From positions 6,857-70,856 of the forward strand of contig JAENRP010000044.1 of NCBI GenBank assembly GCA_024741835.1: a stretch of 64,000 nt of DNA, given 5' to 3'. Position 1 is the first letter of the stretch. The number at the start of each line of letters is the position of its first letter. Of this stretch, positions 1-64,000 are shown one piece after another. This DNA is from Diplocarpon mali. Taxonomy: Eukaryota > Ascomycota > Leotiomycetes > Helotiales > Drepanopezizaceae. The notes under the pieces are model-generated. The model was not told the DNA's origin. It saw nothing but the letters and a program-made list of their open reading frames with translations, and searched no databases. Position numbers and translations under genes: made by a program.

Positions 1-2591
1 CAAGAGCGGAAGTCTCGGAAACGGTCTTCAATTTAGGATGGCAAGGCGGCCACCGCCCGTCCCTTGCCATAGGGACTCACCATGGAGGATCCGAGCATGA
101 TTGCTGAGCAAGTGCCCTTTCCCACCCTCTCCAGAGACACTGGGGCGCAAACCCGTCGCGCGTGAGTTTACGAGTTGCATCACGAGATGGCTCCTCCAGC
201 CCAAAGCTCCAGCTCTCCAGCCCAGGCCGGGCCCCCCCCCCCCCAACCTGCCTCCCAAAGCAGCAGAGACCCCGTCCCACTCCGTCCTTCACGCATTCCT
301 CGCGTGTAGGGTCTTGCTCCTCTGCGGCAAAGACGAGTACAAGAAGGGCGAGTTGGGCGAGTTGGGCGAAAGGGGGGGAGATCCTGCTCTGGAGTCAGCT
401 GACTTGACCGAGGACTAGATTGTTCTGGGGCCATGATTGACTGCTCGTAGCCGCTGGGTCTCATAGGTTGTGTTGATATTGTATAAGTATGAGGATGTGT
501 AATATAAATGATATAAGTACCGCTGTTGGTCTTCCTTGGTTGGGTTGATATTGTATAAGTATGAGGATGTATAATATAAATAATACAAGTACGCTTCTCT
601 TTTACTTCCTTTTTAAACAAAGACTGATCAAGTCGAAGGATGCTAGTCGCTGCTATCAGTCTCCTAGGTTGGGTTGATGTTATCTAAGTATAAGAATGTA
701 TAATATAGATAATACAAGTACGCTTCTCTTTTACTTCCTTTTTAAACAAGGACCGACCAAGTCGAAGGGTGCTGGTAGTCAGTGTAACCCCTTCTCGGCT
801 TGATGCAATACCATGCCAGCCAGCCAGCCAGCCAAGCCAGGCCTGTCTCGCCAACGGAATGCCGTCGCACCCCGCGGGCAGTCTTCCCGTCTCTCAGCAT
901 CTCATCTCATCTCCGCTCGTCTCCCCTCGTCTCACCTGGTCTCATCTCGCCTCGTCTTGTCACCCCTCGTCTCACCTCCTCTCCCCTCCCCTCCCCTCAT
1001 CCCATGAACCCTCGTCTCCCCTCCCCTCCCCTTCCCGCGCCCGCCCACCCCGTTCCGCGGCCCGTTGCCCGTCACCTGCCCCCGGCGCGTCCCGTCTCGC
1101 GCCGTGGCACCCGGGTCGCGGCCCCACCGGCCATCCGCTCACCGCATCCCGAGCCGCCGCGATCAGGAGCCGTTCCCGAGAATGTGCCGTGCATCGCTGG
1201 GGGAAGGGCCCCCGGCGCACGGGACGGAAAGCGCCCGCCACCGACGCCGCACCCGAGAGAGAGAGATGGCCCGGCACGCGGTCATTTCAGCCTCTATTAC
1301 CGCATCGCGCATCGCGGAACTGCCCGAGCCAGCTCAAGCATGGAGTCTCAAAGACACACGACGCAAGCCTCGAGAGAGGAATTCGGAGCGCGGGGTCGCA
1401 CACGCCCGGCCTGCGTTGCGAGCTGGGCGGAACCCACCTGCACCCGTCCGAGCTGGCACGGGTCGGGGACGGCAGAGTCGCGACGGCAGAGTCGGCTACA
1501 GCAGAGTCGGGACGGCAGATTGGGAGATGGAATCGAAGCAAAAGCAGCCCAGGAAAAAAGAGAGGGGCGAGGCGGTCGCAGGGTATCGAGCCACAGGTTC
1601 CTGGTGGTGCGTGAGGCGGGTGAGGCGGGTATCCCTCATGTGGGAACAGTTCACGCCATGCGGTTGCGTGTGGTGTCCATGCTCCGGGACGGTGAGGTCG
1701 CGGTTCGGGGTGCTGGTGGACCCTCGCAGCGCGTCCCGGGAGTGATGGCGGCAAGGTCGCAGGTCGCAGGTCGCAGGCTGCACAAGGACGGTCTCAGCCG
1801 GTGCGAGTAGGGCGATGTTTGTGGTCGGAAGAGAAGAGTCTAGTGCGGTTGAGGCCGACTGGAGCCAGACCCGAGGTCGACGTCGGGAACACTACTGATG
1901 AAGCGGATCCCGCGATGGGCCAGCGTGTCCCGACACCGAGCGCTACACCCAGGCACACTCCGATCAGAGGGAAGCGGCCCGCGGATGAGGATTGGCAAAG
2001 CCTCCCATGAAGCACACTACGCGAGGACGATGATGCGAGTCACTTGAGATGCGGGAGACACAGGGCGCAAAGGAGTAAAGATTGCGCAGCCTCGATTGAG
2101 AACATGCCAGCCTGGTTTGTATTAGTGGTTGTAGATACTCATTACAACCATAACCCGACAGTCATCCTTGAAGATCCAAAGCGATGGCGTGAAGGGTGAG
2201 AAGCCCAACGAGTGGCCCCCCAGGTGGAGCTGGTTCGTTCAGTGTCGACTGGCGACGGGAATCTACCCTTGCCCTGTCGAAGCGGCAGTACATGCCCAGA
2301 GCAGGAAACTTATCAACAGCTGAGAACCAAGAGCCTCGCCACACCTGAGAGGACGCACACTTTGGGGTATAATATGGATCCTAGTGCTGGTGAACCACGC
2401 GACCACTAGCAATTACAAGAAGTAAATTTAGCCCTGCATTCCAGGGCTCCGAAGGGCAGGGCGCCACACCTCCATGTCCAGCCCTGGTCCGCACGCGTCC
2501 GCATCCGTCCGACCACCCCCGTCATTAATTGTTCATTACCCAAAGACACCGTATCCTCGCAGGCTCGAATATGCTGGAGAGTTGAGACCGC
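1..2591. other. Gene-free GC-rich low-complexity region at left edge
   Basis: I see no supportable gene. The long open frames between about 770 and 1810 overlap each other in several frames and encode Ser/Pro/Arg-rich low-complexity peptides, which is what GC-rich DNA gives by chance. The stretch holds a short CAGC repeat near 813-832, a C/T-rich tract on the + strand from about 895 to 1030, and short iterations such as GGTCGCA at 1755-1780. The part next to 2592 should hold the 3' untranslated region of the CCG-6-like gene. Confidence 0.6.
472..785. repeat. AT-rich direct repeats, two full copies and one partial
   Basis: A unit beginning GGGTTGAT and containing TAAGTAT, AATATA, AATACAAGTACGCTTCTC, a T-rich block and CAAGTCGAAGG occurs at about 542-655 and again at about 671-783 (period 129 bp). 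A truncated copy lies at about 472-522. The copies differ by scattered substitutions. The base composition (AT-rich inside GC-rich DNA) suggests a decayed insertion or a small tandem repeat. No coding capacity or clear terminal inverted repeat was seen. Confidence 0.7.
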
Positions 2592-3218
2592 TTACAAGAG
2601 GTAAGCCGCGAGACCCAGGAGACCGGCCAGGGAGCCGCCCGAGACGGCCATGGCCTTGTTGGCTCCGTTGGAGTTGGTGATGGGAGCCGTCGTAGCGGCG
2701 GGTGGGGCGGCCGGGTAGGACTCGGTTCCGGCAGCGGTGGGGCCAGGAGCGGGGGTGGTGCCGTTGGCAGTGGGGTAAGCGGGGGGTGCCGTGTAGGTGG
2801 GGGCGCTGGACACTTGTTAGCTCAAATCGGCCTCGACTGTGTTTGGAAACAGCCATGGGTACCAGGTAGCGCAGTACACGTAGGTAGATGTGACCACCGG
2901 CTTGACCACCGTGCAGGGGCAGTTGGTGATAGTCAAAGTGGTAGCCTGGACCGTGTTAGCCGGAGATGCGTGAAAGCTCTTCGAGACTGGCGCGACAGGA
3001 CAAGGGGGATCGCCTCCCAAGTCGCGTCGCTCCCGTCTGTAGGAGGTCCTCCTTACCTCGGTAGCAGTGTAGGTGACGCCGTTGAACGTCAACTCGGTCG
3101 AGGAAGGGCAGACGGTGGTGTAGATCTTGTGAACCTCGGTGGTGTAGACCACGGTGCCGTTGTAGCCGGCCGATACGGTGGCGGCGAGCGCGAGCGCGGC
3201 GACGGCGGAGAACTGCAT
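2592..3218 (-). CDS. ccg-6: CCG-6-like GPI-anchored cell-wall protein
   Basis: Three exons, 3218-3057, 2945-2863 and 2805-2592, give 152 aa. Intron 1 (GTAAGG...CCAG, 111 nt) is phase 0. Intron 2 (GTACCC...TCCAG, 57 nt) has a GCTAAC branch point and joins a Cys codon. The protein starts with a secretion signal (MQFSAVAALALAATVSA), then a Thr/Tyr/Val-rich mature part with Cys residues in TITNCPCTVVKPVV and YCATCAP. A Pro/Ala/Thr-rich stalk follows, and the hydrophobic tail SGGSLAGLLGLAAYLL follows NSNGANKA, the usual layout of a GPI attachment signal. The pattern matches the Neurospora clock-controlled protein CCG-6 family, abundant small wall proteins of unknown biochemical role. I assign the family by recall of the CPCTVVKPVVT block, so family membership is firmer than function. 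Expression is probably high, judging by the TATA box and pyrimidine-rich leader upstream. Confidence 0.8.
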
Positions 3219-3386
3219 TGCGATGAGCGTGCGGGATTAGGTACTGGGGGGTGAGAAATGTGGCGAGGGGTGGGGCGAGGGAGACGTGAGGAGGTTTTGG
3301 TGGGTTGAACGAATGTAAGTGACTGAAAGTCGTAGAGGGTGAAGAGGAAAGGGAGAAAAAAGGGAGATTGGGGGAAGGACTGCATT

Positions 3387-3393
3387 CTTTATA
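3387..3393 (-). promoter_or_regulatory. TATA box of the CCG-6-like gene
   Basis: The minus strand reads TATAAAG about 170 nt before the start codon. It is followed by a long pyrimidine-rich leader (about 3250-3385 read on the minus strand), typical of strongly expressed filamentous fungal genes. Confidence 0.5.
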
Positions 3394-3658
3394 CCGAGAG
3401 AACAAGAGTGGGCCGGCCTGGGCTTGGCAGACTCCGTTAGCGGGCGGCTACCGTGCAAGCGTCAGGGGTGGAGCGGCAGCCAAGTGGGGCTGGCAGGCTG
3501 TCATCAAGCCACCGCATCGGGTCTCGAGGATCTGATCGAGTTCAAGCGGTGCCCTGGTGGTGTGCCGCTGTACGGTAGCGGATATTGTCATCTCTCTCTC
3601 CATGCTGGCGGCGTGCAGCCAGTCATGGTCACCGGGTGGCTTCGAGCCAGACCCGGAA

Positions 3659-3733
3659 GGGGATAAAGGATCAGGGGATAAGGGATCAGGGGATAAGGGA
3701 CCAGGGGATAAGGGTTCAGGGAATAAGGGGAAA
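3659..3733. repeat. 15-bp minisatellite, five copies
   Basis: The unit GGGGATAAGGGATCA is repeated five times head to tail with single-base variation; the last copy is degenerate. It is G-rich on the + strand. Confidence 0.9.
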
Positions 3734-4589
3734 AGGCACGGGACCGGTAGCTTAGCGAGTCTCCTCTGGCCCCCTCGAACTTCCCAAGTACCCAGCACTC
3801 CGCACAGGATCCCCCGCCGGCGGCCAGCATCTCCTGCCCTCGCGCTGGTGGGTGATTTGTGCGCCGGAGAGTCAGGACCGACGACGACGAGGGCGGGATG
3901 CGAGGCCCTCCGGATGTACTTGTACCAAGCACGTCGCCTCCCTGCAGGTACCGCCTGCACGTGTGCAACCGAGATGCGCCGGCATGGTTTGTTCTGCCCG
4001 CGCCGTTCTCCTCGCTGCAGCCGATCCCTGGACCAGGTCGTGAGGGGCCATCTACAGCACAGAACTGTGCAGAACTGTCGAGCAGGCCACTTCCCACGGC
4101 CATGATACACACGCACGAGCGAGGTGCGAGCCCTGCACGGTGCTGTGCCTGTATGAGAGACGAACCTCACCTCCCCTGACTCCAAGGTGCCATCCCCCGT
4201 CGTTGCTACGGCGGCCCACAAGTCTCCACTCGGGCCCCAGAGGAGGGCCGAGCTCAGTCTCCCTGCCCGAGAGACAGCCGCCGCCATCCCGGACTCCGGT
4301 GGCCCAGTATGCCCAGCACCGCAGCAGCCTCGCTTCGCCTCGCTTCGTCTTGTTGATTGCTCCTCGGCCCGCGCTGGCCGGCCACGCGGAATTTCACCTG
4401 CGATGGCTCTCCCGTCATCCAGATCCTCCGAGACTGGTGCGGGAACGATGATGGCCATCTTCTTCTCCGTGGCAGAAGCTCCCAGACCAGCCGTGACCCC
4501 GGCTCAAACCTCTCCACAAGGGGGGGGGGGGCGAGTAATCTCCGTTGCTCTCCAGCAGCGGGCCAGACCAGAACAGAACGCTGGCACCC

Positions 4590-4625
4590 CTCTCCACTCT
4601 CTCCACTCTCTCCACCCTCTCCACC
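4590..4625. repeat. 9-bp tandem repeat CTCTCCACT
   Basis: Four head-to-tail copies of CTCTCCACT/CTCTCCACC in an otherwise unremarkable GC-rich stretch. Confidence 0.8.
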
Positions 4626-5972
4626 GCCGAGAGAGCCAGAGCCATGCGGTGGATCCCATCAAATCTCCCCCCTCCCACCACATGGCGGCACCAGCGTCCG
4701 GGCCAGAATCGAAGTAGCCAGGGCAGGCCGGCACGAAGTGCTCGGCTGTGTACACAGTCCAAACCCGGCACCTCAAGTCTTCCCCTCAGCCGCCTGGGAC
4801 CCGGCCTGCTCGGAACCGCTGGACACGAAAAGAAAAGAAAGGAGAAGCCGATCCCGTCCCGCGCGAGTCGGTTTCCCGCGTCGCGCCATTCCGCAGGCAT
4901 GCATCGAAGACGGAGAGGGAGGGGATTAACTCGAGCCCAAAAATGGGGAGCAGGCATCGCGCCAGGTACAGGACCTGGCCACCGGACAGTACTCGTGTGC
5001 GCACAATCAAAAATCAGGGCCGATTGCAGAAAGTATCCAGTGTCCCGTTTCCACCTGCGGGCGTACTTCGGGCCAGGGCGGCGGCTACGCGGACCTGCGT
5101 GCCCCACCCACCTCTTCTCCCCTGTTTTGGTGTTTTTTCTTTTCCCCCCCCCAAGACCAAACTTTCAAACTTCCCTCCTTGCAAATCTGCCACCAAACAG
5201 GAAGATTTCCGAGAGATCAGCGGCCGCTGGGCTCCAATACGTGTGAGAAGGATTGCGAGCAGGCCACGAATTGCCTTTTTTCCTTTTTCCTCTCCTTCAT
5301 TTTTCTCCCACGCGCCCAAGAGCGCTCAAGAGGAAACAGCAAAATTACGGAATACTGGTTGAAGATTGCCAGATGCACCCGGTGTGTTGGTGTTCAGCCT
5401 TCCCAGCCTCCGCTGACTGGGGGAGATGAGGGCGAGAAGACACCCGCCGCGTGCGGCAGTACACAGGACTGTGTTGGTGTTGTGCATCGCAAATGGTGGA
5501 ATGGCGTGCGGCGTACAGCGTGCGATGTCCTTCGTCGCCAGCCCGACCAAGCCGAGATGAGGCGCGCTGTCCCGTACTGCACTGCTGAACCGTAGCCTTC
5601 CTGTCGATGTCACCAAGGAGGGCCACAGTGAAGGGTTTGCAAGGTTCGGTCTGGCTTCGCACTTGGAACACTTTCTCTCTACCGTGTGCTGAGAGCCGTC
5701 TTCCCCGCTGTGAGTGGTGTTGGATGTGGCCTGCGACGAGGGACGGGCCTAGCTGCTTTCACCCCAACTCTGACCTACCAGCCTCTTGCCTGCCTCTCTT
5801 CCCTTCGATGGAGGGGGGTGTGCAGAGCATCTCATCTCGGAGCGACTTGGCTCGACGAAGTTGCTTCTCATGCTGTGCGCATCGGTCTCGGGTGTGGTGC
5901 AATCAGAGGACGATCACTCACCTGCTCTGGTAAGCCTCTCCACATGGATGAGAAGTGAGGCATCTGACCTCG

Positions 5973-6010
5973 TCCTCCTCCTCCTCCTCCTCCTCCTCCT
6001 CCTCCTCCTC
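5973..6010. repeat. TCC trinucleotide microsatellite
   Basis: About 13 perfect TCC units. Overlapping frames read as poly-Ser or poly-Glu, but no gene context supports translation. Confidence 0.9.
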
Positions 6011-6240
6011 ACCCCGGCTGACAGGCAACGGTACTTCCCACTGGACTTGCGCTGAGTCAGTCGTGGGCTGGTGCTGCGCGGGAGGTCGGACGGACGGCTG
6101 CCCCTGTACGAGAGCCATGGTACTCTACCGCCCCGCCCTCACACCAGCAAGAGAGGGGCGAGGATTGAAGCTTCGCAAAGGACGAAGTGGAGAGTGTCGA
6201 GCGCCGTCTCGGCCGCGAGGATGTGATGCTGTCGGAATCC

Positions 6241-6273
6241 TAGTCACGTTACAGTCACGTTATAGTCACGTGA
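6241..6273. repeat. Three 11-bp repeats of AGTCACGT, last one an E-box
   Basis: TAGTCACGTTA, CAGTCACGTTA and TAGTCACGTGA follow each other without a gap. The last copy contains CACGTG, the core bound by Cbf1/Cpf1-type bHLH factors in fungi. Spacing is about one helical turn. No gene start lies close by, so function is uncertain. Confidence 0.6.
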
Positions 6274-7159
6274 TGAGTTGTTCAACCTTGGCATGGCCTG
6301 GCACTAGCTCGTGTATCTACTTCTCGCTCTCCAAGAATAGCGTGGAGCGAGAAGCTTTTGCATGCACACGAATACAACACCCACGTATGCGAGAGGCTTC
6401 ATCGTTTGGTGCACCATCACCTCATGTGATCCCAACAGATATCATGCTCCGACTGGCTAGGACCCCTGATGGTCGAGTTTCACGATCCGGCGCCCTGGCC
6501 TGGGGTAGGATTTCGAGCCTCTCTCGTTAAGACGGGGGAGAGGCTTTGGAGGGGACGGGGTTGGATATCCTGGAGCTCTGAGCACGGGGGGCTTGGCACT
6601 CGGGAGCACTCCACCGGGGACTCATCGGCGCACCGGTTCTGGCTGGGGGGAAGATCGTCGGTTGCTACTGTATTGACCCCGGTCCAGACCCTCGGCTCCG
6701 GTTGGGGAGAGTCTCGGCCCGTGCGCCGCGCCGGAAGCGACCCGTGGACACGTGACGTGCCGAGGGCGGATCGGGAAGCCGATGTGGTTTCTTCTGCGCC
6801 GGCCCGACGCGGGCCGCTGTGCACGACGGCTGCTGACCTGGTGATTCCTGTGGCGGGCTCACGTGTCTCGACTGTGGGACTAGGAACGAGGAGCAGGCGG
6901 TCTTGATGTCGAGGGCTGCCGTGCGAGCGACGAGCTAGGTTGGTATGGCCGCAGCCTTCGTGATCCTTCAATGAGGCCGAGACGCAGGAGAGGAGACCGT
7001 GGATGCGAAGAACGATCGTGGTAGGAGTAGCTCCTGCATTGGTGATCATCGAACAAGTCGACTTTCATCCCAGATTGTACTTGACAGTCATGAGTTTGAG
7101 AGACGCTGCGATGAGATGTGTGTCTGAAGTGTCTACATTGGATTGACAGGTCATGTGTG

Positions 7160-7255
7160 GAGGTGTCAAGACATGCTACTGTGGTGGATGTATCGTGCGA
7201 GGTGTCAAGACATCCTACTGTGGAGAAGAAATCGTGTGAGGTGCCTCGTCAGAAA
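7160..7255. repeat. 39-bp tandem repeat, about 2.4 copies
   Basis: A unit starting GAGGTGTCAAGACAT and ending in TATCGTGC begins at 7160 and recurs at 7199 and, partially, at 7238 (GAGGTGCCTCG). Non-coding as far as I can tell. Confidence 0.75.
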
Positions 7256-7742
7256 TCACTCGGAAGACCTCTTCCCTTGCTGCGAGAAAGGTTTCCTGGG
7301 TTGGCTGGCACAAAGTGAACCACTTGGCATGCCCTACGGCAAAACGAGAGCTTCAGAAAACCCTTTTGCAGGAACAGGAGCAGGAGCAAGAAGACGGAGC
7401 AGCAGATCGCCCGATGAGGAAATCAGCTCCGCTTAGGTAAAGCTGCGTCCCAGGGTGGCTTGAGCTTTGGTTTCAGGCTGGAGGCAGCTTCTCCCTCCTC
7501 GCCCTTACAAAGATCTTTTTCCCTTCTCAGAGACCCGGGCGGGAGAACGCCGGCACGTCTTCCGCGATCATGGAATTACATGTTGTCAGTGATGGAGTAT
7601 ACATGCGCGAGGTGCAATCGCGGTTTGAGTTTCCGGATTCCGTTCAGCGAGGTTGACGCCATCTGTTGCGACAGATCCAACCATCACCGGGACAATCCTC
7701 ACTGCCTGCTCACACCCGACTCCCACATGCTTGATTCAGGAG

Positions 7743-8951
7743 TCATGAGATGGTGCATATGATCTTCCCTTTCGTGGTGTTTTTCTCCATGAGCTGATGT
7801 GCTTCGACGACTTGCTCCCATGGCAACACCGTATCAATGAATATCTTGAATGTGCCGTCTTCAAACTTGGAAATGTACCTATACTCCTCATCAGAATCTC
7901 GCTTGACAAATCGGCCGGCGCGCACTCCTACAGAGTGGCAGAGGGGCACTGACTCTTCCAACTTATCCCTCAGTCTACCTTGATACTCGGCGTCTCGACT
8001 CCTCAAACTGCTCCCCTCGAACCTGATCCTCTTTCTAACAAACGCGCCGATATCAACGCCCGCGGGTAGCTTTGTGCCACTCAACGCGCCCAAGTTGACG
8101 ATCCTCGCATCTCGAGCCGCAACATCCAGATTGCTCTGGAAGTAACTCTGGCCTACAAAGTCGATTACCAGATCAACGCCTTTTCCACCCGTCGCAGTGA
8201 GGATCTCCTTCGCCCAGTCTTGAGTCTTGTAATTGAAACCAGCAGTGGCGCCGAGTTCGTCGACGCAGAAATCAATCTTCTCCTGCGAACCGGCCGTGAC
8301 GTAGATAGCAGACGCACCGCCAATTTTGGACAGCTGGATGCCGGCTATGGAGACGCTAGAGGCTCCAGCATGCCAGAGTATGCTTTTACCTTTTGCAAAC
8401 TCGCCCACGAGGTACATGGCTTGCGTTGCTGTGATCCATGTCTACGTCTCAGGTTAACACTGAAATAATCTTGCGTGGAAAGAATTGCATTTGCCGAGTG
8501 CGTAGAAGAACGCACCTCCGGAATTCCAGCCGCCTCCTCCCAGCTCAAATGCCCAGGCTTATGCAGTAGCATGTGCGTATTCACTGCTATGAACTCTGCG
8601 TAGGCACCTCCGTACGCCAGTCCAAACACCTCGTCGCCGACCTTAAACCCGTCTCTAGTGCCCTTTCCTAGGCTCTCCACAGTACCGCTGAACTCGACGC
8701 CCAAGATTGGGCCGGCTTGCGGGGGGAGGGGGTAGTGGCCTTCACGCTGGAGCAGGTCCATGCGGTTGAGGCCGAAGGCTTTGATTTTGACGATGGCCTC
8801 GCCTTGAGCGCCGATGGGCTTGGGGATATCTGTGATGTAGAGGGAAGTGGCGGGGCCGGTTTTATTCTTTATGTCTGGGTTGAGACTGTGAGATTGGGTT
8901 GAGAAGGAATGGAATGTGGGACTGACCGACGGCACGCATCTTGGTACCCAT
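7743..8951 (-). CDS. PIG3-type NADPH:quinone oxidoreductase
   Basis: Four exons, 8951-8927, 8874-8516, 8441-7954 and 7878-7743, encode 335 aa. Start ATG 8951 gives MGTKMRAVD joined to IKNKTGPATSLY by a 52-nt intron (GTCAGT...CCCAG); frames opening further upstream do not join this block. The protein is a medium-chain dehydrogenase/reductase of the zeta-crystallin/PIG3 group. It shows an N-terminal GroES-like fold with GLNRMDLLQREGHYP and GVEFSGTVE, the subfamily signature AAGIPETWITATQA, and the Rossmann nucleotide-binding loop HAGASSVSIAG followed by INCREASED-homology blocks such as FNYKTQDW. No structural zinc lobe is visible, as expected for this group. It should reduce quinones with NADPH in the cytosol. 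Intron 3 (75 nt, GTCAGT...TATAG) is a multiple of three without stops; removing it restores KLEEYISKFEDGTFK, the family sequence. Start and exon joins are confident; the exact substrate is unknown. Confidence 0.88.
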
Positions 8952-9541
8952 TTGTGCGGTGCTGATTGTTGTCGGAGCAAAGTTGATGGAAAGTATCGAG
9001 ATTATTGATGAGTGGTGATTGAGACGGGTATTGGAACGCACTGTTCACTCAACTTGGAGACCGCTCTGGAACAAGTCCAAAGTTTGCAGCAGACTAAGCT
9101 ATGAGGTGAATGCAGGCGAGATGCTGTGGTTCTAGAGCTTTCCGGTATGGGTGGTGTATACTTGTAAGATGGAGGGGTTCGGATATGACGACAGCGGGGT
9201 CGTGTGAGATGCTTATAAATTATCCTCGGGGTTTAAATCATCATGCTCAGGAGATGTCAGAATTTAGATGACAGTTGAATTTCCCATCACAAACTTCGCC
9301 CGGAACAGTGTCTTCATCATCTCTAATACAAACGAGAATCGAATACCGTTAGCACGGTTCTACCGAAAGGATTAAACGCACGCTAGATTTCCTGAACTGA
9401 TCAGCTGCAATACTCCACGGTAATTCTGCATTCGTGTAGGTGAAGCCTATCTCGTCCACAATTCTACAAGCCTTTTGGTGCCAGTCAAGATCCCGAAAAC
9501 GCCTGAAAATGCAACCATGCATGAAGCCATTACCAGCGCCT
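8952..9541. other. Promoter of the oxidoreductase and 3' end of eIF3i
   Basis: A 590-bp spacer between two minus-strand genes. It contains TTATAAAT near 9213, which may serve as a distant TATA-like element for the oxidoreductase. Otherwise nothing recognisable. Confidence 0.5.
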
Positions 9542-10796
9542 TTACATCTGTCCCGCAGCCTTCGCTTGTCTTTCAACTTCATATGTGAAGTCGAAATAGG
9601 CTTTATCAAACTGATGTACCCGAACGTACCCATCTTCCCCTCCGCTCGCATATCCCTTTCCAGTTGGATCGACTGCAACGGTATCTGTAGAGAATTAGTG
9701 TTTACCCTTATTGCAATGATTTGGAAACCATACTCAAAGGTCCGAAGTGGCCACGAACTCTGCCAATCTCCTCCTCGAAAACCTTATGGTAAAACCTGGC
9801 TTCGAATTTACCTTGTCTCGTGCTGGTGGTGGTGACATCCATAGCCGCTTGTCCGCCTCCGAGAATAACAAAGTCCTTATTGGGTGTTATGGCAGCGCTG
9901 TTCAGGGGGGTATCGGTTGGATAGGTCTTCATCACTTCAAGGTCGGATGCATTGATGAGCTACGGGAGCCTCGTAAGCAGCGAAACTAAGTCTTCGTCAT
10001 CGGGGGCCACGTACCTTTGCAGTCTTGTCTTTCGATGAGGTGATGAAGTAGGTGCGGTCTGCAGACCATTGAATATCGGTGACCTCCGACTTAGGGGGCA
10101 CGAGTTCCTCATGGACTTGAACGTTGTCCAATTGCTCTCCGGTCTTTGCATCGTATTGCGACACGGATCCATCTTCATGGCCTGCAATGATATACTTTGA
10201 CAGATAGCTCCATCCGGCAACGGTCGCCTTGCTATCGTCACAGGTGATGACCATAGCCTTCTCATCGGCCTGCTCAGCATCGACGTCCACTATGATATCC
10301 AGAACGACGATCGTGCCCAAGAAACCCATCCGCTTTTCGGTAACAGCCAACAGTCTTGATCCATCCTCGTTAAACTCGACTCTCTTGACAGCAGTGTCGA
10401 AGTTCCAAACCTTCAGACACTTTCCTAACTTGATATCCCATAGTCTCACCGTGTTGTCTGCGGCGCCACTTGCGATCAATGTGCTGGTTGGGTCGACATC
10501 GACAGTCCAGATGGCTCCCTGGTGACCGTGATATGTTCCGAGACGCTCTCCATTGTGAGCATACCAGGCGCAGATATGTTGATCCTTCGCTGTGGAAAAG
10601 ATAATATCGCCGTCTCTGTTATACCTGCGAGGAATTCAACATCAGCCATGCGCCGCGAGTTCAAGGTAGTTCAGCGTACTTGATCTGGGTCAGAGCCCGC
10701 TCCTGAAGTGGGGTAGGTTAGAATCCGAAGTAAAATAGCAGAGTGTGGCAAGCTGGAGGTGTGACTTACATGTCCTTGCAGTAAGATAGGTCTCAT
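9542..10796 (-). CDS. TIF34: Translation initiation factor eIF3 subunit I
   Basis: Five exons, 10796-10770, 10702-10680, 10624-10015, 9959-9734 and 9684-9542, encode 342 aa, the normal eIF3i length. The N-terminus reads [26 protein letters not shown], with two short introns in its coding sequence. WD40 repeats follow, for example [20 protein letters not shown] near residues 60-80, then [16 protein letters not shown] and [12 protein letters not shown]. The family C-terminal block [20 protein letters not shown] leads into [20 protein letters not shown], and the end is [12 protein letters not shown]. eIF3i is a seven-bladed beta-propeller of the eIF3 complex that binds the 40S subunit with eIF3b and eIF3g. 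All introns are 49-67 nt with GT-AG ends. It shares a divergent promoter with the C1-THF synthase gene. Confidence 0.93.
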
Positions 10797-10908
10797 ATTG
10801 ACAGTTCAATATTCTCCCAATACTGTACTGACTGGATGTTCGTGTTGAGGGCTACGGGGGGTGGCGCTCTATTTAAAAGTTCGCGATCGTGCTGTGCAAA
10901 TGTGTGAA

Positions 10909-10915
10909 TGAGTCA
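10909..10915. promoter_or_regulatory. TGAGTCA site (Gcn4/CPC1 type)
   Basis: A perfect TGASTCA palindrome about 630 bp before the C1-THF synthase start and about 110 bp before the eIF3i start, directly beside a CCAAT box. Yeast ADE3, the orthologue, is known to be activated through TGACTC elements by Bas1/Bas2 and Gcn4. Confidence 0.55.
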
Positions 10916-11008
10916 ACCAATCAGAGCGCTAATCATAAAATACGTAGGTGATCCAGGAAAATGGCCCTGGATTTGGGCCCGCGATTTTTTTGCTTTACGG
11001 ACTGGGTT

Positions 11009-11015
11009 TGACTCA
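11009..11015. promoter_or_regulatory. TGACTCA site (Gcn4/CPC1 or Bas1 type)
   Basis: A second perfect site, exactly 100 bp from the first, upstream of the C1-THF synthase. Two such sites in one promoter are unlikely by chance. Confidence 0.55.
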
Positions 11016-11541
11016 TTTAACTCATCCTCAACCTATTACAGACTTCTTTTTTGTACCTGCTGGGCTCTATTCGTCTCTCGTTCGAGTGCGGCCACTGACT
11101 GAAGTTCTGACGGGTTCAATTGGCGTGCAGCTGGTCATTTCGGAGTCATCAATTCGCGGTCCCAGATTTGCATTGGTTTCCTTCCCCGGCATGTTCACGC
11201 GAGCGCTGTGCAGCAGCAGTTCAGCGTGCCAAATCCAACCAGCGTATGTCCGGCTTCACTGCTCGATACCCAATTCACACGCAGCAACAGCGACGGCGAA
11301 ATCGACAGAAACTGCAACTTTACTTCCTCGGTTTGGCCGGATTCGTGAGGGAGCAGCAGCTTGCCCAGCCTTGCTTGGTGTAGCCAGGAACCCGAACACT
11401 TTAAAAAAATCGCGGGGTCAAATTCTCCATCGTTTTCGTCGATCCTCGAATCTCACCCCCACCTCTGCGGCAGCATCTCCCTCTTTTCCCTCGTTCTCAC
11501 ATACACGGCTACAAAGGTCTTTCTCCAGCACTCGCTCTGCA

Positions 11542-14500
11542 ATGTCGGCCACGAAGATTGATGGCACCGCCATCGCGAAGACAATCCGTGAGAGAATCCA
11601 CGCTGAGATTGAGGCTACCCAGGAGGTCAACCCGCGGTACAAGCCGTCTCTAAAGATAATCCAAGGTAGGATCCACACGGAGTACTCGATTGAAAGATTG
11701 CTAATGGTCTTCCAGTTGGCGATCGATCGGACTCGAGTACGTTTGGCTTGGCGGAGTAAAGCTTGTAGGCTGACCAGTACAGCTACCTATGTTCGCATGA
11801 AATTAAAAGCCGCTGAGGAGGTAAATAATTCTGGTTGAATCGCTTCTGAATCCCTTGTTAATAGCTATACATAGGCTGGAATTGACTGCGAGCTTCTACA
11901 ATACCCCGAGACAGTCTCTGAGGCCGAATTACTCGAGGATATCGCCCGCCTCAATTATGATACTTCGGTCCACGGAATTCTCGTCCAACTACCAGTTCCA
12001 AAACATATATCGGAATACGCAGTCACGTCGGCTGTTGCAGACGAGAAAGATGTTGATGGGTTCGGCGCAAACAACATTGGAGAACTTGCAAAGCGTGGAG
12101 GACATCCTCTGTTCACTCCATGTACCCCCAAGGGTGTTATGGTTCTACTCGACGAGGCCGGTATTGATCTTAAGGGAAAGAACGCTGTTGTTCTAGGACG
12201 AAGTGACATTGTGGGAAGCCCGATCAGCTATCTTCTGAAGAACGCCGATGCCACTGTCACCGTATGCCACTCGAGAACTGTTGACCTCGAAGAGCACATC
12301 AAGAAGGCGGATGTCCTCGTTGCAGCGATCGGAAAGGCAAATTTTGTCAAGGGCGAATGGCTCAAGGAAGGAGCAGTGGTGGTTGACGTTGGAACCAATT
12401 TCATTCCCGATGAGACGAAAAAGTCTGGCCAGAGACTTGTCGGCGATGTTGATTTTGAATCTGCCTCGAAAGTGGCCTCATACATTACCCCTGTCCCGGG
12501 TGGAGTGGGACCAATGACAGTGGCAATGTTGCTACAGAACGTGGTAGACTCTGCTGCGCAGTATTCGGAGAGACAGAAGGCCAGATCCATTCTGCCGTTG
12601 CCTTTGAAGCTGCTAACGCCTGTCCCCTCGGATATCGCCATATCCCGGGCCCAGCGGCCAAAGCAAATCACACGTGTCGCTAAAGAGGTCGGTATCGCAG
12701 GTTATGAGCTTGAGCCATACGGTGCCTACAAGGCTAAGGTGGATTTGAGCTTACTCAAGCGTCTTGAGCACCGCCGCAACGGCCGCTACGTAGTGATCAC
12801 TGGAATCACCCCTACACCGCTTGGTGAGGGTAAGTCCACGACCACTATGGGAATTGCTCAGGCAATCGGAGGCCATCTGAACCGCATTGCCTTTGCCAAC
12901 GTTCGCCAGCCCAGTCAAGGACCAACCTTTGGAATCAAGGGCGGTGCTGCTGGAGGTGGTTACAGCCAGGTCATCCCCATGGACGAGTTCAATCTGCACC
13001 TTACTGGTGACATCCACGCCATCACTGCCGCAAACAACCTTCTGGCGGCGGCAATCGAGACCAGAATGTTCCACGAGAACACTCAGAAAGATGCAGCTCT
13101 TTACAAGCGTCTCGTCCCTGCCAAGAAGGGCAAGCGTGAGTTTCAGCCCATTATGTTCCGCCGCTTGAAGAAACTTGGTATTACAAAGACCGATCCAAAC
13201 GAGCTCACGGAGGATGAGATACACCGATTTGCTAGATTGGATATCGACCCATCCACAATCACCTGGAGACGTGTCTTGGATGTCAATGATCGCCACTTGA
13301 GGGGAATTACTGTTGGTACTGCGGATACCGAGAAAGGCCAGACCCGAGAGACTGGATTCGACATTTCCGTCGCCAGCGAGTGCATGGCTATTCTTGCTCT
13401 TAGCAGTGATCTCCATGATATGAGAGAGCGACTAGGCAGAATGGTAATAGGATCGTCCAGAGCTGGAGACCCAGTCACATGCGACGATATTGGTGCAGGT
13501 GGTGCGCTTACTGCTCTAATGAAGGATGCTATCAAACCCAACCTCATGCAAACCCTGGAAGGCACTCCAGTCTTCGTCCATGCAGGACCATTTGCAAACA
13601 TAAGCATCGGAGCCAGTTCAGTCCTTGCTGATAAGCTCGCTCTCAAGCTTGCTGGTACTGAGCCGGATGAGGATCACAACGAGAAGGCTGGTTTTGTTAT
13701 CACTGAAGCTGGGTTCGATTTCACCATGGGAGGAGAGCGTTTCTTCAACATCAAGTGCCGATCATCTGGACTTATTCCCGATGTTGTCGTCATCGTCGCC
13801 ACGGTTCGAGCTCTGAAAGTCCATGGTGGTGGACCTCCAATTGCACCAGGAGCCGCGCTTGACAAAGTTTACCGTGAAGAAAATATTGAGATTCTCCGCA
13901 AGGGGTGTATCAACCTCAAGAAGCACGTCTCGAACGCCAGGACTTATGGTGTTCCAGTTGTGGTTGCCATCAACAAATTCGAGACTGATACCGAAGCCGA
14001 GATCCAAGTCATCCGAGAGGAGGCTATCGCTGCCGGCGCGGAAGATACTGTCCCAGCCAACCACTGGGCTGAGGGTGGAAAGGGCGCTATTGACATCGCT
14101 AAGAGCGTCATCGCCGCAAGCGAGAAGGAAAACAATTTCAAGCTTCTGTACAGTCTCGATGGCGATGTTCAAACTCGCATTGAAGCCATTGGCAAGGAGA
14201 TGTATGGAGCTGATAAGGTCGAATTCAGCGAGATTGCTCAAAAGAAAGTCGATACATACAGCAAGCAAGGCTTTGGTAGCCTGCCTATTTGTATTGCCAA
14301 GACGCAATATTCGCTGTCTCACGATCCTGATTTGAAGGGTGCGCCAACTGGCTTTACCGTTCCAATCCGGGATGTGCGTTTGGCAGCTGGTGCTGGATAT
14401 CTGTAAGTGAACCACCTGCTACGTCCGAGTTTCAACTAACCTGTATAAGTTATGCTTTAGCGGCCGATATTCAGACTATTCCGGGTCTTCCTACCGCCCC

Positions 14501-14558
14501 CGGATACCTCAACGTCGATGTCGACACCGAGACTGGGGAGATTGATGGCCTGTTCTAG
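11542..14558 (+). CDS. ADE3: Trifunctional C1-tetrahydrofolate synthase
   Basis: Five exons, 11542-11665, 11716-11736, 11783-11820, 11875-14402 and 14450-14558, encode 939 aa, close to yeast Ade3. Residues 1 to about 300 form the methylene-THF dehydrogenase/cyclohydrolase: TYVRMK near residues 50-55 holds the catalytic Lys, KDVDGF lies near 119, then PCTPKGV and PGGVGPMTVAMLL near 268. The rest is the 10-formyl-THF synthetase, with the ATP loop TPTPLGEGKSTT near 370-380. The enzyme interconverts one-carbon units on folate in the cytosol and supplies formyl-THF for purines. No mitochondrial presequence is seen, so this is the cytosolic form. Two tiny exons of 21 and 38 nt near the 5' end are required to complete the active-site segment; all introns are 46-54 nt. 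The last exon adds YALAADIQTIPGLPTAPGYL and the end GEIDGLF. It works with the SHMT encoded about 5 kb away. Confidence 0.95.
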
Positions 14559-15028
14559 ACTGGCGTGGGTCCTATTTCTTCGATATCTTAACAAAATTCT
14601 TGGATCGGCGTTGTTCACATCTGGGCATTTCAACAGCATTGGCGATAGGGAAGAAAGGCACATTCAACGTGCAGGTTATGAAGATTTCAACAGCGGCGTT
14701 ATAGATTTTTGGCCAGCAAAAAGTCATCGCTGTGCAGAGGTATCCACCTTGATTAACTCAGGGTATAAAATTAATGAATTGAAGTGATATATGTGGCTGT
14801 CTCTCATATAAACTGGCGTACAACGGAAAGGGCTGCAAAAACTTTTGAACGTTTGTACGTCGATTCAATGAGCACGATGAAAGCGCCGTTTGTTTTTGCC
14901 GCTAGAGCGGACTAATCCGTCTAATCGGACTAACATCTTGAAATTCCTCATCATGAACTCGTGCCTCATGCAAGTAAGTATTCGTACCTATGCCGGAACA
15001 TGGCTTAAATAGTTCCAGCAGACGACAA
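14559..15028. other. Convergent 3' spacer between ADE3 and PRO2 genes
   Basis: A 470-bp AT-richer spacer that must hold both 3' untranslated regions. No gene or repeat was seen. Confidence 0.5.
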
Positions 15029-16475
15029 TCAGAATGCCAACTTTTCATGCTTGAAACTTTTCTGACCTTCTCCCTCACCATAATCCAAAGAAACATGACC
15101 ACCACCACGAATCTTGTACTTGTAAATCATCAAACCTTCCAAACCAACCGGACCTCTCGCATGGATCTTGTTAGTACTGATTCCCACTTCCGTGCCGAAT
15201 CCAAATCGCATTCCGTCTGCCATGCGCGTAGATGTATTCCAGAACACACCTGCTGAATCGACGCTCGCCATGAACTGCTCCGCCAACGGCGCAGAGGAGG
15301 TAAGGATCACGTCTGTGTGATGCGATCCGTGAAGATTAATATGCGCAATGGCGTCCGCGACTGAGCTGACGGTCTTGATGGCCAGTACGAGCGACAGGTG
15401 TTCTGTGTCGAAATCGGCCGCCTCGGCTTCTTGCAGGATGGCGGAGGAGTGGGCTGGCAGCGCGGCGGTGAGGGCTTTCCTGCTGGCAGGGTCACAGCGC
15501 AGCGAGACGCCTTTCGCGACGAGCGCCTCTGCCGCGGGTGGGAGCAAGGTATCTAGAGAAGCTTCTTCGACTAGGAGCGTCTCAACGCTGTTACAGGCTG
15601 CGGGATACGATGTCTTGGAGTCGACGATAACCTTTATGGCGAGACCCACGTCGGCGGTGTGCTCGAGGTAGATGGAGCAGAGCCCGTCAGCGTGCCCGAG
15701 CACGGGGATCTTGGTGTGGGACTTGATGTACCGAACCAGGTCGTTGGAGCCCCGCGGAATGGCGAGGTCGATGTACCGGTCCAGAGATAGGAGTTGAGGG
15801 ATCACGTCCCGGGTTGTGACAAGTTGGATGGCGGTGTTAGGGACGAGTGACGAGGAGAGAGCGGAAGAGATAACCTGTGAGATGGCGATGAAGGACTCTG
15901 TTGACTCCTTTCCACCTGGAAAAAGTTAGGTGATGTATCGAGAGGTGTTCCGGATTCTTGCCTTTCAGGATTGCTGCATTGCCGGATTTGATGGCGAGAG
16001 AAGCAATATTGGCAATTACTTCGGGACGGGCCTCGAAGATGATCAGGAGAACCCCGATTGGACAGGAGACCCTCTCGAGATCCAGTCCATCATCGAGCCT
16101 GGTTCGTAAGGTGATTTTGCCAACTTCAAGCACGGGTTAGCGACATGTTCATATTGATACAAGGGTACACATGCCAGGATCTTCCAGCTCACGAACGTCC
16201 AAGATACCCTTCAACATATCCTCCCACTTTCCCTTCTTGCCAAGATCAAGTCGGGACACAATACTCATGCTCAATTGCCCGTCTTCTGCGGCCTCGTGAG
16301 CGAGAGCCAAATCTCGAGCATTAGCAGCTAGAATATCGTCTTTAGATGCGAATAGCGCTGCGTGGATTGCAGTCAAGGCATCGTTACGAGCAGATGTTGG
16401 CAACGTTGCCAAGATATGAGAAGCCGATTTTGCTGCTTTGGCTGCCTCTTCGGGGAGGGCATTTGTGAGGGACAT
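15029..16475 (-). CDS. PRO2: Gamma-glutamyl phosphate reductase (proline synthesis)
   Basis: Three exons, 16475-16175, 16123-15962 and 15915-15029, encode 449 aa. The enzyme reduces gamma-glutamyl phosphate with NADPH to glutamate semialdehyde, the second step of proline synthesis. Visible blocks: [15 protein letters not shown], the highly conserved [55 protein letters not shown], the catalytic Cys in [13 protein letters not shown] near residue 261, and the C-terminal [21 protein letters not shown]. Both introns appear to start with GC. Intron 2 (46 nt) starts GCAAGA and has no GT alternative. Intron 1 (51 nt, GCTAAC branch point) starts GCATGT and restores [11 protein letters not shown]; a GT donor 5 nt further in would give EDPGMFGKI instead. 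It is transcribed divergently from CSN3, with two TGASTCA sites between them. Confidence 0.93.
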
Positions 16476-16536
16476 AATTGTGAAGTAGTGAATGTTTTCA
16501 TTTTTTCCCCCCAAGATTCGCCGGTTAAGGGTAACC

Positions 16537-16543
16537 TGACTCA
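16537..16543. promoter_or_regulatory. TGACTCA site close to the PRO2 start
   Basis: A perfect Gcn4/CPC1-type site about 62 bp before the PRO2 start codon. It may lie in the core promoter or the leader. Confidence 0.55.
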
Positions 16544-16687
16544 ATGTTATATTGGGTGGGATTAGGCGGAAGAGAGTGTTTTTATTGACGCTAAGGCCAC
16601 ACTAGTTAGCTCGGTCCGGGGAACCTCGCGGCCTACTTCACCTTACCCAAGGAACCTTACCTACAACGAATTTATTCATCAGCCTCA

Positions 16688-16694
16688 TGAGTCA
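16688..16694. promoter_or_regulatory. TGAGTCA site between PRO2 and CSN3
   Basis: A second perfect TGASTCA site, about 213 bp before the PRO2 start and 229 bp before the CSN3 start. Cross-pathway control of amino-acid genes through such sites is established for Gcn4/CPC1. Confidence 0.55.
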
Positions 16695-16922
16695 AAATAC
16701 AGCAAACTGTCCACCTACGTTAAATGTTACCTGAAAAATCCAATTCGAAACAACCGGATTTTCTGAGTAATCGCGCTTCTACTGATTCTGTGGTGAAGTC
16801 GTACACTGCAGTTCAACGCACAAGGAGCTTGGACAAGAGCTTCAGGCCGCTGCCCATCTCCACCTGCAGGATAAAGCGAACACAGACCGGCGGACACACC
16901 TCCCACCAGAACCGATCGTGAA

Positions 16923-18500
16923 ATGGACGACCTACTTTCCAAGATTCTATCCTTTCCTCCACACCCTCCAGCAGTACCTCTCTCTGACCTGCAATACGAC
17001 GAGGGAATCTCGAATCAGATTGAGACATTGAAGAAGATATCAGATTCCAAGTTCATGCAACAGACCTCTGGTGGTGAGCACATACTTGATGTAAGAACAA
17101 GCCAACATTCTCTTCTGGAATACAGCTTCTGATTGTTAGTTAAAGGTCATCGATCCAGCTGTAAATTCCGTATCATACGCCTTCATCCTGATAGCACATC
17201 TCAATACATATTTCAAGAATAATAGCAAAGGCGTCGACATGGATACTCTGTGGGGAAAACTGGCCAACTTCCTTAGCGTATTCGATCCAAGACAGATGAG
17301 ATACATGGGCGACGAGCTTGGCCATATCATCAGAAAATTGTCGCATATTGCGCGGGACAATCGACAGGTTGGGATATTGCCACCTACATATGAAGCCAGG
17401 CTCACATTTGACAGGCACACCTTGCAGTTCTCCCAGTCAGAAATGCGCTCATGCGCCTGGATCCTTCAGGTAGCGTTCTCACCTCGAACCATATCATCCT
17501 CGCGAAGCTTGCTCTAGAGTCTGGCGCCCACCATGACGCCCTTCCAGTTCTTGACAAGTTCATCCTCTACTTCCCAGGATCGTCCTCTCCCCCGAAGCCG
17601 AAGTATCTCTGCGATATGAGCCTTAGTCCTGCCGTCTTCCTCACGCATGCCTTCAAGCACACCGCAAAGCTCAAATACCAAGAGATTCTGGAGTACTTCC
17701 TCTGGAGCGCGATGGCACAGATGGCGGCTCACAACTGGGACGGCGCAATGCATTGTTTGGAGAGCGTGGTTACCTACCCTACCAGGGATGGAGGTGTAAG
17801 TAGGATCCAGGTTGAAGCTTACAAAAAGTGGATCCTTGTTGGTCTCTTACAGGAAGGAAAGCTATTACCTTTGCCAAAGTCTACTAGCATCGCTCCGGCG
17901 AAGGCGTATCACATTATGGCGAAGCCATACGAGACTCTGGCCCAAATTTTTGAGAATGGTACTGCTTCCAGACTGAGATCCGAGGCTGAAATCGGCGCGT
18001 CCGTTTGGTCACAAGATGGCAATACTGGGTTGATTAGATTCGTTCTGGCTGCTTACCAAAAATTCCAAATCCGCGCCCTGGCCCAGGTCTACAGCAAGAT
18101 TTCGATACCAGAAATCCTCGGCTCAACTACTAGTGCGGAGACTGGTGCCAGACTACCTTCACCCCAAGCCTGCGAAAGTATTGTGCAGGATATGATCACG
18201 TACGGTGAACTGAAAGCTACGTTGAGCAACCCACCAACCGGCCATGCGATTCTCACCTTCTCTTCCTCTGGTGCGGCCTTGACAGAAGTCCAAATGCAGT
18301 GCGAATTAGCAGCATCGACGGCTCGTATCCAGGCTCTTACCAAGGAGATCAAGCACACAGACCGAATCCTCACCCATGACAAGGAGTACATCAAATATGT
18401 ACAGAAGCTGAAGAAGGCCGGAAGTAAGGCTAATGAAGATGGACAGTCTGAATGGCAAGATCTCGGTGATGATGAAGACATCATGGGCGGAACGTATTAA
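16923..18500 (+). CDS. CSN3: COP9 signalosome subunit 3
   Basis: Three exons, 16923-17090, 17146-17367 and 17415-18500, encode 491 aa. The N-terminus MDDLLSKILSFPPHPP leads into helical repeats; exon 2 starts VIDPAVNSVSYAFILIAHL. The second intron (47 nt, GTTGGG...GACAG) is needed to join RDNRQ to AHLAVLPVRNALMRLDPSG. The C-terminal half has a PCI-type segment (about residues 300-400, with VWSQDGNTGLIRFVLAAYQKF and YSKISIPEIL), and the tail is helical and then acidic, DLGDDEDIMGG. CSN3 is a scaffold subunit of the COP9 signalosome, which removes NEDD8 from cullins in the nucleus. It is not catalytic. An alternative donor exists (GTGAGC inside GGTGGTGAGC) just before the chosen GTAAGA, but only the latter keeps LD-VIDP in frame. 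Confidence 0.85.
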
Positions 18501-19809
18501 ACACTTTGAAGGAGAGAGAAGAGCTGATTGCTGATGAGAGCTTTTTCATGAGCAAATGCATAATGAGAGATGATGAATCGTTTCGCTGTATTTTGGGTAC
18601 TTCTAGATGGTATCATGGGTGTGGACTGTGGCGTATTGCATGGGCTGGCTGCATCTCGAGGCTGGCGTTGACGAGATTTGATTTTACAGAAGAGGAGATG
18701 ATCAAAACAGGTCCAGATGAGTGGACTCGAGGTAACAGATACCATATAGAATAAATGGCCCGCAATTGCAAATTTACAATTTCCGCGGCGGCGCATTTAC
18801 AGCCGTAACCTAAACCATCCCACGTAGCAGACGAAAATGAAAACCGAGCCTATAGACCTGTATTAGCGCAGGTCAACAAAGATCCTCTTCCCGGCGAGAT
18901 TAGTAGTCTAATTCATTCCTTGTGCCGTTTCGTGATTTGGACATGAAGTGAGGCAAGAGCCCGGCTAAACGGAGCAACGTAAAACAACCACACAGTCACA
19001 GTGACACTCCACACACCGTCCAGACCGAGCCTGGAAGCGATTAGACTATGACCATACGAATGACTTCAGAGTCATGATGTCGAATGCAGGTCGTGCAATC
19101 ACAGCTAGAATCTAGGTGCGGATCGAGGACCAGGGAACATACAGTCGAGGCGCGGAAGGACAGGAGAGGACTTGGAGATGGAAATGGAAATGGAAACAGA
19201 CAGGGTAGCCGAATCAAGGACGTATACCAAAGAAAGGATCGGACAATGGGAATCACGAAGAGTATTTCGATACGTGTTTGCCGAGAGCCGTGGCCGATCG
19301 GGCAAGGGAAGCAATGCATACTGTTGGCTACCTGCTGAGAGCTCAAAGGGTTTGACGCGTCAGCCAGGAGTCTTTTCTTCCTCGTTGCGGTAACCCTGCC
19401 CTATGGAATAGATCGAGAGAAAGTTATGGTCAAAGAATGAAGAGCCTGAGTAGGGTATTGCTCTCGCTTAGTAGTTGCCGATACGGAGCGTTTTGTTTAC
19501 TTCTCAACCCTATGCCATTCGCGTATTCTACAGTGGATTAGTGCTTGAGAATTCATAACTGCAAAACCTACTTGAAATATTCTTCCTCCCTGCAAGAAAC
19601 GACAATTTCAAGCTAGAAAACGAGAATGTGAAGAAATCTGACGTTAGTACGAAGCATAGCTGGAGCAGCACTTGCTACTAGCAATCTGAGATAGAACCTG
19701 AAAGACATGCAAATGAATTGCAGTGAGAAAATCAAATTCAAGAAGTGAACCGTCGAATCAAGAAACCAGAGCTACGCCATGACCCGAGATACTCATGAAC
19801 GCACTAAAC
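18501..19809. other. 1.3-kb convergent spacer CSN3 / SHMT
   Basis: It holds both 3' untranslated regions. A short GGAAAT iteration (about 19170-19197) is the only repeat. No splice-linked coding frames were found, and the 19.0-19.4 kb frames of 70-100 codons lack any family block. Confidence 0.5.
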
Positions 19810-21553
19810 CTACGTACTCGACTCCCACGGCAACGAGAACGTGCCAACCCACTCCTCAACCTCACTTCTTAACTGCACGATCTCGCGCTCATTCTCGCCT
19901 TCTCCGACGAACTCCAGGAATGCCTTCACGCTGCCCGGATTTCTCTCCTGTTTCGACTCCGCAGCCTCCTTCGCTGTCTTCGCTAATCGCTGCGTGATGG
20001 TCACAGCTCTATTTACCACATCCGCCACCCGGACGAAATCTTCAGGCTGGAATCCGCGAGTCGTCATAGCAGGCGTGCCCATACGCAGGCCGCCGGGTTT
20101 CAGAGCCGATTTGTCGCCAGGCACTGTGTTCTTGTTGGATGCTACGCCCACAAGCTCGAGGATACGCTCGACGCGCGCGCCGTCTACACCTTGTGGCTTG
20201 AGATCCACAAGCACGAGATGATTGTCTGTGCCACCGGAGACAATGGAGTAGCCAAGGCCGCCTTTGGCCTTCGAGTCGCCGAGGCGCTTAGCAAATGCTT
20301 TTGCGTTCACGAGGACCGCTTCTTGGTAGGCTCTGAACTCGGGGCTTTGTGCTTGCTTGAGAGCGACCGCTAGCGCAGTGATGGTGTGATTGTGAGGTCC
20401 GCCCTGGTGGCCAGGGAATACGGAGGCATTAATTGGATCCTCCAAGTTCCATAGCTCTTGTTCCTTGGTCTTTGGGTTGACCCGTCTTGCTCCTTTTCTA
20501 AAGAAAATCATGGCTCCTCTTGGGCCGCGAAGAGATTTGTGAGTAGTTGTAGTAACGACATCTGCATACTCGAAGGGAGATGGGACGACCTTAGCCGCTA
20601 CAAGACCCGAAATATGGGCCATGTCTGCCAGAAGAAATGCGCCGACCTTGTCTGCAATATCTCGCATACGTTCATAATCGATAAGTCTGCTATATGCAGA
20701 CGTACCAGCAACGATCATCTTCGGCCTGTATAGTGTGGCAAGTTCCTCCAACTTGGCATAGTCGATGAGACCGGTCGATTCGTCGAGACGGTAGGGGACG
20801 GTTTCAAAGTACTTGGAAATGGCCGAGATCTTTTTCGTGGGGGTCTGGTAACCGTGGGAAAGATGCCCCCCGTGTGGTAAGTCTAGACCCATTATACGGT
20901 CATGTGTATTGAGGAGAGCGGAATATGCGTACAGATTTGCAGGAGACCCAGAGAGAGCTACGAAGTCAGTACAGGCTCAATACTGAGAGCGAAAAGAGTG
21001 AACATACGCTGAACATTCACACCCCATTCTGAGTTTTTGACACCAAATGTCTGCAAGGCACGCGATTGACAAAGGAGTTCTGCCTGGTCGATGAATTCGT
21101 TACCGCCGTAGTATCTTGCTCCTGGATATCCCTCCGAGTATTTGTCTGTGACCCGTCAGATTTGAGCTACCCCCGCTAGGACCAAGACGTACTTTGCATA
21201 ACACTTCCCAGAGCATCCAGCACGGCCTGCGAGGTGAAGTTTTCAGAGGGAATAAGATTGATGAAGTGCTTCTGCCTTCTTTTCTCCTGTGCTTCATGTC
21301 AACACCAACGAAGCTTGGGTAAAGGCGCGGGCATACTTTTTGGAGAATTTCGTAGATGGCCGGGTCGGCATGTTCCAAGTCTGCAGAAAGCAACTGTTGC
21401 TGTCAGCAGGGGAGGTCTGGAGAAGCAGACTGGTTGTACCTTCTGCTGGGATTCTGCCGTCATCGACGATGCAGCTCGCCTGGAACTACATACTGGCGCT
21501 CTGCGAGCTGTAGCTCTTATGAACGGCCTCGTAGTTCTCTTGAAGAGAGACAT
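19810..21553 (-). CDS. SHM1: Serine hydroxymethyltransferase, mitochondrial type
   Basis: Five exons, 21553-21440, 21393-21337, 21286-21193, 21145-21008 and 20957-19810, encode 516 aa. SHMT moves the hydroxymethyl group of serine to tetrahydrofolate, giving glycine and methylene-THF. The first 30 residues ([20 protein letters not shown]...) are rich in Arg and hydroxylated residues without acidic ones, a typical mitochondrial presequence. Conserved blocks in order: [74 protein letters not shown], the PLP-binding Lys in [18 protein letters not shown] near residue 275, and [10 protein letters not shown]. Introns are 46-50 nt, all GT-AG. A second in-frame ATG at codon 31 (MTAESQQK) follows the presequence, so a cytosolic form from the same mRNA is conceivable but unproven. 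Confidence 0.94.
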
Positions 21554-22521
21554 GGCGAACTAAAGCAATCACTTGTAGGTCAAAGAGGAAACATGAATCA
21601 ATAATCAATCTGAACCAATCTCTTTGGAAAAAAGAAACCAAGTCTGACAGACATGTCGGACTCCCAAATCAAACCTCGTCGTTCTTCCCCGCCACGCGTA
21701 AATGCACTAGCGGGGCGCCCTACAAGTATTATGCCTCAATTCTCATTCTTCTCTCTTTACATAACGAAAGCAGTAAAATGACTGTCTTTCCAGAAATAAT
21801 CAAGCACTACCCAGCAGGGGATGTAAGCGGGTTTCTAGCTCACATCACCACTCTGGAAGGGATTGTGTGTAAGCATCAGGTTTGTCTTTTCGTTGATGTC
21901 ATAATCTTTTGAATAGAACGTCGTTTGACACCACTCCTTGTGGCTTTAGCCGCCGCCTGATGGTCCACACATTATCAACAGACATAATACCTAATTTTTA
22001 ACAGTCGCAAGCGCTCGTGGGGTGCACTTTAAATTCATGATGGTGTTAGAAGGGTATAACGTCCTTCTATGGACATATCCTCTGACGGAGTGATTTGGCA
22101 TATGCACTGCCAATCTTTCTTCGCCCCTCAAAATTTCCTTAATCATTTCTTATTATCTCACTAAAATTGGCGGGGCTGTAATGTTACAGTCCATGGGTGA
22201 ACAAGCCTCGCTATAAATATTCTCCAATGCAATAGCCCAACAAAGTTGTACCCTGTCGATAGGTTTCTGCATTCGAGATGTTGCTGCAGTTTGAGGTGCT
22301 GAACACACTGTGCGGCCCCCTTCACCAGGCAGACTGGATGGCTAATAAATTGGCCCCACAGAATATGTAGATGTCACCGTAAGGCCAGTCTGTTCGAAGA
22401 TCATGATACCATTCCGTTCGGATGCGAGATGCGAGAAAGACTAGTGAAAGCAGCCGGCTGAAAAACAAGCCCTGCCAGATACACTCCGTATGCTATACCG
22501 TCCATCACAAAAGCAATCCCT
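21554..22521. other. SHMT promoter and L19 3' region
   Basis: A 968-bp AT-rich spacer upstream of SHMT and downstream of the L19 gene. A CCAAT motif lies near 21614. No TGASTCA site and no gene were seen. Confidence 0.5.
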
Positions 22522-23369
22522 TTACTTGGTCTCAGTCTCCTCTTCCTCGCCAAACTGTGCACGGTGCTTGGCCTCGGCTCTCTCCATCTTACGCTCACGA
22601 GCAGCCTTCGTCTTCGCACGCTTGGCGTCCATCTCCTCCTTCAAGACTCTCTCGCGGGCCTTCTCAGCCTTGGCTCGGTGGATCTGTTGGATCGTCAGCC
22701 TGTGACTCCCATTCTATGCTGCTAGCAGATCAACTTACGTGCTCAACTAACGCACGCTTGTGCTTGAAGGTGTTACCCTTGCTCAAGTGGTAGAGTTCGT
22801 GGTACAGGTGCTTATCGATCTTGCCGCTGGCACGGTACTTGACAAGGAGACGGCGGAGGACTCGGAGACGACGCATCCAGACGACTTGGCTGTAAGATAT
22901 CAGACTCGCCCCTCTTGCCACTCCCGAATCGTAGTTGTATCATACCTAGGCATACGCGCATCCGCGGTACCCTTTCTCTTACCAAAACCACGATGTCTGC
23001 CAATTCTTCGGGCTGCTGTGAGTTCACGGGCGCGGGACCGGGAGTGCATGGTGACAGGCTTCTTGATAATGAGGCCATCTGCGACGAGCTTGCGGATGGT
23101 CTGACGGGAGTTGGCGTTAGAGATTTCGCTGGTCTCGTTGGGGTCGAGCCAGATCTTGCGCTTTCCGCATCCGACGACGGATGCCGCCAGGCGCTTTTGG
23201 GTGGTGAGGTTGACCCTGTTGAGAGAATAGAATATCAGCACCTGGTATTGAAGTTGAAGGTCTATGACGCATCATAGTGCGGGGATTGCAGGTAGCCAGC
23301 AGATCCAAAGAATAGAATTTGGATCTTATGAGAGTATGCGAAGAGATTGACAGGAAGATTTCCTCACAT
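22522..23369 (-). CDS. RPL19: 60S ribosomal protein L19 (eL19)
   Basis: Four exons, 23369-23368, 23215-22946, 22889-22739 and 22683-22522, encode 194 aa. The first coding exon is only the two bases AT; the G of the start codon is the first base of exon 2, so the initiator is split AT|G by a 152-nt intron (GTGAGG...CAACAG). Reading the ATG straight on gives TGA at once, so this splice is obligatory if this ATG is used. The product begins [26 protein letters not shown] and continues through [58 protein letters not shown] and a charged helical tail ending GEEEETETK. It is a core large-subunit protein. Introns 2 and 3 are 56 and 55 nt. Confidence 0.94.
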
Positions 23370-23925
23370 TTTGTCGAAGATGGTCGTCGGTAGATGGTTC
23401 TCTTTTCGAGGGATTTTGAGAATCTGGTTCTGCGAAGTGTGGGCAATTTGGGTGCTAGCCGAGACTTAGTGCGCTAGTCTACTTTGGCCTTGGCGCGACG
23501 CTACGCAATGCCATTGAGCCGCCTCCTCTTGAAACTCCAGTACAGCACTCATTTCCATCTATGGTGACTTGTACTTGGTGCACCAGATCAAACATGAGAT
23601 GATCTACTGGCTTAGAAGCGAATTGTGAGATGAAGTAGCAAATGAATCGGCATGGTACGGCATACCCATAGCACATACATGCGGCGTAGGCGACAGTAGC
23701 TTCTTCTCGCAGGATTATGGATTGATAGTGAAAATGAAACACAAGCCCAATTCTAGTGCCAAGAAATTCCGTAAAACATCTTGCACGGAGCGCATATCAA
23801 TCGAGTACATGGGTCTCCAAAGAATTGACAACACCCAATGTCGAATACATGATCTACCCATCTCAGCCACCTGCAACGAATATGCCACGCTTGTATGTAC
23901 GAATGCACTTTTCTCGCTATTTATT
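23370..23925. other. L19 promoter and GCN1 3' end
   Basis: A 556-bp spacer between two minus-strand genes. It contains the L19 promoter next to 23370 and the GCN1 3' untranslated region. No coding signal was recognised. Confidence 0.5.
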
Positions 23926-26900
23926 TCACTCATCAAATGCGCCTTCACCAAGATCTACCTTCCCTACACTCCAGATCTCCCGCTCATCATCCACTTCATC
24001 ATTCGACAGCCCCAATCCGCCCTGTCCACCCTCGGCCTCTTTCCGCTCGCGCGCCGTGTTACCGAGTCTCAAAGCCACACGCTTGAAGTAATCCTGCATG
24101 CTTCTCTTTTGGTTTGGAGGCAAGTCTTGTGTGGATATGTACTTATCGAAGACCTTACTCTCATCATCGACGACGTTGAAGAGGGCCATGAAAGCTGCTT
24201 CGGCGGCAAGCTTGACTGGGATCACAGGATCTCGCACGCTGGCGAACACTGGGAGTGCCAGTAGAGGTAAATGGGGTCGAATTGTCATCATGTGGTGACG
24301 GCAGGTCGTACGAATGACCACTAGGGCGAGACGACGCGTGTCTACAGAACTGCCAGGCTTGACAAGGGTAGCCAGTGTCTCGAACAATGGCTTTATGGTC
24401 TCATAGTCGCCGCTGCGGCTGTCCAGGAGAAGATACTTACCTGCTGCAAGAACGCAATTATCGGAAATAAAGTTCTAGACACGTTAGTTGGCGACATATA
24501 ACAGTTTTTGATGCTTACATTCTTGCTTGCCATGCCTTGGCAGATGGCCGGCGGAAGCTCTTTAGCAAAGGCATTTTCGGTCAAAGAACCTGGGGCTTCC
24601 ACCAATACCGCATTCAGAGCAAGAACAGAAGATTGGCTGAAGTGATTTGGTAAGACACGGTTCTTGATTAGGCCAGCTGCATTCTCTGCGGGCAGATTCT
24701 TGACGAGAGCACCAAGCAACTTGGCATTAGTGATGCCCGTGGAGACGTTGTTGTCGTCAGAGTCCGTATCGATGAGACTTAAGACTGCTTCTCTTGAAGC
24801 CTCGCTCATGTTAGCTCCTGCCTTGCTGATTACTTCGTAAAGTGCCTTCAGCATAGCATTGCGGACTCCAGTATCTGATGTTCTTGACCCGGTGACCAAT
24901 TCAGCGATCAAAGGATCAATCCGGGGAGTCAATGTAATCAAAGTGCCGAGGGCCTTCGCTGCTCGTGTCCTCAAAACCTCGCTGGAAGTATCGGCCAAAG
25001 ATTTTGCAAAAGTTCTCTGAAGTTGCGGCAAGAAGGGCTTCAGGAATGTCGGAATCTTCTCAAGAAGGTTGTTCAAAGTCAATAGAATTGCAGCCTTGAC
25101 GTCAACTGAGCGTTCTGATACGACTCTGATGAGAGGCCCGGTGATTTGTGTGACGAATGGCTTCAAAGAATCTCCGCTGGTTCGATCAACGATATCAGAT
25201 ATAGCAAGAGCTGATTGAGTTCTTTGCTCAGGAGTACCATTCATCAAACCTTGCAAGAATATGGGCAGGATAGCGTTGATACCCTTCGGCAACGAGAAAC
25301 CAGGCAGATTTGCACCTGCAACGCCGACTTGCTGTAAAATTTGCCGAGTAGAGTAGACAAGAGCTTCCATCTCCTCTTTCTTCAGGCGCTTTTTAATAGT
25401 TAGTATCAGTGACTGGGTACACCAGTCCATGGGGTGGTGCCCGGGCATGCTCTAAATCAACTGCAGATACATCTGAGCAGGAGCATGCCCGGGCACCACA
25501 ACCACCACTTAGAAAGAGAAGGAAAAACTTACAACAGTGAATCCAGACAATGCAGTCCACGCGGCCTTGACAACTTCCTTGTCGCTGTCATCGAAAGAAA
25601 TAAGTAAAGCCCGAATAATATCCTGATTATAGCGGGAGTAGTCAACTGTGGCGGAACCGAAGAATTTGGCAAGATGATAGTCTGTCGCAGCTCTTCTGCG
25701 ATGATCGTCATGCTTTACAAGTGCAAGCAACACACTCATAGCGGTGTTCAAGCCGTCGAACTCATCTATGGAAAGTACGACAGCATCGAATGATGCATCA
25801 AGATCAGCTCGAAGCTCGTCATCTTCGCAAACAATGATATTGTCCATGAGCGAGTTCAATATACTTGGCAAGCGTCGAGTCATTGCAGACCCTGCAACAG
25901 TGGACAGAGAAGCAAGAGCCTTGGCGTTGAAGGAGGATATTGGAGATGTTATGAGAGTGGGTATCAAGTTTGGAAGGATAATGTTGGATCGTGTTGCCTC
26001 AGTGAGCAGCGTCAGGAGAGCAGACAATGCATTTTCGGCCTCATCTTTCGTTCGAAGAAGACTAAGAAGGTAAGGCAAGACCTGGTCTACGACTCTCTTA
26101 CCCAAGATATGTTGCAAGGAGTCGAAGGCCTCCGCCGCTGCCTCTCGAACATCCCCAACCTCGTCCTGAATGAGTTGTTAGTAAAGTGGCTGAACAATAT
26201 AGTCCATAGCTTGGTGCCCGGGCATGCTCTTTCCTGAATCAACTGCAGATACATCTGTGCAGGAGCATCCCGGCACCACCACCAAGAAAAAAGACAGAGA
26301 GATACATACGGTCAGAGCAGTACGAACAATCGATATCAGTGTATTCTCATGGTCTTCCAATGCATCAGGCGAAGCAGAAGAAATCAGTTCGCGCAGGGCA
26401 ATACAGATACCCTGCTTAGCGTCTGCATCGGTAGAAGTTTGAAGTCCTTCTTCAAGTGTCGGCAGCAGCGTTGATAGTACACCATCACCAGCTTTTCGAA
26501 TCAATTCTCCAAGTGCGTTGCCGGCAATGACCTTCTGCTCCATACTGGAACTACCCAGTCTTCGAATAATCAGCTGGGACAGGACCGGTATCAGCTCCTT
26601 CAACGTTCTCGGGGAAGCAACAAGAGCCTTCCAAACATTAACAGCGGCAGTTCTGACTAGTCCAGAAGTATCGCAGCGGCAAATGTAGAGCGAGGAGAGA
26701 ACCTTGTTTCTTTTCTCTTCGCCAAGAACTTCTAACAGCGACACTCCTGCTTCTTGGGCACCGTCCTCCATCTCATCTGCCTCGGTCTGAGCAGAAATAC
26801 CGGTAAGATTGAATAGAAGATCACCGACCAGCTCCACAGAACTGAGGCGAATTCGGTAGCTGTCATCGGCCAGGCCTCGCTCAAGTTCTGGAAGAAGAAG

Positions 26901-29900
26901 GTCGATAGATCTCGTAGCGAAGTTCTTGACAAGCAGACGTCCAGCCCGTAGGGAAGTATCACGAATCGACTCGATGTCATCGGCAAGACCAGACAGAATA
27001 GGAGGGATGATTCTACTGAGATAGTTTGCGAAGCTGTTACCGAAACAGACAGGCAAGAATATGAAGAGCGACATGAAGCCCTCGCGAACAGAAGCTTTGG
27101 AGGATGCAACATTCTGAAGTATCGTGGGCAATGTTTCCTCAAGGCGACTGGTTCCAAGACCTGCGAGAACCTCACTGAGAGCTTGAGCAGATCCAAGTCG
27201 GTCTCCAGCACCAGTTTCAGACTTTAGAGTTTGCATAAGGCCTGGAATGAGGTCTGGGAGCGCATCCTCGCCTAGCTTTTCGATCAAAGAGCCCAAAGCT
27301 TTAGATGCGGTTGCGCGAGTTGTGGGAACAGGATCGACTATAGCAATCTTGAGGCCTGCAACCAATATTGGCAGGTGAGCGACGAGGTCTTTTCGTTCTG
27401 TAAGATGCGCCAAACTCCCGATAACCTGGGCAGATTTGCGCTTCGTTGCTGAGCGGTCCCCCAAGCCTCGTTCCAAAATGCGAGCCACGAGAGCGAGAGA
27501 TGGAGCATCGAGGTAATGAACGAACGATACTTTTATCAATGCATCTAGAGCATCGTCTGTGTACTTCGTTGGGTCGCTCAATGCTTTCAGGAGGACATCG
27601 ACCAGTCCCTTGATTTCGGGATTGTTGATCACCTCCCCGAAGCGTTTCAAACTTCGGTTGGCAGCGAGTCGAACTTCTTTGTGACTGTCATTGAGAACGC
27701 CAGTCAAAGGTGGAATAATCTCTGGCAGACTCTGTGCCAGTTGCTGGGGGTCAAGGTATGCCATGGCACCAAGCAGATCGCATGCACCTTTCTTGCTCCG
27801 CCATTGCGAGTCATCTAGCCCTTCAAGCAACGTAGGTAAAATTCTCTTGACACCATATGAGCTCAGGCTGGCAAAGCAGGCCTTTGCAGTTGCCAAGCAA
27901 CCTTCCCGTACATCAGCACTCGCGTCACCAAAGCTTGACAGGAGCTGAGGCACTATTTGAATGACATAGGGCTCGAAGACACGACCAAGAATGGTGGACA
28001 GAAGCTCATATGCCAGCAAAGCGCCCTCGCGATGGTTGACGTCCTTCTTGTTCTCGATACCACTTTTCAGTGTTGACATGATTCGGTATTCTCTGAGAGC
28101 AGAGATTCCTTTGCCATGGACAACCCCGGCAAGACCGTATGCAGCTCCACGACGGCCAGCATACTTCTTCGAGTTAAATAGTCGATCAAGAACGTGATGG
28201 ACATAGTCTGGAGTATTTTGGCTTGATGCTCGAACAAGCGGAGGTAAACACTCTGCAACTGCGTACTGTACAGCTTCTGAGGGTGTACTTAAAGTGTCCA
28301 ATAGTCTTTGGACAACCTCTGGCACCCGAGAATCTCCTGCCTTGAGATGCCGGGCCAGGGCACCATACATAATGATGACGGCTTCGTTGACACGATCCGC
28401 AAAATCAGACCCTTTGTCGGGAGCCTCAAGGGTCTGCTCGAATGTCTTCATAAGAGCTTCAACCTTGTCTTTGCCATGGATTGCAATGATAGAGATTGCA
28501 GCTTCGACCATCTCTTCTCTTACGTTTGGATCTCTGTCACCCAGAGGCCCACGTTCGATGAGAAATCGCAAGAAGTCATCCAGTAGATTCTCCTCAAATA
28601 CTGGAGCAAGCTCTTTGAATGCAAGAGCAATACCATTTCTGGCTTCCCATGGGTCCGAAAGATCCATCTTCTTAGGCATTCCATACTCGTCGAGTTGGGG
28701 TACACGAGGCTTCGCCAGGTCCTGGTATGTAGCCTCTAATCGTGCCAGCACATCTCGGAACGTCGATGGCTGTAGCTTCACAGCCTCAGCTAAAGACCGT
28801 GCTGCTGCCCTCCTTAGCTGCTTATCAGTATTCTCGAGATACTTTAGCTGTCTGAAAGGAGTAGTCTCCGAAATAGTAAAATTACTCTCATCCCATATCT
28901 CTTGACCGATCTCAACATTTTCGGCAACGTCATCGTGACATGCCAGCCATATTTCTTCCGAAAATTCAAACTCACTCATGTCAATATCGGCGCTGATAGA
29001 CTGCAACACAGAGGTTCTGACAGAGATTTGTGGGACGGTAGCGCCTCTTGCAAGAATAGCGATCTCTTGTTCGGTGATATTCGGCGCCAGGCAACGACAC
29101 AGATCCGCCAAGCAATCCTTGACTATCTTATAGTGCTGATTGTAAGTTTGCATAGAGAATATTAGAATAGACAAGACTTCTTCGCGGGGCACGAGGATAT
29201 CAACGCAAGCATCGGTGTGAAATGTGAGAAATTCCAAAGCCAGCACGATTTGAGCTTCAGCATCATCAGTCTCACCGAAACCTCCTTTGCGGAGAACTAA
29301 GAAGACGAGTGGAAGAATATACGTCAAGGAAACAGTGTCGAATGGACGCTGCTCTCCAGAAAATCGAAGACGATATAGAACTCGTGTAATAAGTGCACCT
29401 AGTGGTTCCTGAAGCAGATTTTCTTGCAGATAGGGAACATCCAATGCTCGCAGAGTTGCAATACCAATGAAAGGTCGAAGTGCACCAATACGACTTGGCA
29501 GTCTTTCTGCGCACATAATATATGCTTCGGGAGCAGCGTTTGCGGTTATCAAGCCAGCACCGGCATTGATAATGTCTACCAGAGCCTTCACTGCTGGACC
29601 CATCCAGAGACGTGCTTCTGTTGGAGGACCAGTCGCAAGACTTTTGATAATTCCGATACCACGCAACAGTTTTGCTTCAAGATGTCTTATCATAAGACGG
29701 ATGCCAGCTTCCTTCTTCAATTGAGCTTTGACCTTGGCAGTTTCTTCAGGCGTAAGCTTTTTTTGTTGACCTTTCTTCTGCGCAAGCTGTGACCTCAATT
29801 CCTCTTCCCATTTCAAGGTATCGTAGTCCTTGGTGTTTTTGTTGGGAACATATGATTGGGACTTTGAAGCAAGCACATCGACAAAAGCAGTGCCCTCCTC

Positions 29901-32415
29901 GGTTCGGAAGATAGCAGCCTCTGTTGGACCTACACTTGCTAGTTGAGACGGATCAAGATCTCGCTGTATGAGATCAACTATCTGGGAAGTCATTGCGTCT
30001 GGTGAAACGAAAGCAAGTTCGGCAGCGGCGTTGAACGCTGCGATCCTAACCTTTTCAGACCGCTGCAAAGATTCCTAGGGATTAATTAGTCGACATACTT
30101 CAGTAGCTTCGATCTGTTACCTACTGATTCGCTGAAGCTGGTACAGCTAAGAATTTGCTGCACCAAAGACTCTCCATATTCTCGCGCTAGTCCACCGGGA
30201 TCAACCTCAACGCGGAGACAAAGCTCTATCCAGCTGACCTGCGGCACCAATTCTGGCCGCGATATTACCAGCAAGGAGATCATTTGCTGCTTCCGAACTT
30301 CAGGCTCAACTCGGGTGTCTAGTTTAATAATTTCTGGTGCCGACAGGCAAATTGACTTGACGACAATGTGTAAGTTCTGGTTATCGGTCTTTGCAGCTGC
30401 GGCTGCTGTGTCTTTCTCCCCTGAATCGACGGAGTGTCGCCACATCCAGAGCCCATTGATGATGATTGAAGAAATTCGTGCTGGATCACGTATGTAGAGC
30501 TGCGAAAGGATACGTGAAGCGGCCTTCCTAATTTCAGGATTAACGCTAGATGAACAAATACAGAAGATGGTAGCTTGGGACCAGGCAGCTGCAACCGTGG
30601 AATCAAGCTCCAAGCTAGCGAGTCCTTTTGAAGCAGAAGACAAAGCTCGAATGAACCACTTGAAATCATCATCGCTGGAAAGCTTTCCATAGATTCGCTG
30701 ATTCAGCAAGTATGATGGCTTCGGTTCCATCGTTAGAGCGTGGCGCTCAATTTCAGACTTCTTCAGCGCTGCCTCCACTTTTGCAATCGAGCATAAACTG
30801 AGCTTTGAAGGTGCAATAGCTGTGAGAACGTAAGCACTGGTAACAAGGCCTGACTGTGCAGCTGCAAGTGGGTTTGCAGAAACTTCCTGCCATGTATCCA
30901 TCAAAATAGGTATGGTTGACTCGACAAGTTTAGAGAATTTGGACTTCAAAATCTCCGCGTCACTATGAGCCCAGAGGAGCTCTCCGAGACGAATGGCCCA
31001 TGACTTCTTAACGGGCACCTTTTTGTCGGAGAGTCCTCTGACAAAAGTATCGATCACTTGCTTGTCGATGTCAAGACCATGGAGCAGTCCCCATGTAACG
31101 TAGTGAAGAATCGTTGATGTTTCTGACTGAAGAGCCGCTTCATTGGTCTCCTTTCCAGCAACGCCAGCTATGGCAGGGGCGACATGAGTCACCGTGACCT
31201 CAGAGGGAGGTAGAACGGTAAGCATATCAGCATAGTTAGCTCGCTGTTCAGCAGAAGCTAATTTTCCTGATCTCAAGGGGCCGAGAATTTCTTGAGCAAC
31301 CTGAGTAATGAGATCTGTGTTGTGGCTTTTGAGGACCGCGGCTTTGAAGGCAGAGAAGGCGCCGTGTCGTACCACAGCATTCGTGGACTTTGTATTCGCA
31401 AGTAGTGGCTTCAATAAATTGTTGCGAAGAACATTGGAAAGATCAATGGAATCCGAAAACGAGTTGAAGAGCGGGGTGACCAAATCACTAAGCACTATTT
31501 CAGGTGCTCTGAGGAGAGCTTTTTCAAGGGCTGGGACGATGACTTTCTCCACATCTTCCAGTATCGTAAAGCTTTTGAAGAAATCACCCAAGGCTTTGGA
31601 TATATGCTCTGGTACCAGTGCCCGCGATCCAATGATTTCTCGTATGTAGAATGTATAGTAATCGGATTTCTTCGTCAACAGAACGTTCTTGGCATCAGGC
31701 TTTCTTGCACAAACTCCCGCAATAACTCCTAGCATAACGGCATTTTTTGCAGTTGGTTGCGAACTTTTAGCTGACAGCATTTTTACAGATTCTTCAATCG
31801 CCGTTCTTCCGGCATCGTCCTGAGAGAACACTTTTCGCAACCCACGTCTGGTGATAACGACCGCTGACCGCTTGATATTGGATCTGGTTGACTTGCTGAG
31901 GTAGAGATCCAGGATTCTGGCATTGCTTTCGATGACCAGGAGCCCCCATCTGTTCCAGTATAATGTGCCAGCCAGCTCCTGTAACAATATGTTACACCAT
32001 TCGATAAGGACGAACGCATTGGCCGGCGCAAGCCCTGGCTTTGCAGTCTCTGCGTGGACTGTCTTTACGAATTCAGCCAAAGCTTCAGGGGCGCACCCAG
32101 AATTGAAAATTGCCCTCAAGCATCGCTCTACAGCTCTTCGCGAATTTCGATCATGGTAGAATGGATATGTGGTAAAAAGGAGGCGCAGCAAAGGTGGGAA
32201 TAGTTGCTGGTTGATCCCTAGCACAAGAACACCATTAGCATAGCCTCGCATATGGAGAATCCGTTTTTAGGCCACCTACCCTTATTTGAGAGCCTTTCTT
32301 CGAGTGCATGCAAGTTACCCAGACGAATGGTGGTGGAAGAGGAAGATAGTGCTGCCTTGGTCGCACCGAGATCCAAATCCACCCCACTAATACCGTTGAC
32401 CTCCACCTCAGTCAT
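23926..32415 (-). CDS. GCN1: GCN1, activator of the eIF2-alpha kinase GCN2
   Basis: Six exons, 32415-32280, 32217-30125, 30074-26310, 26165-25533, 25388-24519 and 24474-23926, encode 2681 aa, close to the 2672 aa of yeast Gcn1. The whole chain is HEAT/armadillo repeats. The central part (about residues 1300-1700) has the eEF3-like block with SKKGACDLLGAMAYLDPQQL and DVREGCLATAKACFASLSSY. The C-terminal third corresponds to the region that binds the RWD domain of GCN2. GCN1 sits on stalled or uncharged-tRNA-loaded ribosomes with GCN20 and triggers GCN2, leading to Gcn4/CPC1 synthesis. Introns 3 (26166-26309) and 4 (25389-25532) are both 144 nt and are copies of one another (see findings); the others are 44-62 nt. 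The last exon reads straight through a GTAAGT (GKYLLLDSRSGDYETIKPL), so no intron is placed there. Confidence 0.95.
25389..25532 (-). repeat. Introner-like element, GCN1 intron 4
   Basis: The 144-nt intron starts GTAAGTTTTTCC and ends TACTAACTATTAAAAAG. It contains a perfect 19-bp inverted repeat (25434-25452 and 25481-25499, arm GTGGTGCCCGGGCATGCTC) around a 28-nt loop holding CAGATGTATCTGCAGTTGA. It aligns with GCN1 intron 3 from the pyrimidine tract after the donor through the branch point. Confidence 0.85.
26166..26309 (-). repeat. Introner-like element, GCN1 intron 3
   Basis: The 144-nt intron starts GTATGTATCTCTC and ends TTTACTAACAACTCATTCAG. The same hairpin is present, with left arm 26213-26229 and right arm 26263-26277; the right arm has lost two bases, so pairing is imperfect. 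The loop sequence CAGATGTATCTGCAGTTGA is shared with intron 4. Confidence 0.85.
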
Positions 32416-32630
32416 CTCGTAGATTCGAGTTGCTGCTCATGGCCCGAGTCTGACTGTTGTTGTAGAGTTGTTATTGACGGTGGGAGATGGCATGGCAAGC
32501 CTACTTTGGTCGTCGCGTCAAAGTAATATTTCGGTGGATAATTTAGCGACCTCGCAAATACAAAGAAGAAGACGCGGCGTCATTAACACCCCGCACCCGA
32601 AATTTCACAAGCAGTCCCAAAACTCTAGCT
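32416..32630. promoter_or_regulatory. Divergent promoter GCN1 / DEAH helicase
   Basis: Only 215 bp separate the two start codons, so these two large translation-related genes must share a compact promoter. No TATA or TGASTCA element was seen. Confidence 0.6.
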
Positions 32631-35600
32631 ATGGCTGGAGGTAAGAAGAAGAAAAAGCCCGCCTCGAATCCTGCGAGAGGATTTGCGACTACGTCAGTTG
32701 CTTCCAAGCCAAAGGTCGAAGTTGCTGAGCCAGAAACATCGAGTGAACAGGGTACTGTTGAGACACAACAGCAGGAACACATCTTAGCCGCAGCCTCCCA
32801 GGTAAAAGAGAGAATAGCGCCAGAAAAAAGCCTTACCGCAGAGGAGTTCGAGAAACAACTCGAAGAATCAGAGCTCCAGATAATTGTCGAGAAACACGCC
32901 CAGAAGTCCAAGAGAGATGCCATCCGCCAAAAAACAAGACTCGAAACAGATCGCCGAGTATTGAGAGGCCAAGCTGAAAGCCTCAGCACGAGAAAATGGC
33001 TGCCCCCAGAGCTAATGGAGGAGATCCTGGATTTGGTCAACGCAGAAGGGCGTTTCGCAGGACAGTCAAACGACTCTTCCAACAGCACTAAGCAAGTCTC
33101 AGAGGAGGAGTTGACAATTCGTCTTTGGACTCTACAACAAGCTCTTGTTGGCGCCGGATTCATTGAGGAGAAGGTTTCACGGGCTATCAGGCATGTTTTG
33201 GATATGTCGGACAAGATAGGCGGAGCATGTAAAGATTCCATCTGGGGCATGGAGGAATCTTTGGAGTGGCTTGCCCGGGAGTGTTCAAGGGATGAGCTTC
33301 CAGACTACGAAAATCTGCAGCGTAAAACCTTAGGTTTGTCAAAGTCTCAAACAGGTTTGTTCTGCTCCAAGCCAACCCTTCTCAAAAGCTAATGGCGGCT
33401 TAGAAACACCAAACGTTAGCCCTCAAGCCTCTGGAGCTACTACTCCTCGTGTCGAGAGCGACAATAGACACATGGTGTCCAACTCCGGTGCCTTGAGGCT
33501 GGAGAATTTACGTCCTCCGATCAAGAAGCTGGCGACTTTAGATTACGACAGTGATATCGATCCAGATGACCTGCTACCAGCATATCTGGAATGCAAGACC
33601 AAATTATTCCTTTCGCAAAATTCTACACCCAAGAAAGAGCACTCACGAGGGCCTCTCCGGAATAAACCTGCAAGTGTGTCCGGGAAAGCCGGAAGCTTAG
33701 ATCCGCAACCCGCCAAATTGCTCAGAAAGATCAAAAAGATCGAAGATGACATTCTGTTCGACAAGTACCTCGCTGGTCAACAGTGGGATGCCAAGCGAAT
33801 CGAGCTCGAGAAAGAAGCAGCTTGCTTTCGGAGGTTGGAGGAGAATTGTCAGGACAGTGGTGATTCAAATTCGCAAAACTCTCAAACACTTGTTGACTCC
33901 GATGACGAAGTCAGCAAGGAAGCTGCCAAGATAGGTGCTGCTATGCTTCAAGAATCCGGAAGCGATGATGATGATGCACTAGCGGATCTTTTCGCCAGCT
34001 TGCCTGTTAACGAAGTTGATCCTTTAACAGGAAAGAGTAGTACTGTTGTGAACGGACCCAATGGCGTCAAGGTTACTATCCGCGAGTTTGGGAAATGGTC
34101 GGGAATCAACCCAACAAGAGTGCTCGAGGAGGCTTGTCGTGCTCGGTAAGATCTTGTGCCACCTGTATCATCATGCCCAAGGGGCAACTTTTCTCAGCAC
34201 TAATCAACCAGCAGGGAATCCTCCGTGAAACTTAATTTCACCTTGATATCCGATTCAAGCTTCTCAAATCGTCATTCGCTACGAATTACGTGGTCCAAGG
34301 CACAGGACTTCCCAGTAATAACCCCACCAACTTCTATTGACTATACATCATCTCCAAAATCTCAAACTTTAACCATGGTATCGGTTTCTACGCCCGACCC
34401 TAAGCAATCTGAGGCTTTTGTCGCTACCGTTGCATTGTTCCTACTCTTCAGTTCTTCAACAAAGGAAGATAAGGTGTTTCTTCGTTTGCCGCCCGCGTGG
34501 AGAGACTTGTGGACAGAATTCGCGGAGGCCAAGAAGGAGAAGGCAGATGAGGCAGATCGCAGTAACATCCGTGTTTTCCGGGATATGGTACGTGAGAAGA
34601 GAGACCAGGAGCTTGAAGACGGTGTTCTCATACAAGGAGCATTCAGAAACCGCCATGCGTCTCGGGCTCCTGAACATGCTGATGAGGCTGGCTCTGATAA
34701 ATCAAACAAGTGTGTGTTCGAGCCAGAGGCTTATCAGAGGATATGGTTTGAAAAGAGCAACACTCAAAGCTATCAAACCATGCTGGTCAGTTAATCGCTC
34801 CTGTTAGTTCAAGCTTTCTAATAGTTTGTAGAACTCGCGTATGCAACTTCCTATGTGGGGCTTCAAGACTGAAGTTCTTGCCGCAATCGATCGAGAGCAG
34901 GTTGTCATCATCTGCGGAGAGACTGGTTGTGGCAAGAGTACTCAGGTGCCTTCGTTCATACTAGAACACCAATTATCTCAGGGAAAGCCGTGTAAGATAT
35001 ATTGCACTGAGCCGCGACGAATTTCAGCGATTTCACTGGCTCGACGTGTAAGCGAAGAGCTTGGCGAGCGAAAAAACGATTTAGGAACCTCGCGGTCTCT
35101 CGTTGGGTACGCTATACGCCTCGAGTCTAATACCTCTAAGGAGACCCGCCTCATATACGCAACAACAGGAATTTTAATGAGAATGCTTGAAGGATCAAAC
35201 GATCTCAAGGACATCACGCATATCGTTCTTGATGAAGTCCACGAACGCACGATTGACAGTGATTTCCTCTTGATTGTCTTACGAAAGCTCATAGCTAGGA
35301 GGAGAGATCTCAAAGTCGTTCTGATGTCGGCAACAGTTGATGCCGATCGTTTCTCTAAGTATCTGGATGGTGCCCCTGTACTTACTGTTCCAGGTCGTAC
35401 GTTCCCGGTTACAGTCAAGTATCTTGAAGATGTTGTGGAAGTGACCGGTTACACCCTTGATAATACATATCATGAAAAATTCACGGACCTCGACGATGAC
35501 GAGCTTGAGGTTGGAGAGGCAGGCCTTACTGAAGCAAACAAAATCGAGAACACAAAAGCTCTTCGAGGCTACAGTGGCAGGACCAAAAATACCATTTCGC

Positions 35601-37361
35601 AACTCGACGAGTATCAGATTGATTTTGAGTTAGTTACCCAGCTTCTCGCGAAAATCGCTTTGGACGACAAACTACAAATCTTCAGTAAAGCAATCTTAGT
35701 CTTTCTTCCCGGTATTGGAGAGATCCGCCAGCTCAACGATATGCTTCTTGGCCATCCAGTATTTTCCGCCGACTGGTATGTCTATCCACTGCACTCGACA
35801 ATCGCGAGTGAGGACCAAGAAGCTGCCTTCCTTGTTCCTCCGTCTGGCACTAGAAAGATTGTTCTTGCAACCAATATAGCTGAAACCGGCATCACCATAC
35901 CCGATGTCACTTGTGTGGTCGATACCGGAAAGCATAGAGAGATGAGGTTTGACGAGAGGAAGCAACTCTCTAGGCTCCTTGAGACTTTTATCAGCAAAGC
36001 AAATGCCAAGCAACGAAGAGGTCGAGCTGGAAGAGTACAAGAGGGCCTGTGTTTCCATCTATTTACAAAACACAGACATGATGAACTTATGGCTGACCAG
36101 CAAACCCCTGAGCTTCTCCGTTTGTCGCTTCAGGACCTTGCCATTCGCGTCAAAATCTGTAAGCTTGGTGGCATCGAGGAGACTCTATGTCAAGCATTGG
36201 ATCCGCCCTCGTCCAAGAATATTCGTCGGGCTGTGGATGCACTTATTGATGTTAGAGCTTTGACTCCCGGCGAAGATCTTACGCCGCTAGGTATCCAACT
36301 GGCAAGGTTGCCGCTAGATGTCTTCTTGGGAAAGTTGGTTCTACTTGGCAGTATTTTCAAGTGCCTAGACGCCGCGATAACCATCGCAGCCATCTTGTCT
36401 TCCAAATCTCCGTTCTCCGCGCCATTTGGAGCTAGAGCTCAAGCAGACACAGTACGTCTAGCATTCCGACGGGGCGACTCGGACCTTCTCACTATCTACA
36501 ATGCATACATGGCGTGGAAACGAGTCTGTGTAACTGGAAACAACGAGTATCAGTTCTGCCGAAAGAACTTCCTTAGTCAGCAAACGCTGTTGAATATCGA
36601 GGATCTCAAAGGCCAACTGGTGGTTTGTTTGGTCGATTCAGGCTTCCTGCCTCTCACGGGAGAGGAGCGCAGTGCTTTGAATAGGCGAGTGACTCAATCT
36701 TGAAATTGGCTATCTCTAACATGAACAGGATTCGATACTCCAGCAAACGTCGCCAATTCTTTGATATCCCTCAGCGAGCAAATGCCAATAGCGACAATGA
36801 TCTCGTTACGAGCTCTGTAATTGCCTGGAGCTTCTATCCGAAACTCCTTATTAAGGATGGCAGGGGTTTCCGTAATGTCGCTAACAATCAATCCATCAGC
36901 TTGCACCCCACATCTGTCAATAAGGGTCATCATGAGCTGAAATGGCTATCATACTACCATATCATGCAGGCAAAGCAGTAGGTTTATCTCGTCGTTTTCA
37001 TGAGACGGGGTTAACGCTACCCAGGTTCTATAACGCCCATGAAACAACAGCAGTTGAAGAGTTTGCCATCGCTCTACTTTGTGGAGACGTTCGGTGTGAT
37101 GCAAGTTCCACCGCCTCGATTCTAAAGCACTCACTAACAAATTTTCAGATGTACGCTGGAGTTTTCGTCCTCGATGGAAACCGAGCACGATTCGCTGTAT
37201 CTGATTGGAAGACGATGCTTGTAATTAAGACCTTGCGTGCTAAGCTGCGCGAAATTTTGACGAGATCCTTTAAAAATCCTGGGAAGCAACTGACCGGGCC
37301 ACAAATAAAGTGGTTAGAGGTGTGGCAGAAGATCTTCTCACAGGAGTCGAAGGAAAAATGA
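32631..37361 (+). CDS. DHX29/Ucp12-like DEAH-box RNA helicase
   Basis: Seven exons, 32631-33354, 33404-34145, 34215-34785, 34832-36684, 36729-36977, 37025-37100 and 37149-37361, encode 1475 aa. A Lys-rich start (MAGGKKKKKPASNPARGF) and a long charged N-terminal half with a UBA-like helix bundle (LVGAGFIEEKVSRAIRHVL) precede the helicase core. Core motifs: GETGCGKST near residue 707, DEVHER near 812, SATVDADRF near 844, TNIAETGITIP, and QRRGRAGR near 1073. Winged-helix, HA2 and OB-type C-terminal domains follow (RIRYSSKRRQFFDIP, ARFAVSDWKTMLVIKTLR). The nearest known relatives are DHX29/DHX57 and yeast YLR419W/Ucp12; DHX29 assists ribosome scanning on structured leaders. Introns 4 (36685-36728, GCGAGT) and 6 (37101-37148, GCAAGT) look like GC-AG introns. 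Intron 2 ends in a tandem CAGCAG acceptor. Confidence 0.9.
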
Positions 37362-37916
37362 AAAGCTACATGATTTCGATAGCATAGACATGGAATTAGG
37401 GCGGGGCTTCGAGAAATGTGGCTATGTTGAGGCGTTGAATGATAATTGACCTGGTAGAAACAGAAACTGATATTTTGCGGTATGTTTCTTGGTGGTGCGA
37501 CAAATGACGTGCAAACTTTCATTCTCTTTATCTTATGGAATTAGGTAATACTTAGGCCTCTCAGCTCGAAACCTCCTTGCTGGTCATAGTCGCGGGTTAG
37601 TAGCTAAAGAAGCTATCTGGTCACAAGTAACAATCTCAAACGAACCAAGTGATCATCTCATCTCGACTGGTATTCAGCGGCACATCCTCCTCCGCAAATT
37701 GATCTATAGACTCAGCTTCCGGAGTAGCGTGAGCCCAGCACCGCAGCCCGTCTAATCCATGATTGCCGATGGTGATCTATAAGTGCAATAAGCAGCGAAG
37801 TATTCAGATTGAGTATTTAGTTTTGGGTAGAGGGGGGGTTCTTAACACAATTTTCAAAGATACCTGCAAATTTACCTTTATTTTGGAAAAATATTTCTCC
37901 TTTTCTAGCAAAATAA
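37362..37916. other. Spacer downstream of the helicase
   Basis: A 555-bp AT-rich spacer. It holds the helicase 3' untranslated region and the promoter of the following gene. Nothing else was recognised. Confidence 0.5.
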
Positions 37917-38834
37917 ATGACACGGCAAACCTTCGGTGACGTGCTGAAAAGGCGAGATCGGAGTGACACTCGGTTGCGTGCCCAAAGCATCTCAAGCGAT
38001 CTGCCTCATCAACCACATCGCGTCTCTCAACGCATCGCGCCCGCGATGGAGTTCTGGAACGAGGACGAGCTGCCGAGCACTGACAAGGAGATCTCGGAGG
38101 AAGGTACATGGGCACAGGGCCCTAGGATCCACCGTCTGCTAACAAGCCTGGGTACAGAAGACTGGACATTCTCTAAAAATAATCCGCAGAACGATCGTAC
38201 CCTCATGTCCCAGCAGGATGTCGACGCTCTCCTTGACGACTTCTACGGTCCGAAACCTGGTCCAGGAGGCAGCAAAGCTGATCATGCTTCTGTTTGCAAC
38301 GTGGGTACGGTAGCAAATAAGAAGCATCTCCTGGGTCTCGCTCTTGAGCCTAATTTCCAGTTTGCGCTAGATTCTGAATATATTGCCAGTACAGAAGACA
38401 GAAACAAGAGCTGCATCTCGACCAGTACTTCTGGTGTCATGGCAGCGGGCAAGGAAGACAAGACTGAACCAGAAGATGAGGTTGCTCTCATTGAAGATCC
38501 ATCCTGGGTCGCTGTGTCTGGTATTGATGATGGCGCAGAGGAAAGCAATCCTGCAATGAAAAGTGTCGACAGCATAAGAGACAAAACTACAGGCGTGAAG
38601 GGATTAGAGGAGACTGTGGAAGATGGCCAGACGATTTCGACCAAGAGAGTCAGGCTTTCGTCATCCATGGTAATCAATAATAAGGCTCCCTTCAGATCGA
38701 CTGCTCAAACCGCTTCTGGGCTCCTTGCAACAGACACGGTATCACGCAGGCTCTATGTCCAGGCCGCGTTTCAGACTGCTGAAGCCCTGCCGCCAGCCCA
38801 TTCCCCTACGGGTGAATCTCTAATGGACTCGTGA
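37917..38834 (+). CDS. Hypothetical acidic protein, 305 aa, single exon
   Basis: An uninterrupted frame of 305 codons starts MTRQTFGDVLKRRDRSDTRL. I do not recognise a family. The composition is that of a real fungal disordered protein rather than a shadow frame: Ser, Asp, Glu and Lys are abundant, and the complementary frames are broken. A possibly ordered part lies near residues 60-115 (GPRIHRLLTSLGTEDWTFS and SQQDVDALLDDFYGPKPG). No signal peptide, membrane segment or catalytic motif is visible. An alternative start is Met44 (MEFWNEDELP). Expression cannot be judged from sequence. Confidence 0.5.
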   Translation: MTRQTFGDVLKRRDRSDTRLRAQSISSDLPHQPHRVSQRIAPAMEFWNEDELPSTDKEISEEGTWAQGPRIHRLLTSLGTEDWTFSKNNPQNDRTLMSQQDVDALLDDFYGPKPGPGGSKADHASVCNVGTVANKKHLLGLALEPNFQFALDSEYIASTEDRNKSCISTSTSGVMAAGKEDKTEPEDEVALIEDPSWVAVSGIDDGAEESNPAMKSVDSIRDKTTGVKGLEETVEDGQTISTKRVRLSSSMVINNKAPFRSTAQTASGLLATDTVSRRLYVQAAFQTAEALPPAHSPTGESLMDS

Positions 38835-41717
38835 CAACGACTGGCTCAAGGTGAGCACCAGGCTTCCTCCAAAGACAGACGAAACACTCCTGGTGAATCT
38901 TCAGTTCCGATTAGCAGAATCACACACGAACGAACCAGCGGCAACACTTTTGAAGTTCAAACCCCATATTTGAGCCCTGGTCACTGACTTACGAGCTATC
39001 TGTCAGAAGAGACACTTCAATCGCTCCGCGGAACACCAATAAACATGCCTAAGACTCTCATTGAAGGCAAGACCAAAGCCAACCTACAAGCACCATCTCC
39101 CGCATATTTGAAAGCAGCCAGAAAGACAATCAGGGATCTCGTTACGGCCGTCACGATACGATCAGAACGGGCAAAGAGTCAGTGATTTAGTATCAGCATC
39201 TCCGAGACTTCGAAATCAATCTAGAGCTGGGGCTCAACTCACTCGGACGCCTAGATCTTGTTGGAAAGTTTCTGAAACATCAAGATGACGGTAAAGATAG
39301 GGACGAGGAGGGAGATCACAGGCTAGTGTAAATCAACGCTTTTGTCGCCAAGCAAGACATCTCAAAGCAAACAGCGGACGGCGATGAGAGAGCTGCCATT
39401 GGCAGCCTCCCATGACACAACTTATTGAAAATGACACACTGGCTTCCTACCGGCTGTCTCGTGAAATCAGAGATATAGTAGAATCTCCTCCATTCATAAA
39501 TTTCTCTGAGGCTTAGAGCACATGCTGACCAGTGGAAAGCCTGAGACCACCTGAACGAAGAGCTCTTGGGATGCAATTAATTCACCGAGAGAAGGGATTA
39601 AACACTGCCTCGAGATCCGCGATCTATAGTTCCAGGGAGTGTTTGGTGTATTCTGGTCACCTTTGTTGTGGCAACCATGGCCCCATACATAAGCATTTCA
39701 ATGCAGTAACCCTGAGCAATGCCTGTGATTGACAAAAGGCATGTAGTTAATACTTGTAACAAATATTCCTTCATCCAGGAGGATTCAGTTAAGACATGTA
39801 GCAGGCACAGGCTTCTGCTACTTCATTGTTGTTGAGATACGCGAAGACGTGCCGTTGATGTGAGAAAGTGATCAGATCAGGCCTTCGGCCGGATTATTAT
39901 GTGCCCGGAAGCCAAGCATCATGATAACCATATTCACAGCCTCAGAGCTGGACGACACCCTGAACATGTCTTACACATATATCAATCATCTCATGCCTTA
40001 TGCTATGAAACATGGGAGAATCTCATCATTCACACTGCAGGGCGTCCCACAAACGATGAAACTCCAGAAGCCGCCAGAAAAACATGTGCAAGTCATGGCT
40101 GATAAGTAACAACGTTGCTACGTACGAGAACTTGGTATGCCTGATGGAAAGTTGCACGTGGGTTACACCATCAATCAATACGCTTCCGGGGATCAATTAC
40201 TTAACGAATTCTCCTTGTGTACTCAAATCAAGCCTAGGAGATATCACAGCTGTCTGGTATCAAATTCCTGGAGCAAGGGCCAACAACCAGCTGGCGGGTG
40301 ATCTCGAAATCCCTACTGTGATCGGAACAGCGGGGACGAAACGAACAATCCGGCAGTAGCTGCGAATAGTGGCGGTCTATAAAAGACTGTCTTCTCGACA
40401 GAGGGAAATCTCCTGCAGTAATGTCGTCGGAAATGTTGGATTTCGTGCAACTGGGGAAGTCCTTTGCTATCAATCGCCAACAGATGGGGACAGCCACTAC
40501 AGGGCGAAACGGGGATGGAGCTGGGGGAGTGACCCAAAAAACTGGCCAATCTGTTGTTTATACTCCTTGATATTGGAATGGGGTGTTTCTGAGAAGCTGT
40601 TGGAAGTAAACAAACCCAGGCCAATACCTGCAAACGACACAGCAGCTTACTTGCAATGGGGCCGGAGCTTGAAAACGTATCGAAGAGGACGGCTCAGTCC
40701 AGAAGATCAGATTACGCCCAACTTTTCGAACCCAAAGTCGAAGACAAGCACCACAAAGGTCATGGTATGGTGTGGGTCATTGGTAGTAGGCCAGCAGCGC
40801 ATTACCGAAGCGAGGCCTGGGCCGTTGGCTGTTGATTTCCCGCGGATGCATATCGTTTGCTCGAGAGGAGAGCCCGGCTCTCTCCGAAAAGAAAAGGAAA
40901 AATCAGACGGATGATGTGTATTGATCCGAAGCAAAGCCTGCAAGCTGTTGTATGGCGGGTTTATGCTTGGATCAACCGGATCGAATCAGGCCTCCCGGCT
41001 CTTCATGTCGACTTCGACGACATAGTGCGAATAGTCTGGTCACAAACCACAGCTTCTCATCTCCTGCCGAGACCCAGGCGACTTCAAATCCTCTTTGGTT
41101 CTCGGCCATCGCTTCCGTCACCACATTCCAACCCTGAGGTCGTTTTGGTGTCGTAGGACTGACTTTCCTGACTTTCCCACTTATCTCCACCGGCGCTCCA
41201 AGCATTCTTAACCGAGGTTAGCATAGGTGGTCTAGGTATCGTTCTGTTTAGAGGTAAGGTATGTGATGAGGGTAGCTAGTGGACACTTACTTCTCACGCT
41301 CACTGGCGCAAGGGCCACAGAAGAGCGAAGCTGGCCATCACAGCACTTGGAATCTCGTCAATATGACGAGTTCCTTACCGTTGACTTGTTATAGACTTAC
41401 GGCGAGCACCACTGTGGTGGTGAATCCAAGTGTGGGTCCAACTACTGTGCAATGACACGGATTTTGATCTGTTCCGCACCCTAGAACAAAACACGGAGGA
41501 GGAGGAATTCCTGCCATTTCTTTTACGCTGATGAGCAAAAACCCGCAGTGCTGTACCAGACTGTACCAGAAGCAGAATCCATCACGGGAACAGCAAGCGA
41601 CATGTGAGAAAGTTTCGCTGTTCAAATGCTTCGGGCTCATGCTGACGTAACATGTATGCTCCGGTCTGGTTGAGCTCGAGGATAATAGCCGGTGTTTACT
41701 ATAGCTTGCAGACTAAG

Positions 41718-42030
41718 TCAATAGTAGCACACTTGACAAATGGCTTGAGATACCAAGAGAATAGCTGTCTGTACTGAATCCAGCAACGTCCTGTAAATCT
41801 GGCTCCCAGTAATCCTTGCGTGTATTGAATAATCGCGATTGTTCGACATTCCAAATGCAATAATCCAGTTGGGGTGCATGGTAGCCAGGGAAATCAGTAA
41901 ACAAAGCATGGCAAAAAGGGAGGCTGCAGCGACCCACCACAACGACCAGCAGGAAGACGCCTGTCTTTGATCATGGCCGGCTCCAATATTTGCGCCATCG
42001 AGGACCCGTTTCTGAAGACGCCGTCAGAAA
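41718..42030 (-). pseudogene. Possible fragment of a membrane-protein gene
   Basis: Reading the minus strand from a plausible acceptor (GGCGTCTTCAG, about 42020) gives an open frame that runs to 41718. It contains LWWVAAASLFAMLCLLISLA, a strong membrane segment, and then RTLLDSVQTAILLVSQAICQ. The order (Trp-Trp, hydrophobic helix, Trp-Ile, then an AILLV-SQAI-Q block) faintly recalls fungal DUF3176-type membrane proteins. No convincing first exon in phase 0 and no downstream exon were found, so this is either a relic or part of a gene I cannot assemble. Confidence 0.25.
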
Positions 42031-42105
42031 TGTACATCGGGGTACTCTGACGCAGCGGGTCACTGGAAGTGTCTATCATGCTTCCCAACTGCACGCATCA
42101 CACAC

Positions 42106-42114
42106 GTATATAAG
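42106..42114 (+). promoter_or_regulatory. TATA box of the forkhead gene
   Basis: GTATATAAG lies about 160 bp before the start codon of the forkhead gene. A second AT-rich block (TTATTTAAAG, near 42204) lies closer to the start. Confidence 0.4.
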
Positions 42115-42265
42115 AGAGAACCCGTAAGGATTTTTCTACAGTTCGCATCTATATGTTAATGGTTTCCTACATTTGTAGATCAAACCTGGACCCCGGCAGT
42201 TCTTATTTAAAGACCGACTTACTTATCCCCACTTTTTTTCGGGTATCTCCACGTGATCTGCAATC

Positions 42266-45200
42266 ATGGCGCGGCCGCTTCTGATGGCTTCGGATGAGGG
42301 TCTGGCGGCGGACATCCTAACCAACTCTTGCTTCGAAGACGCCTTCTATTCTGTGTCCGTCTTTCCCTCTGTCGTGAGCGACATGAATTTGAACGAGTTG
42401 TCACCTTCACAGACGACAGCGATGACTTCAAACGTCACTCCCGACCAGGTCGCATCTGCCTCAGCAACTGCGGTCCCTCCTGCGACTGTCAACAGCCCTG
42501 ACAAGCACCTCACCGCTGTCGCGCCCCATGAGAACACAAGTAGTGATGCACAAAAAGTCGCCCCTGGAGAAAAACCTGTGGTGGATCAGGAAGACGCAAA
42601 TACCGGAGCGCGGCAAGGGTCTTTCGACTGTGGAGTAAGGAGACCGCATGAGGCACAGGAACACAAGAGCCCGAGGCCGAACTTCGACCACAACTCCCCG
42701 ACGGATGCGCTTCTGGGCAATTCGGCTCACTCGTATTCCGCCGACCTCCAAGGACTCGCTGGTGGACAGGGGATGACGGATGGGCTCCAGGAAGCTCAAG
42801 AGCATAGGCCGGACTTTGATTCCCGGATGGATGTTTCAACGGCTGATCCGGCCCTTCTAAATGCCACCATCGCAGACCAGGGACTCGAAGCGTCCTTCTA
42901 CGACGGCACAAAATCTACCGGGGTAGAGATGGCTGAGAAGGAAACACAGGGTTTGGGGCCTTTGCAGTCGTTGACAGTGCCAAATCCGAGCGGCAGCAAC
43001 ATACATCAAGACCCCTATGCAGAAAACTGGTACCATCAGGTTCCGCAGCTTGGACAAGTGCTTTCACCCCCTCTCATGTTCGCACAGGACATGCAAGATG
43101 GCGGCTACAATAACCTAGCATACGACCCGCAAGTCATGCCAGACGGAGATCAAAAGGTCCAAGGCTTTGCGAAGATTGAGTTCCCTGATGGCCACTTCTA
43201 TCTCAACTCATACCAGTTGAAAATAGGCAGGGATATTGTTGCGCAGAGAATTCATAAGAAGCAGATGGCCAAGGGCATGTCACATAACGGTGGTGGTCAT
43301 AAGCAAGCCCGGTCCTTGATCAGCGATACGGCAGGATTTGTCAGGCATTTTGACGATGACGATGTTTTCGAGGATAATATGTGCCGGAAAAAAAGGCGAA
43401 GAGAACGGGATACCAGCAGGTCAGCCAAACGCTTCAAGAAATCAAGATCTTCTGAATCGTCGTCACAATACCTGTCGAGGAGACAATCTATGGCTCCACC
43501 TACCGACGCAATGCATATGTACCAATCGAACTTTGAACAACCTGCCAAAGTTGACGTTGAAAAGCACCGGCCGTCTCCTCACAAGTTGGCCACGGTTCTG
43601 ATTCATCCTGCTAACAAGGATGACGAAGCTGCCTGGAATGGAATATCACGGGATCATCTGCTGATAGCATTTAACTTTGATAAGAACTTGTGGGAAGCGC
43701 ACGTCAGGGGTAGAAATGGTTGCTTTTTGGAGGAAGAGTATAAAGATACGGGCGAGGTTTTCCCCCTCCCAAACGGTGCCCGTATCCAGATCGGAGCAGT
43801 GCTCCTCCTGTGGAGACTACCTGAACACATACCGATCGGCAAAACCGGGGCAGAAGAAGATGTCTTCTCGGACGAGGAGGTGAGCGGGGAGAACGAGCGG
43901 GTCAAAGCGTATGTGATGAATGGCAAGGAGATGAGTTTAGAATTCGCGCACGAACGAAGAGCCGGTCTTGGTGTAAGCGATGATGACAGCGATGTCGAAC
44001 TGAACGGAGAAGCCGATCCTGAGGCCGCGGAGGACGACGAAGACTTAGATGACGAGGCGGACGAGATGGAAATCGACGAAGAAGACGATGCAGACCACGG
44101 TCATCAACACCAACGGCTGCCCAGCGACGCCTCGGAAGATGCAGACGACAAGATGGAGGAGCTTGAATACGACGAGGACCGGGATGAAAAAGAGGGCCAA
44201 CAGGAATTAAAGCTGGAGCTGGAGGAAGACTCCGAGGAGGAGGAGGAAGTTGAGGAAATCAAGCCCCCGCCAAAGAAGGCTCCTGAAATCAAGAAACGTG
44301 GAGCTGGCCGGCCACCTAAGGGTGAAAAGTCCAAGCGCCAGTTGAAGGAAGAAAAGGCTGCAGCTATGGCCAACGAAAAGGCTGCGAAGAAGGCTGCGAA
44401 GAAGCCCGGCAAGAAAGAGGATAGGGACTGTAAGTCAGCCTCGAAAGAAACTAAGGATGAGCCCACAAGTCAGGCGCACCCGGAGAACACCAACAAAACA
44501 GCGGCCGAAGCCGAGAAGCGAAAGGTTGGTCGACCTCGCAAGCACCCAAAGCCAGAGAATTCTTCCGAACCGAGAGAAAAACGCAAGTACACAAAGCGGA
44601 AACCCAAGGAACCGAAAGACGGAGAGTCAAAATCGAAGGGTGCAAAGGGCAAAAATGGGTCAAAGGGAGGAAAAGAACAGAGACCAGGCCGCATCCCGAG
44701 CTCCCCTCCGCCGACTTACAACGAAGAGGATCTTACTCCAGAACAGCTAGCAAAACCTTCCTGCAACTACGTCCAGCTGATATATGAGGCCATGTCTGAG
44801 TCGCCACATCCGCGAATGACCCTGCCGCAAATTTACCGGGCCATTCAACGAAAGCACCCGTACTTCGTATGTAGGGTCACAACTGTAGGATGGCAAAGTA
44901 GTGTGCGTCATAACCTTGGCCAAACCGAAGGATTCGAGAGAAAGGAGCGCGACGGCAAAGGTTGGAAATGGGGACTCAAGGACGGAGCAACGTTCGAGAA
45001 GGAGAAGAAGAAGAAATCCTCTCCTCTACCTCAGTATCCTCAGGGTATGCAACCAATCTACCCGGGTATTTCGCCCGGTTTTTATCCTCCTCACCCGGGT
45101 ATGATGATACCGCCTCAAGGATATCAAATCAATCCCCAGATGCCTGCCAACTACGCACCTGGTCAGCAGCCATATATGGGCCAGCCACCGGCGCACATGA

Positions 45201-46294
45201 ACGGGTTCTATCCACCGGGCTCGCAGCCTCCCATGAATGCCATGAATGGCCAACCTTTTATAACAATTCCTGCTGCTTTGGCTGCCCCGACATCTGCAGC
45301 GTACAGTTCTCCCTACGGACCGAAACCTGCTGCTGCTAATGGTCCATCGGCCAGCGAGCAAGGCGCGCCGCCACCCGCAGACAAAGCCGCCACGCTGAAG
45401 TCGCCCCAATCAGCTACTTCTCCGCCGGCTCCCCATCAAAGCCCATACCAGCCCCAACCTGACTACCCCTACCCGCCGCCACAACAACATCCATCTCATG
45501 CTTATACCCCCCAGCCACAACAGCTCGGTCCAGCGGCACCTCAGCAGTCACACCCGTACCATCCTCCACCTCAGCAGCCAGTACCTCCTCAAGCGCAACC
45601 TATCGTTCCGCAGAGCCATCCGAGCGCCAGTACTCCTCCTGCTATTGCCGCTCATACTACTTCTTCTGCTGCTCCTCCGGTCTCGACTGCCCATGTCGAT
45701 GAACGCGTGCTGAAGGCTGTTGAATCATTCAAGTCCCTGTTGTCCCGCCAGTTGGCTGATAAACCCAACGGAAAGGAAATCCTCGATAATTCTGTTAAGA
45801 AAGTATTGGGCCAGATGCCAGATAGCGCTGGCCACCCAGAGGAAAAGTCCATAGTCGAAGTTTTGCGAAATATGCTCGGCAAAATTGGGCTACAACATCC
45901 AACGTATCATCCAGCCCAGTCAAACGTACCACCACAACAGCAGACGAATCACCCTGGAACACAAGTAAGCGCATCATCTCACTCGCCTACCAAATCAACT
46001 GGGCCAGAAAGACCTAGCCCCACAATCGCACGGCCTTCCTTTCACACGCAGAGTCTGGCCCGCCCGATTGGGACCCGGCCGCCGATGAGCAGTATGGTCA
46101 GGTCTAATTCGAACAGTTCTGGTGCGCCACTAGATCAAAACAACCCCAGTTCTCCTCCCCCAGCGCTGCCAGCCAGTAACGGTTCTGGTGTATCACTGTG
46201 CCGGAACACTGGCTCGCCGGCACCACCTCCGCCTTCCAGCGTCTCGAACGGAGCCAGCACGCCAAAGTCCACAAGCGAGATGGGACAAAGTTGA
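42266..46294 (+). CDS. Forkhead transcription factor with FHA domain
   Basis: A single-exon gene of 1342 aa. An FHA domain starts near residue 298 (FAKIEFPDGHFYLNSYQLKIGRD); the phosphothreonine-binding core GRD is near 321. The second half follows near 455-520 (GISRDHLLIAFNFD, GRNGCF, NGARIQIG), after a disordered insertion of about 130 residues that carries a basic KKRRRERD cluster. An acidic Asp/Glu stretch (about 570-640) and Lys-rich AT-hook-like GRPPKGEK and GRPRKHPK precede the forkhead DNA-binding domain at about 829-907: NYVQLIYEAM, MTLPQIYRAI, then VGWQSSVRHNL and GKGWKWGL. A long Pro/Gln-rich tail follows. This layout fits fungal Fkh1/Fkh2-type regulators of cell-cycle and developmental genes. 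An intronless gene of this length stands out beside its intron-rich neighbours. Confidence 0.92.
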   Translation: MARPLLMASDEGLAADILTNSCFEDAFYSVSVFPSVVSDMNLNELSPSQTTAMTSNVTPDQVASASATAVPPATVNSPDKHLTAVAPHENTSSDAQKVAPGEKPVVDQEDANTGARQGSFDCGVRRPHEAQEHKSPRPNFDHNSPTDALLGNSAHSYSADLQGLAGGQGMTDGLQEAQEHRPDFDSRMDVSTADPALLNATIADQGLEASFYDGTKSTGVEMAEKETQGLGPLQSLTVPNPSGSNIHQDPYAENWYHQVPQLGQVLSPPLMFAQDMQDGGYNNLAYDPQVMPDGDQKVQGFAKIEFPDGHFYLNSYQLKIGRDIVAQRIHKKQMAKGMSHNGGGHKQARSLISDTAGFVRHFDDDDVFEDNMCRKKRRRERDTSRSAKRFKKSRSSESSSQYLSRRQSMAPPTDAMHMYQSNFEQPAKVDVEKHRPSPHKLATVLIHPANKDDEAAWNGISRDHLLIAFNFDKNLWEAHVRGRNGCFLEEEYKDTGEVFPLPNGARIQIGAVLLLWRLPEHIPIGKTGAEEDVFSDEEVSGENERVKAYVMNGKEMSLEFAHERRAGLGVSDDDSDVELNGEADPEAAEDDEDLDDEADEMEIDEEDDADHGHQHQRLPSDASEDADDKMEELEYDEDRDEKEGQQELKLELEEDSEEEEEVEEIKPPPKKAPEIKKRGAGRPPKGEKSKRQLKEEKAAAMANEKAAKKAAKKPGKKEDRDCKSASKETKDEPTSQAHPENTNKTAAEAEKRKVGRPRKHPKPENSSEPREKRKYTKRKPKEPKDGESKSKGAKGKNGSKGGKEQRPGRIPSSPPPTYNEEDLTPEQLAKPSCNYVQLIYEAMSESPHPRMTLPQIYRAIQRKHPYFVCRVTTVGWQSSVRHNLGQTEGFERKERDGKGWKWGLKDGATFEKEKKKKSSPLPQYPQGMQPIYPGISPGFYPPHPGMMIPPQGYQINPQMPANYAPGQQPYMGQPPAHMNGFYPPGSQPPMNAMNGQPFITIPAALAAPTSAAYSSPYGPKPAAANGPSASEQGAPPPADKAATLKSPQSATSPPAPHQSPYQPQPDYPYPPPQQHPSHAYTPQPQQLGPAAPQQSHPYHPPPQQPVPPQAQPIVPQSHPSASTPPAIAAHTTSSAAPPVSTAHVDERVLKAVESFKSLLSRQLADKPNGKEILDNSVKKVLGQMPDSAGHPEEKSIVEVLRNMLGKIGLQHPTYHPAQSNVPPQQQTNHPGTQVSASSHSPTKSTGPERPSPTIARPSFHTQSLARPIGTRPPMSSMVRSNSNSSGAPLDQNNPSSPPPALPASNGSGVSLCRNTGSPAPPPPSSVSNGASTPKSTSEMGQS

Positions 46295-49200
46295 GAGACA
46301 GGATCAGCCGAGGCTGCTGGAAAATGCAGAACGGAGCCTGGGATTCAAGAACCTTTCGACCTCTACGACTCTACGAGCAGTTTAGACGGCTTAGAGAATG
46401 GTAAGGTGGGAGCTTTGAACGAATGTCACGAAGTCATGAGCCATTGGGGCTCTGGAGTTATCACTGAAGCTTGGATCACGGATAGAGGCCTGCACTATGG
46501 GTTGTTTGGCGTCAAAATGATAGGGATAGACCGGCTAGGCTTCTGGCAGGGCATGGCATTCTTTTGCATTTGTATGTTTTCACCAGGCGTTAGCGATTCC
46601 CCATGGTGCATTGTGCTTTCAGGCGAAGGCGAAGGGACGGATACAGCGGTACTGCTGCTGTTTTGCAGAACTGTATCTATGCATCTGCACACGGGTAGGA
46701 CTAGCATTGCTTATTAAAGAGTACACATTGCATACACTTCCGGGGATCTCGTTCTTACCTCCTTCCTGCCACCTTGCGCGATCTTCTTCCGCCGTTGCCT
46801 TTGCAGCCGTCAAGCTCTGAATCCTGACTCTCGTGCACAAGCACCTGCACGCTGTCGCTGCTGACAGGCCGAGCGGTCTGGTATCGGGTTGCGCGCGCAA
46901 GGAGGTCAAATAATCAGAAGTTTATTGTTACCGCGTCTCCGTGCGCCTGCTCGCTACCCCTGAAGACCTCGCCTCGGCAGCCGAGCGGGCACTCGCGTCG
47001 AGATCGGACTGCACGTATCGTCCATTCGCCGTGCTGCCCGTAGCTCTCTACCTTTCCCATGACACGCGCACGACGGGAGGCCGGTGCTTGCGTGCAGGTG
47101 TGCATCCGTCTTGCTGGCGGCCGCGGTGTCAATCACCCTGATGCTCGTGGGGGATCTTTCGAAGGGCGACGCAGATGTCTGGTTCACGGCCTGGTGGACG
47201 TGCAGCTGTTTCGGGGGGCGGAGCGACGATGAGGTGAGGTGATCGAGGCGAGGCGAGATTGATTGTGGGGTTGTGGTTTCTCGCATCAAGAGGTTCCTCT
47301 CATGCTGCCATCCGACGACGATGCATACCTGTCTGCGTCGGCTTTCGTGTCAGTCGTTTAAACAGTGTGATGGTGCATGGAAACTGCCATTTGTTCTCTG
47401 GGTGCCTTGGATCTCGCTAGTCTTTCTGACGGCTGGGCGGGTTTCATCTGTCACTTGCCATGGGAACTAGGCTGGCTAAGGGGTCTACAGATGGCAAGGA
47501 AAACCCTCTGGAACGAAGGTGGTTGGTGTCTTGGAATACTGATATTCAGCTACCCATAGACCATATCGTTCTCTGCCATGGGATTTTCCCGCGCCGATAT
47601 GTTCCTGTCCTGGGCATCTGTCTTTTCTTCTTCTTTTATTTGCTGCTTACTACGCCTGTTTGCAGGGCTTCTCTCAGAGGCACCTAGGAGGTTCCGGGGC
47701 TTTCGAGCCCGGTTCGGTGGGTTGCGAGTGTTGCATGTCTTGTAACTCCTCGCTCTGCTTCCGTGACAGCATGATGACCGTGGCACTGGAGATGCTTTCT
47801 GCTTCGGCGTGATACCTATTGCACGGTGTCTGGAAACTGACCCTTTCAAGCCGCAGACGGGATTGCACTTCTCAGCACAATGACACGGGGGTGTTCCACT
47901 CTAGCCGAGGAAGGCCGACGCCCGACCTCATAGTAGTGAGAAGGCTACGTCCAAACACGAAAGCTCTAGGGCGAATGATGTGGCTAATATCTTTCCTTGT
48001 GTCGGTCTCGCGGAGTGGGATGGAGGCGCTCATCGCCTCGCGCTCATGAACGGCACTGCGAGGTATTTGTGCCATGGAGATTCAATGCCCTCGCAAAAGT
48101 GGATTTCTGCCCTTTTAGAATCTAGGGTGCGATGATTTGGGCTGGATTTTCCAGCAGCTATATAAGGAGCTATGGGAGATGTGTCTGTTGTCGGCGCCGG
48201 TTGGAAGTCCTGGAAATTTTCGTGTCTGAGAAGACGCAAGGCCGAGTTTGCCTACTAACGATCAAAGGGTAACTTCCGACAATCAAACACTAAGTTGGTG
48301 ATATGAATGCCCTGGCAATGGGAGCAGTTTATCACTTTGCTTTCGAGGGCAAGATACGGGCGAATATCTGAGGTCGAGAACTACTTTGATCCCGCCTGAG
48401 TTACCGATCTTGGTGTGAAGAAAAATGAGGCTTTTTGAAAGATTGGCTGCCACCTAACCTTTTCTTCTTGGTATTTTCGGTGGCTAGTTTACGGAGTAAA
48501 CTAGCTCTTCTCGATAACAACCTGCGTGGGCTTGCGACTTTGATAGTCTATTCCGGTACACGCCTTGCTTCCATTCCCAAGGCAAACAAATTGAATAGCG
48601 ATATCGCAAAAATATGTTGAACTACAGAGCGGAATTTGCTAAGAAATTTGCTCTTGGATTGACCGATGATGTTGCATTGATGCAGATCACAGTAAAATAT
48701 GGCTAGATGGTCAGATATTTGTCGATCATGGCGGGAATTGGTTGAGGTTGACTGTGATACGATTCAAAAAGAGTGGTAGACATCTCCGCCAGCCAGAAGA
48801 CAAGACCGGGCGAGGCGGAAGTAGAAGATAATGTCAGTAAACGGGCTCTTGGCCATTTCATCATACCATACTGTACTCGAAAACTTTAATGATCATCCAC
48901 TTGCCAAGTCATTCGCTTGAGCGGCATTGTTTTCATCTGTTGCTTCGATTAGTTGGTACTCGCGCATTTGAAGAGCTCGTTTGCATATGCACCGAAACGT
49001 TTCACCGCTCCGACAAAACCCTCACATGCGTACTCGCCTAAGCCGTTCACTATCGGAGTCTCAAGGTACTGGCTTATCCATATCAGACCTATTCGCTCCT
49101 TCGATTGAATTCGCCAATCAGAAGGTTTCGTCAGCTCGCCTCGTCAAGGCTGCAATCCATATTGATTGCCACAAAATCGAACATGCAGGGAGAATTAAAA

Positions 49201-49493
49201 TGTGTACGTTGATTGAGTCGAGTCTCAGCTCAAAGGCAAGTGAGCTTTTGTAAAGATGCCACCTTCTGGAATGCCAGCGACAGAGAGCGATGGCGCTTAG
49301 CTCCCTCGCAATTGGCCCTTTACTTCTGCATATCGAGGGCGTTCCTGTATAAGAGCCTCCGCAGCCTCCCAAACATTTTCTTGCAGGAGCAAAGAAGGAC
49401 CTTTTTGCCACTAGGAATCGAATCAAGTTGACGATATTCCTTCTCATGATCCTGTAGTGTCCTGTTAATCCACTCATACGTTTTGTTGCGAGG
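46295..49493. other. 3.2-kb gene-free region after the forkhead gene
   Basis: It holds the 3' untranslated region of the forkhead gene. Frames of 60-110 codons occur on both strands without family blocks or splice partners. No repeat of note was seen. Confidence 0.5.
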
Positions 49494-50033
49494 ATGCTTT
49501 CTTCTGAGAATAATCGATATTGGATTCCTAATCTAGAAATCAGTAAGAAGGTCATCACGCAGGAGATCCAATACTACCTCGGGCCCCTGGCTGCCGTGAG
49601 GCCATATACTTTTCAAGTGCGCCGTGTTCCCCATGCTTATGGGCAGACGCTAACTCAACTTCTAGGGCGAAGACGGCTTCCTGATCACAACTCCAGGAGA
49701 GTGCCTGACGGATGTAGGGATTGATAATCTGCTTCAAACCAGTTCAGATCGGTATTGACTGGACCATAGGCACAAATTGATGACATCTGCTGCAAATCGA
49801 AAGAAGTTTTGGAGAAACAAGCAGCCTCACGATGGAAAAACGGGCTGGATAGGGAGCTCAAGCGGCCATTGCATAAACCGATATTGATCTCGAGAGGAGA
49901 ATCCAGAAGCGGCAATTCAACATGGATTCGCCGCTACTCAGGAGAACAAGAAAGAGATCGCGGATCACGGCGTCAGTCAGGCGAGCGCAGGTATGAAGGA
50001 CACCGTGGATATGATCGAGGCAATATGTGGTAG
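49494..50033 (+). CDS. Small conserved fungal protein with YYLGP-VRPY motif
   Basis: Three exons, 49494-49616, 49666-49713 and 49770-50033, encode 144 aa. Intron 1 (49 nt) has a GCTAAC branch point; intron 2 (56 nt) is GTAGGG...CATAG. The product reads YWIPNLEISKKVITQEIQYY, then LGPLAAVRPYTFQ joined to GEDGFLITTPGECLTD, then AQIDDICCKSKEVLEKQA, and a basic Arg/Ser/Gly-rich tail (RDRGSRRQSGERRYEGHRGY). I recall this EIQYYLGP...VRPYT...GEDGFLI order from many uncharacterised ascomycete proteins, where it forms one small domain; its function is unknown to me. None of the three frames looks like a gene alone; the domain appears only after splicing. An upstream 5' exon cannot be excluded. Confidence 0.7.
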
Positions 50034-51140
50034 CGATGGATTGATGGATTATGAGAAAGAATTCGGAGAAGATGGAACTTCTGCAACATGGCATGGTGTT
50101 TGAATTTTGGTCTGCTGGCATCGTGAGCTTGCCGACTATTGGACGCGACAATCGCAAAAACAAGCGAGGGGGGAGCGAATCTGCCCCGCCAGTTTGAACT
50201 GAAGCTTAGTGATTGTAGCTCATACCGAATGATGTGATTGCCACCCACTGTAGTCAATTAGCATGCTGCCCCAGTACAGATGGTTGTTTACAATAAAAAA
50301 TAAAGCAGAATGACACTCTACTTGCTACCTGCGCCTACCTTAGGATGAATATATCGTGAGACCCTACTAAATATGCACAGCCTGGCTTCCTAGCTTCGGG
50401 GGCGGAAGTTCCTCAGCTTAGGTATACTGCAGTCGGCGAAAAGGGCAAAAATCACACCTTACATTCGCCCGCATTTGCGTCTGGAGCGGCTTCAACTACA
50501 AGTCACCGCAGAGCTGACGAATGTTGCCGCTAATGAGACACAATTGTCGGGCAGATCAAACCCACGATGCAGGTAGGCCGGCGATGCACCAAGTACTCGA
50601 TGGAGGCTGTGCAAGACCAGACCTCGGCCTTCAGGCGTTCTGAGCGCCACTTTCGAGAGACTTGTGCTGTGACATCGTGACAAACATGACCGAGGAAGTA
50701 ACCGGTGATGCTTGAATACGATCTTTGTAAGACGCAGAAGGTGGGCATTTGGAAGTATCGAGTCACCTAGAGTTGCACAAATGAGAATCAGCTCAACCTC
50801 AGTTCCTGAATATGGATGTGCTGAATGGTCAGAAATGTATCGTTCACAGAGCCAGGGTTGTAGAGAGATCACTTATGATTGATCTTGCTAAACGCCTTGT
50901 CTTCATTATTCGATCAGAGAAAGTTGGAAGTGAGGTACAAGCACTTCATCGAGACGGCATCGCCGCCCAGGTGCGTCGTCATAGAACATAACCCTCCGCC
51001 ATGAGTCTCACCATCGACAGACTATAAGAGAATTATGTTTGAGCCAGGTTAGCTGCAGGCTATACTGTGATCTCAAGAACAGTCGCTTCTTTGTCTCTTT
51101 CAGGACTGCCTAACTTGAAGTACCTCTTTCCGTCTCCTTC
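50034..51140. other. 1.1-kb spacer without recognised gene
   Basis: AT-rich. One 126-codon frame on the minus strand (50492-50872) has no family block. The right end should hold the promoter of the secreted-protein gene. Confidence 0.5.
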
Positions 51141-51734
51141 ATGGTCGATATGCGTCTCTCTACCATCATAATATTGGTGACACTTGGCACTGTGAGCGCA
51201 CAGAAAGCAACCAAACTTTTTGTTCGCGATCCGCTGCCTCCGAATGTCAAGGTACTGGAGAGTGTGGTATCCTTTGCAAACCGTTAGCTTCATCCGAGCT
51301 AAAATTGTCTTACAACGTACTGATTTCTAGTAGAAACTCTGTGGATAGGTTATGTAAAGTATAAAAGTTACTCTGAGGCCTACCTTCCAGATATTTTCCC
51401 GGGTGGGATGAGCTTCACATCCTATCATCAGACGCCTACGGGATGGCAAAATCCATACATATTTGATAACAAGACGGGCCCGGTCGAGTTCACCATCGCA
51501 CATGGTCACTATGTTCCTCCCGGAGCGGCCGCGGCAGGATTCAACTTCGACCAGAATAGCACATTGACATTCCAAGGTCGGAATAGGTTCGTAGCGTGCC
51601 AGACGACTAAGGATCAGGTAGAGAACGACTTTTATCAGATTTGGTGGAAGGGGGCTAGGTCGACTCATGGAGCCAATTGCAGCGGGCCACTCACACTAGC
51701 CAAGTACAATGACTTCTTCCCTGACTCTGCTTAA
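51141..51734 (+). CDS. Small secreted protein
   Basis: Two exons give 181 aa: 51141-51282 and 51331-51734 (intron GTTAGC...TTCTAG, 48 nt; a tandem TAGTAG acceptor could move the join by 3 nt). The N-terminus MVDMRLSTIIILVTLGTVSA is a good signal peptide, followed by QKATKLFVRDPLPPNV. The mature part is rich in aromatic residues and Gly, with two Cys residues (FVACQTTK and GANCSGPLTL) that could form a disulphide, and N-glycosylation sequons at NKT and NST. The C-terminal pattern (F-x-A-C, FYQIWW, then Cys and a short strand) recalls PhiA-like or related fungal surface proteins, but I cannot assign a family. The donor was chosen to keep phase; a weaker alternative is GTGTGG at 51262. Role unknown; wall protein or effector-like are both possible. 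Confidence 0.55.
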
Positions 51735-51904
51735 CGACCATCGAAAACTCCAAAGGCACCGTTGAGAGTGGGCGGTTGCGGAAGACCTGATCGCGGGGAT
51801 GCCATCTGCCTTGGCTGTTAGGTATTCGTCGCATTCTGACAATCGTATCGTGAGAAGTGGTTAGCATGGAAAGTGGCTGTGTAGTCACTAGTAGCGCAAA
51901 AATG

Positions 51905-52550
51905 CTACGAATTTTCGAGCCTCCTTCGTTCGTCGATTGCCCTTTGATCAAGACTCTTCTCATAGCCTCTGAGATTGAATGACTTCGCAGACCATAGCAC
52001 GACTGCTTGAACATGGATATCCAGGTCTCCAGTGCTGGCACGATTCTTCTTTAGGCCAGGAGCGATGTAACCCATCACATTGACCCATTCACCAATCTGC
52101 GTTTCGTTTGACTTCATGGTGCTGATGAGAAGATTGACATCCACATGAGCCTTTAGAGAATTTCCTGACGGGTGGTTGTGCTCTAAAGTCAGAAGTCCTA
52201 ATTTTGTTGAGTAATTGGTAACACTATGATATGAAGTCAGCCTGGCGCTATGCTACCAGAAGGGTTTTCGAACTGTTTTCCATGATAACCAAGAAATGGA
52301 AGTAGAATCGCTGAGCAGTAGATATTAACTGGTTGTTCACCAACACTGAAATTCGGGGCACCTACATCGCGGTACCTTCAAAAAAAACGAACGATACAGT
52401 TTGCGTACTCAAATGAAGCGACGGAGCTGAAAACAAACAAAAAACTGCTTACCATCCCAGGAAGCGAACCTTGGAGCCTGGCGAGAATTCTCGAAGGTCC
52501 GACAACAGTGTCAATCTTGTTGGAACAGGACCATTCTGGATTCCTGCCAT
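51905..52550 (-). CDS. TEN1: TEN1, telomere-capping CST complex subunit
   Basis: Two exons, 52550-52453 and 52223-51905, encode 138 aa. The product reads MAGIQNGPVPTRLTLLSDLR, SPGSKVRFLGC, VTNYSTKLGLLTLEHNHP, HVDVNLLISTMKSNETQIGE, WVNVMGYIAPGL, then DIHVQAVVLWSAKSFNLRGY. This is the small OB-fold order of fungal Ten1: strand 1 with FLG-C, the DVN-LL helix, the GEW-NV-GY strand and the QAVVLWSA strand. Ten1 joins Stn1 (and Ctc1/Cdc13-like partners) to cap telomeres and recruit polymerase alpha. The single intron (229 nt, GTAAGC...TCATAG) is long for this window and splits the Cys codon of FLGC. The gene is convergent with the secreted-protein gene and divergent from SNF7. Confidence 0.8.
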
Positions 52551-53037
52551 ATTTTGAGGTCAGAATATGACTCGGAGAAAAAACATATCCTGGTCCAAAT
52601 CGACATCAAATCTGTGTCGATTATGGACCGAGGTCTATCACGTGCCATCGAAACATGGCTAAGCTCCATTAAGACTAGAGATCTTAACCTCAGTTCGTCA
52701 TCGGGACTCTCTGGTCATTCACGGGCACAGGCAGCGGAGTACAGATCATAACCCCTAGAGATCGCGTAACGAAATAACCTCATCTTCTCAATACCACCTC
52801 GACCCCGTCAAACCAACAGTTGCGACGCGGCTTTCCTCTGATACAGCACAAACCCTCTTTCTCCGCGACCATATTTGCCCCACCATCACCAAGCCCCCGA
52901 TAACGTTTCTTGACCGGAAACGCTACTCAAATCTCTACCCTACCTGCGTACAGCGTGTGAAGACATCTCGAGTATACCACGGGGCTTAGCGGTCCATCGA
53001 AATCAAAATTAAAGGTCCTGCGATCAAATAATACAAC
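52551..53037. promoter_or_regulatory. Divergent promoter TEN1 / SNF7
   Basis: A 487-bp spacer between outward-facing genes, pyrimidine-rich before the SNF7 start. No specific element was recognised. Confidence 0.5.
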
Positions 53038-53937
53038 ATGTCTGGAGTTTGGGGCTGGTTTGGCGGGCAAAGCGCTCAGAAGAGAAAAGATACTCCCAAG
53101 AATGCCATCCTTGGATTACGGTCGCAGTTGGAGATGCTGCAGAAGCGGGAGAGACATTTACAGAACCAGATGGATGAGCAAGATGCCATTGCGAGGAAGA
53201 ACGTGAGTAGCAACAAAAACGGTATGTACCCCGCTAGCCTTGATCTGAACCCGCTGGAACTTTGTGAACATGAGGTTTCGAGACTTCTGAGAGGAGATGC
53301 GACAAGATTTGATCATTTTTTAACCTCTTCCTCTAGCTGCGAAAGCTGCTTTACGACGAAAGAAGCAACACGAACATAGTCTCGAGCAAACAACTGCACA
53401 AGTGGCCACTCTGGAGCAGCAAATATACTCGATCGAGGCGGCGAATATCAATAGAGAAACTCTTGCGGCTATGGAGCGTGCAGGTGAGGCTATGCAGCAA
53501 ATCCACGGCAAGCTCAACATCGACAAAGTGGACGAGACGATGTACGACGAGTCTGATTGCCCTCTTGCCCGAAGAAAGATGCTAACACTCTGGTTCCAGG
53601 GAGAAACTACGAGATCAGCATGCGCTGGGGGAAGAGATCGCCCAAGCCATTACGAGTGCTCCTATTGGTGAACCTATCGACGAGTCTGAGTTGGACGATG
53701 AGCTGGCCGAGCTGGAGCAGGAGCACCTGGATAACAAGATGCTGAAGACTGGTACGGTTCCGGTGTCTGACGAGGTACACAGATTACCGGCAGCTGGGAA
53801 TGGAGAAAGTGAGTATCAATGTGTCCTATTTCTACATACTAACGGTATATCCAGTCAAAGGAAAGGCGCCAGTGCATGCAGAGGAGGAAGACGAGGAGGA
53901 GGAGCTTCGGAAGCTCCAAGCCGAGATGGCCATGTGA
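53038..53937 (+). CDS. SNF7: ESCRT-III subunit SNF7/VPS32
   Basis: Four exons, 53038-53221, 53337-53541, 53600-53808 and 53855-53937, encode 226 aa. The start MSGVWGWFGGQSAQKRKDTP is followed by the coiled-coil core (LRSQLEMLQKRERHLQNQM, NVSSNKNAAKAALRRKKQHE, LEQQIYSIEAANINRETL, GKLNIDKVDETMEKLRDQHA, LGEEIAQAI) and an acidic tail ending EEELRKLQAEMAM. That tail is the MIT-interacting motif recognised by Vps4. Snf7 polymerises on endosomal membranes to cut intralumenal vesicles and, in fungi, also feeds the Rim/Pal alkaline-pH pathway through Rim20/PalA. A stronger-looking GTGAGT donor just before the chosen GTATGT was not used, because NVSSNKNAAKAAL is the family sequence. Intron 2 has a GCTAACAC branch point. 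Confidence 0.94.
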
Positions 53938-56294
53938 TGGTGACACTGTTCTGGCGACCACTTTCGTTTGATTTACCACGACACGTGCGTTGTGTCTGGG
54001 ACCTGCATGTTGCTGAGGGGTTATGGTTGCGATGGGATTCCACTTGTGCGTTGTTAAGATTCCTGATCAACCTCTGAGCCGGCGTTTTTAGGATCTGTTG
54101 TACCTCATTGAAACCCGGGGGAGGGGGAGAGGGTTTACCTCGTCTCCTGCGCCGACACTTAACAGTACGCAAATGTCTTGTTATCCTCAAATCTGTTCCT
54201 CTCCTATTCTTTAGGAGGGTCCTGGCAGTAAAGGTCACGTGCGAAACACACCGCCATCCTCACGGTATCCACCTAACCTACACAGGATACCTTACCGAGG
54301 CAGGCCACATACATACATAGTACATACCAAAGGGAAGCCAGCCGCGCCAGGCCGGTGGAGATCTCTCGAGTAAGGCAAGGCTGGTGATAGCCAAGGCGTC
54401 TGATTGGAACATGCCTGCTTCTCCTATCTTTGCAATGAATCTTCTGCTGGCATCGAGAGGGGCACATCCGGCCTGCCGGTTGTGCTCTTCGGAGTACGGT
54501 GGATCAGTCCTCTGGTAGCCTTGAAGCTTTTAGCTGATGATTTCCCAAAGTGTATTCTTCGTTTGCCAGAAGTGGAGGGCTATTATTCGGTGTGCTCGAA
54601 GTATTGGGAATCGGGAATACCGGCGCCGCTATAGGCGTCACGTTTAACGTCCCCTGTCTGTCGAGGGGTAGGGTAACGCTGTCACTGGCAGTCCGTCGGT
54701 GGGTATGTCTCTGCACGTACCGAGTAAGTATACTGGATAATGACTCGGATAGCCACATGTTGCTATACGCCTTTCTTCGTATCAGACCGCGCGACGACTC
54801 GGGTGGGGGGCTGAACGGAAGAGGACGTGCAAGATGGTCAGCACCGCCTATAACTATGAAGTAAAAACCCCTACGGTTGAACAAACAGCTATCACCCTGT
54901 CGACCAGGCGGGTACTAAGGGGCCGAGCCGAGAGCAGAGGGACCAAGTTCCCCTGTTGTTCTCAACCCGTGACTTGTCACGGGACCGCTAACTAATTTCG
55001 GAACCGATGCAGCTACGCCGGTGATGGAGACTGGGTAGGAGTACACAGCGGTTCCCTCACGCATCGCGCCTCAAGACAACCTTTCTCATTTATTACTCCC
55101 GTCGTGGCAGTAGGTTGTCCTTCGTGTCCCCCGTTTTCACTTTGCACCATCACGGTCCCCAGACGCGGAGCAGCTCTGTCGATGCAGCCCCCGGTCTGCT
55201 CTACATTCCCCAGCTGCTTCTTCCCCTACTTGTACCGCTCGATTGACCTGACCTTACTGGCTTCTCGGCCCCGGTCAGGCGTCCCCGAGGCGAACACGTT
55301 GCACGGGACCCTGGGTGCCTATGTAAGCAGGCGGCCGCGCACCTCTCATCCTCAGGAAGCAGGTGTGAGTGCCTCAGGATCCACATATCCCCATCACCCA
55401 AGTGAAGCCCTCATTTGCAAAACCTGCCTGGGCTTCTCCATTCCCAGCACCACCATCATGTCGAGAAGCACATCGGCGAATCTATCTCATCAACCAAATC
55501 CACCCAGGAGCTTCCTAGCACAATGCAAGACGCATGGACGAGAGTATCCAGTCCCCGCAGTCGCGTCCGATAAAGCCATGGTTGTCATGCCCCACGAGCT
55601 GGCTTGTGCACACATGCAAGCCCGGCCAGCAGGGCGAGAGACTTTCTTTCGTGCAGCCCGAGTCGGAGTCGGTGTCGCTGTCGGCCAACCCTTCTGAAAT
55701 CACTTGCCCAGTGCGTGCCAGCTTGCAGCATTGGGCCGCATCGTGCCATCGCAGCGGATGCGTTGCGAGGCTGCGGTGCTGGTCAGTCGAAAGAGAGGAT
55801 CTACTTGGTACACCTTACCTTCACATCGCACACCCACCAGCAACGTGGCGCCAGTCCCTCTTCTGGGGTCCAATTGCTATCGAGCACGATGCTGGCCCTT
55901 GGTTCCTCGACTGATTCTCTCGTGGGCTGCCCCCCGCACACCGTGGGTCGTGTCTGTCGAGTCGTTCCCTCACTCGATTTCCACTCGTTGCCAATCGCAA
56001 CCCCTCTCGTCTCTTCTGTCATTTGCGTTGTTGGCTTGTAGTCAAATCAACAGCGGAGCTAGCCCTACACAATCACTTCTCGACTTTTCCTTCTTCCCAG
56101 AGCCCTATCCCCCGTTCACGCTGGCAAGTTTTCCGGGCGTGGTGTGTATAACAATAACCCTCGGCAAATTCCCCGAGCGTGGATACCCGCATATTGCCGA
56201 GGCGCTGTTGACATGCGAGAAGGAATAAGAGGGAGATCTCCGACGTTCCGATTGAAGTCCCGCAGCTGTCTCTCGACGAGGCACACATTCTAGT
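53938..56294. other. 2.4-kb region upstream of the giant repeat protein
   Basis: Mixed GC-rich DNA, with pyrimidine-rich stretches on the + strand between about 55100 and 56100. Several 100-200-codon frames overlap there without family blocks. It probably contains the promoter and long leader of the next gene. No RNA gene was recognised. Confidence 0.5.
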
Positions 56295-59200
56295 ATGGAA
56301 GATAACCCCGTTTCTGTTTCCGTCTGTCCCTATCGGAGACAAGTCACTCATGACCCGTCTTCTATTCAGACGGAGCAATACGAAGTACAAACCCAGAAAT
56401 TAGAGTTCTACCCGCCTGCGAAGTTCGAAGTGTCGCAGTCTGTTTACGGTAGGCCTTCGACGTTTACGGGCACGGAGAAGGATCTCGCTATGCTGGCGGC
56501 GTGCGAGAAAGGTGGTGCTGATGAGGATCATACAGTTGGTACGTTCTTCGCGGCTTATCTTGTTTCATGTGCGAGTCCATGGATGATCCATGTGCTGGAC
56601 CTTGAACAATGATGTCACATTTTTGCATGAAGATAATTGAGCGAGGACCATCGTTTGCGTTGTCGTCGATAGCATTGCTTAGAAGGTGCTAATTTCGCCG
56701 TCTAGACGACGATAACCCGGCCTCTACCGAGCCTCGGGGTGACGACGACTGCCAAGATAATATGGATAGCGAGGGATCGAGAGACGGTGACGGAGGTGGC
56801 GGGCCTTCAATTGAAGGAGAGGCCAGCATATCCCAACCTGTCACCTCAAAACCCGTTGCGAACGACCCGGAAGATATTCCTAGTCTGACACCTTCTGCAC
56901 CCGATCCGCGGAGCCAGGACGATACTCAGGAACAGACTTTGGATGTTGAGGTTTCCGGATCAACCGAAGCACAGGCCCCTCCGAACCCAGGCAGCGTTGA
57001 TTTGGCTGACGACACTGCTCCACCTGCTTTTGAGATCAAGCTAAAGGGAAAGAATAACAAACAATCAAAGAGAGAAGCTAGGAAGGATAAGAAGCAAGAT
57101 AAGAAGGGTAAACAGGCAGAGAAGGAGCCAGAGCCGGAAAAGCCAATTGACATCGAAGAACCAACCCAGAAGCCCGGCAAGAAAGGAAAAAAGGGGAAGA
57201 AGCAGGACAAGTTTTGGGAACCTGAGCCTGTCGTTGAGGAAGAGGTACAAGTCGAGAAGGAGCCGAAGCCTGAGAAGCAGGAAAAGGCTGGCAAAGGCAA
57301 AGGCAAGAAAAATCAGAAGGGAGGGAAAGGAAAAGACAAAGATAAGGGAAAGAGTCCGTCAGGCGTGCCTGCGATGGCAGACTCTCCAGGCAATGAGCCT
57401 ACTCCGCCGCCGTCTGACGAGCCAACGCCGCCATCCGACACGCCTGAGGAGAGCGAATCCAACCCTGTGGTTGACGATCCTTCCCCTGCCGACCCAGCGA
57501 ACCAGGAACCTGCAGCAGTCGAATCTGCCGCAGCAGAGACTCAGCCCGCTCCAGAAGCCCTTCCAAGAGCAGAACCGATACCCGCGCCTGTAGTCGAGTC
57601 CACGGAGCCTGTAGTAGAGGGCACCTCGAAAGCTTTAGATCAGTCTCCGACAATAGAAGAGCCTGCCGCTTCCGAAGATACTCCAGTCCCTGCGGTACGC
57701 TTACATCCTGTCACTGTACCCATTTCTCTAACGTCCCATAGGAAGAAACTCCCGCGCCGCCAGGAGAGCCGACTGGTGAGCTTGCGGTAAGTTCGAATTC
57801 TTGGTCATGTGACCTGGTACTGACTTCTCGGCTAGGCTGCGGAACCAGAGCCTGCAGAATCAGAGACCAAAGAACCAGCGCCTGCAGTTTCGGCGGTTGA
57901 AGAACCAGAGCCTAAGGAACCGGAGCCTAAAGAACCAGCGACTGCAGAACCACCGTCTGCGGAACCAGAGCCTGCAGTTTTAGCGGTTGAAGAACCAACG
58001 CCTGTAGAATCAGAGACCAAAGAACCAGAGCCTAAGGAACCAGCGCCTGCAGAACCAGCGCCTGCAGAATCAGAGACCAAAGAACCAGCGCCTGCAGTTT
58101 CGGCGGTTGAAGAACCAGAGCATAAGGAACCGGAGCCTAAAGAATCAGCGACTGCAGAACCAGCGCCTGCAGAACTAGAGCCTGCAGTTTTAGCGGTTGA
58201 AGAACCAACGCCTGTAGAATCAGAGACCAAAGAACCAGAGCCTAAGGAACCAGCGCCTGAAGAACCAGAGCCTGCAGTTCCAGCCGTTGAAGAATCTAGT
58301 CCTGAAACAGTGGTATGTGTTGGTTCTCAACTTTGACCTCTATATCGCTACTTGTTGAGAACTTGCCTGAGCGAATACCTGAATGCTCCAGGCGCATGCT
58401 TGAAACTGATCCGAGAGCCCTGTTGAGATTCCTCCTAGAATTCTTATCACTGACGATGTAAAAAATAGAAGGAGGAATTTCCAGTTTCAGCTGAAGATAT
58501 TAATCCAGAACCTGAGCAGGCGGTAAGTCTAAATTCCTCGCTTTCTCCATTCTAAAATCATAAAACGAATGTTTCTGCCGGCTACAATGCAAGGCGCTGA
58601 TGCCACACAGGAAGCAGAGACACCAGCGGCTACCGTCAAAGAAACCTCTGCTGAGCCTGTTGTGAGTCTTTCCAAGGACACGCGTCTTCCCTTTCCAGAG
58701 ATTTGGAAATCCAAGCTCAAATCGGGACTAACGTCACAGGTCGATGAAACACCGGCAGAAATACCGAAAGAGACACCAGCACCGGCGGAAGAAGCTCCTG
58801 CTGTAAGAATTTTCCTATATTCTTTGTGTCTTTGCAGAAGCATGCCTCCAATGGGAAAATCCGATTTCATTGATGATCGAACGGGAAGATATTCTTATTT
58901 CTAATCGTACTAATTACAATCAGACGGAAGAAACTCCGGTTCCTGCCGCACAAGAGCTTGCTGTGCCTGAACCGGAACCAGATGCCGTGGTAAGTATACT
59001 CTTGAGTATATTGGTCGATGGCCACATATGGGCCCTTTATATTTTCGCCTATAGATTGGAGGTTGCCGAGCTCTCAATTGCGTGCTAACGACATCTTAGA
59101 AAGAAGAATCTCACTCCCCTGCCCCTGACTTCGACCCACAAGAAACGAGCGTCCCTGAGCCTGAGACCGTTGTAAGTCAAGATTTATATTCCTATCTACA

Positions 59201-62200
59201 AAATAATAGTTTCGGGGCTAAAAATCGATAGAAGGAAGAAGCTTTAGCTGTTGATGCACCAGCGGAACCAGAGGTGGTAAGTTCTCTATCGTCGTTCCAT
59301 TTCGATTGGCATGTATTGTTAAGCGAATGTGCGTTAATAACATTTTTCAGGTCGCTGAAACCCCTAAAGCAGCTAGTGAGCCAGTGCCCGAAGCAGTCGT
59401 CGAAGATGCTGCCCCGGAACCAGTACCAGTAAGTCATCCATAATAATGACGTGATCGTCTCCTTTTCTCAAGCAATCAGCTAATAAATACTTACTAATAT
59501 GCACCAGGTCGCCGAGACTCCAGAGTCGGCCAGTGAGATAGTTGCTGAGCCAGTCGTTGAGGATCCCGCCTCGGAGAAAGATCCAGTAAGTGATCCATTG
59601 TGATGACAGTTTCTTCTCCTCTTCTTAAGAAATCAGGGCATGGATACTTATTAACATGCACTAGGTCGCCGAACCTCCAGAAGTAGCCAGTGCGGTTGCG
59701 AAGCCTGTTGTTGAAGATGCCGCCCCGGAGATAAAATTAGTGAGTTTACCCGCTGTTACTTCATTTCCATGGATCTTTGTATCAAGTGAACAGATTAGTC
59801 TAACATTCTTCAGGTCACCGAAACTCCGCAAGCAACTAATGAACAGGTTGTAGAGACAGTTGTCGAAGATACCAGCTCAAAACCAGAATCTGTAAGTCGC
59901 CCCTGCACACGATGAGACATATATTGGTTTGTCTCGGGAGACTCAGAAACTGATCGTAGTCAGGCTGCCGAATCACCGGAATCTGCACACGAAGAGACTT
60001 CTACCATGGTAAGTAAATGCCCTTCCATCTAGCTTTGAAATATTGCGGCGACGTTGTCACGTGCAAACAATGTCTCCTATCCCAAGTTGGCATGCCCGAG
60101 CACCGTCTGATGTGTCCCAGGTGCAAGATGTCCCTGAAGCTTCAGCAGAAGAAGTCAAGGAAGAGGAAAAGACACCAGCTGAACCAGAGCCTACTGCCAA
60201 CGAAAGTGAACCACTCCCAGCTGAGACTTTGGATGAATCGCCCAAGGATTCTGAGCCAGTTGTCCAAAGCAGCGAAGACGACGCTCCAATTGCGATTGAG
60301 GAGACAGATCATCCACCTTCCACGACTGAAGACCCTGCCCCTCACGAATCTGATTCCACCCCTGAGCAGTCTAGCGAAACGCAGGCCGAGAAAACTGTCG
60401 TCGCTGACGCTACTCCTGCTAAAGATGAGGAGCCTGTGGAGAGTGAAGCCACTGAAAATACTCCCGACGTGCCGGTAATTGATTATTGACTCGAGCCCAA
60501 GAACCCGATAGCTAAAGCTTTCAGGTCGATGTTTCAAAACCGTCTGAAGAACATCCTGTAGTTTCCGAGGACATGAAAGAAGAAGAAACGCCTATCCTTG
60601 AAGAGGAGGTGCAGCCGGCCCCTGCTGAAGCGGTAAGATAATGACTCTTCAATGATGAAATTTCAGCTAAACTTTCTAGGTCGAAGAATCTAAAACCGAA
60701 AAGCAATCAGAGGCCCCTGGGAAGTCGAAACCAGAAGTATCAGACCCGATTGTTGAGGAAAACAAACACTCGCCTGGCGTCGGACTGGTGAGTAGAATGT
60801 TGGAAAATGGCCAAACTAGTTTTTTGCTAATACGGTGTAGCTTGAGGAAACACAGCCGGCCGAGACAAACGAGGAGTCCGCTCCTACTTCGACTGACGAG
60901 AAAGGGGCCCCAGAAGCAGAGAATGAAGAAAAAGAACCTTCAGCTGCTGAGCAAGATGCCTCGGTAAGAGAGTCAGGAATGAGCATTGTGGCAGAAATCC
61001 TAACATGCAGCAAGGTCGAGCAGGTGAAGCCCGAGGAGCCGGTAGATTTGGATTCTAATCCATCAGAGAAAGAAAATGATGGTGGGTCTACGCCTGTTGA
61101 AGAAGCAACTCAAGCTGGGCCGGAAATCGCAGTAAGTCGCCCCAATTTTCTTTTTCCATGGCTCGGAAACCCCAAATTTTCCTCGAGCTTGTCAGAGGGA
61201 GAAGCCCATCAATCTCGATTTCAAAGCTGGATTTATTTCTCTATTCTCCGGGAAATCGTTCCCTTTGTAAACTATCTTAACTTGTATTCAGGTCGCCGAG
61301 ACCGAGCAGGAACCAACGACACCAGCCGAGACAGAGCAACCTGAATCCGATGAAAGCCCAGCGCCAGTCTCGGATAGCGAAGCTGCATCAGCCGCCGATG
61401 TTGTTGCAGATACACCTATCACCGAGACCGAAACCATCGACGTCGGGGCTATCAGTGAACCATCTGATGTTGTCGAGGAGGCGGACCCAGTCGTTGATAG
61501 TCCAGCACAGGGATCCAAAGAGGAGGATAGTACTGCTGTTGAGGCACCAGCAATTGTTTCAGGCGGAGGAGACGAGCCTGTCAAAAAGACTAGCGAGGAG
61601 GCCGAGACGACTCCCGCCGAGACTGAGGCCAGTCCTAGTGAAGATGTCGAAGCTGAAGCTAAGAGTGAGCCAGCACAACTCGAGAACCTCCCAGAAGAAA
61701 CAGAAGGCGATCAGGCAACTCCCAGCGAACCCCCTGTCGTGACGGACACTAGTCCTGTTGTCGACGATGCTGTTGTAGTTGAGAGCGCGCCTGTCGACGC
61801 CGAGAGTTCTGCGGTAGAGCCAGAAATTGAACAGCCCGCTCCCAGCAACTCTTCTTCCGAGGAAGAAAGCAAAGAGGCTACCCCCGCTCCCGTTCCCGAT
61901 GAGGCCGTAGCTGTTGGGGACGAGCTTTCACCCGTTGATAGCACTTCAGAAGTCGAAAATTCGCCCAGTCAAGAGGCTGGATGCGAATCAGCTGAGGTCA
62001 AAGATGAGCAGCCGGCTCACCACGATTCCCCGGTTTTATCAGACGAAGCTAGTAGCGAGCCCCCGGCAGTAAGTGAAGAGGTCAAAGACGATCCTCAAGC
62101 GTCGGATGAAAAACAGGCTGTAGAAGGGACCACAGAGGTAACATCTGTAACGCAAAGTCTCATTCAATATAATACTGACTGCTGCAAGGCGGCACCTGAA

Positions 62201-64000
62201 GTGGAAAGACCTGCGGCTGTTGAAGAGGTGAAGGTAGGCATTTCTCAAAAACTGTTGTCTAATCAAAGTTGAATACTAATTGTCAAAAGGTCGAGCCCAA
62301 AATAGAGATTCCTGCAGACACCGAGGAGACATCCGAGGTAAGAATCTACGCGCTGGTTTTATGACCATTCCGGGTAGCTAATTTTGCAAAGGCTAAACCC
62401 GAAACCGAGTCCCCTGATGTAGTCGAAGAGACCGTCGAGGTAAGCATATTCAGCTAGAGTTCTTGATTTAGTCCGAATCACTAAGCGATAGCAGGCTGCA
62501 CCTCAGAGCCCTCCCGCGGAGATTGTTGAGGAAAAAGAGGTATGGTCCCCTTCCTAGGTAATCTGGCGTGACTGGCCTACTGACAATCTACCGGATCAGC
62601 CCGAAGCGGAGACTGCGGAAGTTACCGAAGTAGAGAAAGCTGTGAGACCATGTCCATGCAGTTTAGGTTTTCAAGTGGCTAATAGACCTAGGTCGACGTC
62701 GTTGAGCCTCCTGCTGAGAGTGAGCCCGAACCAGCACCGGCGGTTGCAACTGATCCAAGCCCGGTAGAAGAAGTTGAAGCCGTAGCTGAGAGTTCTCCTG
62801 AGGTTGCCGAGGTACAAGAGGTATGCAGATCTCGCTTGAGCATTTCCGGACACTGTTTCGCAAGAAAGGATGAGTTCTGATCTGAGAATAGGGTGAAAAG
62901 ACTCCCTCCGCGGCTCCTGATAACGAGGAAGTACAACAGCCAGCACAAGAGCCTGTGGTCGTCGAAGAGCCCAGTGACCCGTCGCCTGAGAATGAAAGCC
63001 CTGGGGAAGAAATGATTGACAATGTGAAAGAACCAGAGCAGGAAGCTGCGGCCGAGAGTACTCCGGAAGCTATCGAGGAGACCCAAGAACCTGAGCCCGA
63101 GGCCGAAAAAGTTGTTGAAGCCCCCGAAATTGTTGAAGAGGCAATACAGCCTGAGCCTCCGGTGGAAAGCTCTGACTTACCACCACAAGAAGATTCCAGC
63201 AAGGAGGTTGCGGAAGAGAAAAGCGATGTCGTAGACGATGTCCTGCCAGCCGCTGCTGGAGCAGCCGCCGCGATCGTGGCTGAAACCATCCTCTCGGACG
63301 ATAAACCCGTGACCGAAAAAGCCATCGTCCAGGAACCAGAGCAGCTCCCGGATGTAGCCGAGGCACCAGGGCCCAGCGATACTCCACCGTCCACGAATTC
63401 CGACAGAGAGAAACGTCGACACCGCTCTTCACGTCACTCGCGTTCTGGCCATCACAGCAGCTCCAGCAAGGATGTGCCTCGCGAAGAACGCCCCCGCCAC
63501 AAACGCCGCGAAACCGAGCCCGTCCCGAAAACGTCTCCAGGATCTTCAAGATCCAGTCGTCACGATAGTGGGGTAAGCGCTGGTAGTACGGGCTCACATA
63601 AGCACCGCAAAGATCGGACGCCGGAAGAGCAAGCTGCACACGACAAGAGGAAAGAGGAGAAACGTGCTAGAGCTAAGGCAGCAGAGTCCGAGCTCTCGAA
63701 GTCTGTCCCGTCTGCGAGTCCTATTTTCGAGGAACCTCCGATTCCAAGACGCCTTTCTTCATCTAGAAGATATAGCAGTAGTAAGCCTAGTAGTAGTACG
63801 GCTGATACTGATAGACGGCCCAAGTTGATGGATCTGAAAGGTGTCAGTGTTGTCAAGACCCCGTTCATTGCTTCTGAGAGATCGCATGTCAAAGAGGTGG
63901 TGGAGAAAGTCAAGGCTCCTATTATCGACCGGCCCCGCTTCTCCATGGATCACGAAAGGCCGAAGATCGTCAGACGAGAAACAACAAGCCATCACACCCG
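56295..64000 (+). CDS. Giant Glu/Pro-rich disordered protein, 5' part
   Basis: At least 28 exons and 1860 residues; open at the window edge. Exon 1 (56295-56538) encodes MEDNPVSVSVCPYRRQVTHD and a KFEVSQSVYGRPSTF block. Exon 2 (56706-57694) holds an acidic stretch and a Lys-rich region (KNNKQSKREARKDKKQDKKG). From 57742 to 62820 come 25 exons, all phase 0 and mostly 42-129 nt (longer ones 57836-58312, 60121-60474, 61292-62137), rich in Glu, Pro, Ala, Val and Thr. Exon 28 (62892 onward) ends the repeats and turns basic (HRSSRHSRSGHHSSSSKD, HKHRKDRTPEEQAAHDKR), then RRPKLMDLKGVSVVKTPF. No enzyme fold, signal or membrane segment is seen. Eleven small exons begin with GTC right after AG, most followed by Glu or Asp within two codons. 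Very large disordered proteins of this kind occur in other filamentous ascomycetes, some tethering Woronin bodies (leashin), but I cannot assign this one. Individual mini-exon borders are predictions that keep one open frame; cDNA would fix them. Confidence 0.75.
57854..58258 (+). repeat. 210-bp in-frame tandem duplication
   Basis: Within exon 4 of the giant protein, the stretch starting GCAGAATCAGAGACCAAAGA at 57854 recurs at 58064 with only a few substitutions over about 195 bp. The 70-residue shift keeps frame. Smaller units such as GAACCAGAGCCTAAGGAACC and GAACCAGCGCCTGCAG are repeated inside each copy. Confidence 0.85.
59351..59963 (+). repeat. Tandem exon-plus-intron units in the giant protein gene
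   Basis: Exons 11-14 (59351-59428, 59508-59585, 59665-59739, 59814-59891; 78, 78, 75 and 78 nt) start at intervals of 157, 157 and 149 bp, with the next exon 150 bp on. All four encode the pattern V-A/T-E-T/P-P, then a variable stretch and V-V-E-D/T. The introns after exons 11 and 12 are both 79 nt and align along their length (GTAAGT-ATCCAT, TCTCCT-TTCT, AATCAG, ATACTTA, ATGCAC-AG). Confidence 0.8.

Follow-up and report, generated by a model that had tools for sequence, protein, structure and literature searches.

Two sister introns with a common hairpin core in the GCN1 gene of Diplocarpon coronariae

Two introns in the GCN1 gene of Diplocarpon coronariae have in common a palindromic core about 80 nt long, and no recognisable copy of that core is found elsewhere in the genome assembly. 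These sister introns are real and ordinary in their parts; what is unusual is their confinement to a single gene. The explanation preferred here, to which we give about an even chance of being correct, is that Diplocarpon gained an intron with a hairpin, of which a single further copy was then made inside GCN1. The origin of new spliceosomal introns is an old question, and in species that carry many copies the source is hard to separate from the product. A pair in a single gene, absent from the relatives examined and flanked by marked junctions, represents a minimal case, which allows source, product and target to be set side by side at the level of single bases in a few Diplocarpon and Drepanopeziza genomes.

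The GCN1 gene and its introns

GCN1, which encodes an activator of the eIF2-alpha kinase, occupies positions 23926..32415 on the minus strand of the window, the whole 64-kb stretch of DNA that was analysed. The gene consists of six exons and encodes a protein of 2681 amino acids in a frame that is open after splicing. Its introns are, in order, 62, 50, 144, 144 and 44 nt long. The splice pattern that gives the 2681-residue frame bears out the original prediction that introns 3 and 4 are each exactly 144 nt, and the range of 44-62 nt given for the remaining introns is likewise correct. Intron 3 (26166..26309, minus strand) carries a damaged copy of the hairpin and lies in phase 0 after codon 1998. 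Intron 4 (25389..25532, minus strand) carries the intact hairpin and lies, also in phase 0, after codon 2209. They are separated by exon 4 (25533..26165, minus strand), which is 633 nt or 211 codons long, begins and ends in phase 0 and is free of stop codons. Judged from the sequence, both introns have GT...AG ends and a TACTAAC branch site (26177..26183 in intron 3 and 25399..25405 in intron 4, both on the minus strand), and the reading frame is open once they are removed.

The predicted protein is 99.9% identical to a D. coronariae GCN1 protein, P0036, from which it differs at 2 residues. P0036 also has 2681 amino acids. It is encoded on a 2.29-Mb contig and thus belongs to a different assembly, and its equal length supports both splice patterns. 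No Rfam family was detected at the gathering threshold in the 64-kb window. A simple intron finder, run on a 264-kb sample made up of the window and 20 stretches of 10 kb from the same genome, returned only 11 candidates, which are too few to serve as a background.

The common core

In intron 4 the 5' arm of the hairpin, as it stands on the RNA (25481..25499, minus strand), and the 3' arm (25434..25452, minus strand) form a perfect inverted repeat of 19 nt, as had been predicted. The loop between them (25453..25480, minus strand) is 28 nt long and is itself partly palindromic. The repeat is internal to the intron, beginning at intron position 34 and ending 45 nt before the intron end. In the 264-kb sample no other perfect inverted repeat combines arms of 14 nt or longer with a loop no longer than 80 nt. 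In intron 3 the 5' arm (26263..26279, minus strand) is two single bases short of its counterpart, and the 3' arm (26212..26229, minus strand) is intact, with 18 nt that read as they do in intron 4; these limits were read off the sequence and a pairwise alignment, and a MAFFT alignment places the gaps elsewhere. The 3' arm of intron 3 is also perfectly complementary to positions 25481-25498 of intron 4. The loop is indeed common to both introns, but it is 5 nt longer in intron 3 (33 compared to 28 nt).

The two hairpins are in very different condition. The predicted RNA fold of intron 4 has an energy of -60.6 kcal/mol and a z-score of -5.31, and none of 200 shuffled sequences folds as well. For intron 3 the z-score is -0.63, and 58 of 200 shuffles fold equally well. 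The folds thus agree with the description of a nearly intact hairpin in intron 4 and a decayed one in intron 3. The two single-base losses in intron 3 are uncompensated, and this, together with a fold at the level of shuffled sequence, argues against strict structural selection.

The core is 84% identical between the two introns. Intron 3 with its flanks, used as a query against the 49.4-Mb assembly, finds intron 4 at E = 5.8e-18, and intron 4 finds intron 3 at E = 3.8e-18. Outside the core, the similarity does not exceed that of shuffled sequence, neither in the 5' flank (P = 0.50) nor in the flank that precedes the branch site (P = 0.28). The claim that the introns align all the way from the donor to the branch point therefore holds for the core and not for its flanks, and common descent of the whole introns is unproven. 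Their kinship as wholes is nevertheless suggested by the position of the core, which, with limits set by eye, begins 26 nt from the donor end and stops 35 nt from the intron end in both.

Apart from the two pieces of the core, the interval 25200-26500 contains no direct repeat of 14 nt or longer. The exons adjoining introns 3 and 4 are therefore not duplicated, and the statement that they lack similarity is upheld. The ends of the introns were compared as well; no word longer than 3 nt is common to both ends of either intron.

The restriction of the similarity to the core could mean that a palindromic element of about 80 nt, MITE-like or of the fold-back type, entered two unrelated short introns, or was moved by gene conversion. 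Such an event would leave the core alone alike and the flanks at chance, with the core conserved while the flanks diverged. Without the core, about 61 nt remain, and this is within the size range of the other GCN1 introns (44-62 nt). The explanation is unlikely, however, because two introns would have had to be gained independently in one stretch of a single gene, and the element would have had to arrive twice at equal offsets (26 and 35 nt). Furthermore, the element has no recognisable copies outside GCN1 in 49.4 Mb, and a comparison of the intron ends shows no flanking duplication there.

Number of copies in the genome

The 49.4-Mb assembly is a draft of 676 contigs, from which some copies may be missing. 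A DNA search of it with intron 3 gave matches in GCN1 only at E<=0.001, and a search with intron 4 gave four matches at E<=10, all of them at the two GCN1 places; the method skips very common words, and strongly decayed copies would escape it. Neither search found a copy of the element outside introns in the 49.4 Mb. Shorter and more permissive patterns were also used. The 18-nt loop sequence, with up to 2 mismatches allowed, occurs at two further loci, each with 2 mismatches, compared to none for the control, and a covariance model has no match at either locus. The 19-nt arm, with up to 3 mismatches, has 12 matches. Three are in GCN1 and nine are elsewhere, all nine with 3 mismatches; the reversed control has 13 matches. 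The gapped hairpin pattern CCGGGCAT-N20-50-ATGCCCGG occurs in the assembly in intron 4 only. The covariance model was built from introns 3 and 4 and applied to 270,036 bases, which comprise the window, L005, L006 and 20 stretches of 10 kb. Its only matches were introns 3 and 4 themselves and the opposite strand of intron 4.

At these thresholds a dispersed family was not seen in this assembly. The genome-wide family of introners that had been proposed is thus not borne out. The count of copies that fill introns comes to the two in GCN1, which is the result that had been associated with a local copy.

GCN1 in related fungi

The comparison with relatives was based on 229 GCN1 proteins. These are the matches listed, including the best 120 of 2011 and the best 120 of 401. 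The 45 with an organism name were omitted, since these cannot show introns, leaving 184 without a name; the split was made by hand. Among these matches listed, 156 of the 184 are open reading frames that span both intron sites, and not one of the 156 has an insertion at either site. Most of them (104 of 156) are visibly unspliced DNA, as their reading frames enter, leave or cross introns 2 or 5. The remaining 52 bear no sign of unspliced DNA; they include five full-length reading frames (2678-2682 amino acids), probably cDNA.

Searches of this kind favour long uninterrupted reading frames, and the bias was checked with an exon-sized query and with a query that reads into intron 3. Among the best 120 of 401 matches to the latter, most cover the exon half only. 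Nine cover 96% of the query at 54-59% identity, and in all nine the place of intron 3 is taken by ordinary exon sequence. None of the 228 listed proteins other than P0036 has an alignment that ends within 3 codons of codon 1998 or 2209, and no 6-residue word from the six frames of introns 3 and 4 occurs in the 229 listed proteins. One-residue gaps are present in P0034 near site 3 and in P0033 near site 4. Scans of genome contigs and viral contigs with exon 4 as the query returned no relative. The nearest of the listed proteins without an organism name share about 90% identity with the GCN1 protein of D. coronariae, and the very closest species are therefore absent from this group.

Judged by these comparisons, introns 3 and 4 look like young, lineage-specific gains. 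The original prediction that GCN1 acquired them recently is in agreement with the absence of insertions from all 156 reading frames as far as a lineage-specific gain is concerned, but 'recently' is doubtful, in view of junction codons that are partly shared with Diplocarpon rosae.

Two other features of the relatives' genes were observed. The reading frames of P0002, P0003 and P0010, from more distant fungi, begin at codons 1996-1997, where there is no conserved methionine, so that an independent intron near site 3 is possible elsewhere. A number of relatives' reading frames (e.g. P0001, P0156, P0158 and P0162) depart from the alignment at codons 2259-2263, which suggests another intron in these relatives that D. 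coronariae lacks.

Junction codons and timing

The exon codons next to the two introns differ from those of other fungi. Codons 2000-2001, just past intron 3 (26157..26162, minus strand), encode Glu and Val in both Diplocarpon species; in the other proteins they encode Ser (111 of 118) and Asp (116 of 118). Just before intron 4, in codons 2206-2209 (25533..25544, minus strand), residue 2206 is Gly (Ser in D. rosae) and residue 2209 is Val (Leu in D. rosae), and the other proteins have Glu (111 of 118) and Lys (112 of 118), respectively. The annotated protein of Drepanopeziza brunnea, P0042, has ordinary residues at both sites.

Gaps were omitted from this comparison, and a position was retained only if at least 80 proteins covered it; this left 1748 positions, compared with up to 118 proteins. 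Twelve of them are private to the two Diplocarpon proteins, and four of the twelve lie at most 4 codons from the junctions. The hypergeometric probability of such clustering is P = 2.2e-6 at 4 codons, 5e-5 at 3 and 1e-3 at 2, for a cut-off distance that was chosen after the data had been seen. Private codons cluster elsewhere too, at 1152-1154 and 2476-2489, and so are not independent of each other. When they are counted as 7 clusters, 2 of which are near the junctions, P = 1.6e-3.

Because the junction codons are partly shared with D. rosae, they suggest that the introns probably predate the split of D. coronariae and D. rosae. Both introns would then have been present before the two species parted, an interpretation drawn from one annotated D. 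rosae protein. The arrival of the introns, or later adaptation to splicing, would have altered the neighbouring exon codons. At site 4, the AAG with which the intron ends may be the lysine codon that the exon has lost, and GTT may have been brought in at the donor side.

Origin of the pair

The preferred explanation, that a hairpin-bearing intron was gained and then copied within its gene, can be set out as a sequence of steps. We infer a direction and a route for the copying, a timing relative to Drepanopeziza, the occurrence of both introns in D. rosae and a role in splicing. A single hairpin-bearing intron would have been gained in the Diplocarpon lineage, probably once Drepanopeziza had diverged and while D. 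coronariae and D. rosae were still one lineage. It would have been copied once, into a second site of the same gene 633 nt away. The excised intron RNA, shielded by its hairpin, might still have been near its source gene, and could have been reinserted either through reverse splicing coupled to reverse transcription or through capture where the DNA was broken. Afterwards the parts outside the core would have diverged, and the palindromic core would have been kept alike by constraint or by gene conversion. The hairpin presumably shortens the path from the donor to the branch point and may allow an intron of unusual length still to be spliced. Exact reverse splicing predicts seamless junctions, so that the changed junction codons speak for the repair of a break instead.

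Two other routes of gain were considered and rejected. Tandem genomic duplication reportedly creates sister introns within one gene. The GCN1 pair differs in that the flanking exon is not duplicated (25200-26500, repeats of at least 14 nt), which is at odds with tandem duplication. A MITE or a DNA-transposon introner should not look like this either: there are no terminal inverted repeats, no word longer than 3 nt duplicated at the intron ends and no copies outside GCN1, and DNA transposition is therefore unsupported. The best fit is given by copying inside the gene by way of the excised intron RNA.

Relation to known introners

Fungal introner-like elements are longer than ordinary introns. 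In its presumed manner of working, the GCN1 pair resembles such an element, but it has two recognisable copies where the class has many. It is not multi-copy and for this reason is not filed as an introner-like element. The literature cited by Fekete et al. 2021 gives hundreds or more copies for fungal introner-like elements (PMC8469720). Those of Dothideomycetes are gained introns with a decaying predicted structure and no target-site duplication (PMC4457414). The GCN1 pair is similar in that it looks newly gained, has one intact and one decayed hairpin and has no word longer than 3 nt common to both ends of either intron. The Dothideomycete context in which the original prediction had placed the introns is inapplicable, as D. 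coronariae is a Leotiomycete (Drepanopezizaceae). Pairs within one gene are also known among introner-like elements. In four genes reported by Collemare et al. 2015, two elements are separated by 145-626 bp (PMC4457414), compared to 633 nt in GCN1. The GCN1 pair is unlike these elements in having two recognisable copies, in one gene of a Leotiomycete, with codon-changed rather than seamless junctions.

The sister introns and stwintrons of Hypoxylaceae are similar to the GCN1 pair in their low copy number, strong internal symmetry, lack of target-site duplication and occurrence, in some genes, as two copies (PMC8469720). Their inverted repeats, however, are terminal and about 45-55 nt long, and many are nested stwintrons; the GCN1 repeat is internal and 19 nt long. 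An RNA-based copying route has been proposed for such symmetrical introns by Fekete et al. 2021, and break repair was proposed for one insertion in Hypoxylaceae in which 3 exonic nt were lost (PMC8469720). DNA-transposon-like introners (PMC9860276) have inverted repeats inside the gained intron, as GCN1 does, but the GCN1 introns have neither terminal inverted repeats nor a target-site duplication. According to Gozashti et al. 2022, ascomycete introners are an outlier in lacking both of these features (PMC9860276).

A true introner-like family of Diplocarpon or its relatives, of which only the GCN1 copies are still recognisable and the rest have decayed or reside in other species, is an improbable alternative, on a par with the entry of a palindromic element. 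The anatomy of the introns fits a family: they have a hairpin, canonical splice sites, a new position and no target-site duplication. The published pairs in single genes fit it as well (PMC4457414), as do three genes of one Hypoxylaceae strain with two sister introns each, and the sister stwintrons of Hypoxylaceae number only 23 (PMC8469720), so that a small number of copies is no sufficient reason to dismiss a family. On the other hand, no third copy appears at E values up to 10, the relaxed patterns give no clear excess over the control, and copies scattered at random would be unlikely to leave two neighbours within a single gene as the only survivors. That the pair is an artefact of assembly or annotation is extremely improbable, since only the coincidence of equal lengths speaks for it, whereas the copies differ at many places and a D. 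coronariae protein of the same length from another assembly supports both splice patterns.

Introners have been reported in Pezizomycotina (PMC9860276). Among the papers searched, none linked introners with Leotiomycetes. The term 'introner-like' and Leotiomycetes do occur together in one paper, where the passages concerned name the class for its repeat content only. The GCN1 pair may extend hairpin sister introns to the Leotiomycetes.

Possible function of the hairpin

In the predicted folds the path from the donor to the branch point is reduced from 131-132 nt to 34-42 steps, values that stand without a shuffled control. The hairpin may thus aid the splicing of an intron that is at least twice as long as its neighbours.

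When the 941-nt region of the pre-mRNA is folded freely, 78 pairs form between introns 3 and 4 and only 5-6 within each. If no pair is allowed to span more than 633 nt, the best fold is less stable by 16.7 kcal/mol; the span limit bars other long pairs too, and folds of a 941-nt sequence are unreliable. The model raises the question of whether introns 3 and 4 pair across exon 4, which would give an mRNA that skips this exon in frame, a circular RNA of exon 4, or both. We consider such pairing very unlikely, because the local hairpins form first during transcription. If it did take place, the copying of a palindromic intron across an exon would have produced a self-contained pair of complementary introns flanking that exon. 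One round of intron copying would then suffice for a new regulated exon or circular RNA, and introner-like copying would be linked to the birth of alternative splicing.

Other observations

Several features outside the pair were seen. A repeat-rich gene with many exons contains, at 59389-59731 of the window (plus strand), tandem units of 157 bp that resemble an exon plus an intron. Its introns have apparently been duplicated along with the exons, in contrast to those of GCN1. A long in-frame array based on a 15-bp unit, encoding a sequence rich in Pro, Glu, Ala and Lys, occupies 57837-58294; periods of 90, 120 and 210 were also called. Certain database entries for GCN1 are fused to, or named as, ribosomal protein L19 (e.g. 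P0085, P0091, P0104 and the PDB chain 8i9x_LR), and this naming perhaps stems from neighbouring genes. The 18-nt loop sequence has nine exact matches in viral contigs of IMG/VR (L019-L027).
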